Origin: Catenuloplanes niger
Lineage (GTDB): Bacteria; Actinomycetota; Actinomycetes; Mycobacteriales; Micromonosporaceae
Reading direction: 5' to 3'
Assembly (NCBI RefSeq): GCF_031458255.1
Contig: NZ_JAVDYC010000001.1
Coordinates: 7,798,501-7,862,500 of the forward strand
Length of the DNA: 64,000 nucleotides
The position numbers and the translations under genes were made by a program. The notes under the pieces were generated by a model. It saw nothing but the letters and a program-made list of their open reading frames with translations, was not told the DNA's origin and did no database searches. Of this stretch, positions 1-64,000 are shown in pieces (within the stretch, counting starts at the first letter, position 1; every line of letters begins with the position of its first letter).

Positions 1-94
1 CCAGCACCGAGCGGCGCGCCCGGGTGAGCGCGAGCGCACCGCTCAGACCGGCGGCCCCGCCGCCGATGACCACTACGTCGTACTGCTCTTTCAC
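1..94 (-). CDS. NAD(P)/FAD-dependent oxidoreductase, N-terminal fragment
   Basis: Only the first 31 codons are inside the window; the gene runs off the left edge. Read leftward from a GTG at 94, the protein opens with KEQYDVVVIGGGAAGLSGAL, a classic Rossmann dinucleotide-binding fold (VVIGGGxAGLS) that binds FAD. A strong AGGAGG ribosome-binding site lies seven bases before the GTG, which fixes the start. Such an N-terminus is typical of thioredoxin-reductase-like flavoproteins. The exact enzyme cannot be told from this fragment. Confidence 0.8.
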   Translation of the reverse strand, partial: MKEQYDVVVIGGGAAGLSGALALTRARRSVL

Positions 95-178
95 GGTCCT
101 GCCTCCTCGTTCTCGCTGTGAACGAGAGTGGCCCGGCCCGGTCCTCCGCGGCAAGAAAGCTTGCCGTTCTGGCAAAAG

Positions 179-760
179 TCAGGCCAGCGCCCGGAAGATC
201 AGCGCGGTCGACGTCGCTCCCGGATCCTGGTGACCGATGCTGCGTTCACCGAGGTACGACGCGCGTCCCTTGCGGGCCTGCAGATCGGTGGTCGCACGCG
301 CGGCCTCCTCCGCCGCGGTGGCGGCCGCCTGCGGGCCCTTCCGGCGGAACGCCGCCACGGCCGGCAACCACGCGTCGACCATGGTCTTGTCGCCGGGCTG
401 CGCGCCGCCCAGTTTCCGGATCGCGGCCAGCCCGGCGTCGAGCGCGTCGCCGAGCTGCTCCGTGGTGACGTCCGGGCTGGTCAGCGTCTTGCCCATGGCC
501 CGGAACGCGGAGCCGTAGAGCGGTCCGGAGGCACCGCCGACCTTGGAGATCAGCGTGGCGCCGGTCTTGGTCAGCACGTCACCGACGGTGTGTGCCTCGA
601 ACCCGTCCAGCGCCACCCGGACGGCCGCGAAGCCGCGCTTCAGGTTCGCGCCGTGGTCGCCGTCGCCGATCGCGGAGTCCAGCCGGGTCAGCGTCTCCGC
701 CTCCGCCTCCACGGTCTCGGCGATCGCCGCGATCCACTCGCGCGCCTGCTCGACGTTCAC
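179..760 (-). CDS. dhaL: Dihydroxyacetone kinase, ADP-binding subunit DhaL
   Basis: Nucleotide-binding subunit of the PTS-dependent dihydroxyacetone kinase. It holds a permanently bound ADP that is rephosphorylated by DhaM and passes phosphate to dihydroxyacetone on DhaK. The protein (193 residues from the GTG at 760) has the family signature near residues 28-37, DSAIGDGDHG, whose aspartates D28, D33 and D35 should hold the Mg-ADP, followed by the glycine-rich SKVGGASGPLYG loop and GDKTMVDAW. The size fits stand-alone DhaL (about 200 residues). Its GTG lies two bases after the dhaK stop codon, so the two are surely one transcript. An upstream in-frame start inside dhaK is possible but would add 16 unlike residues. 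Confidence 0.93.
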   Translation of the reverse strand: MNVEQAREWIAAIAETVEAEAETLTRLDSAIGDGDHGANLKRGFAAVRVALDGFEAHTVGDVLTKTGATLISKVGGASGPLYGSAFRAMGKTLTSPDVTTEQLGDALDAGLAAIRKLGGAQPGDKTMVDAWLPAVAAFRRKGPQAAATAAEEAARATTDLQARKGRASYLGERSIGHQDPGATSTALIFRALA

Positions 761-762
761 GA

Positions 763-1755
763 TCAGACCCCCCAGCGCAGGCCGGCGGTACGGACGGGAG
801 CGTCCCACAACCGCAGGATCTCGTCGTCCGCGTGGCAGATCGTGAGCGACGCCCCGGCCATGTCCAGGCTGGTGACGTAGTTGCCGACGAGATTCCGGGC
901 GATCTCGACGTCCCGCTCGGCCAGGAGCGCCGCGACCTCGCCGTAGAGCAGGTAGAGCTCCAGCAGCGGGGTGCCGCCGAGGCCGTTGAGCAGCACGATC
1001 GTCCTGCCCTGTGCGGGTTTGGCGGCGAGGATCGCGTCGACCATCACGCGGGCGATCTCGGCCGCCGGGGCGATCTTCGCGCGGCGGCGGCCGGGTTCGC
1101 CGTGGATGCCGACACCGACCTCCATCTCGTCGTCCGGCAGGTCGAAGCCGGGTCGCCCGGCCGCGGGCGTGGTCGCCGCGGTCAGCGCGACCGCGAACGA
1201 GCCGGACCGCTCGTTCACCGCGCGGCCGATCGCGGCCACGTCCTTCAGTGACGCGCCCTCCTCGGCCAGCGCGCCGGTCACCTTCTCCACGATCAGCGTG
1301 GCGCCGGTGCCGCGCCGGCCCGCGGTCCAGGTGGAGTCCCGCACCGCCACGTCGTCGTCGACGAGCACGGTCTCCACCGCGATCCCCTCGTCGCCGGCCA
1401 GCTCCGCCGCCATCTCGAAGTTGAGCACGTCACCGGTGTAGTTCTTGACGATGTGCAGCACGCCCGCGCCGCCGTCGGCCGCGCGCGTGGCGGCCAGGAT
1501 CGCGTCCGGCACCGGGGAGGTGAACACCTCGCCGGCGCAGGCCGCGTCGAGCATGCCCGGGCCGACGAAGCCGCCGTGCAGCGGCTCGTGCCCGGAACCG
1601 CCGCCGGAGACGATGCCCGCCTTGCCGCGGACCGGCGCGTCCCCGCGGATCACCAGTTGATTATCAGGGTCTACACGCAGCTCGGGGTGGGCGGCGGCCA
1701 GACCGGCCAGCGCCTGCGCCACCACCTCACCCGGGTCGTTGATGAACTTCTTCAT
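763..1755 (-). CDS. dhaK: Dihydroxyacetone kinase, substrate-binding subunit DhaK
   Basis: Binds dihydroxyacetone covalently through a histidine as a hemiaminal and receives phosphate from DhaL-ADP/ATP. Seen: MKKFINDPG at the N-terminus as in other DhaK proteins, the glycine-rich substrate loop GIVSGGGSGHEPLHGGFVG near residue 50, and the VGVGIHGEPG segment near residue 205, which carries the conserved catalytic histidine. Length is 330 residues, near the usual 330-355. The ATG at 1755 is preferred over one six codons upstream because GGAAGGGAG precedes it at good spacing. First gene of a dhaK-dhaL operon that points away from dhaM. Confidence 0.94.
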   Translation of the reverse strand: MKKFINDPGEVVAQALAGLAAAHPELRVDPDNQLVIRGDAPVRGKAGIVSGGGSGHEPLHGGFVGPGMLDAACAGEVFTSPVPDAILAATRAADGGAGVLHIVKNYTGDVLNFEMAAELAGDEGIAVETVLVDDDVAVRDSTWTAGRRGTGATLIVEKVTGALAEEGASLKDVAAIGRAVNERSGSFAVALTAATTPAAGRPGFDLPDDEMEVGVGIHGEPGRRRAKIAPAAEIARVMVDAILAAKPAQGRTIVLLNGLGGTPLLELYLLYGEVAALLAERDVEIARNLVGNYVTSLDMAGASLTICHADDEILRLWDAPVRTAGLRWGV

Positions 1756-1824
1756 CGGTGCGCTCCCTTCCACCGCTCAGCTTCTCCCGCTGCCCCGGAT
1801 TACGCCAGGCGTTACGATCCCGGC

Positions 1825-2211
1825 ATGGTGGGGATCGTGCTCGTCTCGCACAGCGGCCGGCTCGTGGACGGCCTTCGGGATCTCCTCACCGAGCTGAGCA
1901 AGGGCGTGGTCCCGGTCGAGACGGCCGGCGGCACCACGGACGGCGGGCTCGGCACCAGCGAGGAGCTGATCCTGGGCGCGATCGCGCGCGCCGACCACGG
2001 CGACGGCGTGCTGCTGCTGGCCGACATCGGCAGCTCGGTGCTGACCACGCTGACCGTCCTGGAGGACCTGGACCGCGCGGACCTGCGGCTGGCGGACGCG
2101 CCACTGGTCGAGGGCGGCGTGGCCGCGGTGGTGACCGCGTCGACCGGCGCCGCGCTGTCCCTCGTGGAGGCCGCGGCCGAGGACGCACGGACCGCGCACA
2201 AGCTGCCCTAG
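1825..2211 (+). CDS. dhaM: DhaM, phosphoryl donor of dihydroxyacetone kinase (EIIA-Man fold only)
   Basis: Accepts phosphate from the PTS protein HPr and hands it to the ADP on DhaL. The protein begins MVGIVLVSHSGRLVDGL; the histidine in VSHS (residue 9) is the expected phosphorylation site, and GGTTDGGLGTS and LLADIGSS follow as in the family. At 128 residues it holds only the EIIA-Man-like domain, without the HPr and EI-like domains fused in E. coli DhaM, so it depends on general PTS proteins encoded elsewhere. It is transcribed away from dhaKL with 69 bases between. A TACGAT -10 box at 1813-1818 sits six bases before the ATG, so the mRNA is probably leaderless. The stop codon is part of the CTAG that borders the element at 2212-2373. 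Confidence 0.9.
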   Translation: MVGIVLVSHSGRLVDGLRDLLTELSKGVVPVETAGGTTDGGLGTSEELILGAIARADHGDGVLLLADIGSSVLTTLTVLEDLDRADLRLADAPLVEGGVAAVVTASTGAALSLVEAAAEDARTAHKLP

Positions 2212-2373
2212 GCCCTGTATCGAAGTGGATGGCCGGGCTGCGGCGAGGCCCAGGCGCCGCCCGGCCGCACGTCACAAAAGCCCACAGACAACACCGGTAT
2301 GAGGGCTTCCGCGCCGCGCACCCGGACGACACCCGGACCGCGCCTCGCTCCGACCCCCACGTCGATACAGGGC
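2212..2373. mobile_element. 162-bp MITE-like element flanked by CTAG target duplications
   Basis: The element is bounded by CTAG at 2208-2211 and again at 2374-2377. Its ends are inverted repeats: left GCCCTGTATCGAAGTGG, right (reverse complement) GCCCTGTATCGACGTGG, 16 of 17 matching, with looser similarity further in. No transposase fits inside. The left CTAG supplies the TAG of dhaM and the right CTAG supplies, on the other strand, the TAG of the tetR gene. The right-hand 60 bases recur at 38082-38146. CTAG duplication, short terminal repeats and no coding capacity fit a non-autonomous transposon moved by an IS elsewhere; the IS family was not identified. Confidence 0.8.
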
Positions 2374-2937
2374 CTAGAACACCAGGTCCAGGTGGTGGCG
2401 GAGGATCTCGGTCGCGGACTCGGCGTCGCGCTGGCCGCTGAGGACGCTGGAACCGAGACCGTTCGTGAGCGCCAGCAGGCCGGCGGCGGCCAGCTCGGGC
2501 GCCGCGTTTCCCGCCGCGCGTAGCCGCGACGCGACCAGGCGTTCCAGGCCGTCCGGGTAGTCCATGCCCTGCCGGCTCAGGTGCGGCTCGGCGAGGCCGA
2601 GGCTGTAGAAGGCCGCGAACGCGCGCGTGATGCGCACCCCCTCCGCGTCGGTGGGCAGCACGGCCAGCAGCAGCGCGGTGACGAACTCGCGGGGCTTCAT
2701 CGTGGCCGCCAACCGCGACGTCATCCGGTCGGCCAGCTGCTCGGCCAGGTAACCGAGCGACGCCAGCAGCAGCTCGTCCTTGGTGTGGAAGTAGTACTGC
2801 ACCAGGCGGACGGAGACGCCGGCGGCGGTGGCGACCTCCCGCATGCTGGCGTGCTGCAGGCCGCGCTCCACCGCGATGCGCAGCAGTGCTCCGGCGATGT
2901 GCCGCTTCCGCTCGTCATGGTCCACTCGCTTCGGCAT
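2374..2937 (-). CDS. TetR/AcrR-family transcriptional regulator
   Basis: A 187-residue repressor. The helix-turn-helix lies near residues 25-55 (MREVATAAGVSVRLVQYYF, then HTKDELLLASL), the typical TetR N-terminus; the rest is an all-helical ligand domain. It is divergent from the hydrolase at 2960, with only 22 bases between the two ATGs. An imperfect 16-bp palindrome at 2945-2960 fills that gap. On this strand a TATCAT -10 box is six bases before the ATG, so the transcript should be leaderless. Likely represses itself and the hydrolase. Its stop is formed by the CTAG at the edge of the mobile element. Confidence 0.9.
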   Translation of the reverse strand: MPKRVDHDERKRHIAGALLRIAVERGLQHASMREVATAAGVSVRLVQYYFHTKDELLLASLGYLAEQLADRMTSRLAATMKPREFVTALLLAVLPTDAEGVRITRAFAAFYSLGLAEPHLSRQGMDYPDGLERLVASRLRAAGNAAPELAAAGLLALTNGLGSSVLSGQRDAESATEILRHHLDLVF

Positions 2938-2944
2938 GTTTTGA

Positions 2945-2960
2945 TGATACGGTCGTACCA
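2945..2960. promoter_or_regulatory. Putative TetR operator overlapping two divergent -10 boxes
   Basis: TGATACGGTCGTACCA reads almost the same on both strands (12 of 16 positions symmetric). It fills the 22-bp gap between the tetR and hydrolase starts. TATCAT (leftward) and TACGGT (rightward, 2948-2953) both match TANNNT and both lie six bases before their ATG. A bound repressor would therefore cover both promoters at once. Confidence 0.6.
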
Positions 2961-3823
2961 TGAACTCGTCGTTCACCACCCCCGCCGCCCGGGAGCGCTT
3001 CCTCGCCGCGTACCGCCCGGCCCTGGCGCCGTTCCCCTCGTCGACGCCGATCCGCACGCCGTTCGGCACGGCCGTGGCGCACCACGGCGGCACCGGCACC
3101 GGCACGCCGGTCGTGCTGCTGTCCGGCGCGGGTGGCAACGCCGTGGCCTGGCACCGGTACGTCGCACCCCTCGGCCGCGACCACCCGGTCGTCGCGCTGG
3201 ACCTGATCGGTGAGCCGGGCCTCGCGGAGCAGACCCGGCCGATCACCGGCACGGCCGAGGCGGTCGAGTGCCTCACCGCCACGCTCGACGGCCTCGACAC
3301 CCCACGCATGCACCTGGTCGGCATGTCGTACGGCGGGTGGGCCGCGCTGCGCTACGCGATCGCGGCACCGTCCCGGGTGGCCAGCGTGACGCTGCTCGAC
3401 CCGGCCGGGTTCGGGCGGGTGACCGCGGGCTTCATGGTGTGGCTGATCGCGGGCGGGCTGGCCGGTCTCGCGCCGCGCGGGCTGCGGCACCGGCTCGCCG
3501 GGCCGGTGCGGAACGCGACGCTGCGCGACGACCACCTGGCCGCGATGCTGCCGTCGCTGATGAGGTTCCGCCGGCGGATCCCGGCGCCGGCCGTGTTCAC
3601 CGACGAGGAGCTGGCGTCGGTGACCGCGCCCGCGATGTTCCTGCTCGGCGAGCACAGCGCGCTCTACCCGGCGGCGGACGCCGCGGCCCGGCTGGAGTCG
3701 GTGATGCCGGCCGCCCGGGTGGAGATCATCAGGGGTGCGTCGCACGACGTGCCGACGTACGCGCCGGAGCTGGTCGCCGAGCGGATGACGAACTTCCTCG
3801 AGTCAGTCCATCATGGACAGTAG
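2960..3823 (+). CDS. Alpha/beta hydrolase
   Basis: A 287-residue serine hydrolase. Seen: the oxyanion-loop region LLSGAGGNAVAW near residue 53, the nucleophile elbow VGMSYGGW near 120 (serine), an acidic residue after LLGEHSALYP near 235, and the terminal GASHDVP histidine near 262. The substrate cannot be told; proline iminopeptidase or lactonase-type esterases look similar. The gene is divergent from a TetR gene, so it is probably induced by the ligand of that regulator. A TACGGT box six bases before the ATG suggests a leaderless mRNA. Its last 21 bases overlap the convergent DUF1697 gene. Confidence 0.88.
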   Translation: MNSSFTTPAARERFLAAYRPALAPFPSSTPIRTPFGTAVAHHGGTGTGTPVVLLSGAGGNAVAWHRYVAPLGRDHPVVALDLIGEPGLAEQTRPITGTAEAVECLTATLDGLDTPRMHLVGMSYGGWAALRYAIAAPSRVASVTLLDPAGFGRVTAGFMVWLIAGGLAGLAPRGLRHRLAGPVRNATLRDDHLAAMLPSLMRFRRRIPAPAVFTDEELASVTAPAMFLLGEHSALYPAADAAARLESVMPAARVEIIRGASHDVPTYAPELVAERMTNFLESVHHGQ

Positions 3824-4324
3824 TTTCCCGACGGTGTTCCAGTTCCGTACCGTGGCGGGCGGGCCGTTCTTGATCTTCGAGAGCGCGGTCATCACCGGGC
3901 TGTCACTGAGACCGTGCGGGCACCAGACGTACAGCTCCCGGCCGGCGGCCAGGAAACGGTCGGCACCCTGATCCACGCCGTCCAGCGTGAACGTGAACGG
4001 CTCGTGCAGGAACGTCACCGCGTAGCGCGAGCCGTCGTGCGCCACGTCGCCGAGCGGGTTGAGCGCGTGCACGGCCGCCAGCTCGGCCCGGTCCCGGACG
4101 ATCACGTCGACCGGGAAGCCGAACCGCTCCTCGATCGCGGCCTCGACCGTGGCCCGCAGCTCCGCGCGTGACTGCTCCGAGCCGAGCACGACGTTGCCGG
4201 ACTGCAGCAGCGTGGCGACGTCGCGGTAGCCCAGCCCGGTCAGCAGCGCCCGCAGATCGGCCATCCCGACCCGCCGGTTCCGGCCGACGTTGATCCCGCG
4301 GAGCAGCAGCGCGTACCTGGTCAC
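3803..4324 (-). CDS. DUF1697 family protein
   Basis: 173 residues beginning VTRYALLLRGINVGRNRRVG, the hallmark opening of DUF1697 proteins, followed by LGYRDVATLLQSGNVVL and a C-terminal KIKNGPPATVRNWNTVGKL, also typical. The function of the family is unknown. The GTG start at 4324 is preceded on this strand by TACGCT six bases upstream, consistent with a leaderless transcript. The gene is divergent from the HD-domain gene, 31 bases apart, and overlaps the convergent hydrolase by 21 bases. Confidence 0.88.
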   Translation of the reverse strand: MTRYALLLRGINVGRNRRVGMADLRALLTGLGYRDVATLLQSGNVVLGSEQSRAELRATVEAAIEERFGFPVDVIVRDRAELAAVHALNPLGDVAHDGSRYAVTFLHEPFTFTLDGVDQGADRFLAAGRELYVWCPHGLSDSPVMTALSKIKNGPPATVRNWNTVGKLLSMMD

Positions 4325-4355
4325 CCGGCCAGCGTATCGACTATCCTCTCCCGCC

Positions 4356-4961
4356 ATGTCCCGACGGCTCACGGCCGCCCTCACCGGCGGCGACCTGGCA
4401 CCGCTCCCCGCGGCCGCGGTCGCCCACCTGGAGGCGCTGCACGCGCCGCCCCGGCTCGCCGCGCACCTGCGCGCGGTGCACGACGTGGCCCGCCACCTGA
4501 CCGCCGGCCTGGCCGGGCAGCTCGCCTTCGACCGGGAACTGGTGCTGTCCGGCGCGGCGCTGCACGACATCGGCAAGGTGCGCCACCCCGAGGAGCTGTC
4601 CGGGCCGGGGCACGCGCACGAGGCCGCGGGCTACGCGCTGCTGCTGGACCGCGGCGAACCGGAGCCGCTGGCCCGGTCCGCGCGGGACCACGCCTCCTGG
4701 ACCCGGCCGGACATCCGCACCGAGGACCTGCTGATCGCGCTGGCCGACAAGATCTGGAAGGCGAAGCGCGTCCCGGAGCTGGAGGACCTCGTCATCGACC
4801 GGCTGGCCGCGACCGACCGGTGGGCGGCGTTCCTGCGGCTCGACGATGTCCTCCAGGGCCTCGCCGACGGTGCCGACGCGCGCCTCGCGTTCCAAGCCGC
4901 TCACCCGGTCGCGGACGGCAGCGTGACGATGAACCGGGCGCCGGGGGACGCGTCCTCGTAG
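4356..4961 (+). CDS. HD-domain phosphohydrolase
   Basis: 201 residues with an HD metal-dependent phosphohydrolase core: H in LRAVHDVARHL (near 48), the HD pair in AALHDIGKVRHP (near 72), and GHAHEAAGYAL plus ARDHASW further on. This architecture hydrolyses nucleotides or other phosphate esters; the substrate is not evident. TATCCT at 4342-4347 is eight bases before the ATG. Its last 61 bases overlap the convergent histidine kinase gene, an unusually long tail-to-tail overlap, so the C-terminal 20 residues may not be conserved. Confidence 0.85.
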   Translation: MSRRLTAALTGGDLAPLPAAAVAHLEALHAPPRLAAHLRAVHDVARHLTAGLAGQLAFDRELVLSGAALHDIGKVRHPEELSGPGHAHEAAGYALLLDRGEPEPLARSARDHASWTRPDIRTEDLLIALADKIWKAKRVPELEDLVIDRLAATDRWAAFLRLDDVLQGLADGADARLAFQAAHPVADGSVTMNRAPGDASS

Positions 4962-6106
4962 CGGATGTCGCCGCCGTGGGCGCGGGCCAGCTCGCGGACC
5001 AGCCAGAGGCCGAGACCGACCGCGCCGGGTACGTCGCCGGACGTGCCGAACCGGGCGAACAGCCGCGCGCGGCCGGCCTCGGACACGCCGGCGCCGTGGT
5101 CGCGCACCGCGAGCCGGACCATGCCGTCCTGGCCCGGGCCGGCGGTGATCTCGATCGGCGCGGCGCCGTACTTGGCGGCGTTGCCGATCAGGTTCACCAG
5201 GATCTGCTCGAGGCGCTGCGGGTCCGCGCACACGGTCAGGTCCGGCGGGACGCCGACCACGACGTGCGGCAGGTTCAGGAAGCCGGTCGCGTCCCGGCAG
5301 GCGCGGCGCAGAACGATCGAGGTCAGTTCCAGCCGGAGCGTGCCGCGGGACTCGACCCGGTCCAGGTCGAGCAGCCCGGAGGCGAGGCGGCTGAGCCGTG
5401 CGGACTGGCGCAGCGCCGAGTCCAGGAACTGGTTGCGCCTGTCCGGCGGCAGGTCGCCGTCGCGGATCATCTCCAGTACCAGCTGGATCGTGCTGAGCGG
5501 GGAGCGCACGTCGTGGGCCACCGCGGAGGTGAGCGCGCGCCGCCAGCGCTCCACGCCGGCCAGCTCGTCCAGTGCCCGCCGCTGCGCCTCCACCCGCTCG
5601 TTGATCACGAGGGCGACGCCGACCGCGACCGGCATCAGGCCGGCGACGCTGCCGACCACGTCCGGCGGCTGGCCGGTGAGCAGCAGCGGCACCACGTAGC
5701 AGACCGCGGCGACCGGACTGAGCAGCCACGTCACCCACTTCGCGAAGTGCAGCCCGAGCCACGCGAAGAACAGCACGAAGAACGGCCCGGTCCCGGCCGC
5801 CACCCCGCCGAACGCCCAGGTGGAGAAGCCGAGCACGCCGAGCGCGAACGGGGTCACCGCGATCGGGGCCGGCGGCGGCCAGCGCGACCAGGGCAGCAGC
5901 CAGACCAGGGCGGCCGACCCGAGGTCCGTCGCCGCGATGATCACCAGTGTGCCGGTGCGCGGCGACCCGGCCGCCAGCGCCAGCAGCGCGACCAGACCGG
6001 AGATCGCCAGCAGCACGGCGGCCTGCCGCGCGGCGGCCCGCGGACCCTCCCCGCCGAGCCCGGCCCGCGCGCGCAGCCCGGCCCACCACCGCCGGGAACT
6101 GGCCAT
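4901..6106 (-). CDS. Orphan sensor histidine kinase
   Basis: A 401-residue membrane kinase. About five or six hydrophobic segments fill residues 28-170, with no large extracellular domain. The dimerisation helix with the phospho-acceptor is SAVAHDVRSPLSTI near residue 200, followed by the N-box VNLIGNAAKYG, a D-box VRDHGAGVSEAGRARLF and GLGLWLVRELARAHGG. All catalytic boxes look intact. No response regulator lies next to it, so it is an orphan; the flanking HD and TetR genes give no hint of the partner. Confidence 0.9.
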   Translation of the reverse strand: MASSRRWWAGLRARAGLGGEGPRAAARQAAVLLAISGLVALLALAAGSPRTGTLVIIAATDLGSAALVWLLPWSRWPPPAPIAVTPFALGVLGFSTWAFGGVAAGTGPFFVLFFAWLGLHFAKWVTWLLSPVAAVCYVVPLLLTGQPPDVVGSVAGLMPVAVGVALVINERVEAQRRALDELAGVERWRRALTSAVAHDVRSPLSTIQLVLEMIRDGDLPPDRRNQFLDSALRQSARLSRLASGLLDLDRVESRGTLRLELTSIVLRRACRDATGFLNLPHVVVGVPPDLTVCADPQRLEQILVNLIGNAAKYGAAPIEITAGPGQDGMVRLAVRDHGAGVSEAGRARLFARFGTSGDVPGAVGLGLWLVRELARAHGGDIRYEDASPGARFIVTLPSATG

Positions 6107-6185
6107 ACGCCCGAAAATATCGGCCTGCAGCCCCGAAATCCGGCGAATCCGCGACCGGCTCCGGCCGGGAGACTTCCGCCGTACC

Positions 6186-6279
6186 CGCTTCCGGCGTGGT
6201 CGCGGTCCGCGTGCCCGGCGCGGGCACCGGCCGTCGTCGGCGTTCCTCCCGGCCGGTTCCCGGCCGGTTCCCGGCCGGT
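6186..6279. repeat. Intergenic repeat with hairpin and 11-bp tandem units
   Basis: Lies in the 241-base gap after the histidine kinase start. It begins CTTCCGGCGTGG, holds a perfect 7-3-7 inverted repeat (GTGCCCG/CGGGCAC) and then GCGGGCACCGGCCGTCG. The same order of blocks recurs at 17191-17265, after an unrelated gene. It ends in about three copies of TTCCCGGCCGG (6244-6278). It looks like one copy of a dispersed intergenic repeat; nothing in the gap appears to be coding. Confidence 0.4.
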
Positions 6280-6347
6280 GCGGACGAACCGGTGCCGTCG
6301 TGCGCGGTCGCGTGCGGTTCCCTCCGCGGGGGCGGGCCGGCGCGGTG

Positions 6348-6956
6348 TCAGACCGGGCCGGCGCCGGTGTCGCCGCGTGCGGGGTCGACGGCGCCCCGGG
6401 CCGGGTCCGGGCTGATGCCGGCGACCGTGATGGCCAGCAGCCGCGCCGACTCGGTGGCCGCGTCCCGGTGGTCCTGGGTCGCCAGCGCGATGCCGGTGAC
6501 CAGGGCGAGCAGGTCGGTCGTGGTCACGCCGGCGGTCAGCACGCCGTCCGCGGCCGCGCGCGCGACCAGCGGCGATCCGGCCTCGGTGAGCCGGCTGGTC
6601 GCGCAGTGCGGCTCGGTCCCGGCCATCCGGTCGCGGTTGAGCGCGACGGCCAGCCCGCCGATCGTGGCCGTGGACGCGGTGACCGCGGCCAGCCACTCCA
6701 GCAGCGCGGCCCGGCCGTCGGCGTGGCCGGCGAGCTCGCGCGCGAGCGTGCACAGGCTCTCGATCCGGTCGTGGAAGACCGCCTCGAGCAGTGCGCGCCG
6801 GGTCGGGAAGTGGCGGCGCACCGTGCCGGAACCGACGCCGGCGGTGCGGGCGATCTGCTCCAGCGACGCGTCCGCGCCGTCCGTGGCGACCGCCTCCGAC
6901 GCGACCGCGAGCAGCAGCGCGTAGTTGCGCCGCGCGTCCGCGCGCTGACCGGTCAT
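6348..6956 (-). CDS. TetR-family repressor, probably of the adjacent NmrA-type gene
   Basis: 202 residues; the N-terminal helix-turn-helix is SLEQIARTAGVGSGTVRRHF (near 32-51), followed by PTRRALLEAVF, then a C-terminal ligand domain of the AcrR/SdpR-like kind. Start at the ATG at 6956. Two near-identical inverted repeats with AAACGGCG/CGCCGTTT arms lie in the 89-base gap to the divergent gene at 7046. This strongly suggests autoregulation and control of that gene. The last 20 residues are rich in DPARG and look like a flexible tail. Confidence 0.92.
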   Translation of the reverse strand: MTGQRADARRNYALLLAVASEAVATDGADASLEQIARTAGVGSGTVRRHFPTRRALLEAVFHDRIESLCTLARELAGHADGRAALLEWLAAVTASTATIGGLAVALNRDRMAGTEPHCATSRLTEAGSPLVARAAADGVLTAGVTTTDLLALVTGIALATQDHRDAATESARLLAITVAGISPDPARGAVDPARGDTGAGPV

Positions 6957-6973
6957 CGCATCACCCTCTGGCT

Positions 6974-7028
6974 AAACGGCGGACCCCGCCGTATTGTAGC
7001 GACATCGAAACGGCGGGCCACGCCGTTT
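6974..7028. promoter_or_regulatory. Tandem TetR operators, two AAACGGCG-N5-CGCCGTTT palindromes
   Basis: Site 1 at 6974-6994 has arms AAACGGCG and CGCCGTAT (one mismatch). Site 2 at 7008-7028 has perfect arms AAACGGCG and CGCCGTTT. Both have a five-base spacer and their centres are 34 bp apart. They fill the gap between the divergent tetR and NmrA-like genes. A TATTGTAG stretch between them could be part of a promoter. Confidence 0.8.
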
Positions 7029-7045
7029 ATTGGAGGTGGACTGTC

Positions 7046-7948
7046 ATGACCGTTCTCGTCGTCGGCGCCACCGGCCGGCAGGGCGGCGCCACCGCGCGTG
7101 CGCTGCTGGCCGCCGGCGTGCCCGTCCGTGCCCTGGTCCGCGACCCCGAGGCGCCCCGGGCGCGGGAGATCGCGGCGCTCGGTGCCACGCTGTACCGCGC
7201 TGACCTGCGCGATCCCGCGTCCCTGACCGGCGCGGTGGCCGGCGTCCGCGGTGTCTTCTCCGTCCAGATGCCCGCGTGGAACGCCGACGGCTCCGCCGAC
7301 TTCGACGACGAGCTGCGCCAGGCGGTCAACCTGATCGACGCGGCCCGGGACGGCGGCGTCCCGCAGTTCGTGCACACGTCCGTCTCCGGCGCCGGCCGGA
7401 CCGCCGACGTCCCCGGCTGGGCGGAGGGCCGATGGGTGCCGATGGAGGCGGTGTACCGACCCAAGGTCGCCGCCGCGGAGCGCGTCCGCGCCGCCGGCTT
7501 CCCCCGATGGACGATCCTCAAGCCCGGCTTCTTCATGTCGAACCTGCACCCGGACGCCGCCTACCTCTTCCCGCGCGGCGTCGAGGGCGGCCTGGCCACG
7601 GTGCTCCGGCCCGGCACCCACCTCTCGCTCGTCGCGGTGGACGACATCGGCCGCGCCGCCGCGGCCGCGTTCATCGAGCCGGACCGCTTCCACCGGGTCG
7701 AGCTGGAGCTGGCGAGCGACTACCTGACCATGACCGAGGTCGCGGCGACGCTGTCCCGCGCGCTCGGGGTGCCGGTCGCCGCCCCCGACATGACCGAGGC
7801 CGAGGCGCTCGCGGCCGGGATGCCGCCGTACGCCGCGCTGTCCCACGAGTTCCTCAACGTCGCCGGCCAGCCGGCCCGGCCCGAGTTCGCCCGCGCGCTC
7901 GGCATCCCGCTGACCTCGTTCGAGACCTGGGCCCGCGCCGCGCTGTAG
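7046..7948 (+). CDS. NmrA-family NAD(P)-binding protein
   Basis: 300 residues with the NmrA/atypical SDR pattern: VLVVGATGRQGGATARALL at the N-terminus (dinucleotide-binding GxTGxxG), LVRDP near 35, a VFSVQMP segment and KPGFFMSNLHP near 165. The catalytic YxxxK of classical SDRs is not clearly present, as in redox-sensing NmrA proteins. GGAGGTG seven bases before the ATG is a good ribosome-binding site. Divergent from the TetR gene at 6348-6956 and behind its double operator, so it is probably induced by an electrophile or other ligand sensed there. Confidence 0.9.
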   Translation: MTVLVVGATGRQGGATARALLAAGVPVRALVRDPEAPRAREIAALGATLYRADLRDPASLTGAVAGVRGVFSVQMPAWNADGSADFDDELRQAVNLIDAARDGGVPQFVHTSVSGAGRTADVPGWAEGRWVPMEAVYRPKVAAAERVRAAGFPRWTILKPGFFMSNLHPDAAYLFPRGVEGGLATVLRPGTHLSLVAVDDIGRAAAAAFIEPDRFHRVELELASDYLTMTEVAATLSRALGVPVAAPDMTEAEALAAGMPPYAALSHEFLNVAGQPARPEFARALGIPLTSFETWARAAL

Positions 7949-7966
7949 ACCACGGCCGCCGGAGCG

Positions 7967-8518
7967 TTAGCGGGCCCTCTGCCGCAGGCCGTCGAGGAGC
8001 AGGTCGAGCAGGCGGCCGGCCTGGGTGCGCTGGTCGGGTTTGCCGGCCGCGAGCGTGACGCCGGACAGCGCCACCAGGACGTCGTCCGTGGAGACGTCGC
8101 GGCGGAGGAGACCGGCGGTGATGCCCGCGGTGAGCAGGCCGTCGAGGGCGTCGAGCATGCGGTCGCGGCTGTGCGCGTAGGGGTTGCCGCCGGAGGCGAT
8201 GACGGCGCGGAGTGCGTCGGCCATGCCGTGCTTGGTGGTCATGTAGTCGAGGAAACGGTCCATCCAGGCGCGCAGCGCCCGGTCCGGCGGCAGCGTGGCG
8301 GCGAGCTCGGGGGCGGCGTCGCAGAGCCGGGACAGCTCGTTGCGGTAGGCGGCCTCGACCAGGGCCTCGCGCGTGGGGAAGTGGCGGTAGAGCGTGCCGA
8401 TGCCGACGCCGGCGGCCTTGGCCACGGACTCGAGCGTGACGTCCGGGCCCTCCCGGGTGAAGGCGTTCACCGCGGCGTCGAGCAGCCGTTCGCGGTTGCG
8501 CTGCGCGTCCGCACGCAT
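7967..8518 (-). CDS. TetR-family transcriptional regulator
   Basis: 183 residues from the ATG at 8518, with GAGAGGG upstream as ribosome-binding site. The helix-turn-helix is TLESVAKAAGVGIGTLYRHF (near 28-47) followed by PTREALVEAAYRNEL. The C-terminal half resembles the SdpR/TetR_C_33-type ligand domain. Convergent with the NmrA-type gene, 18 bases apart. A perfect palindrome at 8636-8653, facing a promoter that leads only to a 29-codon reading frame, may be its operator; see that entry. Confidence 0.9.
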   Translation of the reverse strand: MRADAQRNRERLLDAAVNAFTREGPDVTLESVAKAAGVGIGTLYRHFPTREALVEAAYRNELSRLCDAAPELAATLPPDRALRAWMDRFLDYMTTKHGMADALRAVIASGGNPYAHSRDRMLDALDGLLTAGITAGLLRRDVSTDDVLVALSGVTLAAGKPDQRTQAGRLLDLLLDGLRQRAR

Positions 8519-8635
8519 GGGTTGAACACCCTCTCTGGTCGTCGAACGGGTTGGCCAGGATATCGCGCCTGGTTGTTCCCGCCTGTGGTGGATCAGTCGG
8601 GGCCCGGCCGGGCACGGCCCCCGATGCGCAACGTT

Positions 8636-8659
8636 ACCGGAGGAACCTCCGGTTAAGAT
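8636..8659 (+). promoter_or_regulatory. TetR-type palindrome with adjacent -10 box
   Basis: ACCGGAGG-AA-CCTCCGGT (8636-8653) is a perfect 8-2-8 inverted repeat, directly followed by TAAGAT (8654-8659), a good actinobacterial -10 box. Palindromes with ACCGGAGG arms are common TetR operators upstream of short-chain dehydrogenase or exporter genes in actinomycetes. Here the promoter leads into only a 29-codon frame. The closest regulator is the TetR gene whose start is at 8518. Confidence 0.6.
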
Positions 8660-8675
8660 CCACGACGGGGACGAC

Positions 8676-8765
8676 ATGTTCGACCGGGAGTCGACCGCCG
8701 CGGAGATCCTGCGTGACGGCGCCGCGGCCCGGCCGTGGGAGCTGTCCGTCCGGACACTCCGATGA
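8676..8765 (+). pseudogene. 29-codon frame, possible 5' remnant of an SDR gene
   Basis: An ATG 17 bases after the -10 box opens MFDRESTAAEILRDG and stops after 29 codons. The STAAEIL pattern resembles the N-terminal tails of some actinobacterial short-chain dehydrogenases (STAxEVL), but no Rossmann motif follows. It may be the leftover start of a deleted gene, or chance coding. Kept because the intact operator and promoter in front of it would otherwise have no target except the GNAT gene at 8812. Confidence 0.3.
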
Positions 8766-8811
8766 AAAACCTCACCGCACGGTACGGCTCCAGATCGTTG
8801 ATCATGAAGGC

Positions 8812-9315
8812 ATGGAGATCGCACCGCTGACCGCCGAGGACCATGCCGCCGCCGAGACCGACCTGGCGGAGGTGCTGCTGGAATGCGTGCTCGGCGGCGC
8901 CAGCGTCGGGTTCACGCTGCCGTTCACGGTGGCGGACGCCCGCGCGTACTGGCGGGGCGCGCTGGCCGACCCGGACGCGCGCACCTGGGTCGCGCGGGAC
9001 GCGGGCCGGATCCTCGGCGTGGTCCGGCTGCTGCCGGCCGCGCAGGCGAACGCGCCGCACCGCGCGGAGATCGCGAAGCTGCTGGTGCACCCGGACGGGC
9101 GCGGCCACGGCCTCGGCGGCGCGCTGCTGGTCGCGGCGGAGGAGGGCGCCCGCGCGCTCGGCCGGACGCTGCTGGTGCTGGACACCGAGACCGGCAGCGT
9201 CGCGGAGGGCCTCTACGCCCGGCGCGGCTGGACCCGGGTCGGCGAGATCCCGGAGTTCGCCCTCACCCCGTCGGGTGACCGGGCCGCTACCACGATCTTT
9301 CGCAAGCACGTGTAA
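8812..9315 (+). CDS. GNAT-family N-acetyltransferase
   Basis: 167 residues. The acetyl-CoA binding motif A is EIAKLLVHPDGRGHGLGGALL near residues 84-104 (pattern R/Q-x-x-G-x-G/A), followed by LLVLDTETGS and the motif B region AEGLYARRGWTRVGEIPEFAL. The acceptor cannot be inferred. ATG at 8812 chosen because homologous N-termini start at MEIAPL-like strands; the ribosome-binding site is weak. Could be co-transcribed from the promoter at 8636-8659. Confidence 0.88.
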   Translation: MEIAPLTAEDHAAAETDLAEVLLECVLGGASVGFTLPFTVADARAYWRGALADPDARTWVARDAGRILGVVRLLPAAQANAPHRAEIAKLLVHPDGRGHGLGGALLVAAEEGARALGRTLLVLDTETGSVAEGLYARRGWTRVGEIPEFALTPSGDRAATTIFRKHV

Positions 9316-9358
9316 GAAAGCAGAAATAGGTTGGTCGGCGCCCGTCCGGCCCCGGATC

Positions 9359-10548
<1,190 letters not shown>

Positions 10549-10552
<4 letters not shown>

Positions 10553-11970
10553 ATCGGGTTCCACCCGTCCGTACCCGCGAGGTATCTCTGTGGGGTGTAG
10601 GTCGCGGCCTCCGCGTCGCTGAGCTGCGGCCGGTTGCCGTTCACGGTGGCGCCCGCGCCGGTGTTCCGGTACTCCCGGAAGCGCGCGTTCTCCCAGACGT
10701 TGCCGGACATGTCGGTCCACGGCTCGGCCGTCCTGATCGTGGCGCTCAGCGTGGACTCGCGGTAGAGCACCTGCGCGTCCGGCCCCCACGGCCGCCCGAG
10801 CTGGGTGGTGTTGTCCGTGGCACCGGTGACCGTGGACCGGTAGATCAGGAACCCGTAGGCGACGGCCGGGTCGGTCCGCGCCGCCGTGATCGGCCCGCCG
10901 GTCGACCGCCGCTGGTGGATGGCGCTGTTGTGGAACACCGCGGTGCCGCTGCCGAAGATGAAGTCGACCGTGCCCTCGACGTACGAGTTGACGACGTAGT
11001 GCCGGTTGCGGTTGACCAGCAGCGTGTCCTGGTTGCCGAGGAACCGGACGTTGTCGTAGACGCCGCGGTCGCCGTTCAGGTTCGCCGCCACGGCCTGGCT
11101 GCCCTCGCCGTAGTCGTTGGCCATCGTCAGGTTGACGGCCCGGAAGTCCGGGCCGTTGACGAAGACCGTGGCGCTGCCGGACGTGCCGTACCCGCCGGCG
11201 GAGCTGTGGTTGTTCACGATGACGACCTGGCTCGCGGACGTGCCGAGGCCCCGCAGCGTGAGGCCCGGCTTCGTGGCCGGGATCGTGACGATCTCCCGGT
11301 ACGTGCCGGCCTTGATGGTGATCACGCTGTTGTTCGCCGCGGCGTCGACCGCGGCCTGGACGGTCGAGTAGCGCCCGGTGCCGTCCTTCGCCACGGTGGG
11401 CGTGCCGGCGGCCGGTGGTGACGTGCTCGGTGCGCCGCCGACCGGGTTGACCGCGATCTGCATGCGGGCGGTGTCGGCGCAGGTTTCCTGGACGATCGGG
11501 TTGTTGCCGGCGGTGGAGCCGTCCCGGGTGCTCAGGCAGAGTCCGGTGGCGGCGTTGGTGACCCGGTATTTTCCGGGTGCGGCGGTGGAGGCGGTGAAGT
11601 TCCAGACCCGGTTGGTCTGGGGGCTGCCGCACGCGTACTGCTGGAGTTGCAGGTTGTTCGTGGTGGCGCCGCTGGGTACGTCGGCGCAGAGGCCGCTGGC
11701 CACGTTGGTCAGGAAGTAGCCGTTGCCGGCGGTGATCGCCTTCCACTGCTGTGCGGTGTTCCCGGCCGCGCAGGCGGCCTGGGCGAGCAGGGCGCCGGAC
11801 GCTGTGGACGGTGCCTGCACGCACTTGCCGCTGGCGCCGGGCACCAGCGTGTAGACGCCGCCCGCGGCGGGCGCGGCGGCGGCCAGGGAGAGCCCGGCGG
11901 CGTGGACGATCGCGGCCGGGACGGCGACGGCCAGCGCGGCCAGGACGCCGAGGGTGCGCTTTCGGGGCAT
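10549..11970 (-). CDS. Secreted pectinesterase with ricin-type lectin domain
   Basis: 473 residues. An export signal fills residues 1-34 (MPRKR, hydrophobic core, AAAA-rich cleavage site). Residues about 38-170 form a ricin-B-like beta-trefoil with repeated QxW motifs (AQQW, RVWNF) and paired cysteines, likely sugar binding. After a Pro/Ser linker near 178-192, the carbohydrate esterase family 8 domain shows GTYREIVTIP, the GNQDTLL motif, VEGTVDFIFGSGTAVF with catalytic Asp, and LGRPW. It removes methyl esters from pectin outside the cell. Convergent with the AAA gene: the two TAG stops are the two strands of one CTAG. Confidence 0.95.
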
Positions 11971-12162
11971 GGCAGTTCCTTACGGGAGGACGGTGACGGG
12001 CGCGGCGCGCTGCCCGGGATGGCGCGTCCGATCCGGTGCGGCCGTGGCGCGGGCCATCGCGCGGCGGTACCGGTCCCGCTCACTGTAGGAGTGGCATCAA
12101 TTAGAGTCAATGGATTGCCGTAATTGGCCGACGTGCGCGGACATAGTTTTCGCGGGCAACTA

Positions 12163-13374
12163 TCAGCGTCGTGGGCCGGCGGTGATCTCCGCACCGGCGG
12201 CGCGCAGCCGGTCCACCAGCACGTCACCCAGCGCGGTCGCCGGGGTGAGCACGCCGCCACCCGAGGCCGGCAGCCGGCCGGTGTCCACGGCCAGCGCCAG
12301 CGCGGTCTCACCGAGCATCACCGCGGTCGCCGCGTACCCCGGATCGCCCTGCATCCGGAACCGCGCCCGGTAGCGCGTGCCGGCCCGGGTCGTCGCGAAC
12401 AGGTCCATGGTGAAGTGCCCGTCCCGCCGGGCCCGCTCGGACGGGCCGGAACCGGGCCGCGGCGCCAGGCGGTCGAGGACGAACCGGGTGGGCGGCAGCA
12501 GCAGGCCGGCCAGCAGCGCCGCCATGCCGGCCCGGACCCCGGCGGCCAGCAGCGGCGACAGCGCGGAGGTGCCGGTGCTGATCACCTCCCGGTAGCGGAA
12601 CGTGCGGCCGTACGCGTAGGAGTGCAGCGCGTTGCTGCGGCGCACCACCCGGGTGTTGTGGACGGCCATGATGAACGGCGCCAGCGTGCCGCGCAGGCCC
12701 AGCGTGCGGCCGGGCATGCTGATCAGGTCCGGCTGCCGGCCCAGGTCCGGCTCCACGGCGCGGTCCGGGCTCAGCGCGTACGGGTCGGCCGCGACCCGGC
12801 GCAGCGCCCGGTCCGCCCGGACCATGTCGAGCTGGCGCCGCATCGTGTCGATCGTGCCGCCGCTGACCCCGCCGCGCGCCGCCGTGACGACCAGCGTGGT
12901 GTCGGTGAGCTCCGCGCCCGCGGCCGCGTGCAGGACGTGCACGCCCAGGTCGGACGGGATCGAGTCCCAGCCGCACGAGTGCACGATCCGGGCGCCGGTG
13001 CGCCGCGCCGGCTCGTGGTTGTCGTCGATGCTGCGCCGCACGAAGAGCACCTCACCGGTCAGGTCGGCGTAGTGGGTGCCCGCCTCGGCGCAGGCGCGCA
13101 CCAGGCCGTGGCCGTGCTGCACGTACGGCCCGACGGTCGTCACCACCACCCGCGCCGACCGGGCCAGTGCCCGCAGCGCCACGTCGTCGGTGGCGTCCGC
13201 GACGATCACCGGCCAGTCGACACCCAGCCGCCGCCGGGCCTCGGCCAGCCGCGCGGCCGACCGCCCGCCCAGCGCGATCCGTAGACCGGCGGGCGCGTGC
13301 GCGGCGAGATGCTCGGCCACCAGGAATCCCGCGAACCCGGTGGCACCGTGGACGACGACGTCGTGATCGGCCAT
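12163..13374 (-). CDS. Saccharopine dehydrogenase-like / trans-acting enoyl reductase family protein
   Basis: 403 residues starting MADHDVVVHGATGFAGFLVAE, a Rossmann fold with GATGFAG. Further family marks are VVTTVGPYVQHG near 80, HYADLTGEVLFV near 100 and HSCGWDSIPSDLGV near 130. This matches the saccharopine dehydrogenase NADP-binding family, which includes the mycobacterial trans-acting enoyl reductase of phthiocerol lipid synthesis. A hydrophobic patch near 285-305 may touch the membrane. The true substrate is unknown; no lipid synthesis genes are nearby. Divergent from the beta-lactamase-fold gene at 13493. Confidence 0.88.
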   Translation of the reverse strand: MADHDVVVHGATGFAGFLVAEHLAAHAPAGLRIALGGRSAARLAEARRRLGVDWPVIVADATDDVALRALARSARVVVTTVGPYVQHGHGLVRACAEAGTHYADLTGEVLFVRRSIDDNHEPARRTGARIVHSCGWDSIPSDLGVHVLHAAAGAELTDTTLVVTAARGGVSGGTIDTMRRQLDMVRADRALRRVAADPYALSPDRAVEPDLGRQPDLISMPGRTLGLRGTLAPFIMAVHNTRVVRRSNALHSYAYGRTFRYREVISTGTSALSPLLAAGVRAGMAALLAGLLLPPTRFVLDRLAPRPGSGPSERARRDGHFTMDLFATTRAGTRYRARFRMQGDPGYAATAVMLGETALALAVDTGRLPASGGGVLTPATALGDVLVDRLRAAGAEITAGPRR

Positions 13375-13453
13375 GGACGTCGATTCTTCGCCGGTTCGCC
13401 GGGTGCCGCCAGCCGACAGGCCGACGATCCGTACGCCGGCACGATCGCCGGGC

Positions 13454-13485
13454 TTGACCCTGCCCCAGGGGCAGGGCCGCAGCAT
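13454..13485 (+). promoter_or_regulatory. MerR-type promoter: palindrome in a long -35/-10 spacer
   Basis: A -35 TTGACC (13454-13459) is followed by a perfect 19-bp palindrome CCCTGCCCCAGGGGCAGGG (13458-13476) and a -10-like CAGCAT (13480-13485), giving a spacer near 20 bp. An over-long spacer filled by a dyad is the hallmark of MerR-activated promoters. The expected start of transcription is at or next to the ATG at 13493, and a merR gene lies at the end of the same operon. Confidence 0.8.
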
Positions 13486-13492
13486 CGACGGC

Positions 13493-14794
13493 ATGGACGA
13501 GATCGCAGCAATCGACCGGCTGGCCGCGGCGGGCACGCAGGCACCCGGCATCGTGGCCGGCGTGTACCGCGGCGGAGCGCAGCACGTGGTCGCGCACGGG
13601 GTGGCGAACGTGACCACCGGTGCGCCGATGCGGGAGGAGACCGGGTTCCTGATCGGATCGGTCACGAAGATCATGACGACCACGCTGGTCCTGCGGCAGG
13701 TCGAGCGCGGGCTGCTGGACCTGGACACGCCGGTCGCCGCGCACCTGCCGGAGCTGACGATCCCGGGGTTGCGGGTGCGGCACCTGCTCAACCACACCAG
13801 CGGCATCGACGCGGACCTGTTCTTCCCGGACGAGCGCGGCCGCGACGCGCTGACGATCTACGTGCGGCGGCTGGTACGTGAGTGCGGCACGTTGTTCCCG
13901 CCGGGGGAGTACGTCAGCTACACCAACGGTGGCATGATCGTTGCCGGCCGGCTGCTCGAGGTGGTGACCGGGCTGACCTATGACGAGCTGCTCGCCCGCG
14001 ACCTGTTCGCGCCCGCCGGGATGTCCACCGCGTGCACGTCCGCGGAGGCGGCGATCCTGCGCTCCACCGCGGTCGGTCACTTCCCGGACCGGCGCCCGAC
14101 CAGCATGTTCATGCTGCCGCGCACCTGGGGCCCGGCCGGGAGCACGGTGATCGGCACGGTGGCGGACCTGCTCGCGTTCGGCCGCGTGCACCTCGGCCAC
14201 GGCGCCGGCGTGCTGTCCGCCGAGTCGGTGACGCGCATGCGGACCGTCACCCACGACATGGGCACGCCGGGCATCTCGCCGATCGGGCTGGGCTGGCTGG
14301 TCCGGCCGGACGGCGTGCTGACCATGAGCGGTGCCTCGCCGGGCGGCGTCGCGCTGCTCGCCGTCGTACCGGGACAGGATCTGGTCCTCACCGGGTACGG
14401 CAACGACCCGCGCGCGACGACCGTACTCGACGAGATGCTGGACCTGCTGGTCCCCGCGCCGAAGCCGTCGTTCACGCCGCGGCCCGGAGACGATCTCGCG
14501 CGGTACGCCGGGACGTACCGGTCGCACCAGCTCCGGGTGGACGTGCGCGCGATCGACGGCGAACTGGAGGAGACCGTCACGTACGAGCCGGCCGACGCGT
14601 CCCAGGAACGGATCTTCACGGCGTTCGCCGGGGGCGCGGTCGCCGGGCCGCCGCAGCGCTACGTACCGGTGGGGGAGGACCTGTTCGCACCGGCCGGCCT
14701 GCCGTTGGACGGACTCCCGCCCTCCTACCTCGTGTCCTACCACGGCGACGCGGCGTACCGGTCCGCCGGCGGCCGGATGATGCGGCGGGTCTGA
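13493..14794 (+). CDS. Serine beta-lactamase-fold hydrolase (class C/EstB type)
   Basis: 433 residues. The penicillin-binding/class C motifs are present: SxxK in LIGSVTKIM near residue 62 (Ser-x-x-Lys), YxN in YVSYTNGG near 143, and a MSGASPGG segment near 285 in the place of the KTG box. There is no signal peptide, so it acts in the cytoplasm and is more likely an esterase or D-amino peptidase than an antibiotic-resistance enzyme. The last 110 residues form an extra domain. The MerR-type promoter places the transcription start at the ATG, so the mRNA is leaderless. The MerR gene starts five bases after its stop. Confidence 0.88.
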   Translation: MDEIAAIDRLAAAGTQAPGIVAGVYRGGAQHVVAHGVANVTTGAPMREETGFLIGSVTKIMTTTLVLRQVERGLLDLDTPVAAHLPELTIPGLRVRHLLNHTSGIDADLFFPDERGRDALTIYVRRLVRECGTLFPPGEYVSYTNGGMIVAGRLLEVVTGLTYDELLARDLFAPAGMSTACTSAEAAILRSTAVGHFPDRRPTSMFMLPRTWGPAGSTVIGTVADLLAFGRVHLGHGAGVLSAESVTRMRTVTHDMGTPGISPIGLGWLVRPDGVLTMSGASPGGVALLAVVPGQDLVLTGYGNDPRATTVLDEMLDLLVPAPKPSFTPRPGDDLARYAGTYRSHQLRVDVRAIDGELEETVTYEPADASQERIFTAFAGGAVAGPPQRYVPVGEDLFAPAGLPLDGLPPSYLVSYHGDAAYRSAGGRMMRRV

Positions 14795-14798
14795 CACC

Positions 14799-15512
14799 AT
14801 GCGACGGATGGGTGCCACGTGGACGATCGGCCGGCTCGCCGGCTACGCCGGAGTGACGATCAAGGCGGTCCGCGTCTACCACGACCGCGGCCTGCTGCCG
14901 GAACCGCCACGGGACGCCTCCGGATATCGTCGGTACGGCGCGGAGCACGCGGTCCAGCTCGTCAAGATCAGGACGTTGGCCGAGGCCGGGGTGCCGCTGG
15001 CCCGGATCCGCGGCCTGCTCGACGCGGACCCGGACCGGCTCGCCGCCGCGATCGAGGAGATCGACGACGGGCTGCGCCGCCGCGCCGACCAGATCGCGCG
15101 CACCCGCCGGCGGCTCGCCCGGCTCCGCGGCGGTGACCGCCTGTACGTGCCGGACGACGTGGCCTCCTACCTGGACCGGCTCCGCGAGATCGGCGTCAGC
15201 GAACGCACGGTGCTGCTGGAGCGCGACCTCTGGATCATGCTGGCGCCGTACGCCGCGGCCGCCTGGCTGACCGGCAAACTGGCCGCGCTGGCCGACCCGG
15301 AGTTCCGTGCGCTGTACCTCGACCACGACGCCGCGTTCGACTGGTCCCCGGACGACCCGCGACTCCCCGCGCTCGCCGCCCGCACCCGCGACTGGTCAGC
15401 CCGCCGGCCCCCGGACGACGCGCCACCCGACCTGGACACGGCCGCGCTCGCCGCGGTCACCACCACGGCCGCGAGCCCGGCATGGGCGCGGATCGCGGAG
15501 CTGGCCGGCTGA
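14799..15512 (+). CDS. MerR-family transcriptional regulator
   Basis: 237 residues. The winged helix begins TWTIGRLAGYAGVTIKAVRVYHDRGLL-like near residues 5-30 (Y-H in place of Y-Y) with GYRRYG near 48, followed by a coiled-coil dimer helix (RADQIARTRRRLARL near 100) and a C-terminal ligand-type domain of about 110 residues. It lies in one operon with the beta-lactamase-fold gene, whose promoter has a perfect MerR palindrome; it probably activates its own operon. A second ATG three codons later is possible. Confidence 0.92.
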   Translation: MRRMGATWTIGRLAGYAGVTIKAVRVYHDRGLLPEPPRDASGYRRYGAEHAVQLVKIRTLAEAGVPLARIRGLLDADPDRLAAAIEEIDDGLRRRADQIARTRRRLARLRGGDRLYVPDDVASYLDRLREIGVSERTVLLERDLWIMLAPYAAAAWLTGKLAALADPEFRALYLDHDAAFDWSPDDPRLPALAARTRDWSARRPPDDAPPDLDTAALAAVTTTAASPAWARIAELAG

Positions 15513-15603
15513 CCGGCGTCACACTCCGGCCGGTGCCGGCCACGCCGGGACGGGCCGGAACGGTGCGGGTGCCGTAGTCGCGTCGAGCTGTCGGGCCGGT
15601 GGG

Positions 15604-16368
15604 TCAGTCCGCGTCGCGCAGGTCGTAGCCGCGGGCGGTCAGCTGCTTCTCGACCGTGCGGCAGACCTCCTCGACGACCGCGACCCGCGCGTACGACTTG
15701 TTGTCGCCGGCGATCACGTGCCAGCGGGCGCGCTTGCGGTCCGTGCGCCGCAGCATCTCCTCGATCGCCGTCTCGTAGTCGGCGCGGCGGTCGCGGTTGC
15801 GCCAGTCCTCGTCGGTCAGCTTCCACGTGCGCAGCGGGTCGTCCGCGCGGTCGTGGAAGCGGCGCAGCTGCTCCTCCGGGGAGACGTGCATCCAGAACTT
15901 GATCAGGATCATGCCCTCGGCGGTGAGCGTCCGCTCGAACTCGGCGATCTCCTTGAAGGCGCGGCTCCACTGCTCCTCGGTCGCGAAGCCCTCGACGCGT
16001 TCGACGAGCACCCGGCCGTACCAGGAGCGGTCCAGCACGGCCATCCCGCCCCAGCCGGGCAGCACCTTCCAGAAACGTTGCAGGAAATGGTGCCGCTTCT
16101 CGTCGTAGGTCGGCGCGGCGAACTGGGAGACGCGCACGTGCCGTGGGTCCAGCGGGGCGACCAGCCGCTTGATGGCGCCGCCCTTGCCGGAGGCGTCCCA
16201 GCCCTCGAAGACCACGCACAGCGGCGGGCCGATCTTCTGGTCGCCGAGCTGGCCGCCGAGCATCAGGCGCAGCCGGAGCAGGCGCTGTTGCGCGGCCTGC
16301 AGCCGTTCCAGGCCCTCGCGCTTCGACAGCCGGGCCGACATGTCCACCTTCGCCAGGCGTGTCGTCAT
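15604..16368 (-). CDS. Polyphosphate kinase 2 family protein
   Basis: 254 residues of the PPK2 P-loop fold, which moves phosphate between polyphosphate and nucleotides. Seen: Walker A in VFEGWDASGKGGAIKRL near residue 55, FAAPTYDEKRHHFLQRFW near 90, Walker B/lid MAVLDRSWYGRVLVERVEG near 112, and WHVIAGDNKSYARVAVVE near 220. The ATG at 16368 is preferred because GAGGA lies eight bases upstream. Whether it prefers ADP or AMP cannot be decided from these motifs alone. Confidence 0.93.
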   Translation of the reverse strand: MTTRLAKVDMSARLSKREGLERLQAAQQRLLRLRLMLGGQLGDQKIGPPLCVVFEGWDASGKGGAIKRLVAPLDPRHVRVSQFAAPTYDEKRHHFLQRFWKVLPGWGGMAVLDRSWYGRVLVERVEGFATEEQWSRAFKEIAEFERTLTAEGMILIKFWMHVSPEEQLRRFHDRADDPLRTWKLTDEDWRNRDRRADYETAIEEMLRRTDRKRARWHVIAGDNKSYARVAVVEEVCRTVEKQLTARGYDLRDAD

Positions 16369-16436
16369 GGTGCCATCCTCGCATCCGATCATCGTCGAGC
16401 GCGGTTGATGCGTGCGCTCGCGGGGGATAATCGATC

Positions 16437-17180
16437 ATGACCTTCAACAGCCGGTACGTCACGGTGTCCGGCCGGCGTCTGCACGTGCGTTCCCGCGCGG
16501 GCTCCGGCACTCCCTGGGTGCTGCTGCACGGGCTGGCCGTCTCGCACCGATACCTGATGCCGACCGCACGCGCGCTCCCCGGCCCGGTGCACGCGCCCGA
16601 CCTGCCCGGATTCGGCCGGTCCGCGGCTCCGCGCCGGGTGCTCGGGCCGCGCGAGCACGCGGCGGTGCTGGCGGCCTGGATGGACGCCGAGGGCATGCGT
16701 GGCGCCCGGCTGCTCGGCGGTTCCTACGGCTGTCAGGTCGCGGTCGAGCTGGCGATCGCCCGGCCGGACCTGGTGTCGGCGCTGGTGCTGGCCGGGCCGA
16801 CCGCGGATCCGGCGGCCGGTGTGGTGCGGCACGTGCTGCGGCTGCTACGTGACCTGCCGATCGAGGACCCGCGCCAGCTCCCGGTGGTGACCGCGGGCGC
16901 GCTCGCGGCCGGGCCGCGCCGGATCATCGGCACGCTGCGCACCGCGGTCCGGCACCGGATGGAGGACCGCCTGCCGCTGGTCACCGCGCCGGTCCTGGTG
17001 CTGCGCGGCCGGCGCGACCCGATCGCCCCGGACGCCTGGACGGCGCGTCTCGCCGCCGTGGCCGGCTGCCGCACGGTCACGCTCCCCGGCGCCGCGCACA
17101 ACGTCGTCACGACCGCCGGCCCCCGGGTCGCCGGCCTGGCCACCGCGTTCGCGGCGGAATTCCAGGACCAGAACCGGTAA
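16437..17180 (+). CDS. Alpha/beta hydrolase
   Basis: 247 residues. WVLLHGLAVSHRY carries the oxyanion HG near residue 30, the nucleophile elbow is LGGSYGCQ near 95 (Ser), the acid is probably D in LRGRRDPI near 188, and the base is H in LPGAAHNVV near 218. Substrate unknown. GATAAT at 16426-16431 is five bases before the ATG, suggesting a leaderless transcript. Divergent from the PPK2 gene (68 bases apart). Confidence 0.88.
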   Translation: MTFNSRYVTVSGRRLHVRSRAGSGTPWVLLHGLAVSHRYLMPTARALPGPVHAPDLPGFGRSAAPRRVLGPREHAAVLAAWMDAEGMRGARLLGGSYGCQVAVELAIARPDLVSALVLAGPTADPAAGVVRHVLRLLRDLPIEDPRQLPVVTAGALAAGPRRIIGTLRTAVRHRMEDRLPLVTAPVLVLRGRRDPIAPDAWTARLAAVAGCRTVTLPGAAHNVVTTAGPRVAGLATAFAAEFQDQNR

Positions 17181-17190
17181 CCCCATTTTC

Positions 17191-17265
17191 CGCTTCCGGC
17201 GTGGGCACCCACCGGTGCTCCCGCGGGCACCGGTCGTCGCCGGGGGCTCCTCCCTGCCGGTCCCG
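17191..17265. repeat. Intergenic repeat, second copy
   Basis: Shares ordered blocks with 6186-6279: CTTCCGGCGTGG, then GCGGGCACCGGTCGTCG and TCCTCCC. The variable middle again forms a hairpin, here ACCGGTGC/GCACCGGT, a perfect 8-8-8 inverted repeat. It follows the hydrolase stop at 17180, so it could also act as a terminator. Similarity in separate blocks around a changed loop suggests selection on structure. Confidence 0.4.
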
Positions 17266-17335
17266 TCGTGGTCCGGCGGGCCCCGTACGCGCGTCGGGGC
17301 GCGCACACCCGTACCCCTGTGGGAGGTTGGGGGTC

Positions 17336-17890
17336 ATGACGAGCGTGCGGTGGAGTCATGAGCTGGCCGGGCAACTGGCCTGGCACTGGGAGAACCAGCT
17401 GCGGCCGCGGCTCGCCGGCCTGACCGACGAGGAGTACTTCTGGGAGCCGGTCGACGGCTGCTGGAGCGTGCGCCGGCGCGGCACCGGTGCGGCGCCGATC
17501 GCCGCGGGCAGCGGCGAGTTCACCATCGACTTCGCGTTCCCGCAGCCGGAGCCGCCGCCGGTGACCACGATCGCGTGGCGGCTCGGGCACGTGATCGTCG
17601 GCGTGTTCGGGCTGCGGGTCGCGACCCACTTCGGTGGCCCGGCCGTCGACTACGGTTCGCACGACTACGCGGGTTCGGCGAACGGCGCGCTCACCCAGCT
17701 CGACGCGGGCTACGCGGCGTGGATCGCGGGCGTCCGGGCACTGGACGACGCGGCGCTGGCCCGGCCGTGCGGCCCACCGGAGGCCTTCCCGGACGCGCCG
17801 ATGGCCACGCTGGTGCTGCACATCCACCGTGAGGTGATCCACCACGGTGCGGAGATCGCACTCCTCCGCGACCTCTACCGCGACCGATAG
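17336..17890 (+). CDS. DinB-family (DUF664-like) protein
   Basis: 184 residues of the DinB four-helix fold: WHWENQLRPRLAGLTDEEYFWEP near 16-38, a histidine in WRLGHVIVGVFG near 83, and the C-terminal HIHREVIHHGAEIALLRDLYR, which supplies the usual metal-binding histidines. Many actinobacterial members act as mycothiol- or bacillithiol-dependent transferases; that role is possible but not shown. GGGAGGTTGGGGG precedes the ATG at 17336. Followed after 35 bases by the DUF427 gene on the same strand. Confidence 0.88.
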   Translation: MTSVRWSHELAGQLAWHWENQLRPRLAGLTDEEYFWEPVDGCWSVRRRGTGAAPIAAGSGEFTIDFAFPQPEPPPVTTIAWRLGHVIVGVFGLRVATHFGGPAVDYGSHDYAGSANGALTQLDAGYAAWIAGVRALDDAALARPCGPPEAFPDAPMATLVLHIHREVIHHGAEIALLRDLYRDR

Positions 17891-17925
17891 GCTGGCGGGC
17901 GACACACGAAGAGGGAGGCCCCGAG

Positions 17926-18291
17926 ATGAAGATCCCCGGGCCGGACCACCCGATCACGGTGGAACCGGCGAAGGCGCGCGTCGTGGTGCGCGCGGGCGAG
18001 AAGATCATCGCGGACACGCACGCGGCGCTGGCACTGAAGGAGGCGTCCTACCCGGTCGTCTACTACGTGCCGCTGGCCGACGCGGACGAGTCCGTGCTGG
18101 TCCCGACGGACACGCACACCACCTGCCCGTACAAGGGTCAGGCGTCGTACTACACGATCCGCACCGAGAACGGCGACCTGGCGGACGCGGTCTGGCACTA
18201 CCCGGAGCCGTACGACGCGGTCGCCGCGATCGCCGGCCACATCGCGTTCTACCCGGACAAGGTCGAGATCGTCGCGATCGAAGAGGGCTGA
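17926..18291 (+). CDS. DUF427 domain protein
   Basis: 121 residues opening MKIPGPDHPITVEP, with YPVVYYVPLADAD, TTCPYKGQASYY and WHYPEPYDAVAAIAGHIAFYPDKVEI, the full DUF427 pattern. The family has no settled function; CPYKGxAxYY is its most constant segment. GGGAGG lies nine bases before the ATG. Stop and the next ATG (acyl-CoA dehydrogenase) are four bases apart, so the two are co-translated. Confidence 0.92.
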   Translation: MKIPGPDHPITVEPAKARVVVRAGEKIIADTHAALALKEASYPVVYYVPLADADESVLVPTDTHTTCPYKGQASYYTIRTENGDLADAVWHYPEPYDAVAAIAGHIAFYPDKVEIVAIEEG

Positions 18292-18295
18292 GCAC

Positions 18296-19456
18296 ATGCG
18301 GGACCCGCTGGACCTGCTGGACGTCGCCGGCCTGCTGACCGACGAGGAACGCCAGATCCAGGCGACCGTGGCCCGGTTCCTCGCGGACCGGGTCCGCCCG
18401 CACCTGGCCGAGTGGTTCGAGGCCGGCACGTTCCCGCGCGAGCTCGCGCCGGAGCTGGGCCGCCTCGGGCTGCTCGGCATGCACCTGGACGGGTTCGGGT
18501 GCGCCGGCACGTCCGCCACCGCGTACGGCCTGGCCTGCCTCGAGCTGGAGGCGGCCGACTCCGGCCTGCGCAGCTTCGTCTCCGTGCAGGGCTCGCTGGC
18601 CATGTACTCGATCCACCGGTTCGGGTCGGCGGAGCAGAAACAGCACTGGCTGCCCCGGATGGCCGCGGGCGAGGCGGTCGGCTGCTTCGGGCTCACCGAA
18701 CCCGACTTCGGCAGCGACCCGGCGCACATGCGCACCCGCGCGGTCCGCGACGGCGACGACTGGGTCCTCAACGGCACCAAGATGTGGATCACGAACGGCA
18801 GCATCGCGGACGTGGCCACGATCTGGGCCGCGACCGAGGACGGCATCCGCGGCTTCCTGGTGCCGGCCGGCACGCCCGGCTTCACCGCCCGCACGATCAA
18901 GGGGAAGCTGTCGCTGCGCGCGTCGGTCACGGCGGAGCTGTCGCTGGTGGACGTGCGGCTGCCGGCCGACGCCCAGCTGCCCGAGGCGCGCGGCCTGCGT
19001 GCGCCGCTGAGCTGCCTGAACGAGGCCCGGTTCGGCATCTGCTTCGGCGCGGTCGGCGCGGCCCGCGACTGCCTGACCGTGGCGCTGGACTACGCGCGCG
19101 AGCGGGTGCAGTTCGGCAGGCCGATCGCGGCGTTCCAGCTCACCCAGCAGAAGCTCGCGGACATGGGCGTCACGCTCGGCACGGCCGCGCTGCTCGCGAT
19201 CCACCTGGGCCGGCTCAAGGACGGCGGCCGGCTGCAGCCGCACCAGGTCAGCGCCGGCAAGCTGAACAACGTGCGGGAGGCGCTGGCGATCGCCCGGGAG
19301 TGCCGGACCATCCTCGGCGGCAGCGGCATCACTCTCGAGTACTCGCCGCTGCGGCACGCCAACAACCTCGAGTCGGTGCTCACCTACGAGGGCACCTCGG
19401 AGATCCACACGCTGGTCATCGGCGAGGCGCTGACCGGGTACGCGGCCTACCGCTGA
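18296..19456 (+). CDS. Acyl-CoA dehydrogenase, glutaryl-CoA dehydrogenase type
   Basis: 386 residues. FAD and substrate motifs: GCFGLTEPDFGSDP near 123, MWITNG near 163, the helical C-terminal domain with YARERVQFGRPIAAFQLTQQKL near 263, and the catalytic glutamate in TYEGTSEIHTLVIG near 364. Placement of the Glu in YEGTxxIH and the overall pattern fit glutaryl-CoA dehydrogenase-like enzymes, which oxidise and decarboxylate glutaryl-CoA. The exact substrate is inferred, not shown. It is coupled to the DUF427 gene, four bases upstream. Confidence 0.92.
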   Translation: MRDPLDLLDVAGLLTDEERQIQATVARFLADRVRPHLAEWFEAGTFPRELAPELGRLGLLGMHLDGFGCAGTSATAYGLACLELEAADSGLRSFVSVQGSLAMYSIHRFGSAEQKQHWLPRMAAGEAVGCFGLTEPDFGSDPAHMRTRAVRDGDDWVLNGTKMWITNGSIADVATIWAATEDGIRGFLVPAGTPGFTARTIKGKLSLRASVTAELSLVDVRLPADAQLPEARGLRAPLSCLNEARFGICFGAVGAARDCLTVALDYARERVQFGRPIAAFQLTQQKLADMGVTLGTAALLAIHLGRLKDGGRLQPHQVSAGKLNNVREALAIARECRTILGGSGITLEYSPLRHANNLESVLTYEGTSEIHTLVIGEALTGYAAYR

Positions 19457-19466
19457 TGTGCGCGGT

Positions 19467-20036
19467 CTACCGCTGGTAGAAGCCGACCACCGTGCCGGAC
19501 TCGAACGTGCGGCTCTCGGCCAGCGTGAACGGCACCGGGCCGAAACCGGTGCCGAACATCGGCTTGCCCGCGCCCGCCACCACCGGGTACCGCTTCACGA
19601 TCAGTTCGTCGATCTCCGGCAGCAGCTGCCCGGCCAGGTCGGCGCCGCCGCACAGCCAGATGCCCAGCCCGTCCTCCCGCTTCAGCCGCCGCACCACCTC
19701 GACCGGGTCCTCGCCGGAGACGACCTCGACCGCCGGGTCCTCGACGGTCAGCGTGCGGGAGAAGACGATCTGGCGCAGATGCGCGTACGGGCTGGTGACG
19801 CCCGCGGCCAGGCCCGGCTCGTAGGAACCGCGGCCCATCAGCACGGTGTCGAAGTGCCGGTTCGGCGCGTCCGCCAGGCCCGCCGGCCCGCGCAGGTGGC
19901 TCGGCACCGTCTCCGGCCACTCCGCGTTGATCGCCGCCAGCACGTCCGCGGTCATCGGGAAGAAGTCGAACTCCCCGCCCGGCCCGCAGATGAACCCGTC
20001 GATGGTGGTCGCGATGTAGTAGGTCAGCCGTCTCAT
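19467..20036 (-). CDS. Dihydrofolate reductase family (RibD C-terminal-like) protein
   Basis: 189 residues starting MRRLTYYIATTIDGFICGP, then FDTVLMGRGSYEPG near 76, IVFSRTL near 100, and IWLCGGADLAGQLLPEIDELIV near 130. This is the NADPH-binding RibD_C fold common in actinomycete genes annotated as YwjB/YyaP-like; true folate or riboflavin reduction is not implied. An upstream in-frame start would add 12 unlike residues. Convergent with the acyl-CoA dehydrogenase gene. Confidence 0.9.
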   Translation of the reverse strand: MRRLTYYIATTIDGFICGPGGEFDFFPMTADVLAAINAEWPETVPSHLRGPAGLADAPNRHFDTVLMGRGSYEPGLAAGVTSPYAHLRQIVFSRTLTVEDPAVEVVSGEDPVEVVRRLKREDGLGIWLCGGADLAGQLLPEIDELIVKRYPVVAGAGKPMFGTGFGPVPFTLAESRTFESGTVVGFYQR

Positions 20037-20083
20037 CCGGAGATCGTGCCAGACGAGTGGCCCGGCACACATCCCGCCCCGGA

Positions 20084-20104
20084 ATTGAGCGCGACCGACT
20101 CAAG
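20084..20104. promoter_or_regulatory. HAIR element, HspR binding site
   Basis: ATTGAGC-N7-ACTCAAG matches the HspR-associated inverted repeat CTTGAGT-N7-ACTCAAG at 12 of 14 arm positions with the exact seven-base spacer. It lies 37 bases before the hsp20 ATG and overlaps its likely promoter. Heat-shock repressor HspR is expected to bind here. Confidence 0.85.
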
Positions 20105-20141
20105 TTATCTCCATCGGAAGCGACAACATGGGGAGATGGAC

Positions 20142-20627
20142 ATGAGCAACACGATCTGGACCCGGCGCGACCCGTTCGCGGACTTCGACGCGCTGGTGCG
20201 CAACGCTTTCGGCCCGGTCACCACGACCCGCCCGGCCGGTTTCACGCCGGCCGCCGAGGTGTTCCGGGACGGTGACGACGCGGTGGTCCGGCTGGAGCTG
20301 CCGGGCGTGGACGTCGACAACGACGTGACGGTCGAGGTCGACGGCGGCCGCCTGACGGTCCGTGGCGAGCGCCGCGACGAGCGCGCCGAGCAGCGCGACG
20401 GCCGCAGCCTCCGCGAGGTCCGCTACGGCACCTTCCGCCGCAGCTTCGGCCTCCCGCAGCACACCACCTCCGAGGCGGTCTCCGCCACCTACGACGCGGG
20501 CGTGCTCAGCGTCCGGGTGACCGGTGCCTACGCGGGCCGCGAGGCCCGGCGCATCCCGGTCACGGCCGGCGCGACCGCGGTCACCGCCGCCCCGGCCGTC
20601 GAGGCCGCCCCGGCCGAGCGGGCCTGA
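20142..20627 (+). CDS. Hsp20/alpha-crystallin small heat-shock protein
   Basis: 161 residues. The alpha-crystallin domain spans about 35-130: FTPAAEVFRDGDDAVVRLELPGVD, GGRLTVRGERRDE, REVRYGTFRRSFGLP and ATYDAGVLSVRV (the A-x-x-x-x-G-V-L motif). It acts as an ATP-independent holdase that keeps unfolded proteins soluble. The Ala/Val-rich tail lacks a clear IxI motif. ATG at 20142 is chosen because GGGGAG lies six bases before it. Controlled through the HAIR at 20084-20104. Confidence 0.93.
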   Translation: MSNTIWTRRDPFADFDALVRNAFGPVTTTRPAGFTPAAEVFRDGDDAVVRLELPGVDVDNDVTVEVDGGRLTVRGERRDERAEQRDGRSLREVRYGTFRRSFGLPQHTTSEAVSATYDAGVLSVRVTGAYAGREARRIPVTAGATAVTAAPAVEAAPAERA

Positions 20628-20803
20628 GCACGCTCCGGTCCGGCAGGCCGGCGCCAACCCCTGCCGGACCGGCCCACGACGCCCCGGCTCGGCAGAACGG
20701 CACCGACCCGCTGCTGAGCCGGCCGGCACCTGGAATGCCCGGCCGTGGGACGGCCGGCACCCCGACTGCCGGCCGCGGGCCGGCCGGGCATCAGGAAGGA
20801 ACG

Positions 20804-20837
20804 AACGGCCGCGGAGTCTGCACGCTCCGCGGCCGTT
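20804..20837. terminator. Bidirectional rho-independent terminator
   Basis: A perfect 13-bp stem, AACGGCCGCGGAG pairing with CTCCGCGGCCGTT, with loop TCTGCACG and a short T run on the right side. It lies between hsp20 and the convergent small membrane protein gene. The rest of the 286-base gap (20628-20913) holds only GC-rich inverted repeats and no convincing gene. Confidence 0.75.
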
Positions 20838-20913
20838 TCGTGTCCGGTCCCCGGGTGTGCCGCGGGCCGGCGGGCCCGCCGTGGCGGTCGGTCGTCCGCC
20901 CCGGCCCGCCGGG

Positions 20914-21102
20914 TCAGCGCCGCTCGGCCGCGGCGGTGCGCTTCGGCCGGCGGGCGAGGACGAAGCCGGTGACGACGAAGGCGACGACGAACAGCGTCGC
21001 GGCCACCTGGGCGATGCCGTGCAGGCCGAGCGTGGGGAGGATCGCGCCGGCGAAGACCACGACCCAGAAGACCGGGCTCTTCGTGTTGATGACTGTGGAC
21101 AT
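20914..21102 (-). CDS. Small two-helix membrane protein
   Basis: 62 residues from the ATG at 21102, with CGGAGCAGAC upstream. Two hydrophobic helices (WVVVFAGAILPTLGL and VAATLFVVAFVVTGFVL) are followed by a basic tail RRPKRTAAAERR, so the C-terminus is likely cytoplasmic. It resembles small actinobacterial membrane proteins of unknown function. It is divergent from the two-component system at 21293, which might control it; the 190 bases between hold no other gene. Confidence 0.65.
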   Translation of the reverse strand: MSTVINTKSPVFWVVVFAGAILPTLGLHGIAQVAATLFVVAFVVTGFVLARRPKRTAAAERR

Positions 21103-21292
21103 GTCTGCTCCGTTTCGGTTCGCCTCCGGGCCGGCGGCGCGGCGGTCGGTCGATCTGTTGATCACTGTAGGAACCGGCGCCCGGCCGGCATCAGGGTCAG
21201 GCGTCAGCGCTCCGGCATGACAACTGTCATCGACGTGTGCCCACCGGCTATCGTGGCCCGCGCACGGTCCGCGATCTTGGGGGAGGCGCCGG

Positions 21293-22462
21293 ATGTTCCG
21301 CTGGAGCCGGTCGACGGCGCCCGGTGAGGTCGCGGCCATCGTGAGCGTGTGGCTGCTGCTCATGCTCATGCTCGTGCTGAGCGTCGGGCAGGTCTTCGGC
21401 CAGCGCCAGCAGGGGAACGAACTCGTGACCCCGCCGGTCGCGGTGGTGTGCGTCGTGTTGAGCTTCGTGACCGCCGGGTGCTACCTGCGGCTGGAGACGC
21501 TGTTCCTCCGGGGCGTCCGCGGCCGGCGGATCCAGGTGCTCGTCTGGACCCAGGTGGTGGCGTCGCTGCTGGTGCTCGGTCTGGGCAGCGCCTGGACGAT
21601 GCCGGCGCCGGCGCTGGCCGCGGCGCTGCTCGTCGCGACCGGCCGGCGAGGGTTGCTGGTCGTGGTGCTGATCTGCGCGGTGGACCTGCTCCTGCTGCTC
21701 GTGAAGTCCGACGGCACCCGCGCCCAGGCCTTGGCCATCATCGCCGTGACGGTGCTGGTCTGCGGCTTCGGGCTCCATGTCGTGACCCGGCTGCGCATCG
21801 TGCTCGACGAGTTGCGCCGGACCCGGGAGGAGATGGCCCGTGCCCGGGTGGACGAGGAGCGCACGCGCATCTCGCGTGAGCTGCACGACCTGCTCGGCCG
21901 CACGCTCGTCGCGGTCTCGCTGCGCAACGAGGCCGCGCTGCGGCTGCTCGACTCCGATCTGGAGCGTTGCCGTGGCCAGCTCACCGCGCTGCAGTCGCTG
22001 GTCATCGACGGCCAGGCCAGACTCCGGGCGCTGACCAGCGGTCCGGCGCTGATCAGCCTCGGCGACGAGCTGGCCAGCGCCCGCGAGCTGTTCGAACTGG
22101 TCGGTGTGCGGGCGGAGATCGACGCCGTCCCGGTGGACGACCATGCCGTCGACCAGATCCTGGCCGCGGTGGTCCGGGAGGCGGTGACGAACACGCTCAA
22201 GCACGGGCGGCCCACCTGGTGCCGGATCGGCGTCGTGCGCGAATCCGGGACCGTCGTCGTCACCGTCGTCAACAACGGGGTCGTCCCGTCGGCCGGCGAG
22301 AGCGCCCACACCGGGCTCGACGACCTCCGCACGCGGGTCGCGGCGCTGCGCGGAGCGCTCACGGCCGAGGCGATCCCCGGCGGCCGGTTCCGGGTCGTCG
22401 TGCGGATCCCGGACGGCGGGACGGCACCGGCGGCGACCGGCCGGGAGATGGCCGGCGCATGA
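21293..22462 (+). CDS. NarL-type sensor histidine kinase
   Basis: 389 residues. Five or so membrane helices fill residues 12-165. The HisKA_3 dimerisation region has RTRISRELHDLLGRTLVAVSL with the phospho-acceptor His near 202, and the C-terminal HATPase shows VREAVTNTLKHG (N-box) near 298, then a short GLDDL G-box. Ends ATGA-overlapping the response regulator. The input signal is unknown. It likely controls the neighbouring small membrane protein or the ABC exporter, but nothing in the sequence proves this. Confidence 0.93.
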   Translation: MFRWSRSTAPGEVAAIVSVWLLLMLMLVLSVGQVFGQRQQGNELVTPPVAVVCVVLSFVTAGCYLRLETLFLRGVRGRRIQVLVWTQVVASLLVLGLGSAWTMPAPALAAALLVATGRRGLLVVVLICAVDLLLLLVKSDGTRAQALAIIAVTVLVCGFGLHVVTRLRIVLDELRRTREEMARARVDEERTRISRELHDLLGRTLVAVSLRNEAALRLLDSDLERCRGQLTALQSLVIDGQARLRALTSGPALISLGDELASARELFELVGVRAEIDAVPVDDHAVDQILAAVVREAVTNTLKHGRPTWCRIGVVRESGTVVVTVVNNGVVPSAGESAHTGLDDLRTRVAALRGALTAEAIPGGRFRVVVRIPDGGTAPAATGREMAGA

Positions 22463-23076
22463 GCGAGCGACCGCTGCGGCTGCTGATCGCCGAGGACGTC
22501 GAGCTCGTCGCGGAGGCGTTCGAGGCGCTGTTGAGCACCGAGCCCGCGTTCACGGTCGTGGCCCGGGTCGGGCGCGGTGACCAGGTGCTGCCGGCGGTGC
22601 AGAGACACCGTCCGGACGTGGCACTGCTCGACGTGGACATGCCCGGTGCCACCGGGATCGAGGCGGCGCGGCTGGTGACCGACGCCCACCCGGAGTGCCG
22701 GGTCATCCTGCTGACCGCGCTGCCGGGCAGCGGGCACCTGCACCGGGCGCTGACCGCCGGCGCCTCCGGATATCTCGTCAAGGCGACCACCGGGGCACGG
22801 CTGATCGACGCGATCAAGAACGTCGCGGCCGGGACGATCGTCATCGACCCGCAGCTCGCCGCGGACGCCCTGCGCAGCGGACCCAACGTGCTCTCCGCGC
22901 GCGAACAGGAGATCCTGCGCCTGGTGGACCGGGGGCTCAGCAGCCGGGCGATCGCCGCCGAGCTGTTCCTCTCGCACGGGACGGTCCGCAACTACCTGTC
23001 CACCGTCATGTCGAAGCTGGACGCGCGCTCCCGGGTCGAGGCGGTCCGGATCGCACACCGCCGCGGCTGGCTCTGA
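22459..23076 (+). CDS. NarL/FixJ-family response regulator
   Basis: 205 residues. The receiver domain has the acidic pocket IAEDVE near 10, phospho-acceptor D in VALLDVDMPG near 55, T in ILLTAL near 83 and K in YLVKATTG near 105. The DNA-binding LuxR-type domain is LSAREQEILRLVDRGLS... then SSRAIAAELFLSHGTVRNYL near 145-190. It starts inside the kinase stop codon (4-base overlap), so the two are made together. Confidence 0.95.
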   Translation: MSERPLRLLIAEDVELVAEAFEALLSTEPAFTVVARVGRGDQVLPAVQRHRPDVALLDVDMPGATGIEAARLVTDAHPECRVILLTALPGSGHLHRALTAGASGYLVKATTGARLIDAIKNVAAGTIVIDPQLAADALRSGPNVLSAREQEILRLVDRGLSSRAIAAELFLSHGTVRNYLSTVMSKLDARSRVEAVRIAHRRGWL

Positions 23077-23096
23077 CCCGCCCGGCACCGCCGAGG

Positions 23097-23113
23097 CCGG
23101 CCGCGAAGGCCGG
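23097..23113. terminator. Possible terminator hairpin
   Basis: CCGGCC-GCGAA-GGCCGG, 21 bases after the response regulator stop and before the convergent ABC permease. The stem is only six pairs and has no T run, so the call is tentative. Confidence 0.35.
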
Positions 23114-23173
23114 TGGCTGCGCGGCCGGCGGCCGTCGGGCCGGCTCCTGCACCACCGGGCGGTTGCGGATCCG

Positions 23174-23947
23174 TCAGTCCGCGGAGCGCAGCATCGCCCG
23201 GATGCCGACGGTCAGCCCGACCGCGGCGGTCACGCCCGCGGCGACCGCGCCCCACAGCGCGTCCGTGCTCGCGACCCGGCCGGCGAACAGCGCCCGTTCC
23301 GCGTCGACCAGATAGGCCAGCGGATTCGCCGCGGCCGCCACCCGCATCCAGGCCGGGCCGCTCTCCAGCGGCAGCAGCATCCCGGAGAGGATCATCAGCG
23401 GGTACAGCAGCGTCTGCTGGACCAGCCAGAACATCCACTCGTTCGTGCGGACCGCGATGGCCAGCGCGTAGCTGAGCGAGCCCAGGCCGACGCCGAACAC
23501 GGCCAGCAGCAGCAGGCCGAGCAGCGCGCCGGCCGGGTGCAGCGTGAAGCCGAACGGGACCATCACGGCCACGATCAGCACGGACTGGCCGGCGAGCGGC
23601 ACCATCTCCTTCAGGGACCGGCCGATCAGCAGCGACGACCGGCACAGCGGGGTGACCATCATCCGCTCGTGCGCGCCGGTCTGGAACTCGAAGAGCAGGT
23701 TCGACCCGACCGCGGACGTGCCGAACAGCGCGGTCATCAGCAGGATCGACGGCACGAACCACTGCCAGACGGAGCCGCCGGCGGTGACCGGGCCGGCCGC
23801 GCCGGCCGAACCGGCCAGCAACGGGCCGAACAGCGCCAGGAACACCAGCGGCTGGACCAGGCCGAAGACCACGGAGAACGGGTCCCGGAGCATCGGTTTC
23901 AGCTCGCGGGTGAAGACGATCCGGGTGTCGCGTACCAGCGTGGTCAT
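23174..23947 (-). CDS. ABC-2 type exporter permease (DrrB-like)
   Basis: 257 residues with six predicted membrane helices and the ABC-2 signature of DrrB-type permeases: TRELKPMLRDPFSVVFGLVQP at the N-terminus, FEFQTGAHERMMVTPLCRSSLL near 88, and YPLMILSGMLLPLESGPAWM near 185. Partner of the ATPase gene upstream, with a 4-base overlap. Such pairs export drugs, lipids or peptides; the cargo is unknown here. Confidence 0.93.
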   Translation of the reverse strand: MTTLVRDTRIVFTRELKPMLRDPFSVVFGLVQPLVFLALFGPLLAGSAGAAGPVTAGGSVWQWFVPSILLMTALFGTSAVGSNLLFEFQTGAHERMMVTPLCRSSLLIGRSLKEMVPLAGQSVLIVAVMVPFGFTLHPAGALLGLLLLAVFGVGLGSLSYALAIAVRTNEWMFWLVQQTLLYPLMILSGMLLPLESGPAWMRVAAAANPLAYLVDAERALFAGRVASTDALWGAVAAGVTAAVGLTVGIRAMLRSAD

Positions 23948-24882
23948 GAGGCGTTCTCCTCGCGCAGGCTGCGGCCGGTCAGGGACAGGAAGACGTCGTC
24001 GAGCGTGGGCCGGAACGTCTGCGCGCCCGCGACGGTCAGGCCCTTCTCGAACGCGGCGCGCAGCACCCCGGCGACGGCGGCCGGTCCGTCCGCGACCCGG
24101 GCCGCCACGGTGTCCCCGGCGATCGACACGTCCGACGCGCCGGGCAGCTGCGACACCAGCGCGGCGAGGTCGGACGGGGCCGCGCAGGTGAACGACACCC
24201 GGTCACCGGCCAGCCGGGTCTTCAGCGCCGTCGCGGTGTCGTCCGCGATCACCTCGCCGTGGTCGACGATCACCACCCGCTCGGCCATCGAGTCGGCCTC
24301 GTCCAGGTAGTGCGTGGTCAGCACGATCGTCATGTCGTGCTCCGCGCGCAGCCGCAGGATGTGTTCCCAGAGGTTCGCCCGGTTCTGCGGGTCCAGCCCG
24401 GTCGACGGCTCGTCCAGGAACAGCAGCTTCGGCGTGTGCACCAGCCCCATCGCCACGTCCAGCCGGCGCCGCTGACCGCCGGACAGCTCCGACACCTTCC
24501 GCCCGACCAGATCGCCCAGGTCCAGAGCCTCGACCAACGACCCCACGCGGGTACGGGCGGCGCCGCGCCCCAGCCCGTAGATCGCGGCCTGGCTGTGCAG
24601 TTCGTCGAGCACGCGGTGCTGGTGGCCGGCGCCGTTGCCCTGCCCGACGTACCCGATGCGGCGCCGCACCTCGCCGGGCGAGCGCCGCACGTCGTGACCG
24701 GCCACCTCCGCGGTGCCGGACGTCGGCGCGATCAGCGTGGTCAGCATGCGCATCGTGGTGGTCTTGCCGGCGCCGTTCGGGCCGAGCACCGCGCACAGTT
24801 CGCCCGGCGCGACGTCCAGCGTGATGCCGCGGACCGCGTGCACCGGTCCGAAGTCCTTCGTGAGGTTCCGTGTCCTGATCAT
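23944..24882 (-). CDS. ABC transporter ATPase (DrrA-like)
   Basis: 312 residues. Walker A LGPNGAGKTTTMRML near 37, Q-loop GYVGQGNG near 83, signature VSELSGGQRRRLDVAMGL near 137, Walker B KLLFLDEPSTGLDP near 158, and switch histidine LTTHYLDEAD near 190. The C-terminal 80 residues form the DUF4162-like domain typical of drug-exporting DrrA proteins. First gene of a two-gene operon, divergent from the WYL regulator. Confidence 0.95.
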   Translation of the reverse strand: MIRTRNLTKDFGPVHAVRGITLDVAPGELCAVLGPNGAGKTTTMRMLTTLIAPTSGTAEVAGHDVRRSPGEVRRRIGYVGQGNGAGHQHRVLDELHSQAAIYGLGRGAARTRVGSLVEALDLGDLVGRKVSELSGGQRRRLDVAMGLVHTPKLLFLDEPSTGLDPQNRANLWEHILRLRAEHDMTIVLTTHYLDEADSMAERVVIVDHGEVIADDTATALKTRLAGDRVSFTCAAPSDLAALVSQLPGASDVSIAGDTVAARVADGPAAVAGVLRAAFEKGLTVAGAQTFRPTLDDVFLSLTGRSLREENAS

Positions 24883-24921
24883 CGTGCTCCCTTCGTCGTG
24901 GAACAGCTTGGCCCCGGTAGC

Positions 24922-24936
24922 GGACAGAACCTGTCC
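24922..24936. promoter_or_regulatory. Putative WYL-regulator operator GGACAG-AAC-CTGTCC
   Basis: A perfect 6-3-6 inverted repeat in the 77-base gap between the ABC operon and the divergent regulator gene, preceded by GGTAGC. Sites of the type tagcGGACAGn3CTGTCC are typical in front of YafY/WYL regulator genes and their exporters or DinB-like targets. Confidence 0.65.
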
Positions 24937-24959
24937 TGGATGCGTGCGATCGTGGGTGC

Positions 24960-25892
24960 ATGCTGGAGACCTCGGGACGCCTGCTGAAACTGCTGTCCCT
25001 GCTGCAGGCCCGCCGCGACTGGCCGGGCGGCACGCTCGCCGAACGGCTCGGCGTCAGCCCGCGCACGGTGCGCCGGGACGTGGACCGGCTGCGCGAGCTG
25101 GGCTACCCGGTGCGGGCCACGAAGGGCCCGGACGGCGGCTACCGGCTGGGCGCCGGTGCGGAGCTGCCGCCGCTGCTGTTCGACGCCGATCAGGCCGTCG
25201 CGGTCGCGGTCGCGCTGCAGACGGCCACCACCAGCGTGGACGGCATCGAGGAGGCGGCGCTGCGCGCGCTCGCCACGGTCCGCCAGGTGATGCCGGCCCG
25301 GCTCCGGCACCGGGTGGACGCGCTGCAGGTCACGTCCGTGCGCCGCACCGAGGACCGGCCGCGGGTGGACGCGGAGGTGCTGCTCACGGTCGGTGCCGCG
25401 GTCCGGGCCCGGGAGGTGCTGCGCTTCGACTACCGGGACGTGGTGCGCCGCTGCGAGCCGCACCACGTGGTGATGTGGGGTGGCCGCTGGTACCTGGTCG
25501 GCTGGGACACCGACCGGGGCGACTGGCGCACCTACCGGGTGGACCGGATGACGCCGCGCACCCCGAACGGGCCCCGGTTCACGCCGCGTGAGCTGCCCGC
25601 GCCGGACGTCGCCACCTACATCGGGGAGCGCTTCTCCGCCGAGTCGACCGTGACGGCCTGCCGGGGCACGGCCGTGCTGCACGCGCCCGCGGAGTACGTC
25701 ACGCCCTGGGTGCGGCACACCGACCTGGTCGAGCCGCTCGGCGCGGACCGCTGCCGGCTGACCATGAGCTCCTGGTCCTGGGTCGGGCTGGCCGCGGGGA
25801 TGGGCATGTTCGACGTACCGCTGGAGATCGAGGGCCCGCCGGAGCTGCGCGCGGCGGCCACCCGCCTCGCGCAGCGCTACACCGCCGGCTGA
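24960..25892 (+). CDS. YafY/WYL-family transcriptional regulator
   Basis: 310 residues. The N-terminal HTH_11 domain is TLAERLGVSPRTVRRDVDRL near 24-45, followed by GYPVRATKGPDGGYRLG. The WYL ligand domain spans about 140-225 with RCEPHHVVMWGGRWYLVGWD; the W-Y-L motif is intact. It probably senses a small molecule and controls the divergent ABC exporter through the palindrome at 24922-24936. Confidence 0.93.
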   Translation: MLETSGRLLKLLSLLQARRDWPGGTLAERLGVSPRTVRRDVDRLRELGYPVRATKGPDGGYRLGAGAELPPLLFDADQAVAVAVALQTATTSVDGIEEAALRALATVRQVMPARLRHRVDALQVTSVRRTEDRPRVDAEVLLTVGAAVRAREVLRFDYRDVVRRCEPHHVVMWGGRWYLVGWDTDRGDWRTYRVDRMTPRTPNGPRFTPRELPAPDVATYIGERFSAESTVTACRGTAVLHAPAEYVTPWVRHTDLVEPLGADRCRLTMSSWSWVGLAAGMGMFDVPLEIEGPPELRAAATRLAQRYTAG

Positions 25893-25934
25893 CCCCGGCC
25901 GGCCGGCGGTGCGGGCCCGGTGCACGGCCGTCGC

Positions 25935-28211
<2,277 letters not shown>

Positions 28212-28231
28212 CGCGCCACCGTAGCATGTAC

Positions 28232-28244
28232 CGTACGTAGTACG
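28232..28244. promoter_or_regulatory. Putative TetR operator CGTAC-GTA-GTACG
   Basis: A perfect 5-3-5 palindrome in the 70-base gap between the UvrA-like gene and the divergent TetR gene. The AT-rich steps TACGTAGTACGTTT next to it could hold a promoter. It probably controls both genes. Confidence 0.6.
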
Positions 28245-28281
28245 TTTGGCTCCGCACCCACGATCTTGGAGAATGTGTGTC

Positions 28282-29031
28282 GTGACCCGCCGCGCCCCCG
28301 ACCCCGCCCGCACGCTCGCGCTGCTCTGGGGCGCGCACCGCCACGAGGGGCGCAGCGGGCTCAGCGTCCGCACGATCGTGTCCGCCGCCATCGAGATCGC
28401 GGACGCGGAGGGCCTGGAGGCGGCCGTGATGCGCCGCGTCGCCGACCACCTCGGCGTCGGCACCATGTCGCTCTACACGCACGTGCCGGGCAAGGCGGAG
28501 CTGACCGCTCTGATGGCCGACACCGTGCTCGGGACGCTGTACGCGACGGCCGCGCCGTCCGCCGCCGGGGACTGGCGGGCCGGCCTCCGGATGATCGCGC
28601 GGGAGAACTGGGCGCTCCACGAACGTCACCCGTGGCTGCTCGCGGCGACGGACGGCCGCGGCGAACTCGGGCCGAACGTGCTGCGCAAGTACGAGCTGGA
28701 GCTGGCCCCGCTGGACGGCATCGGGCTCACCGACGTGGAGATGGACTCCACGCTGACCATGGTCCTGGTCTACGTCGAGGGCGTCTGGCGCACCCGCCAC
28801 TCCCTGCGCCGCGCCCAGGAGCACAGTGGCCAGACCGACGCGGAGTGGTGGCAGAGCACCGGCCCGATCCTGGAGCGGGTGATGAGCGGCGGCGAGGCCC
28901 GGTTCCCGCTCGGCGGCCGGGTCGGCACCGCGGCCGGGCAGGAGCACAACGCGATGATCGACCCGGTGCACGCGCTCGAGTTCGGCCTCGACCGGATCAT
29001 CGACGGGATCTCCGCGCTCATCGCCCGTTGA
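28282..29031 (+). CDS. TetR-family regulator with TetR_C_1-type ligand domain
   Basis: 249 residues from the GTG at 28282; GGAGAA lies eight bases upstream, whereas an ATG at 28273 sits too close to it. The helix-turn-helix is AVMRRVADHLGVGTMSLYTH near 48-67, then VPGKAELTALM. The long C-terminal part (YVEGVWRTRHSLRRAQ, then FGLDRIIDGISALI at the end) matches tetracycline-type ligand domains, as in regulators of drug resistance. It likely represses the UvrA-like gene until a DNA-damaging or drug ligand is bound. Confidence 0.92.
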   Translation: MTRRAPDPARTLALLWGAHRHEGRSGLSVRTIVSAAIEIADAEGLEAAVMRRVADHLGVGTMSLYTHVPGKAELTALMADTVLGTLYATAAPSAAGDWRAGLRMIARENWALHERHPWLLAATDGRGELGPNVLRKYELELAPLDGIGLTDVEMDSTLTMVLVYVEGVWRTRHSLRRAQEHSGQTDAEWWQSTGPILERVMSGGEARFPLGGRVGTAAGQEHNAMIDPVHALEFGLDRIIDGISALIAR

Positions 29032-30409
29032 TCGACTCGTCCAGGATCTCCACGGTGTGCGCGAGCCGCGGTGCCGGAGCGTCCCGCCGGGCGAACGCGT
29101 CCGCGATCTGCAGCAGGCAGCCCGGGTTCGCGGTGACCAGCACGTCCGCGCCGGTCCGCGCGATCGCGTCCGCCTTGCGGTCGCCCAGCTCCATCGCCGG
29201 CTCCGGGTGCAGGATGTTGTAGATCCCCGCGCTCCCGCAGCACATCCCGCCGTCCCCGATCTCCCGCAGCGTCAGGCCCGGGACCTGGCTCAGCAGCCGC
29301 CGCGGCGCCGTCCTGATCCCCTGCGCGTTCGCCAGGTGGCAGGCGTCGTGATAGGCGACCGTGATCGGCAGCGGATGCCGTTCCGCCACCGGGCCCAGCT
29401 CGTCCAGCAGCTCCGCCACGTCCACCACCCGGAACGGCGGCTCCTCGCCCAGCAGCTCGCGGTACTCCTTCAGCGCGGACCCGCAGCCGGCCGCGTTCGC
29501 CACCACCACGTCGACGTCCCGGAACGCGTCCACCGTCCGCCGGGCGAACCGCCGCGCCTCCTGGTCCCGCCCGGTGTGCAGGGACAGCGCGCCACAGCAG
29601 CCCTGCCGGCCCGGCACGATCACCTCGACGCCCTCGGCGGCCAGCACGCGCGCGGTCGCCGCGTTCACCCCGGGGAAGAACTCGCGCTGCACGCAGCCGG
29701 TCAGCATGCCGACCCGCGCCCGGACCGTGCCCCGCGCGGGCGTGCGCCGCGGCACCCGTTCCCGCCCCCACCGCCCCGGGCCCCGCCCGGCCACGCGCGG
29801 CAGCGCCACCTGACCGGCTTCGCGCGCGGCCGGCACCTGCGCGGCCGGCACCTGACCGGCTTCGTGCGGGACCGGCACCTGACCGGCTTCGCGCGGGACC
29901 GGCGACCGGCGGGTGCGGGAGTCGCGCCGGTTCGGCGCCAGGCGGGCCAGCATCGCCAGTCGCGGCGTCAACCGTCCCAGCGGCGCGTCGCGTGCCATCA
30001 GCCTTTCCAGACCCAGCAGACGGTACGCGGCCAGTGGCCCCCGCAGCAGCCGGAGGCGCCCGGGCCGGGGGAACAACGCGAAGATCAGGCCGCGCAGCAG
30101 CCGGTCGGCCGGCGGGCGCCGGTACTCGTCCTCGACCTGTGCGCGGGCCGCCCCGATCAGCAGGTCGTAGCGCACGCCGGACGGGCAGGCCGGCACGCAC
30201 GCCAGGCAGCCCAGGCAGGCGTCCAGGTGCCCGGTCAGCACGTCATCGGCCGGCGCGCCGTCGATGAGCTGGTCGATCAGGTGGATCCGCCCGCGCGGCG
30301 AGTCCATCTCCTCGCCCCACAACTCGTAGGTCGGGCACGCCGGCAGGCAGAACCCGCAGTGCACGCAGTCCCCGACCAGCCCCCGATCCGGCCGTCGCAC
30401 CTCACTCAT
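29018..30409 (-). CDS. glcF: Glycolate oxidase iron-sulfur subunit GlcF
   Basis: 463 residues. Two ferredoxin-type 4Fe-4S sets lie near the N-terminus: CVHCGFCLPACP (near 15) and CLGCLACVPACP (near 65). Two CCG-type domains follow with GCCGALSLHTG near 270 and MCCGSAGIYN near 390. Passes electrons from the GlcD flavin to the chain. Between the halves lies an unusual Pro/Ala-rich linker with a 9-residue repeat (PVPREAGQV, PVPHEAGQV, PAAREAGQV), encoded by tandem DNA repeats at 29807-29902. Third gene of glcD-glcE-glcF; its end overlaps the convergent tetR gene by 14 bases. Confidence 0.93.
   Translation of the reverse strand: MSEVRRPDRGLVGDCVHCGFCLPACPTYELWGEEMDSPRGRIHLIDQLIDGAPADDVLTGHLDACLGCLACVPACPSGVRYDLLIGAARAQVEDEYRRPPADRLLRGLIFALFPRPGRLRLLRGPLAAYRLLGLERLMARDAPLGRLTPRLAMLARLAPNRRDSRTRRSPVPREAGQVPVPHEAGQVPAAQVPAAREAGQVALPRVAGRGPGRWGRERVPRRTPARGTVRARVGMLTGCVQREFFPGVNAATARVLAAEGVEVIVPGRQGCCGALSLHTGRDQEARRFARRTVDAFRDVDVVVANAAGCGSALKEYRELLGEEPPFRVVDVAELLDELGPVAERHPLPITVAYHDACHLANAQGIRTAPRRLLSQVPGLTLREIGDGGMCCGSAGIYNILHPEPAMELGDRKADAIARTGADVLVTANPGCLLQIADAFARRDAPAPRLAHTVEILDESINGR
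29807..29902. repeat. In-frame 27-bp tandem repeat inside glcF
   Basis: Three 27-base units starting CACCTGACCGGCTTCG, plus one 15-base partial unit (CACCTGCGCGGCCGG) after the first. All lengths are multiples of three, so copy-number change would keep the glcF frame and only alter the linker length. Confidence 0.85.
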
Positions 30410-30544
30410 CCGCGCCTCCCAGCGTCCCGGTAACCCCGCTCACCGACCACCGCGCCGCGGGTCCCGGTGGTGCGGTACGCCGTCCGGCCGTGCTCGGGCG
30501 CGGCGCACCCGACGTCCCGGTGCGCCGGACGGCGACGTCGCATG

Positions 30545-31816
30545 TCAGAGACCGCCGACGAAACGGCCGGGGGAGAGGCGCCGGCCGGGATCGAACCGGT
30601 CCTTCACCCGGCGCATCAGGTCGAGCGCGGGCACCGGGCCCCACACGTCGACCGCGTCGCGGACCGGTGCGGGCGCGGCCAGCACGATCGCGGTGCCGCC
30701 GTACCGGGCGCACACCGCGCGTAACGCGGTCAACGCCGCCGCGACGCGTGCGGGCGGGGCCGCGGTGCCGCCCGGCGGGCCGGGCGGGAGCGCGGCGGTG
30801 AGCACGCCGGCGGCGGCCGAGCCGGCGACGGCGGCGCCGGCGTCGCGGGCGGCGGAGAGCACGGCGGGCAGGCCGGAGCGGACGAACGTCAGCCGCAGCA
30901 GCGGGCCGCCGTCCGTGACGGGTGGCGCGCCCCAGCGGGGTGGCGCGTCCGCGCGCACGTGCACCTCCGCCGCGCCGGCCGCCCGCAGCAGCTCGCGCGC
31001 GGCCGCGGCGCGTGCGGCCACGGCGGCGGGCACGCCCTCGACCAGCACCACGACCGCGCCGGTGGCCGGGCCGGCCGTGTCGTCGTGCGGTGGGGCCGGA
31101 AGGTCGAGCTCGATCGCGGACGGGGTGAGCTGCGCGGTGCCGACCGCCTCGACCAGCGGCGCGACCAGGGACGGGCCGAGGACCGGGGCGACGACGAACG
31201 CGCGGGCGGCGGGGAGCGGGCGGAGGCGGAAGATCAGCCGGGTGAGGACCGCGAGGGTGCCGTAGGAGCCGCACATCAGGCGGCCCAGGTCGTACCCGGC
31301 GACGTTCTTCACCACCCGGCCGCCGGCGGACGCGGGCGTGCCGTCCGGGCGGACCACGGAGATGCCGATGATCTGGTCCTTGACCGGGCCGGCCAGCAGA
31401 CGGGACGGGCCGGAGTGGCCGAGCGCGACCGTGCCGCCGAGCGTCGCGCCCGGCGGCTGCCCGTCCACGGCCAGCCGTTGACCGGCCGCGGCGAGGTGCC
31501 GCTGCACGTCGGCCAGACGGACACCGGCCTCCGCCACCAGCACCAGGTCACCGGCGGCGTGATCGACGATCCGGTCCATCGCGGAGAGGTCGAGGATCAG
31601 GTCGGCGCGCGCCGGCGGCAGCCCCCAGTGCAGCCGGGTCCCGCCGCCCCGGGCGACCACGGCGAGATCGTGCGCGGCCGCGGCCCGCAGCACGTCCGCG
31701 ACCTGCGCGGGGTCGCCCGGCCGCGCCAGGTAGCGGGCGCGGACCCCGGCCACCTCGTCGGCCGGGCCGGCGTGCGCGCAGACGTCGCCCAGCGCCGGCA
31801 GGACGTCCCGGGTCAT
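30545..31816 (-). CDS. glcE: Glycolate oxidase FAD-binding subunit GlcE
   Basis: 423 residues of the FAD-linked oxidase family. FAD-binding segment VVARGGGTRLHWGLPPARADLILDL near 52 (broken here as GGGTRLHWG), GQPPGATLGGTVALGHSGPSRL near 118, VVKNVAGYDLGRLMCGSYGTL near 165, and a terminal RVKDRFDPGRRLSPGRFVGGL. GVxxK-type KNVAGYD is specific for GlcE. It lies between glcD and glcF; the gaps are 169 and 135 bases, longer than usual in this window, and hold no gene. Confidence 0.93.
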   Translation of the reverse strand: MTRDVLPALGDVCAHAGPADEVAGVRARYLARPGDPAQVADVLRAAAAHDLAVVARGGGTRLHWGLPPARADLILDLSAMDRIVDHAAGDLVLVAEAGVRLADVQRHLAAAGQRLAVDGQPPGATLGGTVALGHSGPSRLLAGPVKDQIIGISVVRPDGTPASAGGRVVKNVAGYDLGRLMCGSYGTLAVLTRLIFRLRPLPAARAFVVAPVLGPSLVAPLVEAVGTAQLTPSAIELDLPAPPHDDTAGPATGAVVVLVEGVPAAVAARAAAARELLRAAGAAEVHVRADAPPRWGAPPVTDGGPLLRLTFVRSGLPAVLSAARDAGAAVAGSAAAGVLTAALPPGPPGGTAAPPARVAAALTALRAVCARYGGTAIVLAAPAPVRDAVDVWGPVPALDLMRRVKDRFDPGRRLSPGRFVGGL

Positions 31817-31985
31817 CGCCGGCTCCGCGACGCGGCGGGGCGACCGGAGCCCGGCGGGTGCTGCGGCGCGGCGGCGCCACGGACCGGGCGGCCGCGACCC
31901 GGGACGGCGGCGCCGGCGAGCTCCGCCGGACGGCCGCGCGGGTGCGCCGTACCGCCGCGGGGTCTGCTCGGTGGTGCGGGCCGCA

Positions 31986-33434
31986 TCAGAAGATCTCCGC
32001 GGCGGCGGGCGGCTCGGTGGCGGCGTGGTGCGTGCGGGGGATCTCGCCGCAGAGGCGCGGGGTCGGGAAGATCTTGCCGGGGTTCGCGATGCCGGCCGGG
32101 TCGAACGCGCACCGGACCAGCTGCATCGTGTCCAGGTCGGCGTCGGTGAACATGCGCGGCAGATATTTCGCCTTGTCGACGCCGACGCCGTGCTCGCCGG
32201 TGATCGAACCGCCGTGGGTGACGCACAGGTCGAGGATCGCGCCGCTGACGTCCTCCGCGCGGTCCTCCTGGCCGGGGACGGCCGCGTCGAACAGCACGAG
32301 CGGGTGCAGGTTGCCGTCGCCGGCGTGGAACACGTTCGCGACGCGGACGCCGGTGTCCGCGGCGAGCGTGGTGATCGCGCGCAGCACCTCGGGCAGCGCG
32401 GTCCGCGGGATCACACCGTCCTGCACGATGTAGTCCGGGCTGATCCGGCCGACCGCGGCGAACGCGGACCGGCGGCCCGTCCAGATCAGCTCGCGCTCGG
32501 CGGCGTCGGCCGCGATCCGCAGCTCGGTCGCGGACGCGCAGAGCCGGGTGACCGTGGCCAGTTCCGCATGCACGTCCGCGGCCGGCCCGTCCAGCTCGAT
32601 GATCAGCACGGCCCCGGCGCCGGGCGGGTAACCGCAGGCCACCGCGGCCTCGGCGGCCTCGATCGCGAGCGCGTCCATCATCTCGATCGCGGCCGGCACG
32701 ATCCCGGCCGCGATGATCGCCGAGGTGGCCGCGCCCGCGTCGTCGGTGCCCGGGAACGCGGCCAGCAGCGTGGTCACCGCCTCCGGGTCGCGGGTCAGCC
32801 GCACGGTCACGGAGGTGACCACGCCGAGCGTGCCCTCCGCGCCGACCACGGTGCCGAGCAGGTCGTAACCGGGCGCGTCCGGCGCCTCGCCGCCCAGCGT
32901 GACCAGGTCACCGTCCGGGGTGACCAGGTCGGCCGCGACCACGTGCCCGGCCGTGAACCCGTACTTCAGGCAGTGCGCGCCGCCGGAGTTCTCCGCGACG
33001 TTGCCGCCGATCGAGCAGATCTGCCGGCTCGACGGGTCCGGCGCGTAGTGGTACCCGTACGGCGCCGCGGCGCGGGTCACGTCCAGGTTGATCACCCCGG
33101 GTTCGACGACCGCACGCTCGTCCGCCGGCCGCACCGCGAGGATCCGCCGCAGCCGGGACGTGACGATCAGGACACCCGCCGCGTGCGGCAGCGCGCCGCC
33201 GGACAGCCCGGTGCCCGAGCCGCGGGCGACGAACGGCACCCGGTGCCGGGCGCACGCGGCCACGACGGAGGCGACCTGCTCCGCGGTCTCCGGCAGGACG
33301 ACCAGCCCGGGCACGACCCGGTGATGGGTCAGGCCGTCGCAGTCGTACGTCCGCAGCCGGGCCCGGTCCGTGATCACCGCCCGCTCCGGCAGCAACGCGC
33401 GGGCGTGCTTCGTGACGGCCGCGAGCGCATCCAT
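31986..33434 (-). CDS. glcD: Glycolate oxidase catalytic subunit GlcD
   Basis: 482 residues. PCMH-type FAD domain with VPFVARGSGTGLSGGALP near 68, RQICSIGGNVAENSGGAHCLKYG near 140 in part, and LLGTVVGAEGTLGVVT near 195; C-terminal FAD-oxidase domain with NVFHAGDGNLHPL near 385 and THGGSITGEHGVGVDKAKYLP near 425. Oxidises glycolate (or D-lactate) to glyoxylate. A GTG three codons upstream could also serve. First gene of the glcDEF set and divergent from the Nramp-like carrier, 78 bases apart. Confidence 0.94.
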   Translation of the reverse strand: MDALAAVTKHARALLPERAVITDRARLRTYDCDGLTHHRVVPGLVVLPETAEQVASVVAACARHRVPFVARGSGTGLSGGALPHAAGVLIVTSRLRRILAVRPADERAVVEPGVINLDVTRAAAPYGYHYAPDPSSRQICSIGGNVAENSGGAHCLKYGFTAGHVVAADLVTPDGDLVTLGGEAPDAPGYDLLGTVVGAEGTLGVVTSVTVRLTRDPEAVTTLLAAFPGTDDAGAATSAIIAAGIVPAAIEMMDALAIEAAEAAVACGYPPGAGAVLIIELDGPAADVHAELATVTRLCASATELRIAADAAERELIWTGRRSAFAAVGRISPDYIVQDGVIPRTALPEVLRAITTLAADTGVRVANVFHAGDGNLHPLVLFDAAVPGQEDRAEDVSGAILDLCVTHGGSITGEHGVGVDKAKYLPRMFTDADLDTMQLVRCAFDPAGIANPGKIFPTPRLCGEIPRTHHAATEPPAAAEIF

Positions 33435-33512
33435 GACCGTCACGGTACTCGCTCGTTGCGATCAAGGTTGCGAATCGAGCACAGTGGATACCCCTCGGCT
33501 CGGGAGGCTTCC

Positions 33513-34994
33513 ATGGGCGACTACCCGCTCGGCGTCAGCCGGCCACCGCTCGGCGTCCGTGACCTGCCCGAACCGGAGCAGGTGTTCGGCGTGCCCCGGC
33601 TCGGCCCGTGGCAGGTGGTCAAGTTCGCGATCGGCCCGAGCCTGATCGCGCTCGGCATCTCGATCGGCAGCGGCGAGTGGCTGCTCGGCCCGCAGGCGGT
33701 CGGCCAGTTCGGCTTCGTCGGCGTCGGTTGGGTCATCCTGGTCTCCGCGGTGCTGCAGACGTTCTACAACGTCGAGTGCGCCCGCACGGTCATGGCGACC
33801 GGCGAGGCCCCGGTGGTCGCGTGGGGCCGCGTACCGCCGGGGGTGTGGCTGTGGGTCCCGCTCTCCGTGTTCGTCGTCATCTTCGCGTTCATCGCCGGTG
33901 GCTGGGCCGCCTCCGCCGGTCAGGGCGTCTACGCGCTGGTGCACGGCGAGCCGCCGCCGGCCGGCGCGGAGGAGCCGCGGCTGTGGGCGATCGCGCTGCT
34001 GGTGCTGGTGTTCCTGCTGACCGCGTCCGCCCGCCGGATCAGCCGCACGCTGGAGCTGGCGAACTGGGTCATGGTCGGCTCGATCCTGGTCGCGCTGCTG
34101 ATCGTCGACCTGCTCGTGGTCCCGTGGGAGATCTGGTGGGAGGGCATCCGCGGCCTGGTCACGCCGGCCGCGCCGCCGGCCGGCATCACCGCGACCCAGC
34201 TCGGCGGCCTGGCCGGCTTCACCGCGCTGGTCAGCGGCCTGAACTGGTACGTGATGGGTCACTACCGCGACAAGGGCTACGGGATGGGCTACCACACCGG
34301 GTTCATCTCCGGCCTGCGCGGTGGCGGCGGCGGACTGCGCGACGTGGGCGTCACGTTCCCGGACGACGACCTGAACCGCGGCCGGTGGCGCCGCTGGTAC
34401 CGGTTGCTGCTGCTGGACATGTGGGGCGTCTTCTTCGTCGGCGCGATGCTCGGCATGCTGCTGCCGACGATCCTGATGGCGTACGCCGTGCAGCTGGCCG
34501 GGGAGCGGCCGACCGCCGCGAACGTGCCGACGTTCGTGGCGGCCGCGCTCGACGAGTCGTACGGCCGCGGCGCGTTCTACGTGGCGCTGGCCGTGGGCGT
34601 GCTGATCCTGTTCAGCACGCAGCTGGGCATCTTCGAGGGGATGGTGCGCGTCGCCACGGACGCGGCGCACGCGACCAGCCCCCGGCTGCGGAGGCTGGTG
34701 GAGGGGGACCCGCGGCGGTTCTACTACCCGTTCATGCTCACGCTGCTGGTCGTCATCGCGGTCGTGCTGCACCTGGCGCTGCCGGTGAACCTGGTGCAGT
34801 GGTCGGCGAACATGTCGAACCTCGGCGCGCTGATCTACCCGTTCCTGCTGATGTACCTCAACAGCCGGCTGCCCCGGCCGGCCCGGCCCCGGCCGTGGCA
34901 CTACGTGCTGCTGGTGGCGAACGTGCTGTTCTTCGGCTTCTTCTTCGTCAACTTTGTCGCGGACCTGGTGGGCGATCCGCTGGTGACGTTCTGA
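33513..34994 (+). CDS. Nramp-family-like membrane transporter
   Basis: 493 residues with about eleven hydrophobic helices. The first helix region reads GPSLIALGISIGSGEWLLGP, aligned with the Nramp TM1 but with GSGEW where metal transporters have DPGN; the TM6 site is GLNWYVMGHYRDKGYGMG rather than MPH. So the metal-binding residues of classical Mn/Fe Nramp are absent and the substrate cannot be assumed. GGGAGG eight bases before the ATG marks the start. The gene is divergent from glcD, which may mean a linked role or just shared promoters. Confidence 0.85.
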   Translation: MGDYPLGVSRPPLGVRDLPEPEQVFGVPRLGPWQVVKFAIGPSLIALGISIGSGEWLLGPQAVGQFGFVGVGWVILVSAVLQTFYNVECARTVMATGEAPVVAWGRVPPGVWLWVPLSVFVVIFAFIAGGWAASAGQGVYALVHGEPPPAGAEEPRLWAIALLVLVFLLTASARRISRTLELANWVMVGSILVALLIVDLLVVPWEIWWEGIRGLVTPAAPPAGITATQLGGLAGFTALVSGLNWYVMGHYRDKGYGMGYHTGFISGLRGGGGGLRDVGVTFPDDDLNRGRWRRWYRLLLLDMWGVFFVGAMLGMLLPTILMAYAVQLAGERPTAANVPTFVAAALDESYGRGAFYVALAVGVLILFSTQLGIFEGMVRVATDAAHATSPRLRRLVEGDPRRFYYPFMLTLLVVIAVVLHLALPVNLVQWSANMSNLGALIYPFLLMYLNSRLPRPARPRPWHYVLLVANVLFFGFFFVNFVADLVGDPLVTF

Positions 34995-35007
34995 CCGGGG
35001 CCCGGCA

Positions 35008-35030
35008 CGCGGCGGGGTCGCACCGCCGCG
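35008..35030. terminator. Bidirectional terminator hairpin
   Basis: CGCGGCGG-GGTCGCA-CCGCCGCG, a perfect 8-7-8 stem-loop filling most of the 51-base gap between the convergent Nramp-like and glycosyltransferase-like genes. No T run. Confidence 0.55.
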
Positions 35031-35045
35031 CACCGGCCGCCGCGC

Positions 35046-36764
35046 TCAGTACAGCGTCACCAGCGTCATGCAGTTCGCCGGGTCCGGCGGCCCCGGCGTG
35101 GGGCGGAGCGTCACCACCCAGGCGTGGCTCTCGCCGAGATCGATCTCCTCGGTCACGGTGCCCAGCCGGTCGATCTGCGCCAGCAGCGCGGCCGGCGTCC
35201 TCGGCTCGGTGCGGATGCCCTGGTAGACGAGGAGCCGCTGGTACCCGGCGACCGCCGCGTCGAGCTTGGCCGGGTCGCAGTCCGCCGCGCCGGACGCGCG
35301 CACGTAGTGTCCCGGCCGCAGCAGCCGCGGCTTCGCGTACCAGACGATCGAGGGCGCGGACGAGATGGTGACCAGGACCAGGTCGCCGTCGCGCTTCCGC
35401 TGACTGATCCACTCGACGCCGCCGCGGTCGTCCGTCGTCAGCGTCTCGGTCACCGGGCGCCCGGCGTGCGCGATCTGCGGCGCGGCCACCAGCCCGGTCA
35501 TCGTGACCAGGAGCAGCACCGCGACCGCACCGACGGCGGCCGGCACCCGCCGCGCGCCGGGCGCGGCGGTCCCGGCCGCGGGAGCACCCGCCGGCGGATG
35601 CGCCGCACCGGCGTCGTCGCCCGCCGCGCGCTCCCCGGGCCCGGTGCCGGTGGGGACCGCCGGACGCCACCATGCCGCGGCCCGCGGGAACGGCGAGACC
35701 GCGGCGCGGACCGCCGCGTCGGCCGCGATCGCGACCAGCGTCAGCATGATCGGGGCGAGCCACAGCGCCAGCCGGCTGCCCATCGGCACCGCCCGGACCG
35801 CGCCGTAGATCAGCGCGGAGACCAGCGGTGCGGCCAGCAGCCAGCCGGCCGCCGGGCGACGCCACAGCGCCAGCCCCAGCCCGGCCAGCAGGGCGAGGTA
35901 GAACAGGACCGACACGACACCGGCCGGTACGTGCAGCGGCTCGATCGCGAGGGCCTCCGGGCGGGCCGCGGCCCACTCCAGCAGCTGGCCGGCGCTCGGG
36001 TGCTCCGGTGGGAGGGCGCCGCGCTCGGTCCAGAACGGCTTCAGGTGCGGCTCACCCGTGGTCGCGGCCAGCCCGGCCACCCAGTGCACGCCGAACGACG
36101 CCAGCCACCCGAAGCCCCACGCGGCGGCCCGGAACGCGGCGGCGAAACCGTCCCGGCGCCAGATCGCGACCACCAGGACCAGCGCGAAGCCGGGCGCGGC
36201 CAGGATCGCGGACATGCTCAGCCACGACGAGACCAGCGCGGCCAGCCAGAACAGCGCGATCGGCAGCCAGCGCCGGGACGGGACGGCGGCGGACCGCTCC
36301 AGCGCCCACAGCGCCACGCCGGCCATCATCAGCACCAGCGTGGCGTCGGCCGAGTACTGCTTCAGCTCGGCCGAGTAGCGGATCAGCGCCGGGGAGATCG
36401 CGTAGAGGCCGACCAGCGTGACCGCGCCGGCCGGGCCGAGCCAGCGGCGGGCGACCAGCCAGGCGACGATCAGGCCGGCGATGCCGAGCAGCAGCGGGAC
36501 CAGCCGGAGCGCGCGCTCGCCGTCGCCGAACAGCACCCGGGCGATCCGGACCAGCCACAGCCAGGCGAGCGGCGCGCTCTGGTTGTACATCAGTTCGCCG
36601 GTCAGCTCGCCGAACCCGGACTCGCGGACGTTTATCGCGATCATCGCCTCGTCGAGCCAGAGCGAGGCGTCCTGCGCGTAGTGCCAGAGACGCAGGACCA
36701 CCCCGGCGAGAACCGCGACGAGCGCGATGTCGGCGGGCCGGAGAAGACGGCGAGCAGGAGTCAC
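35046..36764 (-). CDS. GT-C fold membrane glycosyltransferase-like protein (GT39/ArnT type)
   Basis: 572 residues. The first periplasmic loop holds the acidic motif SLWLDEAMIAINVRE near 35 (Asp-Glu), the usual catalytic site of GT-C enzymes using polyprenyl-phosphate sugars. About ten membrane helices follow up to residue 345; then a Pro/Ala/Gly-rich loop (360-405), one more helix and a soluble C-terminal domain of about 140 residues with two cysteines. Likely glycosylates a cell-envelope lipid, polymer or protein outside the membrane. Acceptor and donor are unknown. Confidence 0.85.
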   Translation of the reverse strand: MTPARRLLRPADIALVAVLAGVVLRLWHYAQDASLWLDEAMIAINVRESGFGELTGELMYNQSAPLAWLWLVRIARVLFGDGERALRLVPLLLGIAGLIVAWLVARRWLGPAGAVTLVGLYAISPALIRYSAELKQYSADATLVLMMAGVALWALERSAAVPSRRWLPIALFWLAALVSSWLSMSAILAAPGFALVLVVAIWRRDGFAAAFRAAAWGFGWLASFGVHWVAGLAATTGEPHLKPFWTERGALPPEHPSAGQLLEWAAARPEALAIEPLHVPAGVVSVLFYLALLAGLGLALWRRPAAGWLLAAPLVSALIYGAVRAVPMGSRLALWLAPIMLTLVAIAADAAVRAAVSPFPRAAAWWRPAVPTGTGPGERAAGDDAGAAHPPAGAPAAGTAAPGARRVPAAVGAVAVLLLVTMTGLVAAPQIAHAGRPVTETLTTDDRGGVEWISQRKRDGDLVLVTISSAPSIVWYAKPRLLRPGHYVRASGAADCDPAKLDAAVAGYQRLLVYQGIRTEPRTPAALLAQIDRLGTVTEEIDLGESHAWVVTLRPTPGPPDPANCMTLVTLY

Positions 36765-36813
36765 GGCGGGGGACGTTACCGGTGCGGAACGCGCCGCCGT
36801 GCCCCGGGTGTGA

Positions 36814-37242
36814 TCACGCCAGGTCGGCCGGGGCGAACTCGCGCGGCTCGACCAGCACCAGCCAGTTGCCGGTGTTGTCGCGCAGCACCGCCTCCACGCC
36901 GTACGGCCGGTCGGACGGCTCCTGGAGGAACGTGACGCCGGCCGCGCGCAGCTTCTCGTAGGCGGCCCGGCAGTCCTCGACGCGCAGGCCGAGCCCGCCC
37001 ATCTTGCCGGCCTCCAGTTGCCGCCGCACGAACGCGGCCGCGTCGTCGTCCAGCGGCGGGCCGGGCGTCATCAGCGTGACCTCCAGCTCGGGCTGGTTCG
37101 GGTGCACGATCGTCACCCAGCGGAAGTCCGGTCCCATCGGCACGTCCACGGCCGGCGTGAACCCGAGGTGTTCGACGTAGAAGTCACGGGCCGCGTCCTG
37201 GTCCAGGCAGTACACCGTGACCAGCGAGATGTTCGAGATCAT
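36814..37242 (-). CDS. VOC-family (glyoxalase/bleomycin-resistance-like) protein
   Basis: 142 residues of two beta-alpha-beta-beta-beta units: LVTVYCLDQDAARDFYVEHLGF at the N-terminus, FRWVTIVHPNQPELEVTLM near 40, GGLGLRVEDCRAAYEKLRAAGV near 82, and RDNTGNWLVLVEP at the end. Often a metal-dependent lyase or dioxygenase, but the actual reaction is unknown. Its ATG lies inside the AraC gene (59-base overlap on the same strand), a pairing seen often in actinomycetes, so the AraC protein likely controls it. Confidence 0.9.
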   Translation of the reverse strand: MISNISLVTVYCLDQDAARDFYVEHLGFTPAVDVPMGPDFRWVTIVHPNQPELEVTLMTPGPPLDDDAAAFVRRQLEAGKMGGLGLRVEDCRAAYEKLRAAGVTFLQEPSDRPYGVEAVLRDNTGNWLVLVEPREFAPADLA

Positions 37243-37681
37243 GCTGCGACGGTACGGGTGCCGGCCGGACCGTGGCTTCTCCCAGGTTGCTCGCCAGCAC
37301 GCCGGCCATGAACAGGTAGCAGCCCGGCACGTGCGGCGCCCCGCGCGCGGCCCACCGGCGCTGGTAGGCGGCCGGGCTCTCGCCGACCAGCGCGTGGAAC
37401 CGGGACGAGAACGAACCGAGGCTGGCGAAGCCGACCAGCATGCAGACCTCGGTCACGGTCAGGTTCGCCGTGCGGAGCAGATCCTGCGCGCGCTCGATCC
37501 GCCGGCGGGTCACGTACCGGATCGGCGTCTGCCCGTAGATCTCCTGGAACGTGCGGGTGAAGTGGTACTTGGACACGCCGGCCACCCGCGCGAGCGTGTC
37601 CAGGTCGAGCGGCTCGTCGAAGTGCCGGTCGGCGTGGTCCCGCGCCCGGCGCAGGTGCGCGAGCAGCCCGGTGGCGACCAT
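37184..37681 (-). CDS. AraC-family transcriptional regulator
   Basis: 165 residues. Two helix-turn-helix units fill residues 15-110: LDLDTLARVAGVSKYHFTRTF, then LTVTEVCMLVGFASLGSFSSRFHALVGESPAAYQRRW. There is no ligand-binding domain, only a 45-residue tail, so it may work without a small-molecule sensor or with a partner. The ATG shares its A with the TGA of the DUF1304 gene upstream, showing tight coupling. The end overlaps the VOC gene start. Confidence 0.92.
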   Translation of the reverse strand: MVATGLLAHLRRARDHADRHFDEPLDLDTLARVAGVSKYHFTRTFQEIYGQTPIRYVTRRRIERAQDLLRTANLTVTEVCMLVGFASLGSFSSRFHALVGESPAAYQRRWAARGAPHVPGCYLFMAGVLASNLGEATVRPAPVPSQHDLEHLAGHGVLPGPGRGP

Positions 37682-38043
37682 CAGCCGGCCAGCAGCACCA
37701 GGACCAGGCCCAGCGCGGCCGGGACCGCCTGCACGAACAGGATGCGCCGGCTGACCGTGGCGGCGCCGTAGAGCCCGGCGACCAGCACACAACCCAGGAA
37801 GAACAGCTTCGCCTGGTACGCGGTGCCGTCGTCGGCCAGCAGCGCCCAGATCAGCCCGGCCGCGAGGAATCCGTTGTACAGCCCCTGGTTCGCCGCGAGC
37901 GTCTTCGAGGCCTCCGCGAACTCGGGCGTGGTCCCGAAGACCGCCCGCCCACGGGGCCGCGCCCACAGCACCATCTCCAGCACCACGATGTAGAGATGAA
38001 TGACGACGACCAACCCGACCACGACGTTCGCTGCGATACCCAC
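37681..38043 (-). CDS. DUF1304 family membrane protein
   Basis: 120 residues beginning [32 protein letters not shown], the DUF1304 opening with H and E in the first helix, then [19 protein letters not shown] and three further hydrophobic helices. Function unknown. A GTG at 38064 is an alternative start with GGAGG ten bases upstream and adds seven residues. First gene of a DUF1304-AraC-VOC operon. Confidence 0.85.
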
Positions 38044-38081
38044 GTCGTCGCACACTACTTCCACCGCCGGCCGCCTCCCGT

Positions 38082-38146
38082 GCCGCGCCCCCGGACGACA
38101 CCTGGACCGCGCCTCGCTCCGACCCCCACTTCGATACAGGGCCTAG
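38082..38146. mobile_element. Right-end remnant of the 2212-2373 MITE-like element
   Basis: About 65 bases matching the right end of the element at 2212-2373 with three substitutions over the last 60, ending ACTTCGATACAGGGC then CTAG (38143-38146). The matching left end and left CTAG are missing, as the DUF1304 gene occupies that place. The end lies immediately before the GIY-YIG gene start, so it supplies that gene's upstream region. Confidence 0.8.
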
Positions 38147-38147
38147 C

Positions 38148-38735
38148 ATGGGCGCGATGACTACTCCGCGAATGCGTGCCGACGATCTGCCGGCCGACCA
38201 GGACTGGATGGCGGACGCCGTGCGGCTGCTGTCCGGCCCGCCGCTCGACCCCGGCGTCGCCGGAAAGCGCCTCGGGCGGGGCAGCGGCGTCTACGCGTGG
38301 TGGGCCGCCCCGACGGTCTTCCCGCACCTGCCGGGCCCGCCGAACGAGCACGACCCGGCACTGCGGCTGCTGTACGTCGGCCGCGCGGGCAACCTGCGCG
38401 GCCGGATCCTGCGCAACCACCTGCGGCGGTCGGGCAGCTCGACGCTGCGGCGCACGCTGGCGGGCCTGCTGCTGTCCGACGGATACCGGACGACCTGGAC
38501 CGACCGCGTCGTCCTGATTCCCGAGGACGAGGCGCGGCTGACCGCGTGGATGCACCGGCACCTGCGCCTGACCTGGGCCGAGGACGAGGACGCGGAGGAG
38601 ATCGAGGCCGCGCTGGTCCGGCACCTGCACCCGCCGCTGAACGTGTACGGCGTCCGCCCGGAGCACGTCCAGCCGGCCGTGGTCGCCGCGAAGGACGCGT
38701 ACGACGCCTCCAGCCGGCCGGCGGAGGTCTCCTGA
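38148..38735 (+). CDS. GIY-YIG nuclease-like protein
   Basis: 195 residues. The catalytic core lies near 48-105: GVYAWWAAP (GIY strand), [21 protein letters not shown] (YIG strand with the conserved Arg) and a later Glu in [16 protein letters not shown]. The GIY and YIG are changed to GVY and YVG, as in many members. It could be a DNA-cutting enzyme or a non-catalytic DNA binder. ATG at 38148 lies two bases past the MITE remnant; another ATG at 38157 is possible. Confidence 0.82.
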
Positions 38736-38765
38736 GCGCGGGCAGCCGGGAACGGTAGCCGCTGA

Positions 38766-40625
38766 TCAGCTGGCGGCCAGCGCGCTCTTGCCCCGGCGCT
38801 TCGCGTCGTACATCGCGGCGTCGGCGGTGCGCAGCAGGCCGTCCGTGCTGGTACGGGTGCCGATCGCCACGCCCACGCTGGCCCGGATCTGCAGGTGGTG
38901 CCCGTCGATCACGGCGGGCTGCGTGACGGCCGCGCGGATCCGGTCCGCAGTGGCGTCCGCGAACGCCTCGGTCGTCGGGGACAGGATGACCGCGAACTCG
39001 TCGCCGCCGAGCCGGGCGACCGTGTCGTACGGGCGCACGCACCGGCGGAGCCGCTCCGCGACCAGCGCCAGCACCTCGTCGCCGACGTGGTGGCCGAGCG
39101 TGTCGTTGATCGCCTTGAAGCCGTCCAGGTCGATCGCCAGCACGCCGACCAGCCCGTCCGGGTCGCCGGGCTGGGCCGGGCCGCGCAGCTTGCGGTGGAA
39201 GAGCAGGCGGTTGGCGAGGCCGGTGAGCGCGTCGTGGGTGGCGTCGAAGCGCAGCTGGTCCTGGAACGCGCGCGCGTCCGTGACGTCCCGGGCGTTGCAG
39301 ATGTAGCCGCGTACGTTCTCGTCGTGCAGCCGGTTCGTGCGGGTCACCTCCAGCCAGCGCCAGGTGCCGTCCGCGTGCCGTACCCGCAGCTGGGTGGTCT
39401 GCACCTCGTCCCGGCCGGTCGGGAGCGCGAGCGTGCCGAGGTCGTCCGGGTGGAGGAGCGCGTTGAGCGGGAGACCGGTCAGCGCCTCGGGGGAGATGCC
39501 GAGCACGCGCTGCACCGCCGGGCTGGCGTAGGTGATCACCGCGGTCGCGTCCGCCACCACGGTGATGTCGCAGGCGTGCTGAACCAGCGCGCGGAACCGG
39601 GCCTCCTGCTGCGCGATCCGCTGCAGCAGCGCGTGGTTCTCGGCGAGCGCGGCGAGTTGCCGGGCGACGACGAGCGTGCTGATCAGGATGGCGCCGGCCA
39701 CGATGCCCCAGGCGCGCGGCGACAGCTCGGCGCTCCACAGCACGGAGACCAGCAGCGCGTACGTGGCGGCGACCGCGACGTACGGCAGCAGGCTCACCCG
39801 TCCCTCGCGCCGCACGGCGCCGGCCGCGGCACCGCCGTACCGCATGCCGAGTTCCTGGACCTTCGGCGCGAACGCCATCAGCACGCACGGCACGAAGCTG
39901 GCCGCCATCGCCAGCTGGTAGTGGCCGGCGTCGGTGAGCGCGCCGCCGACCGCGATGCCGGCGCCGGTCATGGTGACGCCGACGATGCCGACCGCGGCCG
40001 CGGACCGGGTGAACGGCGGGTTCCCGCCGAGCGCGAGCTTGAGCACGCCGAGCGCGCAGATGAGCATGCCGGCCGCGCCGGCCACGGTCAGCACCAGCCG
40101 GGGCAGCCCGCCGTCGTTCGCGGCGCTCACCGAGTAGACCCAGATGAACGCGCCGACCGCGGCCAGGATGATGATCGCGTCGAGCCAGAACCGGAGCCGT
40201 TCGCCGCGGGTCACCGCGCCGATCGGGTGGGTGATCATGGTCCACAGCGGCAGGCAGACGCCCGCGGCCAGGAACGCCAGCTGCACCGCGCCGCCGGTGA
40301 TCGCCTCGGCCGGGGTGGTCGCGCCGGCCGCGAGGAAGGCCTGGTAGGAGTCGCCGACCACGAAGAGCGCGGTGGCGTGTGCCATCGACCGCCAGAACCG
40401 GCGGGTGGCGGGCTCCGCGCCGGCCATCCGCCAGATCTGCCACGAGGTGAGGCAGATGGTCAGGTCCAGCACGACCTGCGCCGGCCAGAACAGCCGCAGT
40501 GCCCCGTCCAGGTCCGCGAGCGGGACCGCGTACCACAGCGTCCCGAGGACGGAGAACACGATCAGGCCGACGAGAAGTGGATCGCCGAGGGCGGCGCGGC
40601 GCACCGACCGCTGCCCTGTACCCAT
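38766..40625 (-). CDS. Membrane PAS-GGDEF diguanylate cyclase
   Basis: 619 residues. About nine membrane helices fill residues 15-330, followed by a PAS domain (QEARFRALVQHACDITVV near 345, then HADGTWRWLEVTRTNRL near 425) and a GGDEF domain. The active site is VARLGGDEFAVI, and an intact inhibitory RxxD site (RPYD) lies five residues before it. It should make cyclic di-GMP and be product-inhibited. No EAL domain. The ATG at 40625 follows GGGGG nine bases upstream; an earlier in-frame ATG at 40666 is less likely. Confidence 0.92.
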   Translation of the reverse strand: MGTGQRSVRRAALGDPLLVGLIVFSVLGTLWYAVPLADLDGALRLFWPAQVVLDLTICLTSWQIWRMAGAEPATRRFWRSMAHATALFVVGDSYQAFLAAGATTPAEAITGGAVQLAFLAAGVCLPLWTMITHPIGAVTRGERLRFWLDAIIILAAVGAFIWVYSVSAANDGGLPRLVLTVAGAAGMLICALGVLKLALGGNPPFTRSAAAVGIVGVTMTGAGIAVGGALTDAGHYQLAMAASFVPCVLMAFAPKVQELGMRYGGAAAGAVRREGRVSLLPYVAVAATYALLVSVLWSAELSPRAWGIVAGAILISTLVVARQLAALAENHALLQRIAQQEARFRALVQHACDITVVADATAVITYASPAVQRVLGISPEALTGLPLNALLHPDDLGTLALPTGRDEVQTTQLRVRHADGTWRWLEVTRTNRLHDENVRGYICNARDVTDARAFQDQLRFDATHDALTGLANRLLFHRKLRGPAQPGDPDGLVGVLAIDLDGFKAINDTLGHHVGDEVLALVAERLRRCVRPYDTVARLGGDEFAVILSPTTEAFADATADRIRAAVTQPAVIDGHHLQIRASVGVAIGTRTSTDGLLRTADAAMYDAKRRGKSALAAS

Positions 40626-40730
40626 GTGCTGAACCCCCGCGAAGCGCTTCGACTGTGATCGCACCATCGCGCGCGGTGACGCCGACCTGAGGGCTTCGAC
40701 CCCACCCGTGTGCCTTGCTAGGGTTCCGGC

Positions 40731-41396
40731 GTGCTCGGGGCGGACGAGATCGGGGCCGAGGTGGCCCGCGTCTCCGCCGGCAACCCGTTCTTCGGCATCG
40801 GTCTCGGGCCGCTGCCGGGCGCGCTGCCGATCGAGGACGCGGTCGCGGCGGTGGGCGCGTGGGCACGCACGGACGAGCCCCGGGTCGCGGCGTCGCTGAC
40901 CGTCCTCGGCTACTCCGCCCGCCTGGTCGGCCCGGTGCTGGCGCTGCTCACCCGCGCCGGCATCCTGCTCGACCTGACCGCCGTGAGCTGCGCCTACGCG
41001 CCCGGCGCCGGCTTCCGGCTGTCGCTCGACGCGCCCGCCGGAACCCGCGGTGCGGGTCTCGAGGCCGCCTGCGGCGCCGCGCTGGTCGCGCACCTCTCGA
41101 CGATCATTGCGAGGGTACGGGTGGTGGCCCCGGCCGCGCACGGACTCCTGTGGGGGAACGTCGCGTCCGGGATCGTGGGCACCATGCGCCAGCTGTCCCG
41201 CGTCGCGCCGCCCGCGGACTGCCGCCGGATCCGGGACGCGGTGCTCGCCACCGTGCCGCTCGACTCGGCCGGCGTCGTCGGCCCGCGCGACGCGTACACC
41301 CGGCGCAGTTGCTGTCTCTACTACCGCCTCGGCGCCGGCACCTGCGGCGACTGCCCGCTGCCCCCGGACATCGGCTCCCGCGCCGCCCGCCGGTGA
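40731..41396 (+). CDS. FhuF-like ferric iron reductase / 2Fe-2S protein
   Basis: 221 residues. The C-terminal motif RRSCCLYYRLGAGTCGDCPL near 190-210 gives C-C-x10-C-x2-C, the unusual 2Fe-2S motif of FhuF siderophore reductases. The upstream part has the family-type WGNVASGIVGTMRQL near 140. It likely releases iron from ferric siderophores in the cytoplasm. GTG start with AGGG eight bases upstream. No siderophore transport genes are in the window, so it stands alone. Confidence 0.87.
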   Translation: MLGADEIGAEVARVSAGNPFFGIGLGPLPGALPIEDAVAAVGAWARTDEPRVAASLTVLGYSARLVGPVLALLTRAGILLDLTAVSCAYAPGAGFRLSLDAPAGTRGAGLEAACGAALVAHLSTIIARVRVVAPAAHGLLWGNVASGIVGTMRQLSRVAPPADCRRIRDAVLATVPLDSAGVVGPRDAYTRRSCCLYYRLGAGTCGDCPLPPDIGSRAARR

Positions 41397-41444
41397 CCCG
41401 GGCGCCGGGCACGTCGCGGTGACGACGCGCCCGGCACCCGGTCA

Positions 41445-41556
41445 CGGTCGGATCTAGCCGGTCGGATCGGGCCGGTCGGATCTAGCCGGTCGGATCGGGC
41501 CGGTCGGATCGGGCCGGTCGGATCGGGCCGGTCGGATCGGGCCGGTCAGATCGGCA
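41445..41556. repeat. 14-bp tandem repeat, seven full units plus one degenerate
   Basis: Units read GGTCGGATCTAGCC or GGTCGGATCGGGCC in the order A-B-A-B-B-B-B, followed by a decayed eighth unit that forms the end of the anti-sigma gene. Units are directly joined with no spacers, so it is a minisatellite and not a CRISPR. It fills the gap between the convergent FhuF-like and anti-sigma genes (41397-41545) and reads into the last codons of the latter. Confidence 0.92.
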
Positions 41557-42241
41557 GGCTGATGAACGTGCGGCCGGCCGTGTTGACGACCTCGATCGCG
41601 GTCACCCGGGCCGGGTCGATCGAGGCGCTGCCGTCCAGGTTCGTGCCGCCGGTCTCGGCCGCCTCGGAGACGATCCAGCCGCCCGCGATCTGCCGGTTGC
41701 CGTCCGCGGAGACCACGATCAGCCGGCAGTCCTCGCCCGGCGGGATGCCGGCGACGGCCGCGTTCACCCGGACCCAGCCGGCCGCGGGCGTGACCGTGGC
41801 GGTCATCCGCACGTTCGTGGCCGGGTCGACGCCGGACTGCACGCGCGTGCCGGCCGGTGCGCTCTGCGCGGCCGGCGGTGACGTCACGCCCGGGTCGCCG
41901 GTGCCGCGGCCGAGCAGGACGCCGCCGCTCACGGCCGCGACCAGGACCAGCACGGCGGCCCCGGACATCAGTCCGCGCTGCCAGCGGACGCCGCTGGACG
42001 CCTCCGCGCGGATCTGCCGGAGCGTGCGCGCGAGCACCAGGTCCGCGTCCGGCGGACCGTGCAGCAGCGCCTCCGGCGGGACCTCGCCGAGCGCCTCCTT
42101 CATCGCCTCGAGCTCCGCGAGCTCGGCCCGGCACGTGTCGCACGTCGCCACGTGGGCGTCCACTTCGCTGCGCTCAGCGGGTTCGAGCGTGTTCAAGACG
42201 TACGCTCCGATCAGCTGGCTGTGCTCGACCTCGGCACTCAT
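41546..42241 (-). CDS. Anti-sigma factor, RskA/zinc-finger type
   Basis: 231 residues. The N-terminal anti-sigma domain contains VDAHVATCDTCRAEL near 29-43, the HxxxCxxC zinc motif. One membrane helix (AAVLVLVAAVSGGVLL) lies near 97-112 and an extracellular RskA-like C-terminal domain (120-231) follows. It holds the sigma factor at the membrane until regulated proteolysis. Its start overlaps the sigma stop by four bases (ATGA). The stop lies within the decayed eighth unit of the 14-bp repeat. Confidence 0.93.
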   Translation of the reverse strand: MSAEVEHSQLIGAYVLNTLEPAERSEVDAHVATCDTCRAELAELEAMKEALGEVPPEALLHGPPDADLVLARTLRQIRAEASSGVRWQRGLMSGAAVLVLVAAVSGGVLLGRGTGDPGVTSPPAAQSAPAGTRVQSGVDPATNVRMTATVTPAAGWVRVNAAVAGIPPGEDCRLIVVSADGNRQIAGGWIVSEAAETGGTNLDGSASIDPARVTAIEVVNTAGRTFISLPI

Positions 42242-42813
42242 CGGGTCACCTCCGCCACTCGCGCGACGGACGTGCCGGGCGCCTGTGCTCTTCTGCCTAT
42301 GACGTGCTCGCGGAGCGACTTCATGGCGTTGTGTGATCGGGACTTCACGGTACCGGGAGGGATTCCCAGATGTTCCGCCGTCTCGGTGACGGTCCGTCCC
42401 CGGAAGTAGATCTCCACGAGCACGCTGCGGTGCTCCTCGGAGAGCGTCTCCAGCGCGTCCAGCGCGACGATCGAGTCGACGACCTGGTCGGAGTGGTCGC
42501 GGGAGACCGGCACGGTCACCGGCGACTCGGCCACCTCGGTCGGCCGGACCGACCGGGCCCGCGCGCGGTCCGTGATGATGTTGCGGGCGACCGTGAAGAG
42601 CCAGCCCCGGATGGAGCCGGTCGACTCGGACAATTCGTGTGCGTGCCGCCAGGCGCGCAACAGCGTCTCCTGGAGCACGTCCTCCGCGGCGGTCCGGTCC
42701 CCGGTCAATCGCGTGGCGTAGGCGATCAGGGCACCGCCGTGCTCCTCGTACAACGACCTGATCAACGCCTCGTCGCTCGACGTCCGGCGTTTGCGCGGCC
42801 GTAGAATCGCCAT
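42238..42813 (-). CDS. ECF RNA polymerase sigma factor, SigK/SigL type
   Basis: 191 residues. Region 2 spans about 15-85 (LYEEHGGALIAYATRLTGDRTAAEDVLQETLLRAWRH in part, then GWLFTVARNIITDRAR), and region 4 about 115-165 (LEEIYFRGRTVTETAEHLGIPPGTVKSRSHNAMKSLRE in part). A short acidic/basic linker joins them. It directs transcription of an envelope-stress or secretion regulon once freed from the membrane anti-sigma factor that follows. The DUF1996 gene upstream on the same strand could be a target or co-transcribed. Confidence 0.95.
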   Translation of the reverse strand: MAILRPRKRRTSSDEALIRSLYEEHGGALIAYATRLTGDRTAAEDVLQETLLRAWRHAHELSESTGSIRGWLFTVARNIITDRARARSVRPTEVAESPVTVPVSRDHSDQVVDSIVALDALETLSEEHRSVLVEIYFRGRTVTETAEHLGIPPGTVKSRSHNAMKSLREHVIGRRAQAPGTSVARVAEVTR

Positions 42814-42916
42814 CGCGTCGCCCCTTAGAAGGTGTCGGTGGTGGTGAGGACCCGTCGGCCCGCACCACCGCGAGCTACGACGGTCCTCCGGGAACGGTTC
42901 ACAGGAAAAGCGGACT

Positions 42917-43849
42917 TCAGTCCGGCCGGGGGTGGGTGGCCGGGGCGGTGGCGGGGCAGGAACGGTTCTCGTTCAGGCACGCGACGATCTCGGCCATCAG
43001 CGGCTCGGGAGCCAGATTGATCATGATGCCGTGGTCGGTGCGCGGGCTGCGGTGCTGTTCCGGGAACGCGTCCACGGTGAAATCGCCGGACACACGGTAG
43101 CCGACCGTGACCCGCAACCGGGGGACGGCGAACGTGCCGGGCGGGCAGGCGCCGTCCGCCCCCGGGAAGCCCAGGTGCCGGCGGTGCCCGGCGCTGTCCG
43201 TCCGCACGCCGTCCCAGCAGCTCGGGAACTCGAGGACGCGCCGCACCTCCCGGCCGGCCGGGCAGCGGGGATAGCGGTCGGTCCGCCGGTCCTCCGCGCC
43301 CTCGCAGGTCCAGGCGCGGATGCCGGACGTGCCGGTGGTCGCGGCCCGCGCGTCGCCGGTCATCGCGCGCAGCCCGCGCGGCGCCGCCACCACCGGGCCG
43401 GTCGCGGCGGCCAGGTACGCCATCCGCACCGACGTGGGCCGGAGGATCTCGGAGTGCTCGCCGCCGGCCCGCAGCACCGGCCAGTAAAAGGTGGACAGGT
43501 CGCCGTTCGTGCAGGTCGTGGTGCCGCGCAGCAGGGTGGCGTCGGTGGAGTCGACGTCGGTCGAGCGATTGCCGACGTAGTCGTGCACGTGGTGCTCCGG
43601 GCCCGGGACGCCCGGGGTGACCACGACGTTCGCGGTGTTGCGGTGCGCCTCGGCGTTCGTGCCGCAGTCGAAGACGTACCGGCCCGGTCCTGTCGGGATC
43701 ACGACAGTCGCGGGGGCGCGCGCGATCGGCTCGCGGTCGCCGTCGTGCCGGGCGCCGGCCGCACCGGCCACGGTCAGCGCGCCGGCCAGCAACGCCACCT
43801 CCACCGCCAGCGCGGCGGCGAGCGACATCCTGCGGGGCGACCGGGCCAT
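42917..43849 (-). CDS. Secreted DUF1996 domain protein
   Basis: 310 residues from the ATG at 43849. Arg-rich N-terminus and a hydrophobic stretch (SLAAALAVEVALLAGALTVAGA) form an export signal. DUF1996 marks include YVFDCGTNAEAHRNTANVVVTPG in part, PGPEHHVHDYVGNRSTD near 92, TTCTNGDLSTFYWPVL near 120, and many His and Cys. The HxHxx(Y/F)G set suggests a metal or carbohydrate site; fungal relatives are secreted. Function unknown. It lies 103 bases upstream of the sigma gene on the same strand, so it may belong to the sigma regulon. Confidence 0.87.
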   Translation of the reverse strand: MARSPRRMSLAAALAVEVALLAGALTVAGAAGARHDGDREPIARAPATVVIPTGPGRYVFDCGTNAEAHRNTANVVVTPGVPGPEHHVHDYVGNRSTDVDSTDATLLRGTTTCTNGDLSTFYWPVLRAGGEHSEILRPTSVRMAYLAAATGPVVAAPRGLRAMTGDARAATTGTSGIRAWTCEGAEDRRTDRYPRCPAGREVRRVLEFPSCWDGVRTDSAGHRRHLGFPGADGACPPGTFAVPRLRVTVGYRVSGDFTVDAFPEQHRSPRTDHGIMINLAPEPLMAEIVACLNENRSCPATAPATHPRPD

Positions 43850-43989
43850 AGCCGTAACTCTATTGGTGGTTCGCCGGCACAGCACGTGAGCGCGGCCGGC
43901 GGCTGCCGGACACCGGCCGGAAATATATGTGAACCGGATCCCGGCGCCGGTCGTTCTAGCGTCAAGCGTCGAATGACCGGAGGCCGATC

Positions 43990-44286
43990 ATGACCGTTCC
44001 GCAGCACGCCACCCGCGACCCTCGTACGGCTCCCGGGCTCGTCGTGCCCGTCGCCGGACCGGTGCGGCACGGTCGGCGCCGCGCCGCGAAACTCGCCGGC
44101 TTCGCGCTGCTCGGGCTGGGGGCGCTGGCGCTGCTGGTCGCGCTGCCCTGGCTGGGCATGGGGCCGGGCGTGGCGGAGGCGCAGCCGGGGCTGGTGCGGG
44201 TCGAGCACCCGCTGCTCTACGCGGCCGGCGGCGCGGTGGCGGTGGCGTTCGCGATCGTGGTCATCCGGCGCACCCGCCGGGTCTGA
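43990..44286 (+). CDS. Small membrane protein with two helices
   Basis: 98 residues. A positively charged stretch RHGRRRAAKL is followed by a hydrophobic helix (LAGFALLGLGALALLVALPWLGM), a short polar loop and a second helix (LLYAAGGAVAVAFAIVVI) ending in RRTRRV. No recognised domain. Divergent from the DUF1996 gene. A perfect 13-bp hairpin follows its stop. Confidence 0.65.
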   Translation: MTVPQHATRDPRTAPGLVVPVAGPVRHGRRRAAKLAGFALLGLGALALLVALPWLGMGPGVAEAQPGLVRVEHPLLYAAGGAVAVAFAIVVIRRTRRV

Positions 44287-44292
44287 CCGGAC

Positions 44293-44321
44293 CCGGCGGG
44301 GGTACGGCGTACCCCCGCCGG
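44293..44321. terminator. Strong bidirectional terminator hairpin
   Basis: CCGGCGGGGGTAC-GGC-GTACCCCCGCCGG, a perfect 13-pair stem with a three-base loop, seven bases after the small membrane protein stop and 14 before the convergent pgi stop. Confidence 0.75.
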
Positions 44322-44335
44322 ATCGTGGATGTCGG

Positions 44336-45970
44336 TTATGCCCGGCCGCGCTGGGCGCGGTAGCGGGCGATCAGCGCGTTCGTCGACGAGTCCTGGTCGC
44401 CGGCCGGCGTCGTCTCCTGGGTCAGCAACGGCGCGAGCTGGTTGGCCATCACCTTGCCGAGCTCGACGCCCCACTGGTCGAACGGGTTGATGTCCCAGAT
44501 CGCGCCCTCGGTGAACACGATGTGCTCGTAGAGCGCGACCAGCTGACCGAGCGTCGACGGCGTCAGCTTCTCGCCGAGGATCGTGGTGGTCGGGTGGTTC
44601 CCCGGCATGATCTTGTGCGGCACCACGGCCGGGTCCACGCCCTCCGCCTCGACCTGCTCCCGGGTCCGGCCGAACGCCAGCGCCGCGGTCTGGGCCAGGA
44701 AGTTCGACATGAACAGGTCGTGCATCTCGGCGGTGTCGTGGTTCGGCACGCTGAAGCCGATGAAGTCCGCCGGGATCATCTTCGTGCCCTGGTGGATCAG
44801 CTGGTAGAACGCGTGCTGGCCGTTCGTGCCCGGCTCGCCCCAGAAGATCTCACCGGTCTGGAAGCCGACCTCGGTGCCGTCCCTGGTGACCGACTTGCCG
44901 AGGGACTCCATGGTCAGCTGCTGGAGGTAGGCGGCGAACCGGTGCAGGTACTGCGAGTACGGCAGGACCGCGTGCGTCTGGACGCCGAGGAAGTTGTTGT
45001 ACCAGACGTTGAGCAGACCCAGCGTCGCCGGGACGTTCTGCTCCAGCGGCGCGGTCCGGAAGTGCTCGTCCACCGCGTGGTAGCCGGCCAGCATGTCCCG
45101 GTAGTGGTCCGGGCCGACCGCGATCATCACGGACAGGCCGACCGCGGACGGCAGCGAGTACCGCCCACCCACCCAGTCCCAGAAGCCGAACATGTTGGCC
45201 GGGTCGATGCCGAAGTCGACGACCCGCTTCTCGTTCGTGGACACCGCGACGAAGTGCTTCGCGACCGCGCTGTCGTCCACGCCCAGCTTGCCGAGCAGCC
45301 AGGTGCGGGCCTCGCGCGCGTTGGTCAGCGTCTCCTGCGTGCCGAACGTCTTCGACACCACCACGAACAGCGTGGACGCCGGGTCCAGGTCCTGCGTCTT
45401 CACCGCCAGGTCGGTCGGGTCGATGTTGGACACGAACCGGGCCGTGATGCCGGCGTCCCGGTAGTCGCCGAGCGCCTCGTACGCCATCACCGGGCCGAGG
45501 TCGGAGCCGCCGATGCCGATGTTGACGATCGTGGTGATCTTCTCACCGGTGGCGCCGCGCCACTCGCCGCCGCGCACCTTCTCCGCGAAGGCGGCCATCC
45601 GGTCCAGCGTGGCGTGCACGTCCGCGACCACGTCCTGGCCGTCCACGGTCAGCTGCGCGTCGCGCGGCAGCCGCAGCGCGGTGTGCAGCACCGCCCGGTC
45701 CTCGGAGGTGTTGATGTGGTCGCCGCGGAACATCGCCGCGATCTTGCCTGTCAGGTCCTGCTGCCGCGCGAGATCACGCAGCAGGTCGAGCGTCTCGTCG
45801 GTGACGAGGTTCTTGCTGTAATCGACGTAGAGGTCCGCCGCCTGGCCGGTCAGCCGCTGCCCGCGACCGGGGTCGCCGGCGAAGAGGTCGCGCAGATGCG
45901 ACTGGCGGACCTTCTCCGCGTGCGCCTGCAGCGCCTGCCACTGCGACGTGCCCGTGACCGTTTCACTCAT
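44336..45970 (-). CDS. pgi: Glucose-6-phosphate isomerase
   Basis: 544 residues, the standard long bacterial/eukaryotic form. Interconverts glucose 6-phosphate and fructose 6-phosphate. Seen: [19 protein letters not shown] near 152, [20 protein letters not shown] near 210 (partial), [16 protein letters not shown] near 273 (the PGI signature with catalytic residues nearby), and FSVPNHD then [17 protein letters not shown] near 420-440. It stands alone with its own upstream region of 260 bases. Confidence 0.97.
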
Positions 45971-46140
45971 CAGCTCGACCTACCCGTGTAGCCGTTGTCC
46001 GTCGTTTCATCCTTACGTACTCCGCCCCCGGAAGGTTGACAACGTGCCGTGCCTTACGGCCCCGGTATATCGCATATGTCGGGCCGGTTGGTGACATTCG
46101 GCAATCGTGCGGTCGCTGTGTGAGCTGCGTGGGCGAAACC

Positions 46141-46151
46141 TGAAAGTTTCA
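46141..46151. promoter_or_regulatory. Palindrome TGAAAGTTTCA
   Basis: An 11-bp perfect palindrome, also readable as GAAAC-CTGAAA-GTTTC (46135-46150), in the 260-base gap between pgi and the STAS/HATPase gene, about 80 bases before the latter. GAAAxTTTC cores resemble LacI-type operators of sugar genes in actinomycetes. The target could be pgi or the rightward gene; no LacI gene is near. The gap holds nothing else I can call. Confidence 0.3.
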
Positions 46152-46230
46152 TAACAGCGGACGAGAGTAAGGAGGCCGGTGCGGGGGCACTGAAGGACCG
46201 CTGAGCCTGGTAGTCGGGAGGTGGGCCGCG

Positions 46231-47076
46231 GTGGTTGGCAGCGTTCGGGCGCATGTGGAGAGTGGCGCGCTGGTGGTGGCGCTGGGGGAGCGGGCGGACC
46301 TGCTGTCGGCGGAGCGGCTGCGGCGGGCGCTGGTGCGGTGCACCGCGCACCACCCGCCGTTCGTGATCGTGGACTGTGCCCGGGCCGGGCGGTCGAAGCG
46401 GCTCGCGTCGCTGCTGAACGCGGCCGTGCTGTTCTGCAACGCGCGGCGGCCGGGGATAACGATGGTGGTGTCCGCGCCGAACGTGGCGGTCCGCCGGGTG
46501 CTGAAGGGCCGGGTGCGGATGTTCCCGACGCTGACGGCGGCGCTGACCGCGCTCCCCGCCCGGCGCAGGCACCCGGCGCGGGCGCACGTGCGGATGGATC
46601 CGGAGATGTCCGGCGCGTCGGCCGCGCGGGCGCTGGTCCGGTCGTTCTGCGAGCGTCGCGCGATCGGCGTGGACGTCGTGGCGGCGGGTGAGCTGATCGT
46701 GTCCGAGCTGGTCTCGAACGCGGTGCAGCACGCCGGCACCGCGCTCGACGTGACGGTCAGCCACTACCGCGGGCAGCTGCGGATCGCGGTCGCGGACCGG
46801 TCGACGCGGCTGCCGCGGTTCGGCGGCAACGAGCCCGAGCCGGGGCTGCCGATCCGGGGCCGGGGGCTGGACCTGGTGGCGCGCTCGGCGTCGCGGTGCG
46901 GCGTGCTGCTGGCGCCGGACGGCAAGGTGGTGTGGGCGAGCGTGGCGGTGCCGCGCCCGCGCTGGCGGCGCACCCGCGCGTCGGTCGCGGCGCTGGGCCG
47001 GGTGGCCTCGTGGCGTCCGGTCGTGCGCCGCCGGTTCGCCGCGCCGCGCCCGGTGCTCGGACTGCGTCCCGCCTGA
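46231..47076 (+). CDS. STAS-like / HATPase_c (anti-sigma-kinase type) protein
   Basis: 281 residues. Residues about 5-100 have a STAS-like alpha-beta pattern (LVVALGERADLLSAERLRRAL, FVIVDCA). Residues about 125-245 form a GHKL ATPase of the RsbW/SpoIIAB kind: VAAGELIVSELVSNAVQHAG (N-box), VADRSTRLP (D-box) and GRGLDLVARSA (G-box). A basic tail of about 35 residues ends it. It combines a fold like an antagonist with a fold like a kinase in one chain, suggesting a partner-switch regulator. GTG start with GGGAGG ten bases upstream. Confidence 0.85.
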   Translation: MVGSVRAHVESGALVVALGERADLLSAERLRRALVRCTAHHPPFVIVDCARAGRSKRLASLLNAAVLFCNARRPGITMVVSAPNVAVRRVLKGRVRMFPTLTAALTALPARRRHPARAHVRMDPEMSGASAARALVRSFCERRAIGVDVVAAGELIVSELVSNAVQHAGTALDVTVSHYRGQLRIAVADRSTRLPRFGGNEPEPGLPIRGRGLDLVARSASRCGVLLAPDGKVVWASVAVPRPRWRRTRASVAALGRVASWRPVVRRRFAAPRPVLGLRPA

Positions 47077-47169
47077 GAACCGGTCGATCCGGCGCAACCG
47101 GCGGAAAAGTGTCGGCCGGCGCTGCTACCGTCCGTTCGATCGCAGGACCGGACCGGCGGCTGGAGCGCT

Positions 47170-48099
47170 ATGACCATCAACTCGCACGTGACCACGTTCG
47201 CCGGGTTGCCGGTGGTGCCGTCCGCCGGTGACGTGCCGCCGGACGATCCGGGCGCGGTGGCCTGGCGCGTCGAGATCGAGGACTACGACGTCGCGCCGGC
47301 CGAGTTCGAGGCCGCGATGGAGGCGATGCTGTCGCGGGCCGGCGACGGCGGGCCGGTCGCGCTGGTGATCGGCCAGTGGGGCGGTGCGTACGAGGTGGCG
47401 CCGCCGATCGACCTGTTCGTCCGGCTCGCCCCGCGCATGCCCCGGCTGCGGTCGCTGTTCCTCGGTGATCTGACGTTCGAGGAGTGCGAGATCTCCTGGA
47501 TCCGGCATCAGGACATCGCGCCGCTGCTGACGGCCTATCCCGCGCTGGAGCGGCTGGTCGTGCGCGGCACCGAGGGCCTGGAGATCACCGAGGCCGTGCG
47601 GCACGCCGCGCTGCGCGATCTGGAGATCCAGTCCGGCGGGCTCCCGGCCCGGCTGCTGCGGTCGGTGCTCGCGCTGGAGCTGTCCGCGCTGGAGCGCCTG
47701 AACCTGTGGCTCGGCGTCGAGTCCTACGGCGGTGACGTCGTCCTGGAGGATCTGCGGCCGGTGCTCGCCGAGGCCGACTCCCGCTGGCCCCGGCTGACCG
47801 CGCTGGGCCTGCGCAACAGCGAGATGCAGGACGCGATCGCGGCCGCGGTCGTGGAGTCCCCGCTGCTCGGCCGGCTGCGCGTGCTCGACCTGTCGCTCGG
47901 CACGCTCGGCGACGAGGGCGCGGAGTCGCTGCTCGGCGCCGCCCCGGCCCACCTGGAGGAGCTGGACCTGCACCATCACTTCATGAGCCCGCAGGTGGCG
48001 CAGCGGCTGCTCGACGCGCTGCCCGGCGTGCGCGTCGACGTCACCGACCGGCAGGAGCCGCGCGGCGACTGGGGGCGCTACGTCGAGGTCTCGGAGTGA
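47170..48099 (+). CDS. STM4015 family protein (leucine-rich repeat)
   Basis: 309 residues, first gene of a five-gene operon named after Salmonella STM4011-STM4015. Leucine-rich-repeat-like units run from about 90 to 290: LRSLFLGDL, LERLVVRG, LRDLEIQSGGL, LERLNLWLGV, LTALGLRN, LRVLDLSLGTLGDEGAESLL and LEELDLHHHFMS. The N-terminal 80 residues (FAGLPVVPS, then WRVEIEDYDVAPAEFEAAM) are the family-specific part. It probably binds a partner protein or substrate of the two radical SAM enzymes. Stop overlaps the next GTG by four bases. No function is known to me. Confidence 0.88.
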   Translation: MTINSHVTTFAGLPVVPSAGDVPPDDPGAVAWRVEIEDYDVAPAEFEAAMEAMLSRAGDGGPVALVIGQWGGAYEVAPPIDLFVRLAPRMPRLRSLFLGDLTFEECEISWIRHQDIAPLLTAYPALERLVVRGTEGLEITEAVRHAALRDLEIQSGGLPARLLRSVLALELSALERLNLWLGVESYGGDVVLEDLRPVLAEADSRWPRLTALGLRNSEMQDAIAAAVVESPLLGRLRVLDLSLGTLGDEGAESLLGAAPAHLEELDLHHHFMSPQVAQRLLDALPGVRVDVTDRQEPRGDWGRYVEVSE

Positions 48100-49142
48100 G
48101 CGGGTTCGCCGTGCTGGGCAACCCGGCCAACCGGCGGGTCACGTCGTTCGCCGCGGCGGTCACCGCCGCGGGGCTGCCACCGCCGCGCGTCTACGCGTGG
48201 CGCGACGTGCTCACCGGCGGGCCGGTCCCGGGGCCGGGCGAGCGCGTGCGGGTCGACTCGCCGGGCGAGGACGCCGAGGTCGGCCGGCTGCTGCGCGGCG
48301 CGGTCCGGGCGGCCGCGCACGGCGAGATCACCGGGACGGCGGCCGCGCACGCCGGGCTGGGCGCGGCGCTGCGCCGGGTCGAGGCCGGCGGCGGCACGCT
48401 GCTCAGCGCGCCGGACGACATCCTCACCATGAGCGACAAGCCGCGGTGCCACGCGCTGCTGCGGGAGCACGGCGTGCCGGTGCCCGAGGCGCTGGCGGCC
48501 GTCTCCGGCTACGCCGAGCTGCGGGCGGCGATGCGGGCGGCCGGCTGGGCCCGGGTCTTCGTGAAGCCGTCGCACGGCTCGTCCGCGTCCGGCGTGCTCG
48601 CGCTCACCGCCGCGCCCGGCCGGGTCGCGGCCGTGACCAGCGTCGAGCGCGGCCCCGGCGGGCGCCTCTTCAACAACCTGACCCTCCGGCGGTACGACCG
48701 GGAGGCGGACGTCGCCGCGATCGTCGACACGCTGGCCGGGGACGGGCTGCACGTGGAGCGGTGGTTTCCCAAGGCCGGCCTGGGCGGGCGCACGGTCGAC
48801 CTGCGCGTGGTCGTGATCGCCGGCGAGGCCCGGCACGTCGTGGTGCGGGCCAGCCGGTCTCCGCTGACGAACCTGCACCTCGGCAACGCGCGCGGCGACG
48901 TGGCGGAGGTCCGGGCGCGGGCCGGCGCGCGGGTGTGGGACGCGGCGATGGAGACGTGCGCCCGGGTGGGTGCGGCGTTCCCGCGTACGCTGATGGCCGG
49001 TGTCGATCTGATGATCCACGCGGCCTGGCGGCGGCACGCGGTGGCCGAGGTCAACGCGTTCGGCGACCTGCTGCCCGGTGTGCTGCACCGCGGCGAGGAC
49101 ACCTACACCGCGCAGGTGCGGGCGGCGCTGTGCGCGAGCTGA
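48096..49142 (+). CDS. STM4014 family protein (ATP-grasp-like)
   Basis: 348 residues from the GTG at 48096. Opens GFAVLGNPANRRVTSFAAA, a nucleotide-type fold, then an ATP-grasp-like central part: VFVKPSHGSSASGVLAL near 155 (lysine and glycine-rich loop), RTVDLRVVVIAGEARHVVVRAS near 230 and the metal-binding end VAEVNAFGDLLPG near 318 (E-x-N). ATP-grasp enzymes join a carboxylate to an amine or thiol. Substrate unknown. Overlaps the next start by 13 bases. Confidence 0.88.
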   Translation: MSGFAVLGNPANRRVTSFAAAVTAAGLPPPRVYAWRDVLTGGPVPGPGERVRVDSPGEDAEVGRLLRGAVRAAAHGEITGTAAAHAGLGAALRRVEAGGGTLLSAPDDILTMSDKPRCHALLREHGVPVPEALAAVSGYAELRAAMRAAGWARVFVKPSHGSSASGVLALTAAPGRVAAVTSVERGPGGRLFNNLTLRRYDREADVAAIVDTLAGDGLHVERWFPKAGLGGRTVDLRVVVIAGEARHVVVRASRSPLTNLHLGNARGDVAEVRARAGARVWDAAMETCARVGAAFPRTLMAGVDLMIHAAWRRHAVAEVNAFGDLLPGVLHRGEDTYTAQVRAALCAS

Positions 49143-49915
49143 TCCCGGGCCACGACCTGCTCCTGGTCACGCTGGACACGTTGCGGTTCGACGTCGCGGC
49201 GCGGCTGCACGCCGGCGGGCGCACCCCGGTGCTGGCCGCCCGGCTGCCGGGCGGCTGGGAGCGGCGGCACACCCCGGCCAGTTTCACCTACGCGGCGCAT
49301 CACGCGTTCTTCGCCGGTTTCCTGCCCACGCCGGTCACGCCGGGGCGGCACGAGCGGCCGTTCGCGGCCCGGTTCGCGGGCAGCGAGACGACCGGGCCGG
49401 ACACCTGGGTGTTCGACGCGGCCGACCTGCCGGGCGCGCTCGCCGACGCCGGGTATCACACGGTCTGCCTGGGCGGCGTCGGCTTCTTCAACCCGGGTGC
49501 GCCGCTCGGCCGGGTGCTGCCCGGCCTGTTCGCGGAGGCGCACTGGGAGCCGTCGTTCGGCGTCACCGCGCCCGGCTGCGTGGACGCGCAGGCGGACCGG
49601 CTCGCCGAGATCATCGCCGGGCTGCCGGTGTCGCGGCCGCTGTTCACGTTCGTCAACGTGGCGGCCGTGCACCAGCCGAACCGGCACTATCTGCCGGGCG
49701 CGGCGGCCGACACGGTGGACAGCCACGCGGCCGCGCTGGAGTACGCGGACCGGGCACTGGAACGGGTCTTCGCGCTGGCCGGTGGGCGCGGGCGCCCGTG
49801 CAAGGTGATCATTTGCTCCGACCACGGCACGCTGTACGGCGAGGACGGCCACGTCGGGCACCGGGTCGCGCACGAGGCCGTGTGGACCGTGCCGTACGGG
49901 GAGTTCACGCTGTGA
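49130..49915 (+). CDS. STM4013/SEN3800 family hydrolase (alkaline phosphatase superfamily)
   Basis: 261 residues from a GTG at 49130 inside the previous gene. Metal-site motifs of the sulfatase/phosphatase superfamily: LLLVTLDTLRFDVA near 10 (Asp ligands), TPASFTYAAHHAFFAGFLP near 43 with the Thr/Ser region, and ICSDHGTLYGEDGHVGHRV near 230 (DHG and GHxGH ligands). It is shorter than full sulfatases (about 450-550 residues), so only the core is kept. It should hydrolyse a phosphate or sulfate ester, or transfer such a group. No signal peptide, so cytoplasmic. Confidence 0.88.
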   Translation: MRELIPGHDLLLVTLDTLRFDVAARLHAGGRTPVLAARLPGGWERRHTPASFTYAAHHAFFAGFLPTPVTPGRHERPFAARFAGSETTGPDTWVFDAADLPGALADAGYHTVCLGGVGFFNPGAPLGRVLPGLFAEAHWEPSFGVTAPGCVDAQADRLAEIIAGLPVSRPLFTFVNVAAVHQPNRHYLPGAAADTVDSHAAALEYADRALERVFALAGGRGRPCKVIICSDHGTLYGEDGHVGHRVAHEAVWTVPYGEFTL

Positions 49916-51201
49916 CCGAGTCGCCGTACCAGGGCTATCTGTACGCGTACCCGCACAAGACCGCGTACCGGCGGCTCGACCCGCGGCCGGCGCTGGCCGA
50001 CGTGTGGGCCGGTGAGCGGCAGGACGCGCTCTTCGGGTACGTGCACGTGCCGTTCTGCGAGATGCGCTGCGGCTTCTGCAACCTGTTCACCCGGTCCAAC
50101 CCGGCGGCGGAGCAGGTGACCGCCTATCTCGGGCGGCTGCGTGCGCAGGCGCGGGCGGTGCGGGACGCGCTCGCGCCGGACGCCCGGGTCGCGCGCCTGG
50201 CGATCGGCGGCGGGACACCCACCTACCTGACCGCGCCGGAGCTGACCGAGCTGTTCGAGATCGTCGGCGGGTGGGCCGGGGTGCCGCTCTCGGTGGAGAC
50301 CTCGCCCGCGACCGCCACGCCGGACCGGCTGGCCGTGCTGGCCGGGCACGGGACCACGCGGGTCAGCATCGGCGTGCAGAGCTTCCTGGACGCGGAGGCC
50401 CGGGCGGCCGGCCGGCCGCAGCGCCGCGCGGAGGTGGAGGCCGCGCTCGGTGCGATCCGGGCCGCGGCGATCCCGGTGCTGAACGTCGACCTGATCTACG
50501 GCATCGACGGGCAGACCGCGCGGACCTGGCGGCAGAGCCTGGACGCGGCGCTGGCCTGGCGGCCGGAGGAGCTGTACCTGTATCCGCTGTACGTGCGGCC
50601 GCTGACCGGGCTCGGCCGGCGGGCCCGGACGCGGGCGGACTGGGACGGGCAGCGGATGGCGCTCTACCGGCAGGCGGTGGAGGTGCTGACCGGTGCGGGC
50701 TACGTCCAGCTGTCGATGCGCCAGTTCCGGCGGGCGGACGTGCCGGCCGACGACGGGCCGGACTACTGCTGCCAGGACGACGGCATGGTCGGGCTCGGGT
50801 GCGGCGCCCGGTCGTACACGACGTCGCTGCACTACTCGTTCGACTACGCGGTCACGGTCGGCGAGGTGCGCGCGGTGCTGGACGACTACCTCTCCCGGCC
50901 GGACGACGACTTCCGGTTCGCAGAGTTCGGCTACCGGCTCGACGCGTCCGAGCAGCGGCGGCGGTGGTTGCTGAAGTCGCTGCTGCGGGCCGAGGGGGTG
51001 CCGGCGGCGGACTACCGGGCGCGGTTCGGCACCGCGCACACGGACGACTTCCCGCAGCTGGCGGCGCTGGTGGAGCGCGGCTGGCTGGAGCCGTCCCGGG
51101 ACCGGCTGACCGCGGCCGGGCTGGCCCGGTCGGACGCGATCGGGCCGTGGCTGGTGTCCGGGGAGGTGCGCGCGGCGATGGACGGGTTCGCGCTGCGGTG
51201 A
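49912..51201 (+). CDS. STM4012 family radical SAM protein (HemN-like)
   Basis: 429 residues. YVHVPFCEMRCGFCNLFTR near 42-60 holds the CxxxCxxC 4Fe-4S site (with CNLF as in HemN/HemW-like enzymes), LAIGGGTPTYL near 95 is the SAM-binding GGGTP, and TRVSIGVQSFLDAE and NVDLIYGIDGQT follow, typical of the HemN clan. A HemN C-terminal domain with an FRFAEFGYRLDASEQRRR region ends it. It generates a 5'-deoxyadenosyl radical; the substrate is unknown. The GTG overlaps the hydrolase stop by four bases. Confidence 0.9.
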   Translation: MTESPYQGYLYAYPHKTAYRRLDPRPALADVWAGERQDALFGYVHVPFCEMRCGFCNLFTRSNPAAEQVTAYLGRLRAQARAVRDALAPDARVARLAIGGGTPTYLTAPELTELFEIVGGWAGVPLSVETSPATATPDRLAVLAGHGTTRVSIGVQSFLDAEARAAGRPQRRAEVEAALGAIRAAAIPVLNVDLIYGIDGQTARTWRQSLDAALAWRPEELYLYPLYVRPLTGLGRRARTRADWDGQRMALYRQAVEVLTGAGYVQLSMRQFRRADVPADDGPDYCCQDDGMVGLGCGARSYTTSLHYSFDYAVTVGEVRAVLDDYLSRPDDDFRFAEFGYRLDASEQRRRWLLKSLLRAEGVPAADYRARFGTAHTDDFPQLAALVERGWLEPSRDRLTAAGLARSDAIGPWLVSGEVRAAMDGFALR

Positions 51202-52115
51202 GCGGGCCGGCCGGTGACCGCCGGCTGCTGCCGCTGCGCCCGGCCCCGGAGGCGGATGCGCCGCTCTACGTGCTCTACCGTGGGCCGCTGGCCAGCTGCA
51301 ACTACGACTGTCCGTACTGCCCGTTCGCGAAGCGGGTCGACCCGCCGGCGCTGCTGCGCGCGGACCGGGCCGCGCTGCACCGGTTCGCGGACTGGGTGGC
51401 CGCGACCACCGACCGGCGGCTGTCCGTGCTGTTCACCCCGTGGGGCGAGGGGCTGACCCGGAGCTGGTACCGGGAGACGATCATCCGGCTGTCGCACCTG
51501 CCGCACGTGGACCGGGTCGCGATCCAGACCAACCTGGCCGCCCGCACCGGCTGGCTCGCGGACGCGGACCGGGACACCGCGGCACTGTGGACCACGTACC
51601 ACCCCCGGCAGGTGCGTCGCGACCGCTTCCTGGCGCGGTGCCGCGAGCTGGACGCGCTCGGTGTCCGCTACTCGGTCGGGATCGTCGGCCTGCCGGAGCA
51701 CCTCGACGAGGCGCGGGCGCTGCGCGCGCTGCTGCCGCCGCGCGTCTACCTCTGGGTGAACGCGGCGGACGGGCACGTCTACCCCGCGGCCGAGGAGGCG
51801 GCGTGGACCGCGCTCGACCCGCGCTTCGGCGACAGCGTGCGCCCGCACCCGTCCCGCGGCCTGCCCTGCCACGCGGGCGAGACCGCGATCTCCGTGCTCG
51901 GCGACGGGACGGTGCGGCGCTGCCACTTCGTACCCGCGGCGATCGGGAACCTCTACGACGGTTCGTGGCGGGCCGCGCTCCGGCCGCGGTCCTGCCCGAA
52001 CGCGGCGTGCGACTGCCACATCGGATACGTGCACCTGAAGCCGCTCGGCCTGCGCGACGTCTACCGCGACGGGCTGCTGGAGCGCGTGGTCCACCGGGTC
52101 GAAGAATTTACGTAG
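51198..52115 (+). CDS. STM4011 family radical SAM protein
   Basis: 305 residues, last gene of the operon (4-base overlap). SCNYDCPYCPFAKR near 33-46 is the radical SAM CxxxCxxC. FTPWGEGL near 80 replaces the SAM-binding GGE. A C-terminal cysteine set, GLPCHAGETAISVLGDGTVR with RCHFVP, then SCPNAACDCH, resembles SPASM/twitch auxiliary iron-sulfur domains used by peptide- and protein-modifying radical SAM enzymes. That hints at a peptide or protein substrate, but this is inference. Confidence 0.9.
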   Translation: MSGPAGDRRLLPLRPAPEADAPLYVLYRGPLASCNYDCPYCPFAKRVDPPALLRADRAALHRFADWVAATTDRRLSVLFTPWGEGLTRSWYRETIIRLSHLPHVDRVAIQTNLAARTGWLADADRDTAALWTTYHPRQVRRDRFLARCRELDALGVRYSVGIVGLPEHLDEARALRALLPPRVYLWVNAADGHVYPAAEEAAWTALDPRFGDSVRPHPSRGLPCHAGETAISVLGDGTVRRCHFVPAAIGNLYDGSWRAALRPRSCPNAACDCHIGYVHLKPLGLRDVYRDGLLERVVHRVEEFT

Positions 52116-52173
52116 CGGAGTATTTACACGCACTAACATGCTCGTAGCTCAACCCCTCGAACAGGGAGAACGC

Positions 52174-54078
52174 ATGTTACGCAGATCCGCGGTGGTCCTG
52201 GTGGCGGCGCTCGCCGCCGTGCTCGGCGCGGTGTCGCCCGCGTCCGCCGGCGGCCCCCGGCACGTGCGCGGCACCGAGACGATCCCGGTGTACGACTACG
52301 CGACCGCGATTCGCGAGACCGTGTGGGTGGAGTCGCCGCTCGACTCCGACGGCGACGGGACCCGGGACCGGATCGCGGCCGACATCGTCCGTCCACGTGA
52401 GGCACGGACCCGGATTCCCGTGGTGATGGAGGCGTCGCCCTACTACGCCTGCTGCGGCCGCGGCAACGAGTCCGAGCTGAAGGAGTACGCGGCGGACGGC
52501 ACGGTCTCGCTGATGCCGCTCTACTACGACAACTACTTCGTACCCCGCGGTTACGCGTTCGTCGGCGTCGACCTGTCCGGCACCGCGCGCTCCACCGGCT
52601 GCGACGACGTCGGCGGCCCGGCCGAGGTGGCCGGCGCGAAGGCCGTGATCGACTGGCTGAACGGCCGCGGTACGGCGTTCGACGCGGCCGGTGCGCGGGT
52701 CACCGCGTCCTGGACCACCGGCAAGGTCGGCATGATCGGCAAGTCCTGGGACGGTTCCGTGGCGAACGGTGTCGCCGCGACCGGCGTGCGCGGCCTGGAG
52801 ACGATCGTCCCGATCGGCGCGATCTCCAGCTGGTACGACTACCAGCGCTACCACGGCATCCTGCGCACCCGGGAGTACGTGCGCTACCTGCACTCCTATG
52901 TGAACGGCCGGCCGGCCGAGGCCTGCGCGGACGAGCTGGCCGCGATGCGGGCGGCCAGCGGCGAGACCACCGGTGACTTCACCGCCTACTGGTCGGAGCG
53001 CGACTACCGCACCGCCGCCCGCACCGTGCGGGCCAGCGTGTTCGTCGTGCACGGCGTCAACGACAAGAACGTCGCGACCGGCCAGTTCGGGCTGTGGTGG
53101 GACGCGCTGGCGAAGCACGGTGTCGAGCGCAAGCTGTGGCTGTTCCAGGCCGGCCACGAGGACCCGTTCGACGTGCGCCGGGCCGAGTGGGTGCGCACGC
53201 TGCACCGCTGGTTCGACCACGAGCTCCAGGGCCTGCGCAACGGCATCGACCGGGAGCCGCGCGCCACGCTGGAGACCGCACCCGGCGTGTGGCAGGACGA
53301 GCGCGACTGGCCGGCCCGCGGCGTCCGGGAGCGCGCGCTGCCGCTCGGCGACGGCACGCTCGGCGCCGGCGCCAAGGGACGCGGCGTGACGAAGACGTTC
53401 ACGGACGAGTCGCTGCGGGAGGACGCGCTGGTGGCGAACCCGTCCACGGTCGTGCCGGGCCGGCTGGCGTTCCTGTCGGCGCCGCTGACCGCGCCGCTGC
53501 GGATCTCCGGTGAGCCGTCCGTGACGCTGCGGATCCAGGTGGACAAGCCGACCACGGCGCTGTCCGCGCGGCTCGTCGACTACGGCACCGCCACCCGCGT
53601 CGACCACTTCCGTTCCGAGGGCGTGGTCAACCTGGCCACCGAGTCCTGCTGGGGTGCGGCGTCCGCGACCGACGACGCCTGCTATCTGGACACGGCGGAG
53701 GTGACGGTGACCGCGGACCACGCGGTGCTGACCCGCGGCTGGGCGGACGCGGCGCATCACCGGTCGCTGCGCTTCACCACGCCGCTGGAGCCGGGCCGGT
53801 GGTACGACGTGACCGTGCCGCTGAACACCTATGACGTGACGGTCGCGGCCGGGCACGTGCTCGGCCTGGTGATCGGCCAGTCCGACCCGCAGTTCACGGT
53901 GACCGACGACCGGAACGCCACGGTCACGGTCGACGTCGGCCGCAGCACGCTCACGCTGCCCGCCACCGGCGCCACCGTCACGGCACCCACGGCGCCGCAG
54001 ACGATCGCCACCACCGGGCTCCCGGGCGCGGCCGAGCGGCGCGCCGCCGAGAACGTCCCGGTGGTGCCGCGGGGCTGA
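52174..54078 (+). CDS. Secreted X-Pro dipeptidyl-peptidase (S15) family hydrolase
   Basis: 634 residues. Signal peptide MLRRSAVVLVAALAAVLGAV with AXA-type site SPASA near residue 26. The alpha/beta-hydrolase part has GMIGKSWDGSVANG with nucleophile Ser near 190, D in VVHGVNDKNVAT near 300 and H in FQAGHEDPFD near 335. A C-terminal galactose-binding-like jelly-roll (about 410-600) matches the PepX_C domain. It likely removes X-Pro dipeptides or cleaves related esters outside the cell. GGGAG precedes the ATG; TAACAT near 52135 may be the -10 box. Confidence 0.93.
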   Translation: MLRRSAVVLVAALAAVLGAVSPASAGGPRHVRGTETIPVYDYATAIRETVWVESPLDSDGDGTRDRIAADIVRPREARTRIPVVMEASPYYACCGRGNESELKEYAADGTVSLMPLYYDNYFVPRGYAFVGVDLSGTARSTGCDDVGGPAEVAGAKAVIDWLNGRGTAFDAAGARVTASWTTGKVGMIGKSWDGSVANGVAATGVRGLETIVPIGAISSWYDYQRYHGILRTREYVRYLHSYVNGRPAEACADELAAMRAASGETTGDFTAYWSERDYRTAARTVRASVFVVHGVNDKNVATGQFGLWWDALAKHGVERKLWLFQAGHEDPFDVRRAEWVRTLHRWFDHELQGLRNGIDREPRATLETAPGVWQDERDWPARGVRERALPLGDGTLGAGAKGRGVTKTFTDESLREDALVANPSTVVPGRLAFLSAPLTAPLRISGEPSVTLRIQVDKPTTALSARLVDYGTATRVDHFRSEGVVNLATESCWGAASATDDACYLDTAEVTVTADHAVLTRGWADAAHHRSLRFTTPLEPGRWYDVTVPLNTYDVTVAAGHVLGLVIGQSDPQFTVTDDRNATVTVDVGRSTLTLPATGATVTAPTAPQTIATTGLPGAAERRAAENVPVVPRG

Positions 54079-54089
54079 TCCGGCACCGA

Positions 54090-54107
54090 CCGCGCCGCCG
54101 GGCGCGG
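54090..54107. terminator. Terminator-like hairpin after the S15 peptidase gene
   Basis: CCGCGCC-GCCG-GGCGCGG, a seven-pair stem starting 12 bases after the stop, between two convergent genes. No T run. Confidence 0.45.
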
Positions 54108-54201
54108 CGGCCGTCCACGCGACGGTCACCGCGCCCGGCGGACCGGGCCGTGGCCCCTACCGGGCCGCGGTGTCCGCTCTCGACCGGCCGGGCGAACGGG
54201 G

Positions 54202-55329
54202 TCAGGCCGTGATCACCGAGTGCGCCTCGGTGGGGTCCGGTGCCTCCCACTTGCCGACCAGGCGGTCGATGACCGCCGCGGGGACCGGGGCCGGCCGGCC
54301 GGCGTTCCGGCGGTGCACCACGTCGCGCGGTGCCTCCAGCGCGACGATCTCGATCCGGGCGTGGTAGGCGGCGCCGAGACCGATGCACAGGTCGCGCTGC
54401 TGGCGGGAGACGTTGGTGGCGTTCCAGACGAAGTCGCGCCGGGCGCGCAGGTGCACGCGGGCCTCCTCGTGCGCGGCCGCGGCCACCGCGCGCTGGCCGT
54501 CCGACGGGGACACGCCGAGCCGGGCGCGGATCGCGTCCAGGCCGACCACCGGCCGGTCCCGCGCGTGCGCGGTCACCCAGGTGTCCTTGCCGACGCCGGG
54601 CAGCCCGGACAGGACGGTCATGGTGAGGCGCGTGTCGTCGTGGGCGGCGTATCGCGGGTCACGGCCGGGCGTGCGGAAGTAGGCGAACCGCGCGTGGTCG
54701 GACGCGAACGGCCACGGCGTGTCCAGCACGCCGAGGTCCGCGCAGTACTCGCGGAACAGCGCGATGTTCTCCAGCACCTGGTCCAGGTCGCCGCAGATCC
54801 GGCCGGTGATGTCCGCGGTGGCCAGCATCGCCAGGTCGCGGTTGCGCGTCACCAGGCCGGCCCGCAGCACGATCTGCTCCAGGTCCGGCCGTTCCAGCGC
54901 CCAGAACGGCACCTGGTGGTGCCGGACCAGCGCGGCCACGTGCTCCCGCCAGTCCCGTGGCGCGCCCAGCTCCCACAGGATCCGGCGCGCGGCCAGGTCG
55001 CCGCGCCGGGAGTGACCGTGCGCGGTGATCCGCCCGTCGTCGGAGCGCCGGGTGCAGTCCGGCTTGGCCACGTCGTGCAGCAGCACGGCCGCGAACAGCC
55101 GCACCCGTTCGTCCGCCGGCAGCGCCCGCCACTCCGGCTGCGCGGCCAGCGCGGTCACGGCCAGGAACGTGTGGGTGAGCACGTCGCCCTCGCCGTGGTG
55201 CACCGGGTCCTGCGGCACGCCCTCGAGGCGCCGGATCCAGTCGAACTCCGCGACGATCCGCGGCCACGGCACCGTCCACGCCGGACCGGCCGGGCACAGC
55301 GTGGCGAACACCGTCCAGTCAGACCGCAT
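54202..55329 (-). CDS. HD-domain / P-loop polynucleotide kinase-like fusion (RNA repair)
   Basis: 375 residues. Residues about 40-190 form an HD phosphohydrolase: GEGDVLTHTFLAVTAL, AAVLLHDVAKPDCTRR (HD pair near 86), HGHSRRGDLAARRIL and ALVRHHQVPFW. Residues about 235-370 form an AAA_33 kinase: TVLSGLPGVGKDTWVTAH (Walker A), FVWNATNVSRQQRDLCIG and EIVALEAPRDVVHRRN. A kinase and a phosphatase in one chain, translated from inside the end of an RNA ligase gene (11-base overlap), is the layout of end-healing enzymes for broken RNA. The target RNA is unknown. Confidence 0.87.
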   Translation of the reverse strand: MRSDWTVFATLCPAGPAWTVPWPRIVAEFDWIRRLEGVPQDPVHHGEGDVLTHTFLAVTALAAQPEWRALPADERVRLFAAVLLHDVAKPDCTRRSDDGRITAHGHSRRGDLAARRILWELGAPRDWREHVAALVRHHQVPFWALERPDLEQIVLRAGLVTRNRDLAMLATADITGRICGDLDQVLENIALFREYCADLGVLDTPWPFASDHARFAYFRTPGRDPRYAAHDDTRLTMTVLSGLPGVGKDTWVTAHARDRPVVGLDAIRARLGVSPSDGQRAVAAAAHEEARVHLRARRDFVWNATNVSRQQRDLCIGLGAAYHARIEIVALEAPRDVVHRRNAGRPAPVPAAVIDRLVGKWEAPDPTEAHSVITA

Positions 55330-56102
55330 GCATCACCGCCGGGTCGGCGAGCCGGTTCGCCACGATGGGCCGGTCCGCCCAGTGCGAGCCGGAGTCCAGC
55401 ACGGCCTGCGCGAATCCGGCCCGCACCCACTTGTAGCGGGCGGCCACCCGGCCGTCCCGCTCGTCCTTGACGTAGAGGCCCTCCATGTCGTCGCCGGGGT
55501 CGGTCTCGGCCAGCACCCGGCCGGCGTCGACACCGGCCTCGGCGGCGGCCGCGCGCAGCGAGTCGCGCCAGGCGGGGGTCCGTACCGTGGAGGGTCCGAT
55601 CAGGCCGGTCAGCGCGGCCGGCGAGGGGAACGTGCCGGACCGGAGCACCGGCACGCTGACCACCGGCGTCCCGGCCAGCATCGCGTGCCGGGACGGGGTG
55701 TCCAGGAACGCGCCGGTGGCCCGGTCCAGGACGTCGAACTCGCAGAACCAGTGCGGGAGCGCGTCGTAGAAGACGGTGTGCTTTGGCGTAGAGCCACTCG
55801 CCGTACAGCACGAACCGGTCGGTCAGGATCGGCCACAGCACCGGCGCGACCGTGGCCGCCCAGGACTTCAGCGGCGCGAACTGGCGCTCGCGCGGGCCGC
55901 CGGTCAGGTAGTGCCCGCGTGACTGCAACCGGAGCGACCCGTCCGCGGTGAAGCTGATCGCCGCGTTCGCACCGTCGAGTTTCTCCTCGACGACCAGGTG
56001 CCGCCCGCGCAGCGCCGCGAACGGCGTCTGCGACAGGTCCTCGTCGCCCGGCTGGAGGCGCGAGCCCACCAGGTGCGGGGTGCGGGGGTACTTGACCATC
56101 AC
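55319..56102 (-). pseudogene. RNA ligase gene with a single-base frameshift
   Basis: Read leftward, the first part (MVKYPRTPHL, then HLVVEEKLDGANAAISF with nucleotidyl-transferase motif I KLDG, and RFVLYGEWLYAK) breaks at a run of three T (55782-55784, AAA on the coding strand). Removing one base restores HTVFYDALPHWFCEFDVLD, then motif IV DDMEGLYVKDERDG and motif V ARYKWVRAGF, ending at 55319. So all ligase motifs survive in two frames, for a corrected length of 260 residues. Either a recent mutation, a sequencing error, or a +1 recoding site. Start at ATG 56099 or GTG 56102. The stop overlaps the HD-kinase start. Confidence 0.87.
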
Positions 56103-56254
56103 GGTGGTATGTGTACAGGTCGGTACCGTCGCCGGGCCACGGATTTACGGGCCGGATGGGATTCCCATTTGTGCAGATCCCTGGTATTGCTCGTACGAAA
56201 GTCCGATACCTGACTGTCGGATCATCCAGGTACCAGTAGAACTCAGGGGTGCCG

Positions 56255-57076
56255 ATGTACGTCTGGGTGGCCCTGGTGCTCGCCCTCGCCTCATGTGCCT
56301 TCATGGTCATCTCACTGGTGACCCTGCGGGCCGTGCGACGCGAGCGCGCGCTGCTGGCGGCGGCCCGGGCCGTGGCCGCCACGACCGAGACCCCGGAGTA
56401 CGCGGGCGCCGGCCTGCTCGCCGACGAGAACGTGGCCGCCGGTGCCATGCTCGGCACGATCCTCGAGGCCGACGTGACCGCGCTGAACGCGCGGCTCAGC
56501 GCGGCCCGGACCGGCGTGGTCGACCTCGGCGTCAAGGCCGAGCTGGACCGGGTCGCGGACAAGCTGCGCGAGGCCACCACGGAGGCGCACCTGTGGCGCA
56601 CCGTGCCGGAAGGCCGCGAGCACCTGCGCGCCGCGACCGGCGCGCTCGCCTCGGCCGGGCGGCACCTGGTGCGCGCGGCCGCGCTCGGCAGCGGCCGCCC
56701 GGCGCCGGTGGACGCGCCGCCGTGCCTGTGCGATCCCGCGCACGGGCCCGCCGCGGCCGAGGTGACGTGGGCGCCGTCCGGCGGCGTGCCGCGCCGGATC
56801 CCGGTGTGCGAGGCCGACTACACCCGCATCTCGGCGGGCCGGTCCGCGGCCGTCCGGTCCGTGATCGGGCCCGGCGGCCAGCAGCCCTACTACGACCTTC
56901 CCGGGTACGGCGACTGGCTGCTGGGCTACTTCGCCGGCTACGACCCGTACCTGGTGGCCCGGTTGCTGGACGGCACGGCGCTCGGCCGTCAGCTCCCCGG
57001 CCGGATCGCCGGCGGCGCGCACCGCCGGTCCGCCGGTGGCTCCAGCGGCGAGTTCGGCACCGTCCACTTCGCCTGA
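56255..57076 (+). CDS. Membrane-anchored hypothetical protein
   Basis: 273 residues. One N-terminal membrane helix (YVWVALVLALASCAFMVISLVTL) is followed by an Ala/Arg-rich helical region (30-150, probably coiled coil) and a globular end with paired cysteines (PPCLCDP) and PVCEADYTRI. The end YYDLPGYGDWLLGYFAGYDPYLV is distinctive, and the tail HRRSAGGSSGEFGTVHFA is polar. I recognise no family. ATG at 56255 chosen because AGGGG lies six bases upstream. Divergent from the RNA ligase gene. Confidence 0.8.
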   Translation: MYVWVALVLALASCAFMVISLVTLRAVRRERALLAAARAVAATTETPEYAGAGLLADENVAAGAMLGTILEADVTALNARLSAARTGVVDLGVKAELDRVADKLREATTEAHLWRTVPEGREHLRAATGALASAGRHLVRAAALGSGRPAPVDAPPCLCDPAHGPAAAEVTWAPSGGVPRRIPVCEADYTRISAGRSAAVRSVIGPGGQQPYYDLPGYGDWLLGYFAGYDPYLVARLLDGTALGRQLPGRIAGGAHRRSAGGSSGEFGTVHFA

Positions 57077-57161
57077 GGCCGCGGCGGCCCGAGGTGCCGC
57101 CCGTCGCCGACAGCGCGGCGAGGCGCCGACCTTGGAGCGCTGACCTGCGGAAACGCCGCTT

Positions 57162-57181
57162 CGGCGAATTGCTGTTCGCCG
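57162..57181. promoter_or_regulatory. Palindrome CGGCGAA-TTGCTG-TTCGCCG before tetR
   Basis: A perfect 7-6-7 inverted repeat 50 bases upstream of the GTG of the TetR gene at 57231, in a likely promoter. It is a plausible autoregulatory operator of that regulator. Confidence 0.6.
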
Positions 57182-57230
57182 TAGCTGGTCTCATCCTGGT
57201 CAGGAAGACCGAGGCTAAGGAGCGGGGCCC

Positions 57231-57965
57231 GTGGGCGTGCGGCAGATCAAGGCGGCGGAGACCGAGGCGGCGTTGAAGGCGGCGGCGCGGCAGCTCTTCG
57301 CGGAGCAGGGATACCTGAACACGAAGATCACCGACATCACGACCACGGCCGGGCGGGCCACCGGGTCGTTCTACGACCACTTCGCCAGCAAGGAGGAGCT
57401 GCTCCAGGCGCTGGTCGCGGACATGAACGCGCACGCGGACGCGACGATCGCGGAGGAGGCGCACCCGGAGGAGCACGACCTGACCGACCGGGCGCAGCTG
57501 CGCGCGCACATCGGCACCGCCTGGATCGTGCTCCGCGACCACCTGCCGGTGGCGGTGGCGCTGATGCAGTCCGCGATGACCGACAACCTGGCGGCCGGCC
57601 GCGGCTGGCGGACGCTGCTGGAGGACACCGACCTGCTGCGCGCCCACCTGGAGGCGCTGGCCGAGAAGGGCCACCCGCTGCCCGGCTCGCCGGAGATGGT
57701 CGCGGCCGCGATGGGCGCGATGCTGTCGATGTTCGGCTACGCGCTGCTCACCGCCGGCGAGTTCGCGCCGAAGGCCACCGAGGAGGAGATCGTCGACATG
57801 CTCACCGGCCTGCTGCTCTACGGCCTCACCGGCCCGCGCGGTGCGGACGGCGAGGACGGCGAGGAGAGCGCGGAGACCGAGGCGGGCGAGGCGATCGAGG
57901 AGACCGAGGGGAGCGCCGGGAGCGCCGAACTCGCGGACCGGAAGGAACCCGTCGCGGTCGGCTAA
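57231..57965 (+). CDS. TetR-family transcriptional regulator
   Basis: 244 residues. The helix-turn-helix is KITDITTTAGRATGSFYDHF near 33-52, then ASKEELLQALVADM. The ligand domain ends near residue 203, followed by a 40-residue acidic tail rich in Glu, Gly and Ala (EDGEESAETEAGEAIEETEG), unusual for the family and probably disordered. GTG start with AAGGAG nine bases upstream. Same strand as the GGDEF-EAL gene 32 bases on, which it may control. Confidence 0.9.
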   Translation: MGVRQIKAAETEAALKAAARQLFAEQGYLNTKITDITTTAGRATGSFYDHFASKEELLQALVADMNAHADATIAEEAHPEEHDLTDRAQLRAHIGTAWIVLRDHLPVAVALMQSAMTDNLAAGRGWRTLLEDTDLLRAHLEALAEKGHPLPGSPEMVAAAMGAMLSMFGYALLTAGEFAPKATEEEIVDMLTGLLLYGLTGPRGADGEDGEESAETEAGEAIEETEGSAGSAELADRKEPVAVG

Positions 57966-57997
57966 GTTCCGGACGATCGCAGCCGATCGAGAGGAAT

Positions 57998-60256
57998 GTG
58001 CTGCGCCGAGCGATGTGGCCGGTCCTGCTGCCCGTGCTGGCCTACCTGGGCGGCCTGGCCGGCATGCTCACGGTCGCCCTGACCGACGTGCCGGCCGGGC
58101 CGGTGGTCACCGGCACGTTCCTCGGCATGCAGGCGGTCGGCATCGTGCTCACCGCGTGGGCCGCGCTGGACCGGCACGTGGACCGCGGCCGGCGAAGACC
58201 CTGGTTGCTGATCCTGCTGTCCTGGCTGCTCTGGCTGTCCGCCGGTGTCGGCCTGGCGGCCGCGGTCACCGGCGGGTCGCGCGCGGCCGGCGTGCTGTGG
58301 TGGGGCACGGTGGCCGGCACGATCGCGCAGGGCCCGGCGCTGTTCGCCGCGGTGCTGCTCTTCCCGGCGCGGCCGATGACCGGGCGGGAACGGCTGAAGT
58401 TCGCGCTGGACATGGCCACGGTGGCCGGCGGCGGCTTCATGCTCACCTGGTACTTCATCATCGGCCCGGCGCTGAGCCGGCCGGTGCGCCTGGACGCCTG
58501 GACCTCGGCCACGCTGATCTTCCCGCTGGAGGATCTGCTCGTGGTGTTCGGCGTCTGCGCGGTGCTGCTGCGCGGTGCGGTGCGCAGCCTGCGGCATCCG
58601 CTGGCCACGCTGCTCGCCGGGCTCACGGTCTATCTCGCGTGCGATGTCTACATGTCGTACCTGACGGTGCGCAACGGCGTGCACCCGTACCAGAACGAGC
58701 ATCAGCAGCTCGGGTTGGGCGGGTGGATGCTGACCGGCATGTTCCTGATGGCGCTCGCGGCCGGACAGCAGATCCGGGCCGGGCTCCTCGGCCGGGACGC
58801 CGGTCCGGCCCGGTGGCCGCGTGGCGTACCCGGCTCCGCTCAGCTGCCCTTCCTCGCGCTCGGCATGGGCTACGGCCTGCTGGTGGCCGCGCTGCGGCAC
58901 GGCGATCTGTTCCCCTGGGCCGGGCTGGTGCTCGGCGTGATCGTGATGACCGGCGCGGTCGCGCTGCGGCAGTGGTCGTCGCTGCGCGAGAACCAGCGCC
59001 TGGCGACCACGGACAGCCTGACCGGGCTGGCCAACCGGGTCCGGCTGCGCGACGCGCTGGACGAGGCCGTGGACGCCGGCGACGCGGCCGTGCTGCTCTG
59101 CGACCTGGACGGCTTCAAGCAGATCAACGACGGGTACGGTCACGAGACCGGCGACCAGGTGCTGATCGAGCTGGCCGGCGTGCTGCGGCGGTCGCTGCGC
59201 AGGGCGGACCTGGCGGCCCGGCTGGGCGGCGACGAGTTCGCCGTGGTCCTCTCCGGGATCACCGCGCCGGAGGAGGCCGTGATGGTCGCGGAGCGCATCC
59301 TGGCGAGCGCGCGGGAGGTGCGGATCGGCGACGCGGTGCAGGGCATCCGGATGAGCGTCGGCATCGCGCTGACCGAACCCGGCCTGGTCCCGGCCGAGGT
59401 GCTGGCACACGCCGACTCCGCGATGTACGCGGCGAAGCGCCGCCACTCGCACGGCTGGGAGCTGTACGCGCAGACCGCGGAGGACCTGGCCGAGGGCCTG
59501 CTCGCGGACGAGCTGACGAACGCGATCCGCGGCGGCCGGATGGCCGTGGTCTACCAGCCGATCGTGAACCTCGCGGACGGCCGGATGGTCGGCGCGGAGG
59601 CGCTGGTCCGGTGGCCGGGCCGGAACGTCTTCCCGGACGTGTTCGTGCCGCTGGCCGAGAAGACCGGGCTGATCGGTGAGCTCGGCATGTTCGTGCTGCG
59701 CGAGGCGGCCACGCACGCGGCGGCGTGGCGGGCCACGATGCCGGAGTTCTACGTGACCGTGAACCTCAGCGCGCACCAGTTGCGCGAGCCGGGGCTGGCC
59801 GAGCGCGTGGTCGCGGAGCTGGACCGGGCCGGGCTGCCGCCGCGTCACCTGGTGCTGGAGCTGACCGAGAGCGCGCTGGTCACCGAGCGCACCGACATCT
59901 CGGTGCTGGAACTGTTGCGCGCGCACGGGATCCGGATCGCGATCGACGACTTCGGCACCGGCTACTCGTCGCTGCGCTACCTGACCCGGCTGCCGGTCGA
60001 CGTGCTGAAGCTGGACCGCAGCTTCGTCGGCGAGCTGAACGGCGAGCCGGCGGGGTCCGCGGTGACCGAGGCGGTGATCCGGTTGAGCCAGATCCTGCGG
60101 CTGAGCCTGGTCGCGGAGGGGGTGGAGACCGAGGCGCAGGTCCGCGAGCTGCTGCTGCTCGGCTGTGTCACCGGTCAGGGCTACCACTTCGCGCGCCCGC
60201 TGGAGCCGGCCGCGATGGACCGCGTGGTCAGCGGCGGGCAGCGGGTGCCCTCATGA
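57998..60256 (+). CDS. Membrane GGDEF-EAL cyclic di-GMP turnover protein
   Basis: 752 residues. About nine membrane helices span 8-325. The GGDEF domain (about 335-490) has RLGGDEFAVV with a preceding RxxD inhibitory site (RRAD). The EAL domain (about 505-745) has GAEALVRWP (EAL), NLSAHQLREP, IAIDDFGTGYSSLRYL and KLDRSFV; metal-binding residues appear intact. So both synthesis and hydrolysis of cyclic di-GMP are possible in one protein. GTG with GAGGAA four bases upstream. Confidence 0.95.
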   Translation: MLRRAMWPVLLPVLAYLGGLAGMLTVALTDVPAGPVVTGTFLGMQAVGIVLTAWAALDRHVDRGRRRPWLLILLSWLLWLSAGVGLAAAVTGGSRAAGVLWWGTVAGTIAQGPALFAAVLLFPARPMTGRERLKFALDMATVAGGGFMLTWYFIIGPALSRPVRLDAWTSATLIFPLEDLLVVFGVCAVLLRGAVRSLRHPLATLLAGLTVYLACDVYMSYLTVRNGVHPYQNEHQQLGLGGWMLTGMFLMALAAGQQIRAGLLGRDAGPARWPRGVPGSAQLPFLALGMGYGLLVAALRHGDLFPWAGLVLGVIVMTGAVALRQWSSLRENQRLATTDSLTGLANRVRLRDALDEAVDAGDAAVLLCDLDGFKQINDGYGHETGDQVLIELAGVLRRSLRRADLAARLGGDEFAVVLSGITAPEEAVMVAERILASAREVRIGDAVQGIRMSVGIALTEPGLVPAEVLAHADSAMYAAKRRHSHGWELYAQTAEDLAEGLLADELTNAIRGGRMAVVYQPIVNLADGRMVGAEALVRWPGRNVFPDVFVPLAEKTGLIGELGMFVLREAATHAAAWRATMPEFYVTVNLSAHQLREPGLAERVVAELDRAGLPPRHLVLELTESALVTERTDISVLELLRAHGIRIAIDDFGTGYSSLRYLTRLPVDVLKLDRSFVGELNGEPAGSAVTEAVIRLSQILRLSLVAEGVETEAQVRELLLLGCVTGQGYHFARPLEPAAMDRVVSGGQRVPS

Positions 60257-60257
60257 C

Positions 60258-60288
60258 CGGGGCGTCCCGGTGTCGCCGGAACGCCCCG
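60258..60288. terminator. Terminator hairpin between convergent genes
   Basis: CGGGGCGT pairs with ACGCCCCG around an inner CCGG/CCGG stem with loop TGTCG. It begins two bases after the GGDEF-EAL stop and lies 19 bases before the convergent FKBP stop. Confidence 0.65.
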
Positions 60289-60306
60289 ATCATGGTGCGG
60301 GTGTGC

Positions 60307-60678
60307 CTACTTGACGTCGACCAGGTCGACGACGAAGATCAGCGTCTCGTTCGGGGCGATCAGACCGCCGCCCGCGCCCTGCGCGCCGTAACCGAGGTGC
60401 GGCGGGATGACCAGCCGGCGCCGGCCGCCGACCTTCATGCCCACGACACCGCGGTCCCAGCCGCCGATGACCCGGCCGCCACCGACCGGGAACGAGAACG
60501 TGTCGCCCCGGTCCCACGACGCGTCGAACTGCCGGCCGTTGGAGTGGGCGATGCCGACGTAGTGCACGACGGCGTGCCGGCCGGGCGTGACCTCTTCGCC
60601 GTCGCCGACGGTGATGTCCTCGACGATCAGGTCCGCCGGCGGCGGTCCGTCGTGCGGGGCGACCTGCGGCTTGCTCAT
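60307..60678 (-). CDS. FKBP-type peptidyl-prolyl cis-trans isomerase
   Basis: 123 residues of a single FKBP domain: VVHYVGIAHSNGRQFDASWD near 37, TFSFPVGGGRVIGGWDRGVVGMK in part, RRRLVIPPHLGYGAQG near 86 and LIFVVDLVDV at the end. The active-site aromatics and Asp (FDASWDRG, Y in HYVG, W in GGWDRG) are kept. It speeds up proline isomerisation in cytoplasmic proteins; there is no signal peptide. Last gene of a leftward run of five. Confidence 0.95.
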   Translation of the reverse strand: MSKPQVAPHDGPPPADLIVEDITVGDGEEVTPGRHAVVHYVGIAHSNGRQFDASWDRGDTFSFPVGGGRVIGGWDRGVVGMKVGGRRRLVIPPHLGYGAQGAGGGLIAPNETLIFVVDLVDVK

Positions 60679-60720
60679 GGAACGGCTCCGTTCGCGTTAC
60701 GAATGCTTACCGGCCCCAAC

Positions 60721-61581
60721 CTAGCCCGACCGCGCGGGGGACAGCACCTCGGCGTGCAGGGTGGACATCAACTCGGGGATCTCGTCACCCGGACGGTAGG
60801 CGAACCGGATACGCACGGTGTCGCCCGCGGTGACCGTGGTCGCCGCCGGCAGCGGCACGACCAGGTAGTTCATCAGCCACTCCACCGGTGACGGCTCCTC
60901 GGTGAGCAGATTTTTCGTGATCATCCGCACCGCGTTGAGGACGCCGTCCCGGGCGACGGTGAACCGCACGTCGGCCGCGCAGATCGACGGCAGTGAGCCG
61001 GCGCCGTAGAAGAAGCTCTGGAAGATCGTGGGCGCGGCCAGCTCCACGGTCCGCGGCTGCGCGGCCGACGGATCCTGGAACAGCGGCGCCGCCACGGTGT
61101 ACCCGTAGAACGTGAAGTCCTGGGACACCGGCTGCACGGCCTGGATGGTGGCGCACGGCAGGAACACCGGCGGCGGACCGGCGTAGGAGTCCAGGAACGC
61201 GCCGATCACCTCGACCTGCCGCTCGCGCAGCAACCCCACGTGCAGCATCTCGCAGACGACCACGTCCACCACCGGCGGCGGCGTGAACGCGCGCGCGTCC
61301 GCGTGCACCACCGTCACGTCGTCCCCGTGCGCCGCCAGCGCCCGCGACGCCGCCTGGTAGACGCTCAGCTCGCGCTCCACCGCGATCACCGACGCCGCAC
61401 CGGCCCGGACCGCGAAGTGGGCCAGCACCCCGGTCCCGGCGCCCAGCTCCAGCACGCGCATGCCCGGCCCGACCACGCGCCCGATGGCGGTCCGGAACGC
61501 GCCCATCCGCCGGTCGTCGAGCAGCATCTGCGCGTGGTACTGCAGCGGGATCACATCGGCCGGACTCCCCTTATGGTGCAT
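60721..61581 (-). CDS. SAM-dependent methyltransferase, PRMT-like
   Basis: 286 residues. Motif I VLELGAGTGVLAHFAV near 43, an acidic residue after VIAVERE near 65, and VVVCEMLHVGLLRER near 107, similar to the double-E loop region of protein arginine methyltransferases. The C-terminal part is a beta-rich barrel-like domain. The substrate is unknown; bacterial PRMT-like enzymes often act on natural products or small molecules. The ATG at 61581 is in the right arm of a 19-bp palindrome, and TAATTT lies seven bases before it, so the mRNA may be leaderless. Confidence 0.85.
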   Translation of the reverse strand: MHHKGSPADVIPLQYHAQMLLDDRRMGAFRTAIGRVVGPGMRVLELGAGTGVLAHFAVRAGAASVIAVERELSVYQAASRALAAHGDDVTVVHADARAFTPPPVVDVVVCEMLHVGLLRERQVEVIGAFLDSYAGPPPVFLPCATIQAVQPVSQDFTFYGYTVAAPLFQDPSAAQPRTVELAAPTIFQSFFYGAGSLPSICAADVRFTVARDGVLNAVRMITKNLLTEEPSPVEWLMNYLVVPLPAATTVTAGDTVRIRFAYRPGDEIPELMSTLHAEVLSPARSG

Positions 61582-61594
61582 AAGGGAGAAATTA
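61568..61594 (-). promoter_or_regulatory. Palindrome CCCTTATG-GTG-CATAAGGG over a start codon, with -10 box
   Basis: A perfect 8-3-8 inverted repeat (61568-61586) that contains the methyltransferase ATG (61579-61581). Leftward TAATTT at 61594-61589 lies seven bases before that ATG. A protein bound here, or an RNA hairpin at the very 5' end, would block the start of transcription or translation. The -10 box overlaps the stop codon of the upstream gene. Confidence 0.6.
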
Positions 61595-62698
61595 CAGCAG
61601 GTCAGCCTCGGTGAGCAGCTGCGACAGCCCGGCGCCGTCCGGCGCGCCGAGCCACTTGCGGCCGAACCGGGCGGACACCACCGACGTGTCCGACTCCGGC
61701 AGCGACGGCAGCGTGCCGGCCAGCACCGCCTGCGCGGGAGAGAGCCGCCGGATCGCGACCGCGGCCACGTTGTCCGGGTGCTTCGACGCGAACTCCGCGT
61801 AGATCTCCTGGTCGTGCTGACCGTCGTCGCCGATCAGCAGCCAGCGCACGCGCGGGAACTCCTGGGACAGCCGCTCCAGCGTCAGCCGCTTGTGCTCCGG
61901 GCCGCTGCGGAACCAGCGGTCCTTGGTCGGCCCCCAGTCGGTGAGCAGCAGCGGCCCGACCGGGTAGAGGTGCCGGCGGAGGAACCGGTTGAGCGCGGGC
62001 GCCACGTTCCACGCGCCGGTGGACAGGTAGAACACCGGCGCGCCCGGGTGCGCGGTGCGCAGCCGCTCGTAGAGCACGGCCATGCCGGGCACGGACGCGC
62101 GGGCGTGCTCGTCCAGCACGAACGTGTTCCACGCGGCCAGCATCGGCCGGGGCAGCGCGGTCACCATGACCGTGTCGTCGATGTCGGAGACGATGCCGAA
62201 CGTGACGGCCGGGTCGATGATCTGCACCGGCGCCTCGACCGGCTCGCCGTCGCCGCTCTGGATCGTGACGGTCTGCCAGCCGGGTTGCAGGCTCGCCGGG
62301 ACCACCGCGTCCACGAAGCCGCCGCGGTCGCCGACCGCCTCGTGCCGCACCCCGCCGGCCGTGATCGTCACCGGCGCGTTCATCTGGCTCACCGTGGCGA
62401 AGCTGCGCCAGCCGCGCACGCTCTTCGGCTTCGAGGAGGAGGCGCGCCGGGCCAGCCAGCCGGTCTTCGGTGCCGGACGGCTGAGCAGCACGCGCGCCAT
62501 CACCCGCACCCACTCGGTCGTGCCGTAACCCGCATACGCGATGATGCTCGGCTCCCAGCCGCGCTTCACCAGCCGCCGCTCGACGACCTCGTGCACCGCG
62601 TCCTCGAGCCGGGCGGCGCGATGCAGGCGGGGTCCGGTTTCTCCCACGGGGATAAGCGCCACCGTCACACCTTGCCACACCACGATCGGTCCGGCCAC
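61592..62698 (-). CDS. App1-family phosphatidate phosphatase-like protein (DUF2183)
   Basis: 368 residues. An N-terminal helical and beta-sandwich part (RLEDAVHEVVERRLVKRGWEP, then YAGYGTTEWVRVMARVL) is followed by the HAD-type DxDxT motif VSDIDDTVMVT near 172, YLSTGAWNVAPALNRFL near 225 and LLIGDDGQHDQEIYAEF near 290, as in the yeast App1 catalytic domain. It may dephosphorylate phosphatidic acid or related lipids; in bacteria this is unproven. A GTG at 62662 with AAGG upstream is an alternative, shorter start. Confidence 0.9.
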   Translation of the reverse strand: MAGPIVVWQGVTVALIPVGETGPRLHRAARLEDAVHEVVERRLVKRGWEPSIIAYAGYGTTEWVRVMARVLLSRPAPKTGWLARRASSSKPKSVRGWRSFATVSQMNAPVTITAGGVRHEAVGDRGGFVDAVVPASLQPGWQTVTIQSGDGEPVEAPVQIIDPAVTFGIVSDIDDTVMVTALPRPMLAAWNTFVLDEHARASVPGMAVLYERLRTAHPGAPVFYLSTGAWNVAPALNRFLRRHLYPVGPLLLTDWGPTKDRWFRSGPEHKRLTLERLSQEFPRVRWLLIGDDGQHDQEIYAEFASKHPDNVAAVAIRRLSPAQAVLAGTLPSLPESDTSVVSARFGRKWLGAPDGAGLSQLLTEADLL

Positions 62699-62787
62699 GC
62701 ATGGTCCGATCTTGCGGGCCGGGATTCAACCACCAAGATCAAATTCCCGCGAGGGTACGGCGCACCCGCGCGACGGCCCGGCGGAGA

Positions 62788-63672
62788 TCACCCGACGGCC
62801 GTCCGGGACCGGGCGATCACCACGTCGCCGCCGAGCCGGCCGTGCTCCGGATCGCGGGTCACGGCCGCGGAGTCCAGCAGCCCGTGGAGCGCGCGGACCG
62901 TGTCCGCCGGGCGGTAGACCGTACCGGTCATGGTGAAGTGCTTCAGCTCCGTCACCGTGCGCGGGCCCTGCGCGGCCAGGTGGTCCAGCAGCTCGCGACG
63001 CAGCGGTGCCGGGTTCGGTGTGAGCGAGATGTCCAGCAGCCGCCGGTCCGGGTCGTGCGGGTCACGCAGCCGGACCCCGGCGTACTCGTCCACCGCCCAC
63101 AGCTCGTTCTTGAACGCCTCGAGGCTCTTCGCCGACGGCGTGCCCAGGCAGACCAGCACCGCCCGCCCGGCGTCGTCCACCAGCTCCACGGCCGCGTCCA
63201 GACCGAACCCGGCGTCCCGCAGGTCGCGCCCGTCCGCCGAGACGGTCAGCAGCTCGCCCGGCTTGCCGGCCCGGACCGCGCGCAGCGTCGCGTCGTCCGC
63301 GTCGCCGTCCAGCGCGACCAGCAGCGGCGCGCCCGCGGCCCGCGCCGCCGTCAGCCCGGCCGGCAGCAGCGCCGCGTCCGGGAGCGTGTGGACGGTGAGC
63401 GCGGCCGGGGTCCGCAGCTCCGCCTGCACCGCCGCCAGCCGCTCCCGGACCGCGTCCGCGTCCGGCGCCGCCACGATCATGGTCAGCTGCCGGCCGCGCA
63501 GCCGGTCCGCGAACTCCGCGAACACGCGCAGCGCCGCCTCCGCCGCGGGCACGCTCGACGGTGCGCGCGACACCAGCGCGAAGGTGGCCCGCCGCGCGCC
63601 GTGCAGCGCGCCCGGCGCCCACGTGTCGAGGTAGCGGACGAGCAGCTCGCGGGTCACATCGGTGAGGGACAC
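62788..63672 (-). CDS. Hypothetical protein with C-terminal winged-helix-like region
   Basis: About 294 residues from a GTG at 63672; a TTG at 63684 is an alternative. The N-terminal 100 residues are helical with repeated hydrophobic strands (LTMIVAAP, LLVALDGD), the middle holds AVLVCLGTPSAKSLEAFKNELWAV, and the end (LRRELLDHLAAQGPRTVTELKHFT, then VRALHGLLDSAAVTRD) looks like a winged helix. I recognise no family with certainty. It overlaps or abuts the end of the GGDEF gene upstream, so the two may work together. Confidence 0.75.
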   Translation of the reverse strand: MSLTDVTRELLVRYLDTWAPGALHGARRATFALVSRAPSSVPAAEAALRVFAEFADRLRGRQLTMIVAAPDADAVRERLAAVQAELRTPAALTVHTLPDAALLPAGLTAARAAGAPLLVALDGDADDATLRAVRAGKPGELLTVSADGRDLRDAGFGLDAAVELVDDAGRAVLVCLGTPSAKSLEAFKNELWAVDEYAGVRLRDPHDPDRRLLDISLTPNPAPLRRELLDHLAAQGPRTVTELKHFTMTGTVYRPADTVRALHGLLDSAAVTRDPEHGRLGGDVVIARSRTAVG

Positions 63673-63680
63673 CCGCTCAT

Positions 63681-64000
63681 TCAACCGGATGCGCCGATCT
63701 CCGCCGCCCGCACCACCCGGCCCCGGCCCGCCTCCTTGGCCGCGTAGAGCGCCCGGTCCGCGCGGCGCAGCAGCTCGTCCGGCGGTTCCGTGCCGTCCCA
63801 GAGCGCCAGTCCGGCGGAGAACGACTGGAGGTCCGGCGTGGCGATCCGCAGCCGGTCCAGCAGCCGGGCCGCGTCGTCCTCGGTGCGGCCCGGCATCAGC
63901 AGCACGAACTCCTCGCCGCCGTAGCGCGCCAGGGTGTCACCGTCCCGCAGCAGCAGGCTCCAGGACATCCCGGCCCCGGCCAGCAGGTCGTCGCCGGCCT
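63681..64000 (-). CDS. GGDEF-domain protein, C-terminal fragment
   Basis: 106 codons of the 3' end are in the window; the gene starts beyond the right edge. The active site is LARYGGEEFVLLMPG (GGEEF), with RDGD as inhibitory RxxD site five residues before it, and a typical end RRADRALYAAKEAGRGRVV. It probably makes cyclic di-GMP. Sensor domains, if any, are outside the window. Confidence 0.92.
   Translation of the reverse strand, partial: AGDDLLAGAGMSWSLLLRDGDTLARYGGEEFVLLMPGRTEDDAARLLDRLRIATPDLQSFSAGLALWDGTEPPDELLRRADRALYAAKEAGRGRVVRAAEIGASG

Follow-up and report, generated by a model that had tools for sequence, protein, structure and literature searches.

The LRR protein of the STM4015 family ends in an invariant glutamate, which is reported here for the first time, and it is encoded by the first of five overlapping genes at positions 47170-52115, plus strand, of the window, by which we mean the whole stretch of 64,000 nucleotides that was analysed. 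Since the nearest folds of its neighbour, the ATP-grasp protein STM4014, include ligases that act on protein C-termini, this residue lends support to a role of STM4015 as substrate or carrier. We propose that STM4014 loads an amine on the last Glu and that the two radical SAM enzymes and the hydrolase of the operon process it there, a reading to which we give a little less than an even chance. The preliminary description had offered the LRR protein either as substrate or as docking platform, and docking keeps a smaller but real probability.

When the coordinates were re-read, the five-gene unit was found as first described, with overlaps of 4, 13, 4 and 4 bases, and all five proteins exceed the curated NCBIfam cut-offs of their families:

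47170-48099, plus strand: STM4015 family LRR protein, proposed carrier or substrate, 309 aa (NF038076, 320.8 bits, cut-off 275)
48096-49142, plus strand: STM4014 family ATP-grasp protein, proposed amine ligase, 348 aa (NF038074, 421 bits, over cut-off)
49130-49915, plus strand: STM4013 family hydrolase of the alkaline-phosphatase superfamily, 261 aa, GTG start (NF038075, 371.5 bits, over cut-off)
49912-51201, plus strand: STM4012 family HemN-like radical SAM enzyme, 429 aa (NF006067, 598.4 bits, over cut-off)
51198-52115, plus strand: STM4011 family radical SAM enzyme with SPASM-like cysteines, 305 aa (NF038073, 389.7 bits, over cut-off)

The catalytic motifs of the operon enzymes are intact; CEMRCGFC, CNYDCPYC, VKPSHG, EVN, SDHG, GHVGH and the extra cysteines of STM4011 could all be located as previously noted. 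The earlier LRR assignment also holds, for although the Pfam LRR score of STM4015 (19.6 bits) lies below the cut-off of 23.4, the protein matches a solved family member of LRR fold, 2RA8 (E 8e-63 by sequence, E 2e-20 by fold), and its AlphaFold model has a pLDDT of 97. The families carry curated names, and the literature searched yielded neither a described function nor a functional paper for STM4011-STM4015, in agreement with the earlier statement that no assigned function was known.

A conserved five-gene system had been suggested, with a neighbourhood search as the check, and the search bears this out. Over-cut-off matches of each of the five families are found in the same six of 296 genomes of the phylum. 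The spread is patchy, and the coincidence supports the five genes being one conserved unit beyond chance. All five are adjacent, in a single gene order and on one strand, in 72 of 80 Actinomycetota loci; two of the other eight are cut by contig ends and six have STM4014 elsewhere in the genome. A dispensable ATP-grasp protein was for this reason rejected: STM4014 was found in 8/8 genomes searched, two of them controls and four (G324-G327) with partial matches in pieces. The complete set also occurs in Salmonella, Paenibacillus, Deinococcus and Methylobacterium; counted by phylum, the five genes keep together in at least four, those outside Actinomycetota having been sampled via plasmid records. 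An apparent three-gene version in Bacteroides (L099), where STM4013 and STM4012 are not intact, is better read as a deletion than as a simpler system, since remnants of both genes sit in the gap. A megablast search with the Salmonella operon DNA against 5,426 E. coli genomes gave no match. Clustering of the neighbouring ORFs of at least 80 aa in 32 loci, with smaller clusters left unnamed, gave no cluster present in more than 17 of the 32, so that neither a release enzyme nor an exporter emerged as a constant neighbour. Frequent neighbours of the operon are DUF6745 and a protein of about 110 residues, the latter not found in the genome of the window in a search that had no positive control.

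The C-terminal part of STM4015 consists of two regions that differ in conservation:

48028-48075, plus strand: variable acidic linker, formed by residues 287-302
48076-48096, plus strand: conserved tail R303-Y-V-E-V-S-E309, the last Glu (also last in relatives) being the proposed attachment site

In 94 sequences, all from Actinomycetota, the tail has the highest mean column information (3.12 bits), followed by residues 30-286 (2.34) and the linker (1.60). Of 141 distinct open frames, 138 close with glutamate and the remaining three are broken genes; the residue is also last in 8/8 further STM4015 proteins, some of them (in Calothrix, Streptomyces cadmiisoli and Embleya) encoded apart from the operon. 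The ending nearly always reads R-Y-x-x-V-(S/A/G)-E behind the variable acidic linker, and in the intact proteins that were inspected, which come from six phyla, the last Glu is never replaced by Asp and the chain is never longer, while the linker before it varies. Conservation is strong for an aromatic residue at position -5 and for V at -2. Four of the 138 ends, including those of Salmonella (in which -2 is also unusual) and Methylobacterium, lack the usual Y/F at -5, and position -1 may be S, A, G, T or D. The common end column of the alignment is reached by 136 of 136 STM4015 rows, one of them the frameshifted L010 that ends in R, compared with 28/79 for STM4014, 18/81 for STM4013 and 17/84 for STM4011. 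STM4015 is not alone in having an exact terminus, as 82 of 84 STM4012 proteins share their end column (73 R, 9 K).

A gene-overlap artefact as the sole cause of the Glu-stop ending was rejected. The 142 STM4015 ends, four of which duplicate a gene already counted, use GAG (91) as well as GAA (51) for the Glu and all three stops (116 TGA, 19 TAG, 7 TAA); a gap of more than 20 nt separates 57 of 136 ends from the next recognised operon gene, and ends with no overlapping start keep the Glu too. In 114 of the 142, however, the last base of the Glu codon together with TGA forms ATG or GTG, a possible start of the next gene, so the overlap could account for some of the constraint on the codon. Also rejected was the tail as a tag common to other proteins: the genome of the window holds seven matches to the pattern against five in a reversed control, and three of the seven have a real stop codon, one of these being STM4015 itself. 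Of the remaining two with a stop codon, L116 closes a mechanical ORF of 77 residues that runs antisense to one of 692, and L120 ends no listed ORF of at least 50 aa. Among 13,968 other mechanical ORFs, a loose form of the motif closes a single one, itself an STM4015 remnant. The AlphaFold model gives no support to the tail as a free arm; residues 301-309 are confidently placed (mean pLDDT 94) and 351 of 362 residues of the 2RA8 chain are present in the structure, which suggests that the tail may be ordered.

Each locus has a single copy of every enzyme gene and one to six copies of STM4015, the multiplied gene of the system; tandem copies from the same locus share 41-77% identity (55 pairs). 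Several non-leucine residues of the body (W32, W70, W110, W180, Y186, H261, H269 and H270) are invariant or nearly so.

According to its structure model (pLDDT 94.6), STM4014 has an ATP-grasp fold of the LysX/RimK type. Ranks 1-2 of the fold search were taken by ArgX solved with LysW (ArgX E 4e-13) and ranks 3-6 by PsnB, followed by LysX/ArgX with LysW-gamma-AAA (rank 7), DcsG (16), LysX (18) and RimK (23); graspetide and D-Ala-D-Ala ligases likewise rank high. The score with NCBIfam rimK_fam (25.8 bits) is below the cut-off of 143.4, and profile comparison with E. coli RimK is weak (E 2.9e-4, probability 41%). That comparison aligns a stretch in which N259, L260, H261, L262, G263 and R266 are invariant in 55 chosen sequences. 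This stretch and the features of the other three enzymes are as follows:

48867-48899, plus strand: TNLHLGNARGD of STM4014, aligned by profile comparison with SNLHRGG of E. coli RimK
49286-49288, plus strand: Thr53, candidate nucleophile of STM4013, invariant in 15/15 chosen sequences
50056-50079, plus strand: CEMRCGFC, radical SAM cluster motif of STM4012, three Cys invariant in 18/18 chosen sequences
51297-51320, plus strand: CNYDCPYC, radical SAM cluster motif of STM4011, three Cys invariant in 17/17 chosen sequences
51867-52016, plus strand: C224, C242, C266, C271 and C273, auxiliary cluster cysteines of STM4011, invariant in 17/17 chosen sequences

STM4012 matches the profiles of HemN (1OLT, E 2e-58) and NocN (9P2U, E 1e-37) and stays under the cut-offs of both hemN (109 vs 324.95 bits) and HemW (121.4 vs 205.4 bits). 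For STM4011 the sole match among solved structures, at E up to 0.1, is SkfB (6EFN, E 1.5e-4). The protein combines CxxxCxxC with five invariant C-terminal auxiliary-cluster cysteines, as in SPASM peptide maturases, the 17 sequences including Salmonella and Bacteroides, and it scores below the Pfam cut-offs for SPASM (14.4 vs 21.5 bits) and Radical_SAM (20.9 vs 29.5 bits).

The hydrolase STM4013 had been proposed to act on phosphate or sulfate. It has a profile match to the phosphodiesterase/nucleotide pyrophosphatase 2GSN (E 1.3e-8) and a Pfam Sulfatase domain over cut-off (33.1 bits, cut-off 25). The nucleophile of sulfatases is a Cys or Ser that is converted to formylglycine, whereas in STM4013 the likely nucleophile, read from the alignment, is the invariant Thr53 and not the Cys or Ser of type I sulfatases, which disfavours the sulfate option. 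D16, D231, H232, H244 and H248 are invariant together with Thr53 (15/15 chosen sequences).

In the pathway that we infer, the attachment site would be the invariant Glu behind the variable acidic linker of STM4015. STM4014, with its ArgX/LysX/RimK fold, would use ATP to activate a carboxylate of this residue, to which the amine of an amino acid or a comparable small substrate would then be coupled. The HemN-like STM4012 and the SPASM-like STM4011 might thereafter alter the tethered group, and STM4013, of phosphatase/phosphodiesterase fold with a putative Thr nucleophile, could remove or move a phosphate, while the LRR body may serve to hold the enzymes or to present the tail. The product would be freed by an enzyme encoded elsewhere or kept on STM4015 as a modification. 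That such proteins form a new class of carrier, LRR proteins with groups on the terminal Glu that are loaded by an ArgX-like ligase, built by radical SAM and phosphatase-fold enzymes and possibly left attached, we regard as unlikely. If the group does stay on the protein, the whole LRR set, two to six in a row in some genomes, would share one C-terminal cofactor. The invariant Glu narrows the open guesses about the operon to one sharp test.

The same residues could instead be structural, with the tail folding onto the LRR body or into a pocket of a partner, its Glu held in a salt bridge, and STM4015 acting as scaffold for enzymes with another substrate. The confident placement of the tail by AlphaFold, the nearly complete 2RA8 crystal structure and the conserved non-leucine residues from W32 to H270 are all consistent with this reading, and STM4012 likewise keeps an exact end for no evident reason. 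Against it stand a Glu that in intact proteins from six phyla is never exchanged for Asp and never followed by further residues while the linker varies, and the retention of that Glu in copies away from the operon; a scaffold also has no evident reason to be present in up to six copies. We give this reading a fair chance, lower than that of the carrier.

Maturation resembling that of RiPPs, in which STM4011 and STM4012 would alter the R-Y-x-x-V-x-E tail and STM4014 would close a side-chain amide or ester as in graspetides, appears improbable. It draws on the PsnB complexes at fold ranks 3-6, on the peptide maturase SkfB as the only solved match of STM4011 and on the conserved aromatic residue and V of the tail. 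Glu alone is invariant there, however, and because position -5 is replaceable and -1 varies the tail offers no fixed acceptor residue; a protease or exporter was not seen as constant neighbour either, among clusters of ORFs of at least 80 aa with the smaller clusters unnamed. A conflict or immunity system, with diversified LRR proteins that recognise targets and carry a group made by the enzymes, would suit the divergent tandem copies and the occurrence in only six of 296 genomes, and we consider it very improbable, given the conserved non-leucine residues throughout the STM4015 body and the PADLOC result. Seven proteins run through PADLOC gave one weak match, STM4012 to PDC-M51A (23.4 bits), and none for STM4015, STM4014, STM4013 or STM4011; as nothing convincing was obtained, anti-phage defence was rejected.

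Among the known systems closest to the carrier proposal are the amino-group carrier proteins LysW/ArgW with LysX/ArgX. On LysW the tethered group passes kinase, reductase and transaminase steps; the STM4015 system differs in its two radical SAM enzymes. According to the account in PMC10433800, LysX, and likewise ArgX, links the C-terminal Glu of LysW through its gamma-carboxyl to an amine, and both bind the EDWGE sequence of LysW via a GSWGR motif. The shared features, again as given in PMC10433800, are a dedicated protein, acidic residues before an invariant C-terminal Glu and an ATP-grasp ligase. LysW is in that account a small zinc-binding protein that ends in EDWGE with Glu54 last, whereas STM4015 is an LRR protein of 300 residues. 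The C-terminal Glu closing a conserved tail, a trait of LysW/AmCP, is found in STM4015, while EDWGE occurs in 0/136 STM4015 rows, the LRR fold stands in place of the small zinc-binding Cys domain, and GSWGR is absent from STM4014 of the window and from 79/79 relatives.

RimK, likewise an ATP-grasp ligase, attaches Glu at the C-terminal end of ribosomal protein S6, itself a protein that ends in Glu, and STM4014 resembles RimK in the fold of its model and in the TNLH stretch. RimK modifies the ribosome and we know of no radical SAM partners for it, whereas STM4014 sits with two. The ligase of pearlin pathways depends on aminoacyl-tRNA and the carrier is a short peptide, unlike the ATP-grasp and LRR proteins here. 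Common to both would be a small molecule built on a ribosomal carrier, which in pearlins yields 3-thia-amino acids on a carrier peptide, as described in PMC9303977. Graspetide ligases such as PsnB and MdnC share the ATP-grasp fold and act on peptides, but they use a short precursor peptide and none was recognised at the operon, where ORFs of at least 80 aa were clustered; the main text of the graspetide survey PMC8939145 has no mention of leucine-rich, LRR, STM40, HemN or phosphatase. By profile, STM4012 shares fold family and cofactor motif with HemN and the class C methyltransferase NocN, STM4011 with SkfB, and STM4013 shares fold family and catalytic motif with nucleotide pyrophosphatases, each belonging to a distinct curated family. 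Should the carrier reading hold, radical SAM chemistry on a C-terminus-bound substrate would be a further kind of system beside the lysine/arginine carriers and the pearlins, spread over hosts as unlike as Salmonella, Paenibacillus, Deinococcus and Streptomyces.

The five-gene operon put forward in the preliminary description is present in the window with gene overlaps of 4, 13, 4 and 4 bases, and its family assignments stand, all five proteins scoring above the curated NCBIfam cut-offs. The window belongs to a chromosome of 9.74 Mb. When 296 genomes, drawn evenly across the Actinomycetota, were searched, matches above cut-off to each of the five families were confined to the same six genomes (G000, G007, G053, G136, G190 and G211), bearing out the proposed co-occurrence. 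At E up to 0.001 and any score, matches were found in 6 of the 296 genomes for STM4015, 12 for STM4011, 59 for STM4014, 58 for STM4013 and 230 for STM4012, and we infer that the weak matches below cut-off are relatives with a different function.

Searching named genomes for STM4012 revealed at least 580 relatives, and among the best 80 loci, all from Actinomycetota, 72 harbour all five genes on one strand in the order 4015-4014-4013-4012-4011 (in one of these, L073, STM4011 is cut at a contig end). Two incomplete loci (L025, L037) are cut at contig ends, and in six (L030, L031, L033, L034, L049, L083) STM4014 is absent beside the other four genes and is located elsewhere in the genome, with the match split into pieces in four of the six. 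The same gene order is found on plasmid records of Salmonella, Paenibacillus, Methylobacterium and three Deinococcus, and in Bacteroides finegoldii the middle of the operon is deleted, leaving remnants of STM4013 and STM4012. The five-gene system is real. In Streptomyces sp. SAT1 an STM4012-like gene lies without the other four within a 17 kb stretch, and on plasmids of Rhizobium (L103, 5950-8267) and Cupriavidus (L104, 5911-8246) an STM4012-like radical SAM gene overlaps a class I methyltransferase gene, perhaps reflecting a different use of the enzyme.

Alignments of chosen proteins showed that the CxxxCxxC motif of STM4011 and five further cysteines are conserved in 17 of 17, the cluster motif of STM4012 in 18 of 18 and the alkaline-phosphatase superfamily set of STM4013, including Thr53, in 15 of 15. 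The sole solved structure matched by STM4011 is SkfB, STM4012 is close to HemN and NocN, and the best solved matches of STM4013 are nucleotide pyrophosphatases followed by sulfatases. Mild support for phosphate chemistry comes from Salmonella, where the end of STM4011 overlaps a gene for a Cof-type HAD phosphatase, and from Bacteroides (L099), where STM4011 itself carries a fused HAD domain.

STM4015 has a conserved C-terminus, which in the window reads RYVEVSE. Glutamate is the last residue in 138 of 141 distinct open frames, from 91 loci and with the window protein outside the count, that have an STM4015 match and reach a stop codon (the 138 include the 3' fragment of the disrupted L033 gene); the three other ends (L010, L032, L033) all belong to frameshifted or broken genes. 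It is also last in eight of eight further proteins, from Calothrix (1), Deinococcus (4), Streptomyces cadmiisoli (1) and Embleya (2). The pattern [YF]xx[VILMA][SAGTD]E is matched by 134 of the 138 ends, and the remaining four deviate at -5, that of Salmonella at -2 as well, all with the glutamate kept.

C-terminal residues of STM4015 outside the Actinomycetota
Salmonella: MNAMYTE
Bacteroides: YYPMITE
Paenibacillus: RYPSLTE
Methylobacterium: RSIAVSE
Deinococcus: RFVALGE or RYVALGE
Calothrix: RYCSVAE

In an alignment of 94 Actinomycetota proteins twelve columns are invariant, Glu309 among them, and mean conservation is 3.12 bits in the tail (residues 303-309), 2.34 in the LRR body and 1.60 in the preceding linker; when the 309 positions are ranked by information content, a measure that gives common residues less weight, Y304 comes 6th and E309 39th. 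The ends of STM4014, STM4013 and STM4011 are out of register. STM4012 has an end column common to 82 of 84 proteins (R in 73, K in 9) for a reason that is not evident, and a fixed end is therefore by itself no proof of chemistry. Gene overlap was rejected as the full cause of the terminal glutamate, since an overlapping start is possible at 114 of 142 STM4015 ends and the remainder keep the residue too.

Directly downstream of the operon lies one further gene, the longest ORF of which starts 22 bases past STM4011:

52138-54078, same strand as STM4011 and 3' of it, X-Pro dipeptidyl-peptidase (S15)

Near the operon, in varying orientation, a DUF6745 protein is found in 51 of 93 loci (for example L102, 10192-11513, and L101, 3653-4978) and a protein of ~110 residues, MYRQGDVLI...HSHR...HEEH...RQREY, in 53 of 93. 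The DUF6745 proteins listed have similar ends too, Y-x-P followed mostly by [EQ]-T.

Counted by HMM envelopes, two to six STM4015 copies occur in 27 of 87 locus rows (26 of 86 with L093 and L096, which overlap, counted as one row), and each of the four enzymes is present as one copy per locus; G190 has a second STM4013 above cut-off and a second STM4015, both elsewhere in the genome. Pairs within a locus are 41-77% identical (the 55 pairs in alignment A1), and a tree made by a quick method, with many open forks, places the expansions in separate lineages. Multiplied STM4015 beside single enzymes fits a substrate or carrier served by one enzyme set, and other ideas as well.

Altered STM4015 forms were also seen. 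On a Calothrix plasmid (L124, 2014-3288) an extra N-terminal region precedes the STM4015 domain and the RYCSVAE end is kept; the 9.2 kb stretch around it contains no operon gene, and a search of the whole record with the profiles of STM4013 and STM4012 gave no match. In Bacteroides STM4015 has an N-terminal WGR domain (L099; STM4015 and STM4011 there lie at 5516-6589 and 7968-9533). An open frame of 91 codons (L022, 6849-7121) joins the N-terminus to the tail without the LRR body and is apparently an in-frame deletion remnant.

The favoured reading, at slightly less than an even chance, is that STM4015 is a carrier protein: STM4014 would load an amine onto its last glutamate and the other enzymes would process the tethered group. 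Its main rival, in which the tail is a structural or docking element, is rather unlikely in our estimate. The STM4015 model is confident along the whole chain including the tail (pLDDT 97) and 351 of 362 residues are visible in the solved relative 2RA8, suggesting that the tail, at any rate in the absence of partners, is likely to be ordered. This result speaks more than any other against an arm that swings freely, and the terminal glutamate may be displayed at one fixed position or have a structural role.

Two papers name an STM401x gene and, as far as their text was available, neither deals with the function of these genes. Earlier mention is possible in Iyer et al. 2009, on amidoligases, or in the radical SAM survey of Haft and Basu 2011. 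The literature search revealed no work combining radical SAM, ATP-grasp and leucine-rich repeat, and nothing naming 2RA8 or Q64V53.

The proposed loading of STM4015 by STM4014 can be compared with known ligases. In sequence STM4014 weakly resembles RimK, LysX and MptN. The solved fold nearest to its model (pLDDT 94.6) is ArgX with LysW (3VPB, E 4e-13); other near folds are the graspetide ligase PsnB, LysX/ArgX with LysW-gamma-AAA (5K2M), the D-cycloserine synthetase DcsG, LysX and RimK, and D-Ala-D-Ala ligases follow at a short distance. Identity to ArgX, PsnB, 5K2M, DcsG, LysX and RimK is 14-18% and the TM-score by query length about 0.5-0.6, so the comparison indicates fold, not function. 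According to PMC10433800, LysX and ArgX link an amine to the gamma-carboxyl of the C-terminal glutamate of LysW and their GSWGR motif recognises the EDWGE end. GSWGR is missing from the window's STM4014 as well as from all 79 relatives compared, and EDWGE is found in none of 136 STM4015 sequences, which places both proteins outside the LysX/ArgX and LysW families. STM4014 with STM4015 would thus be like LysX/ArgX with LysW in working principle, but not in family membership.
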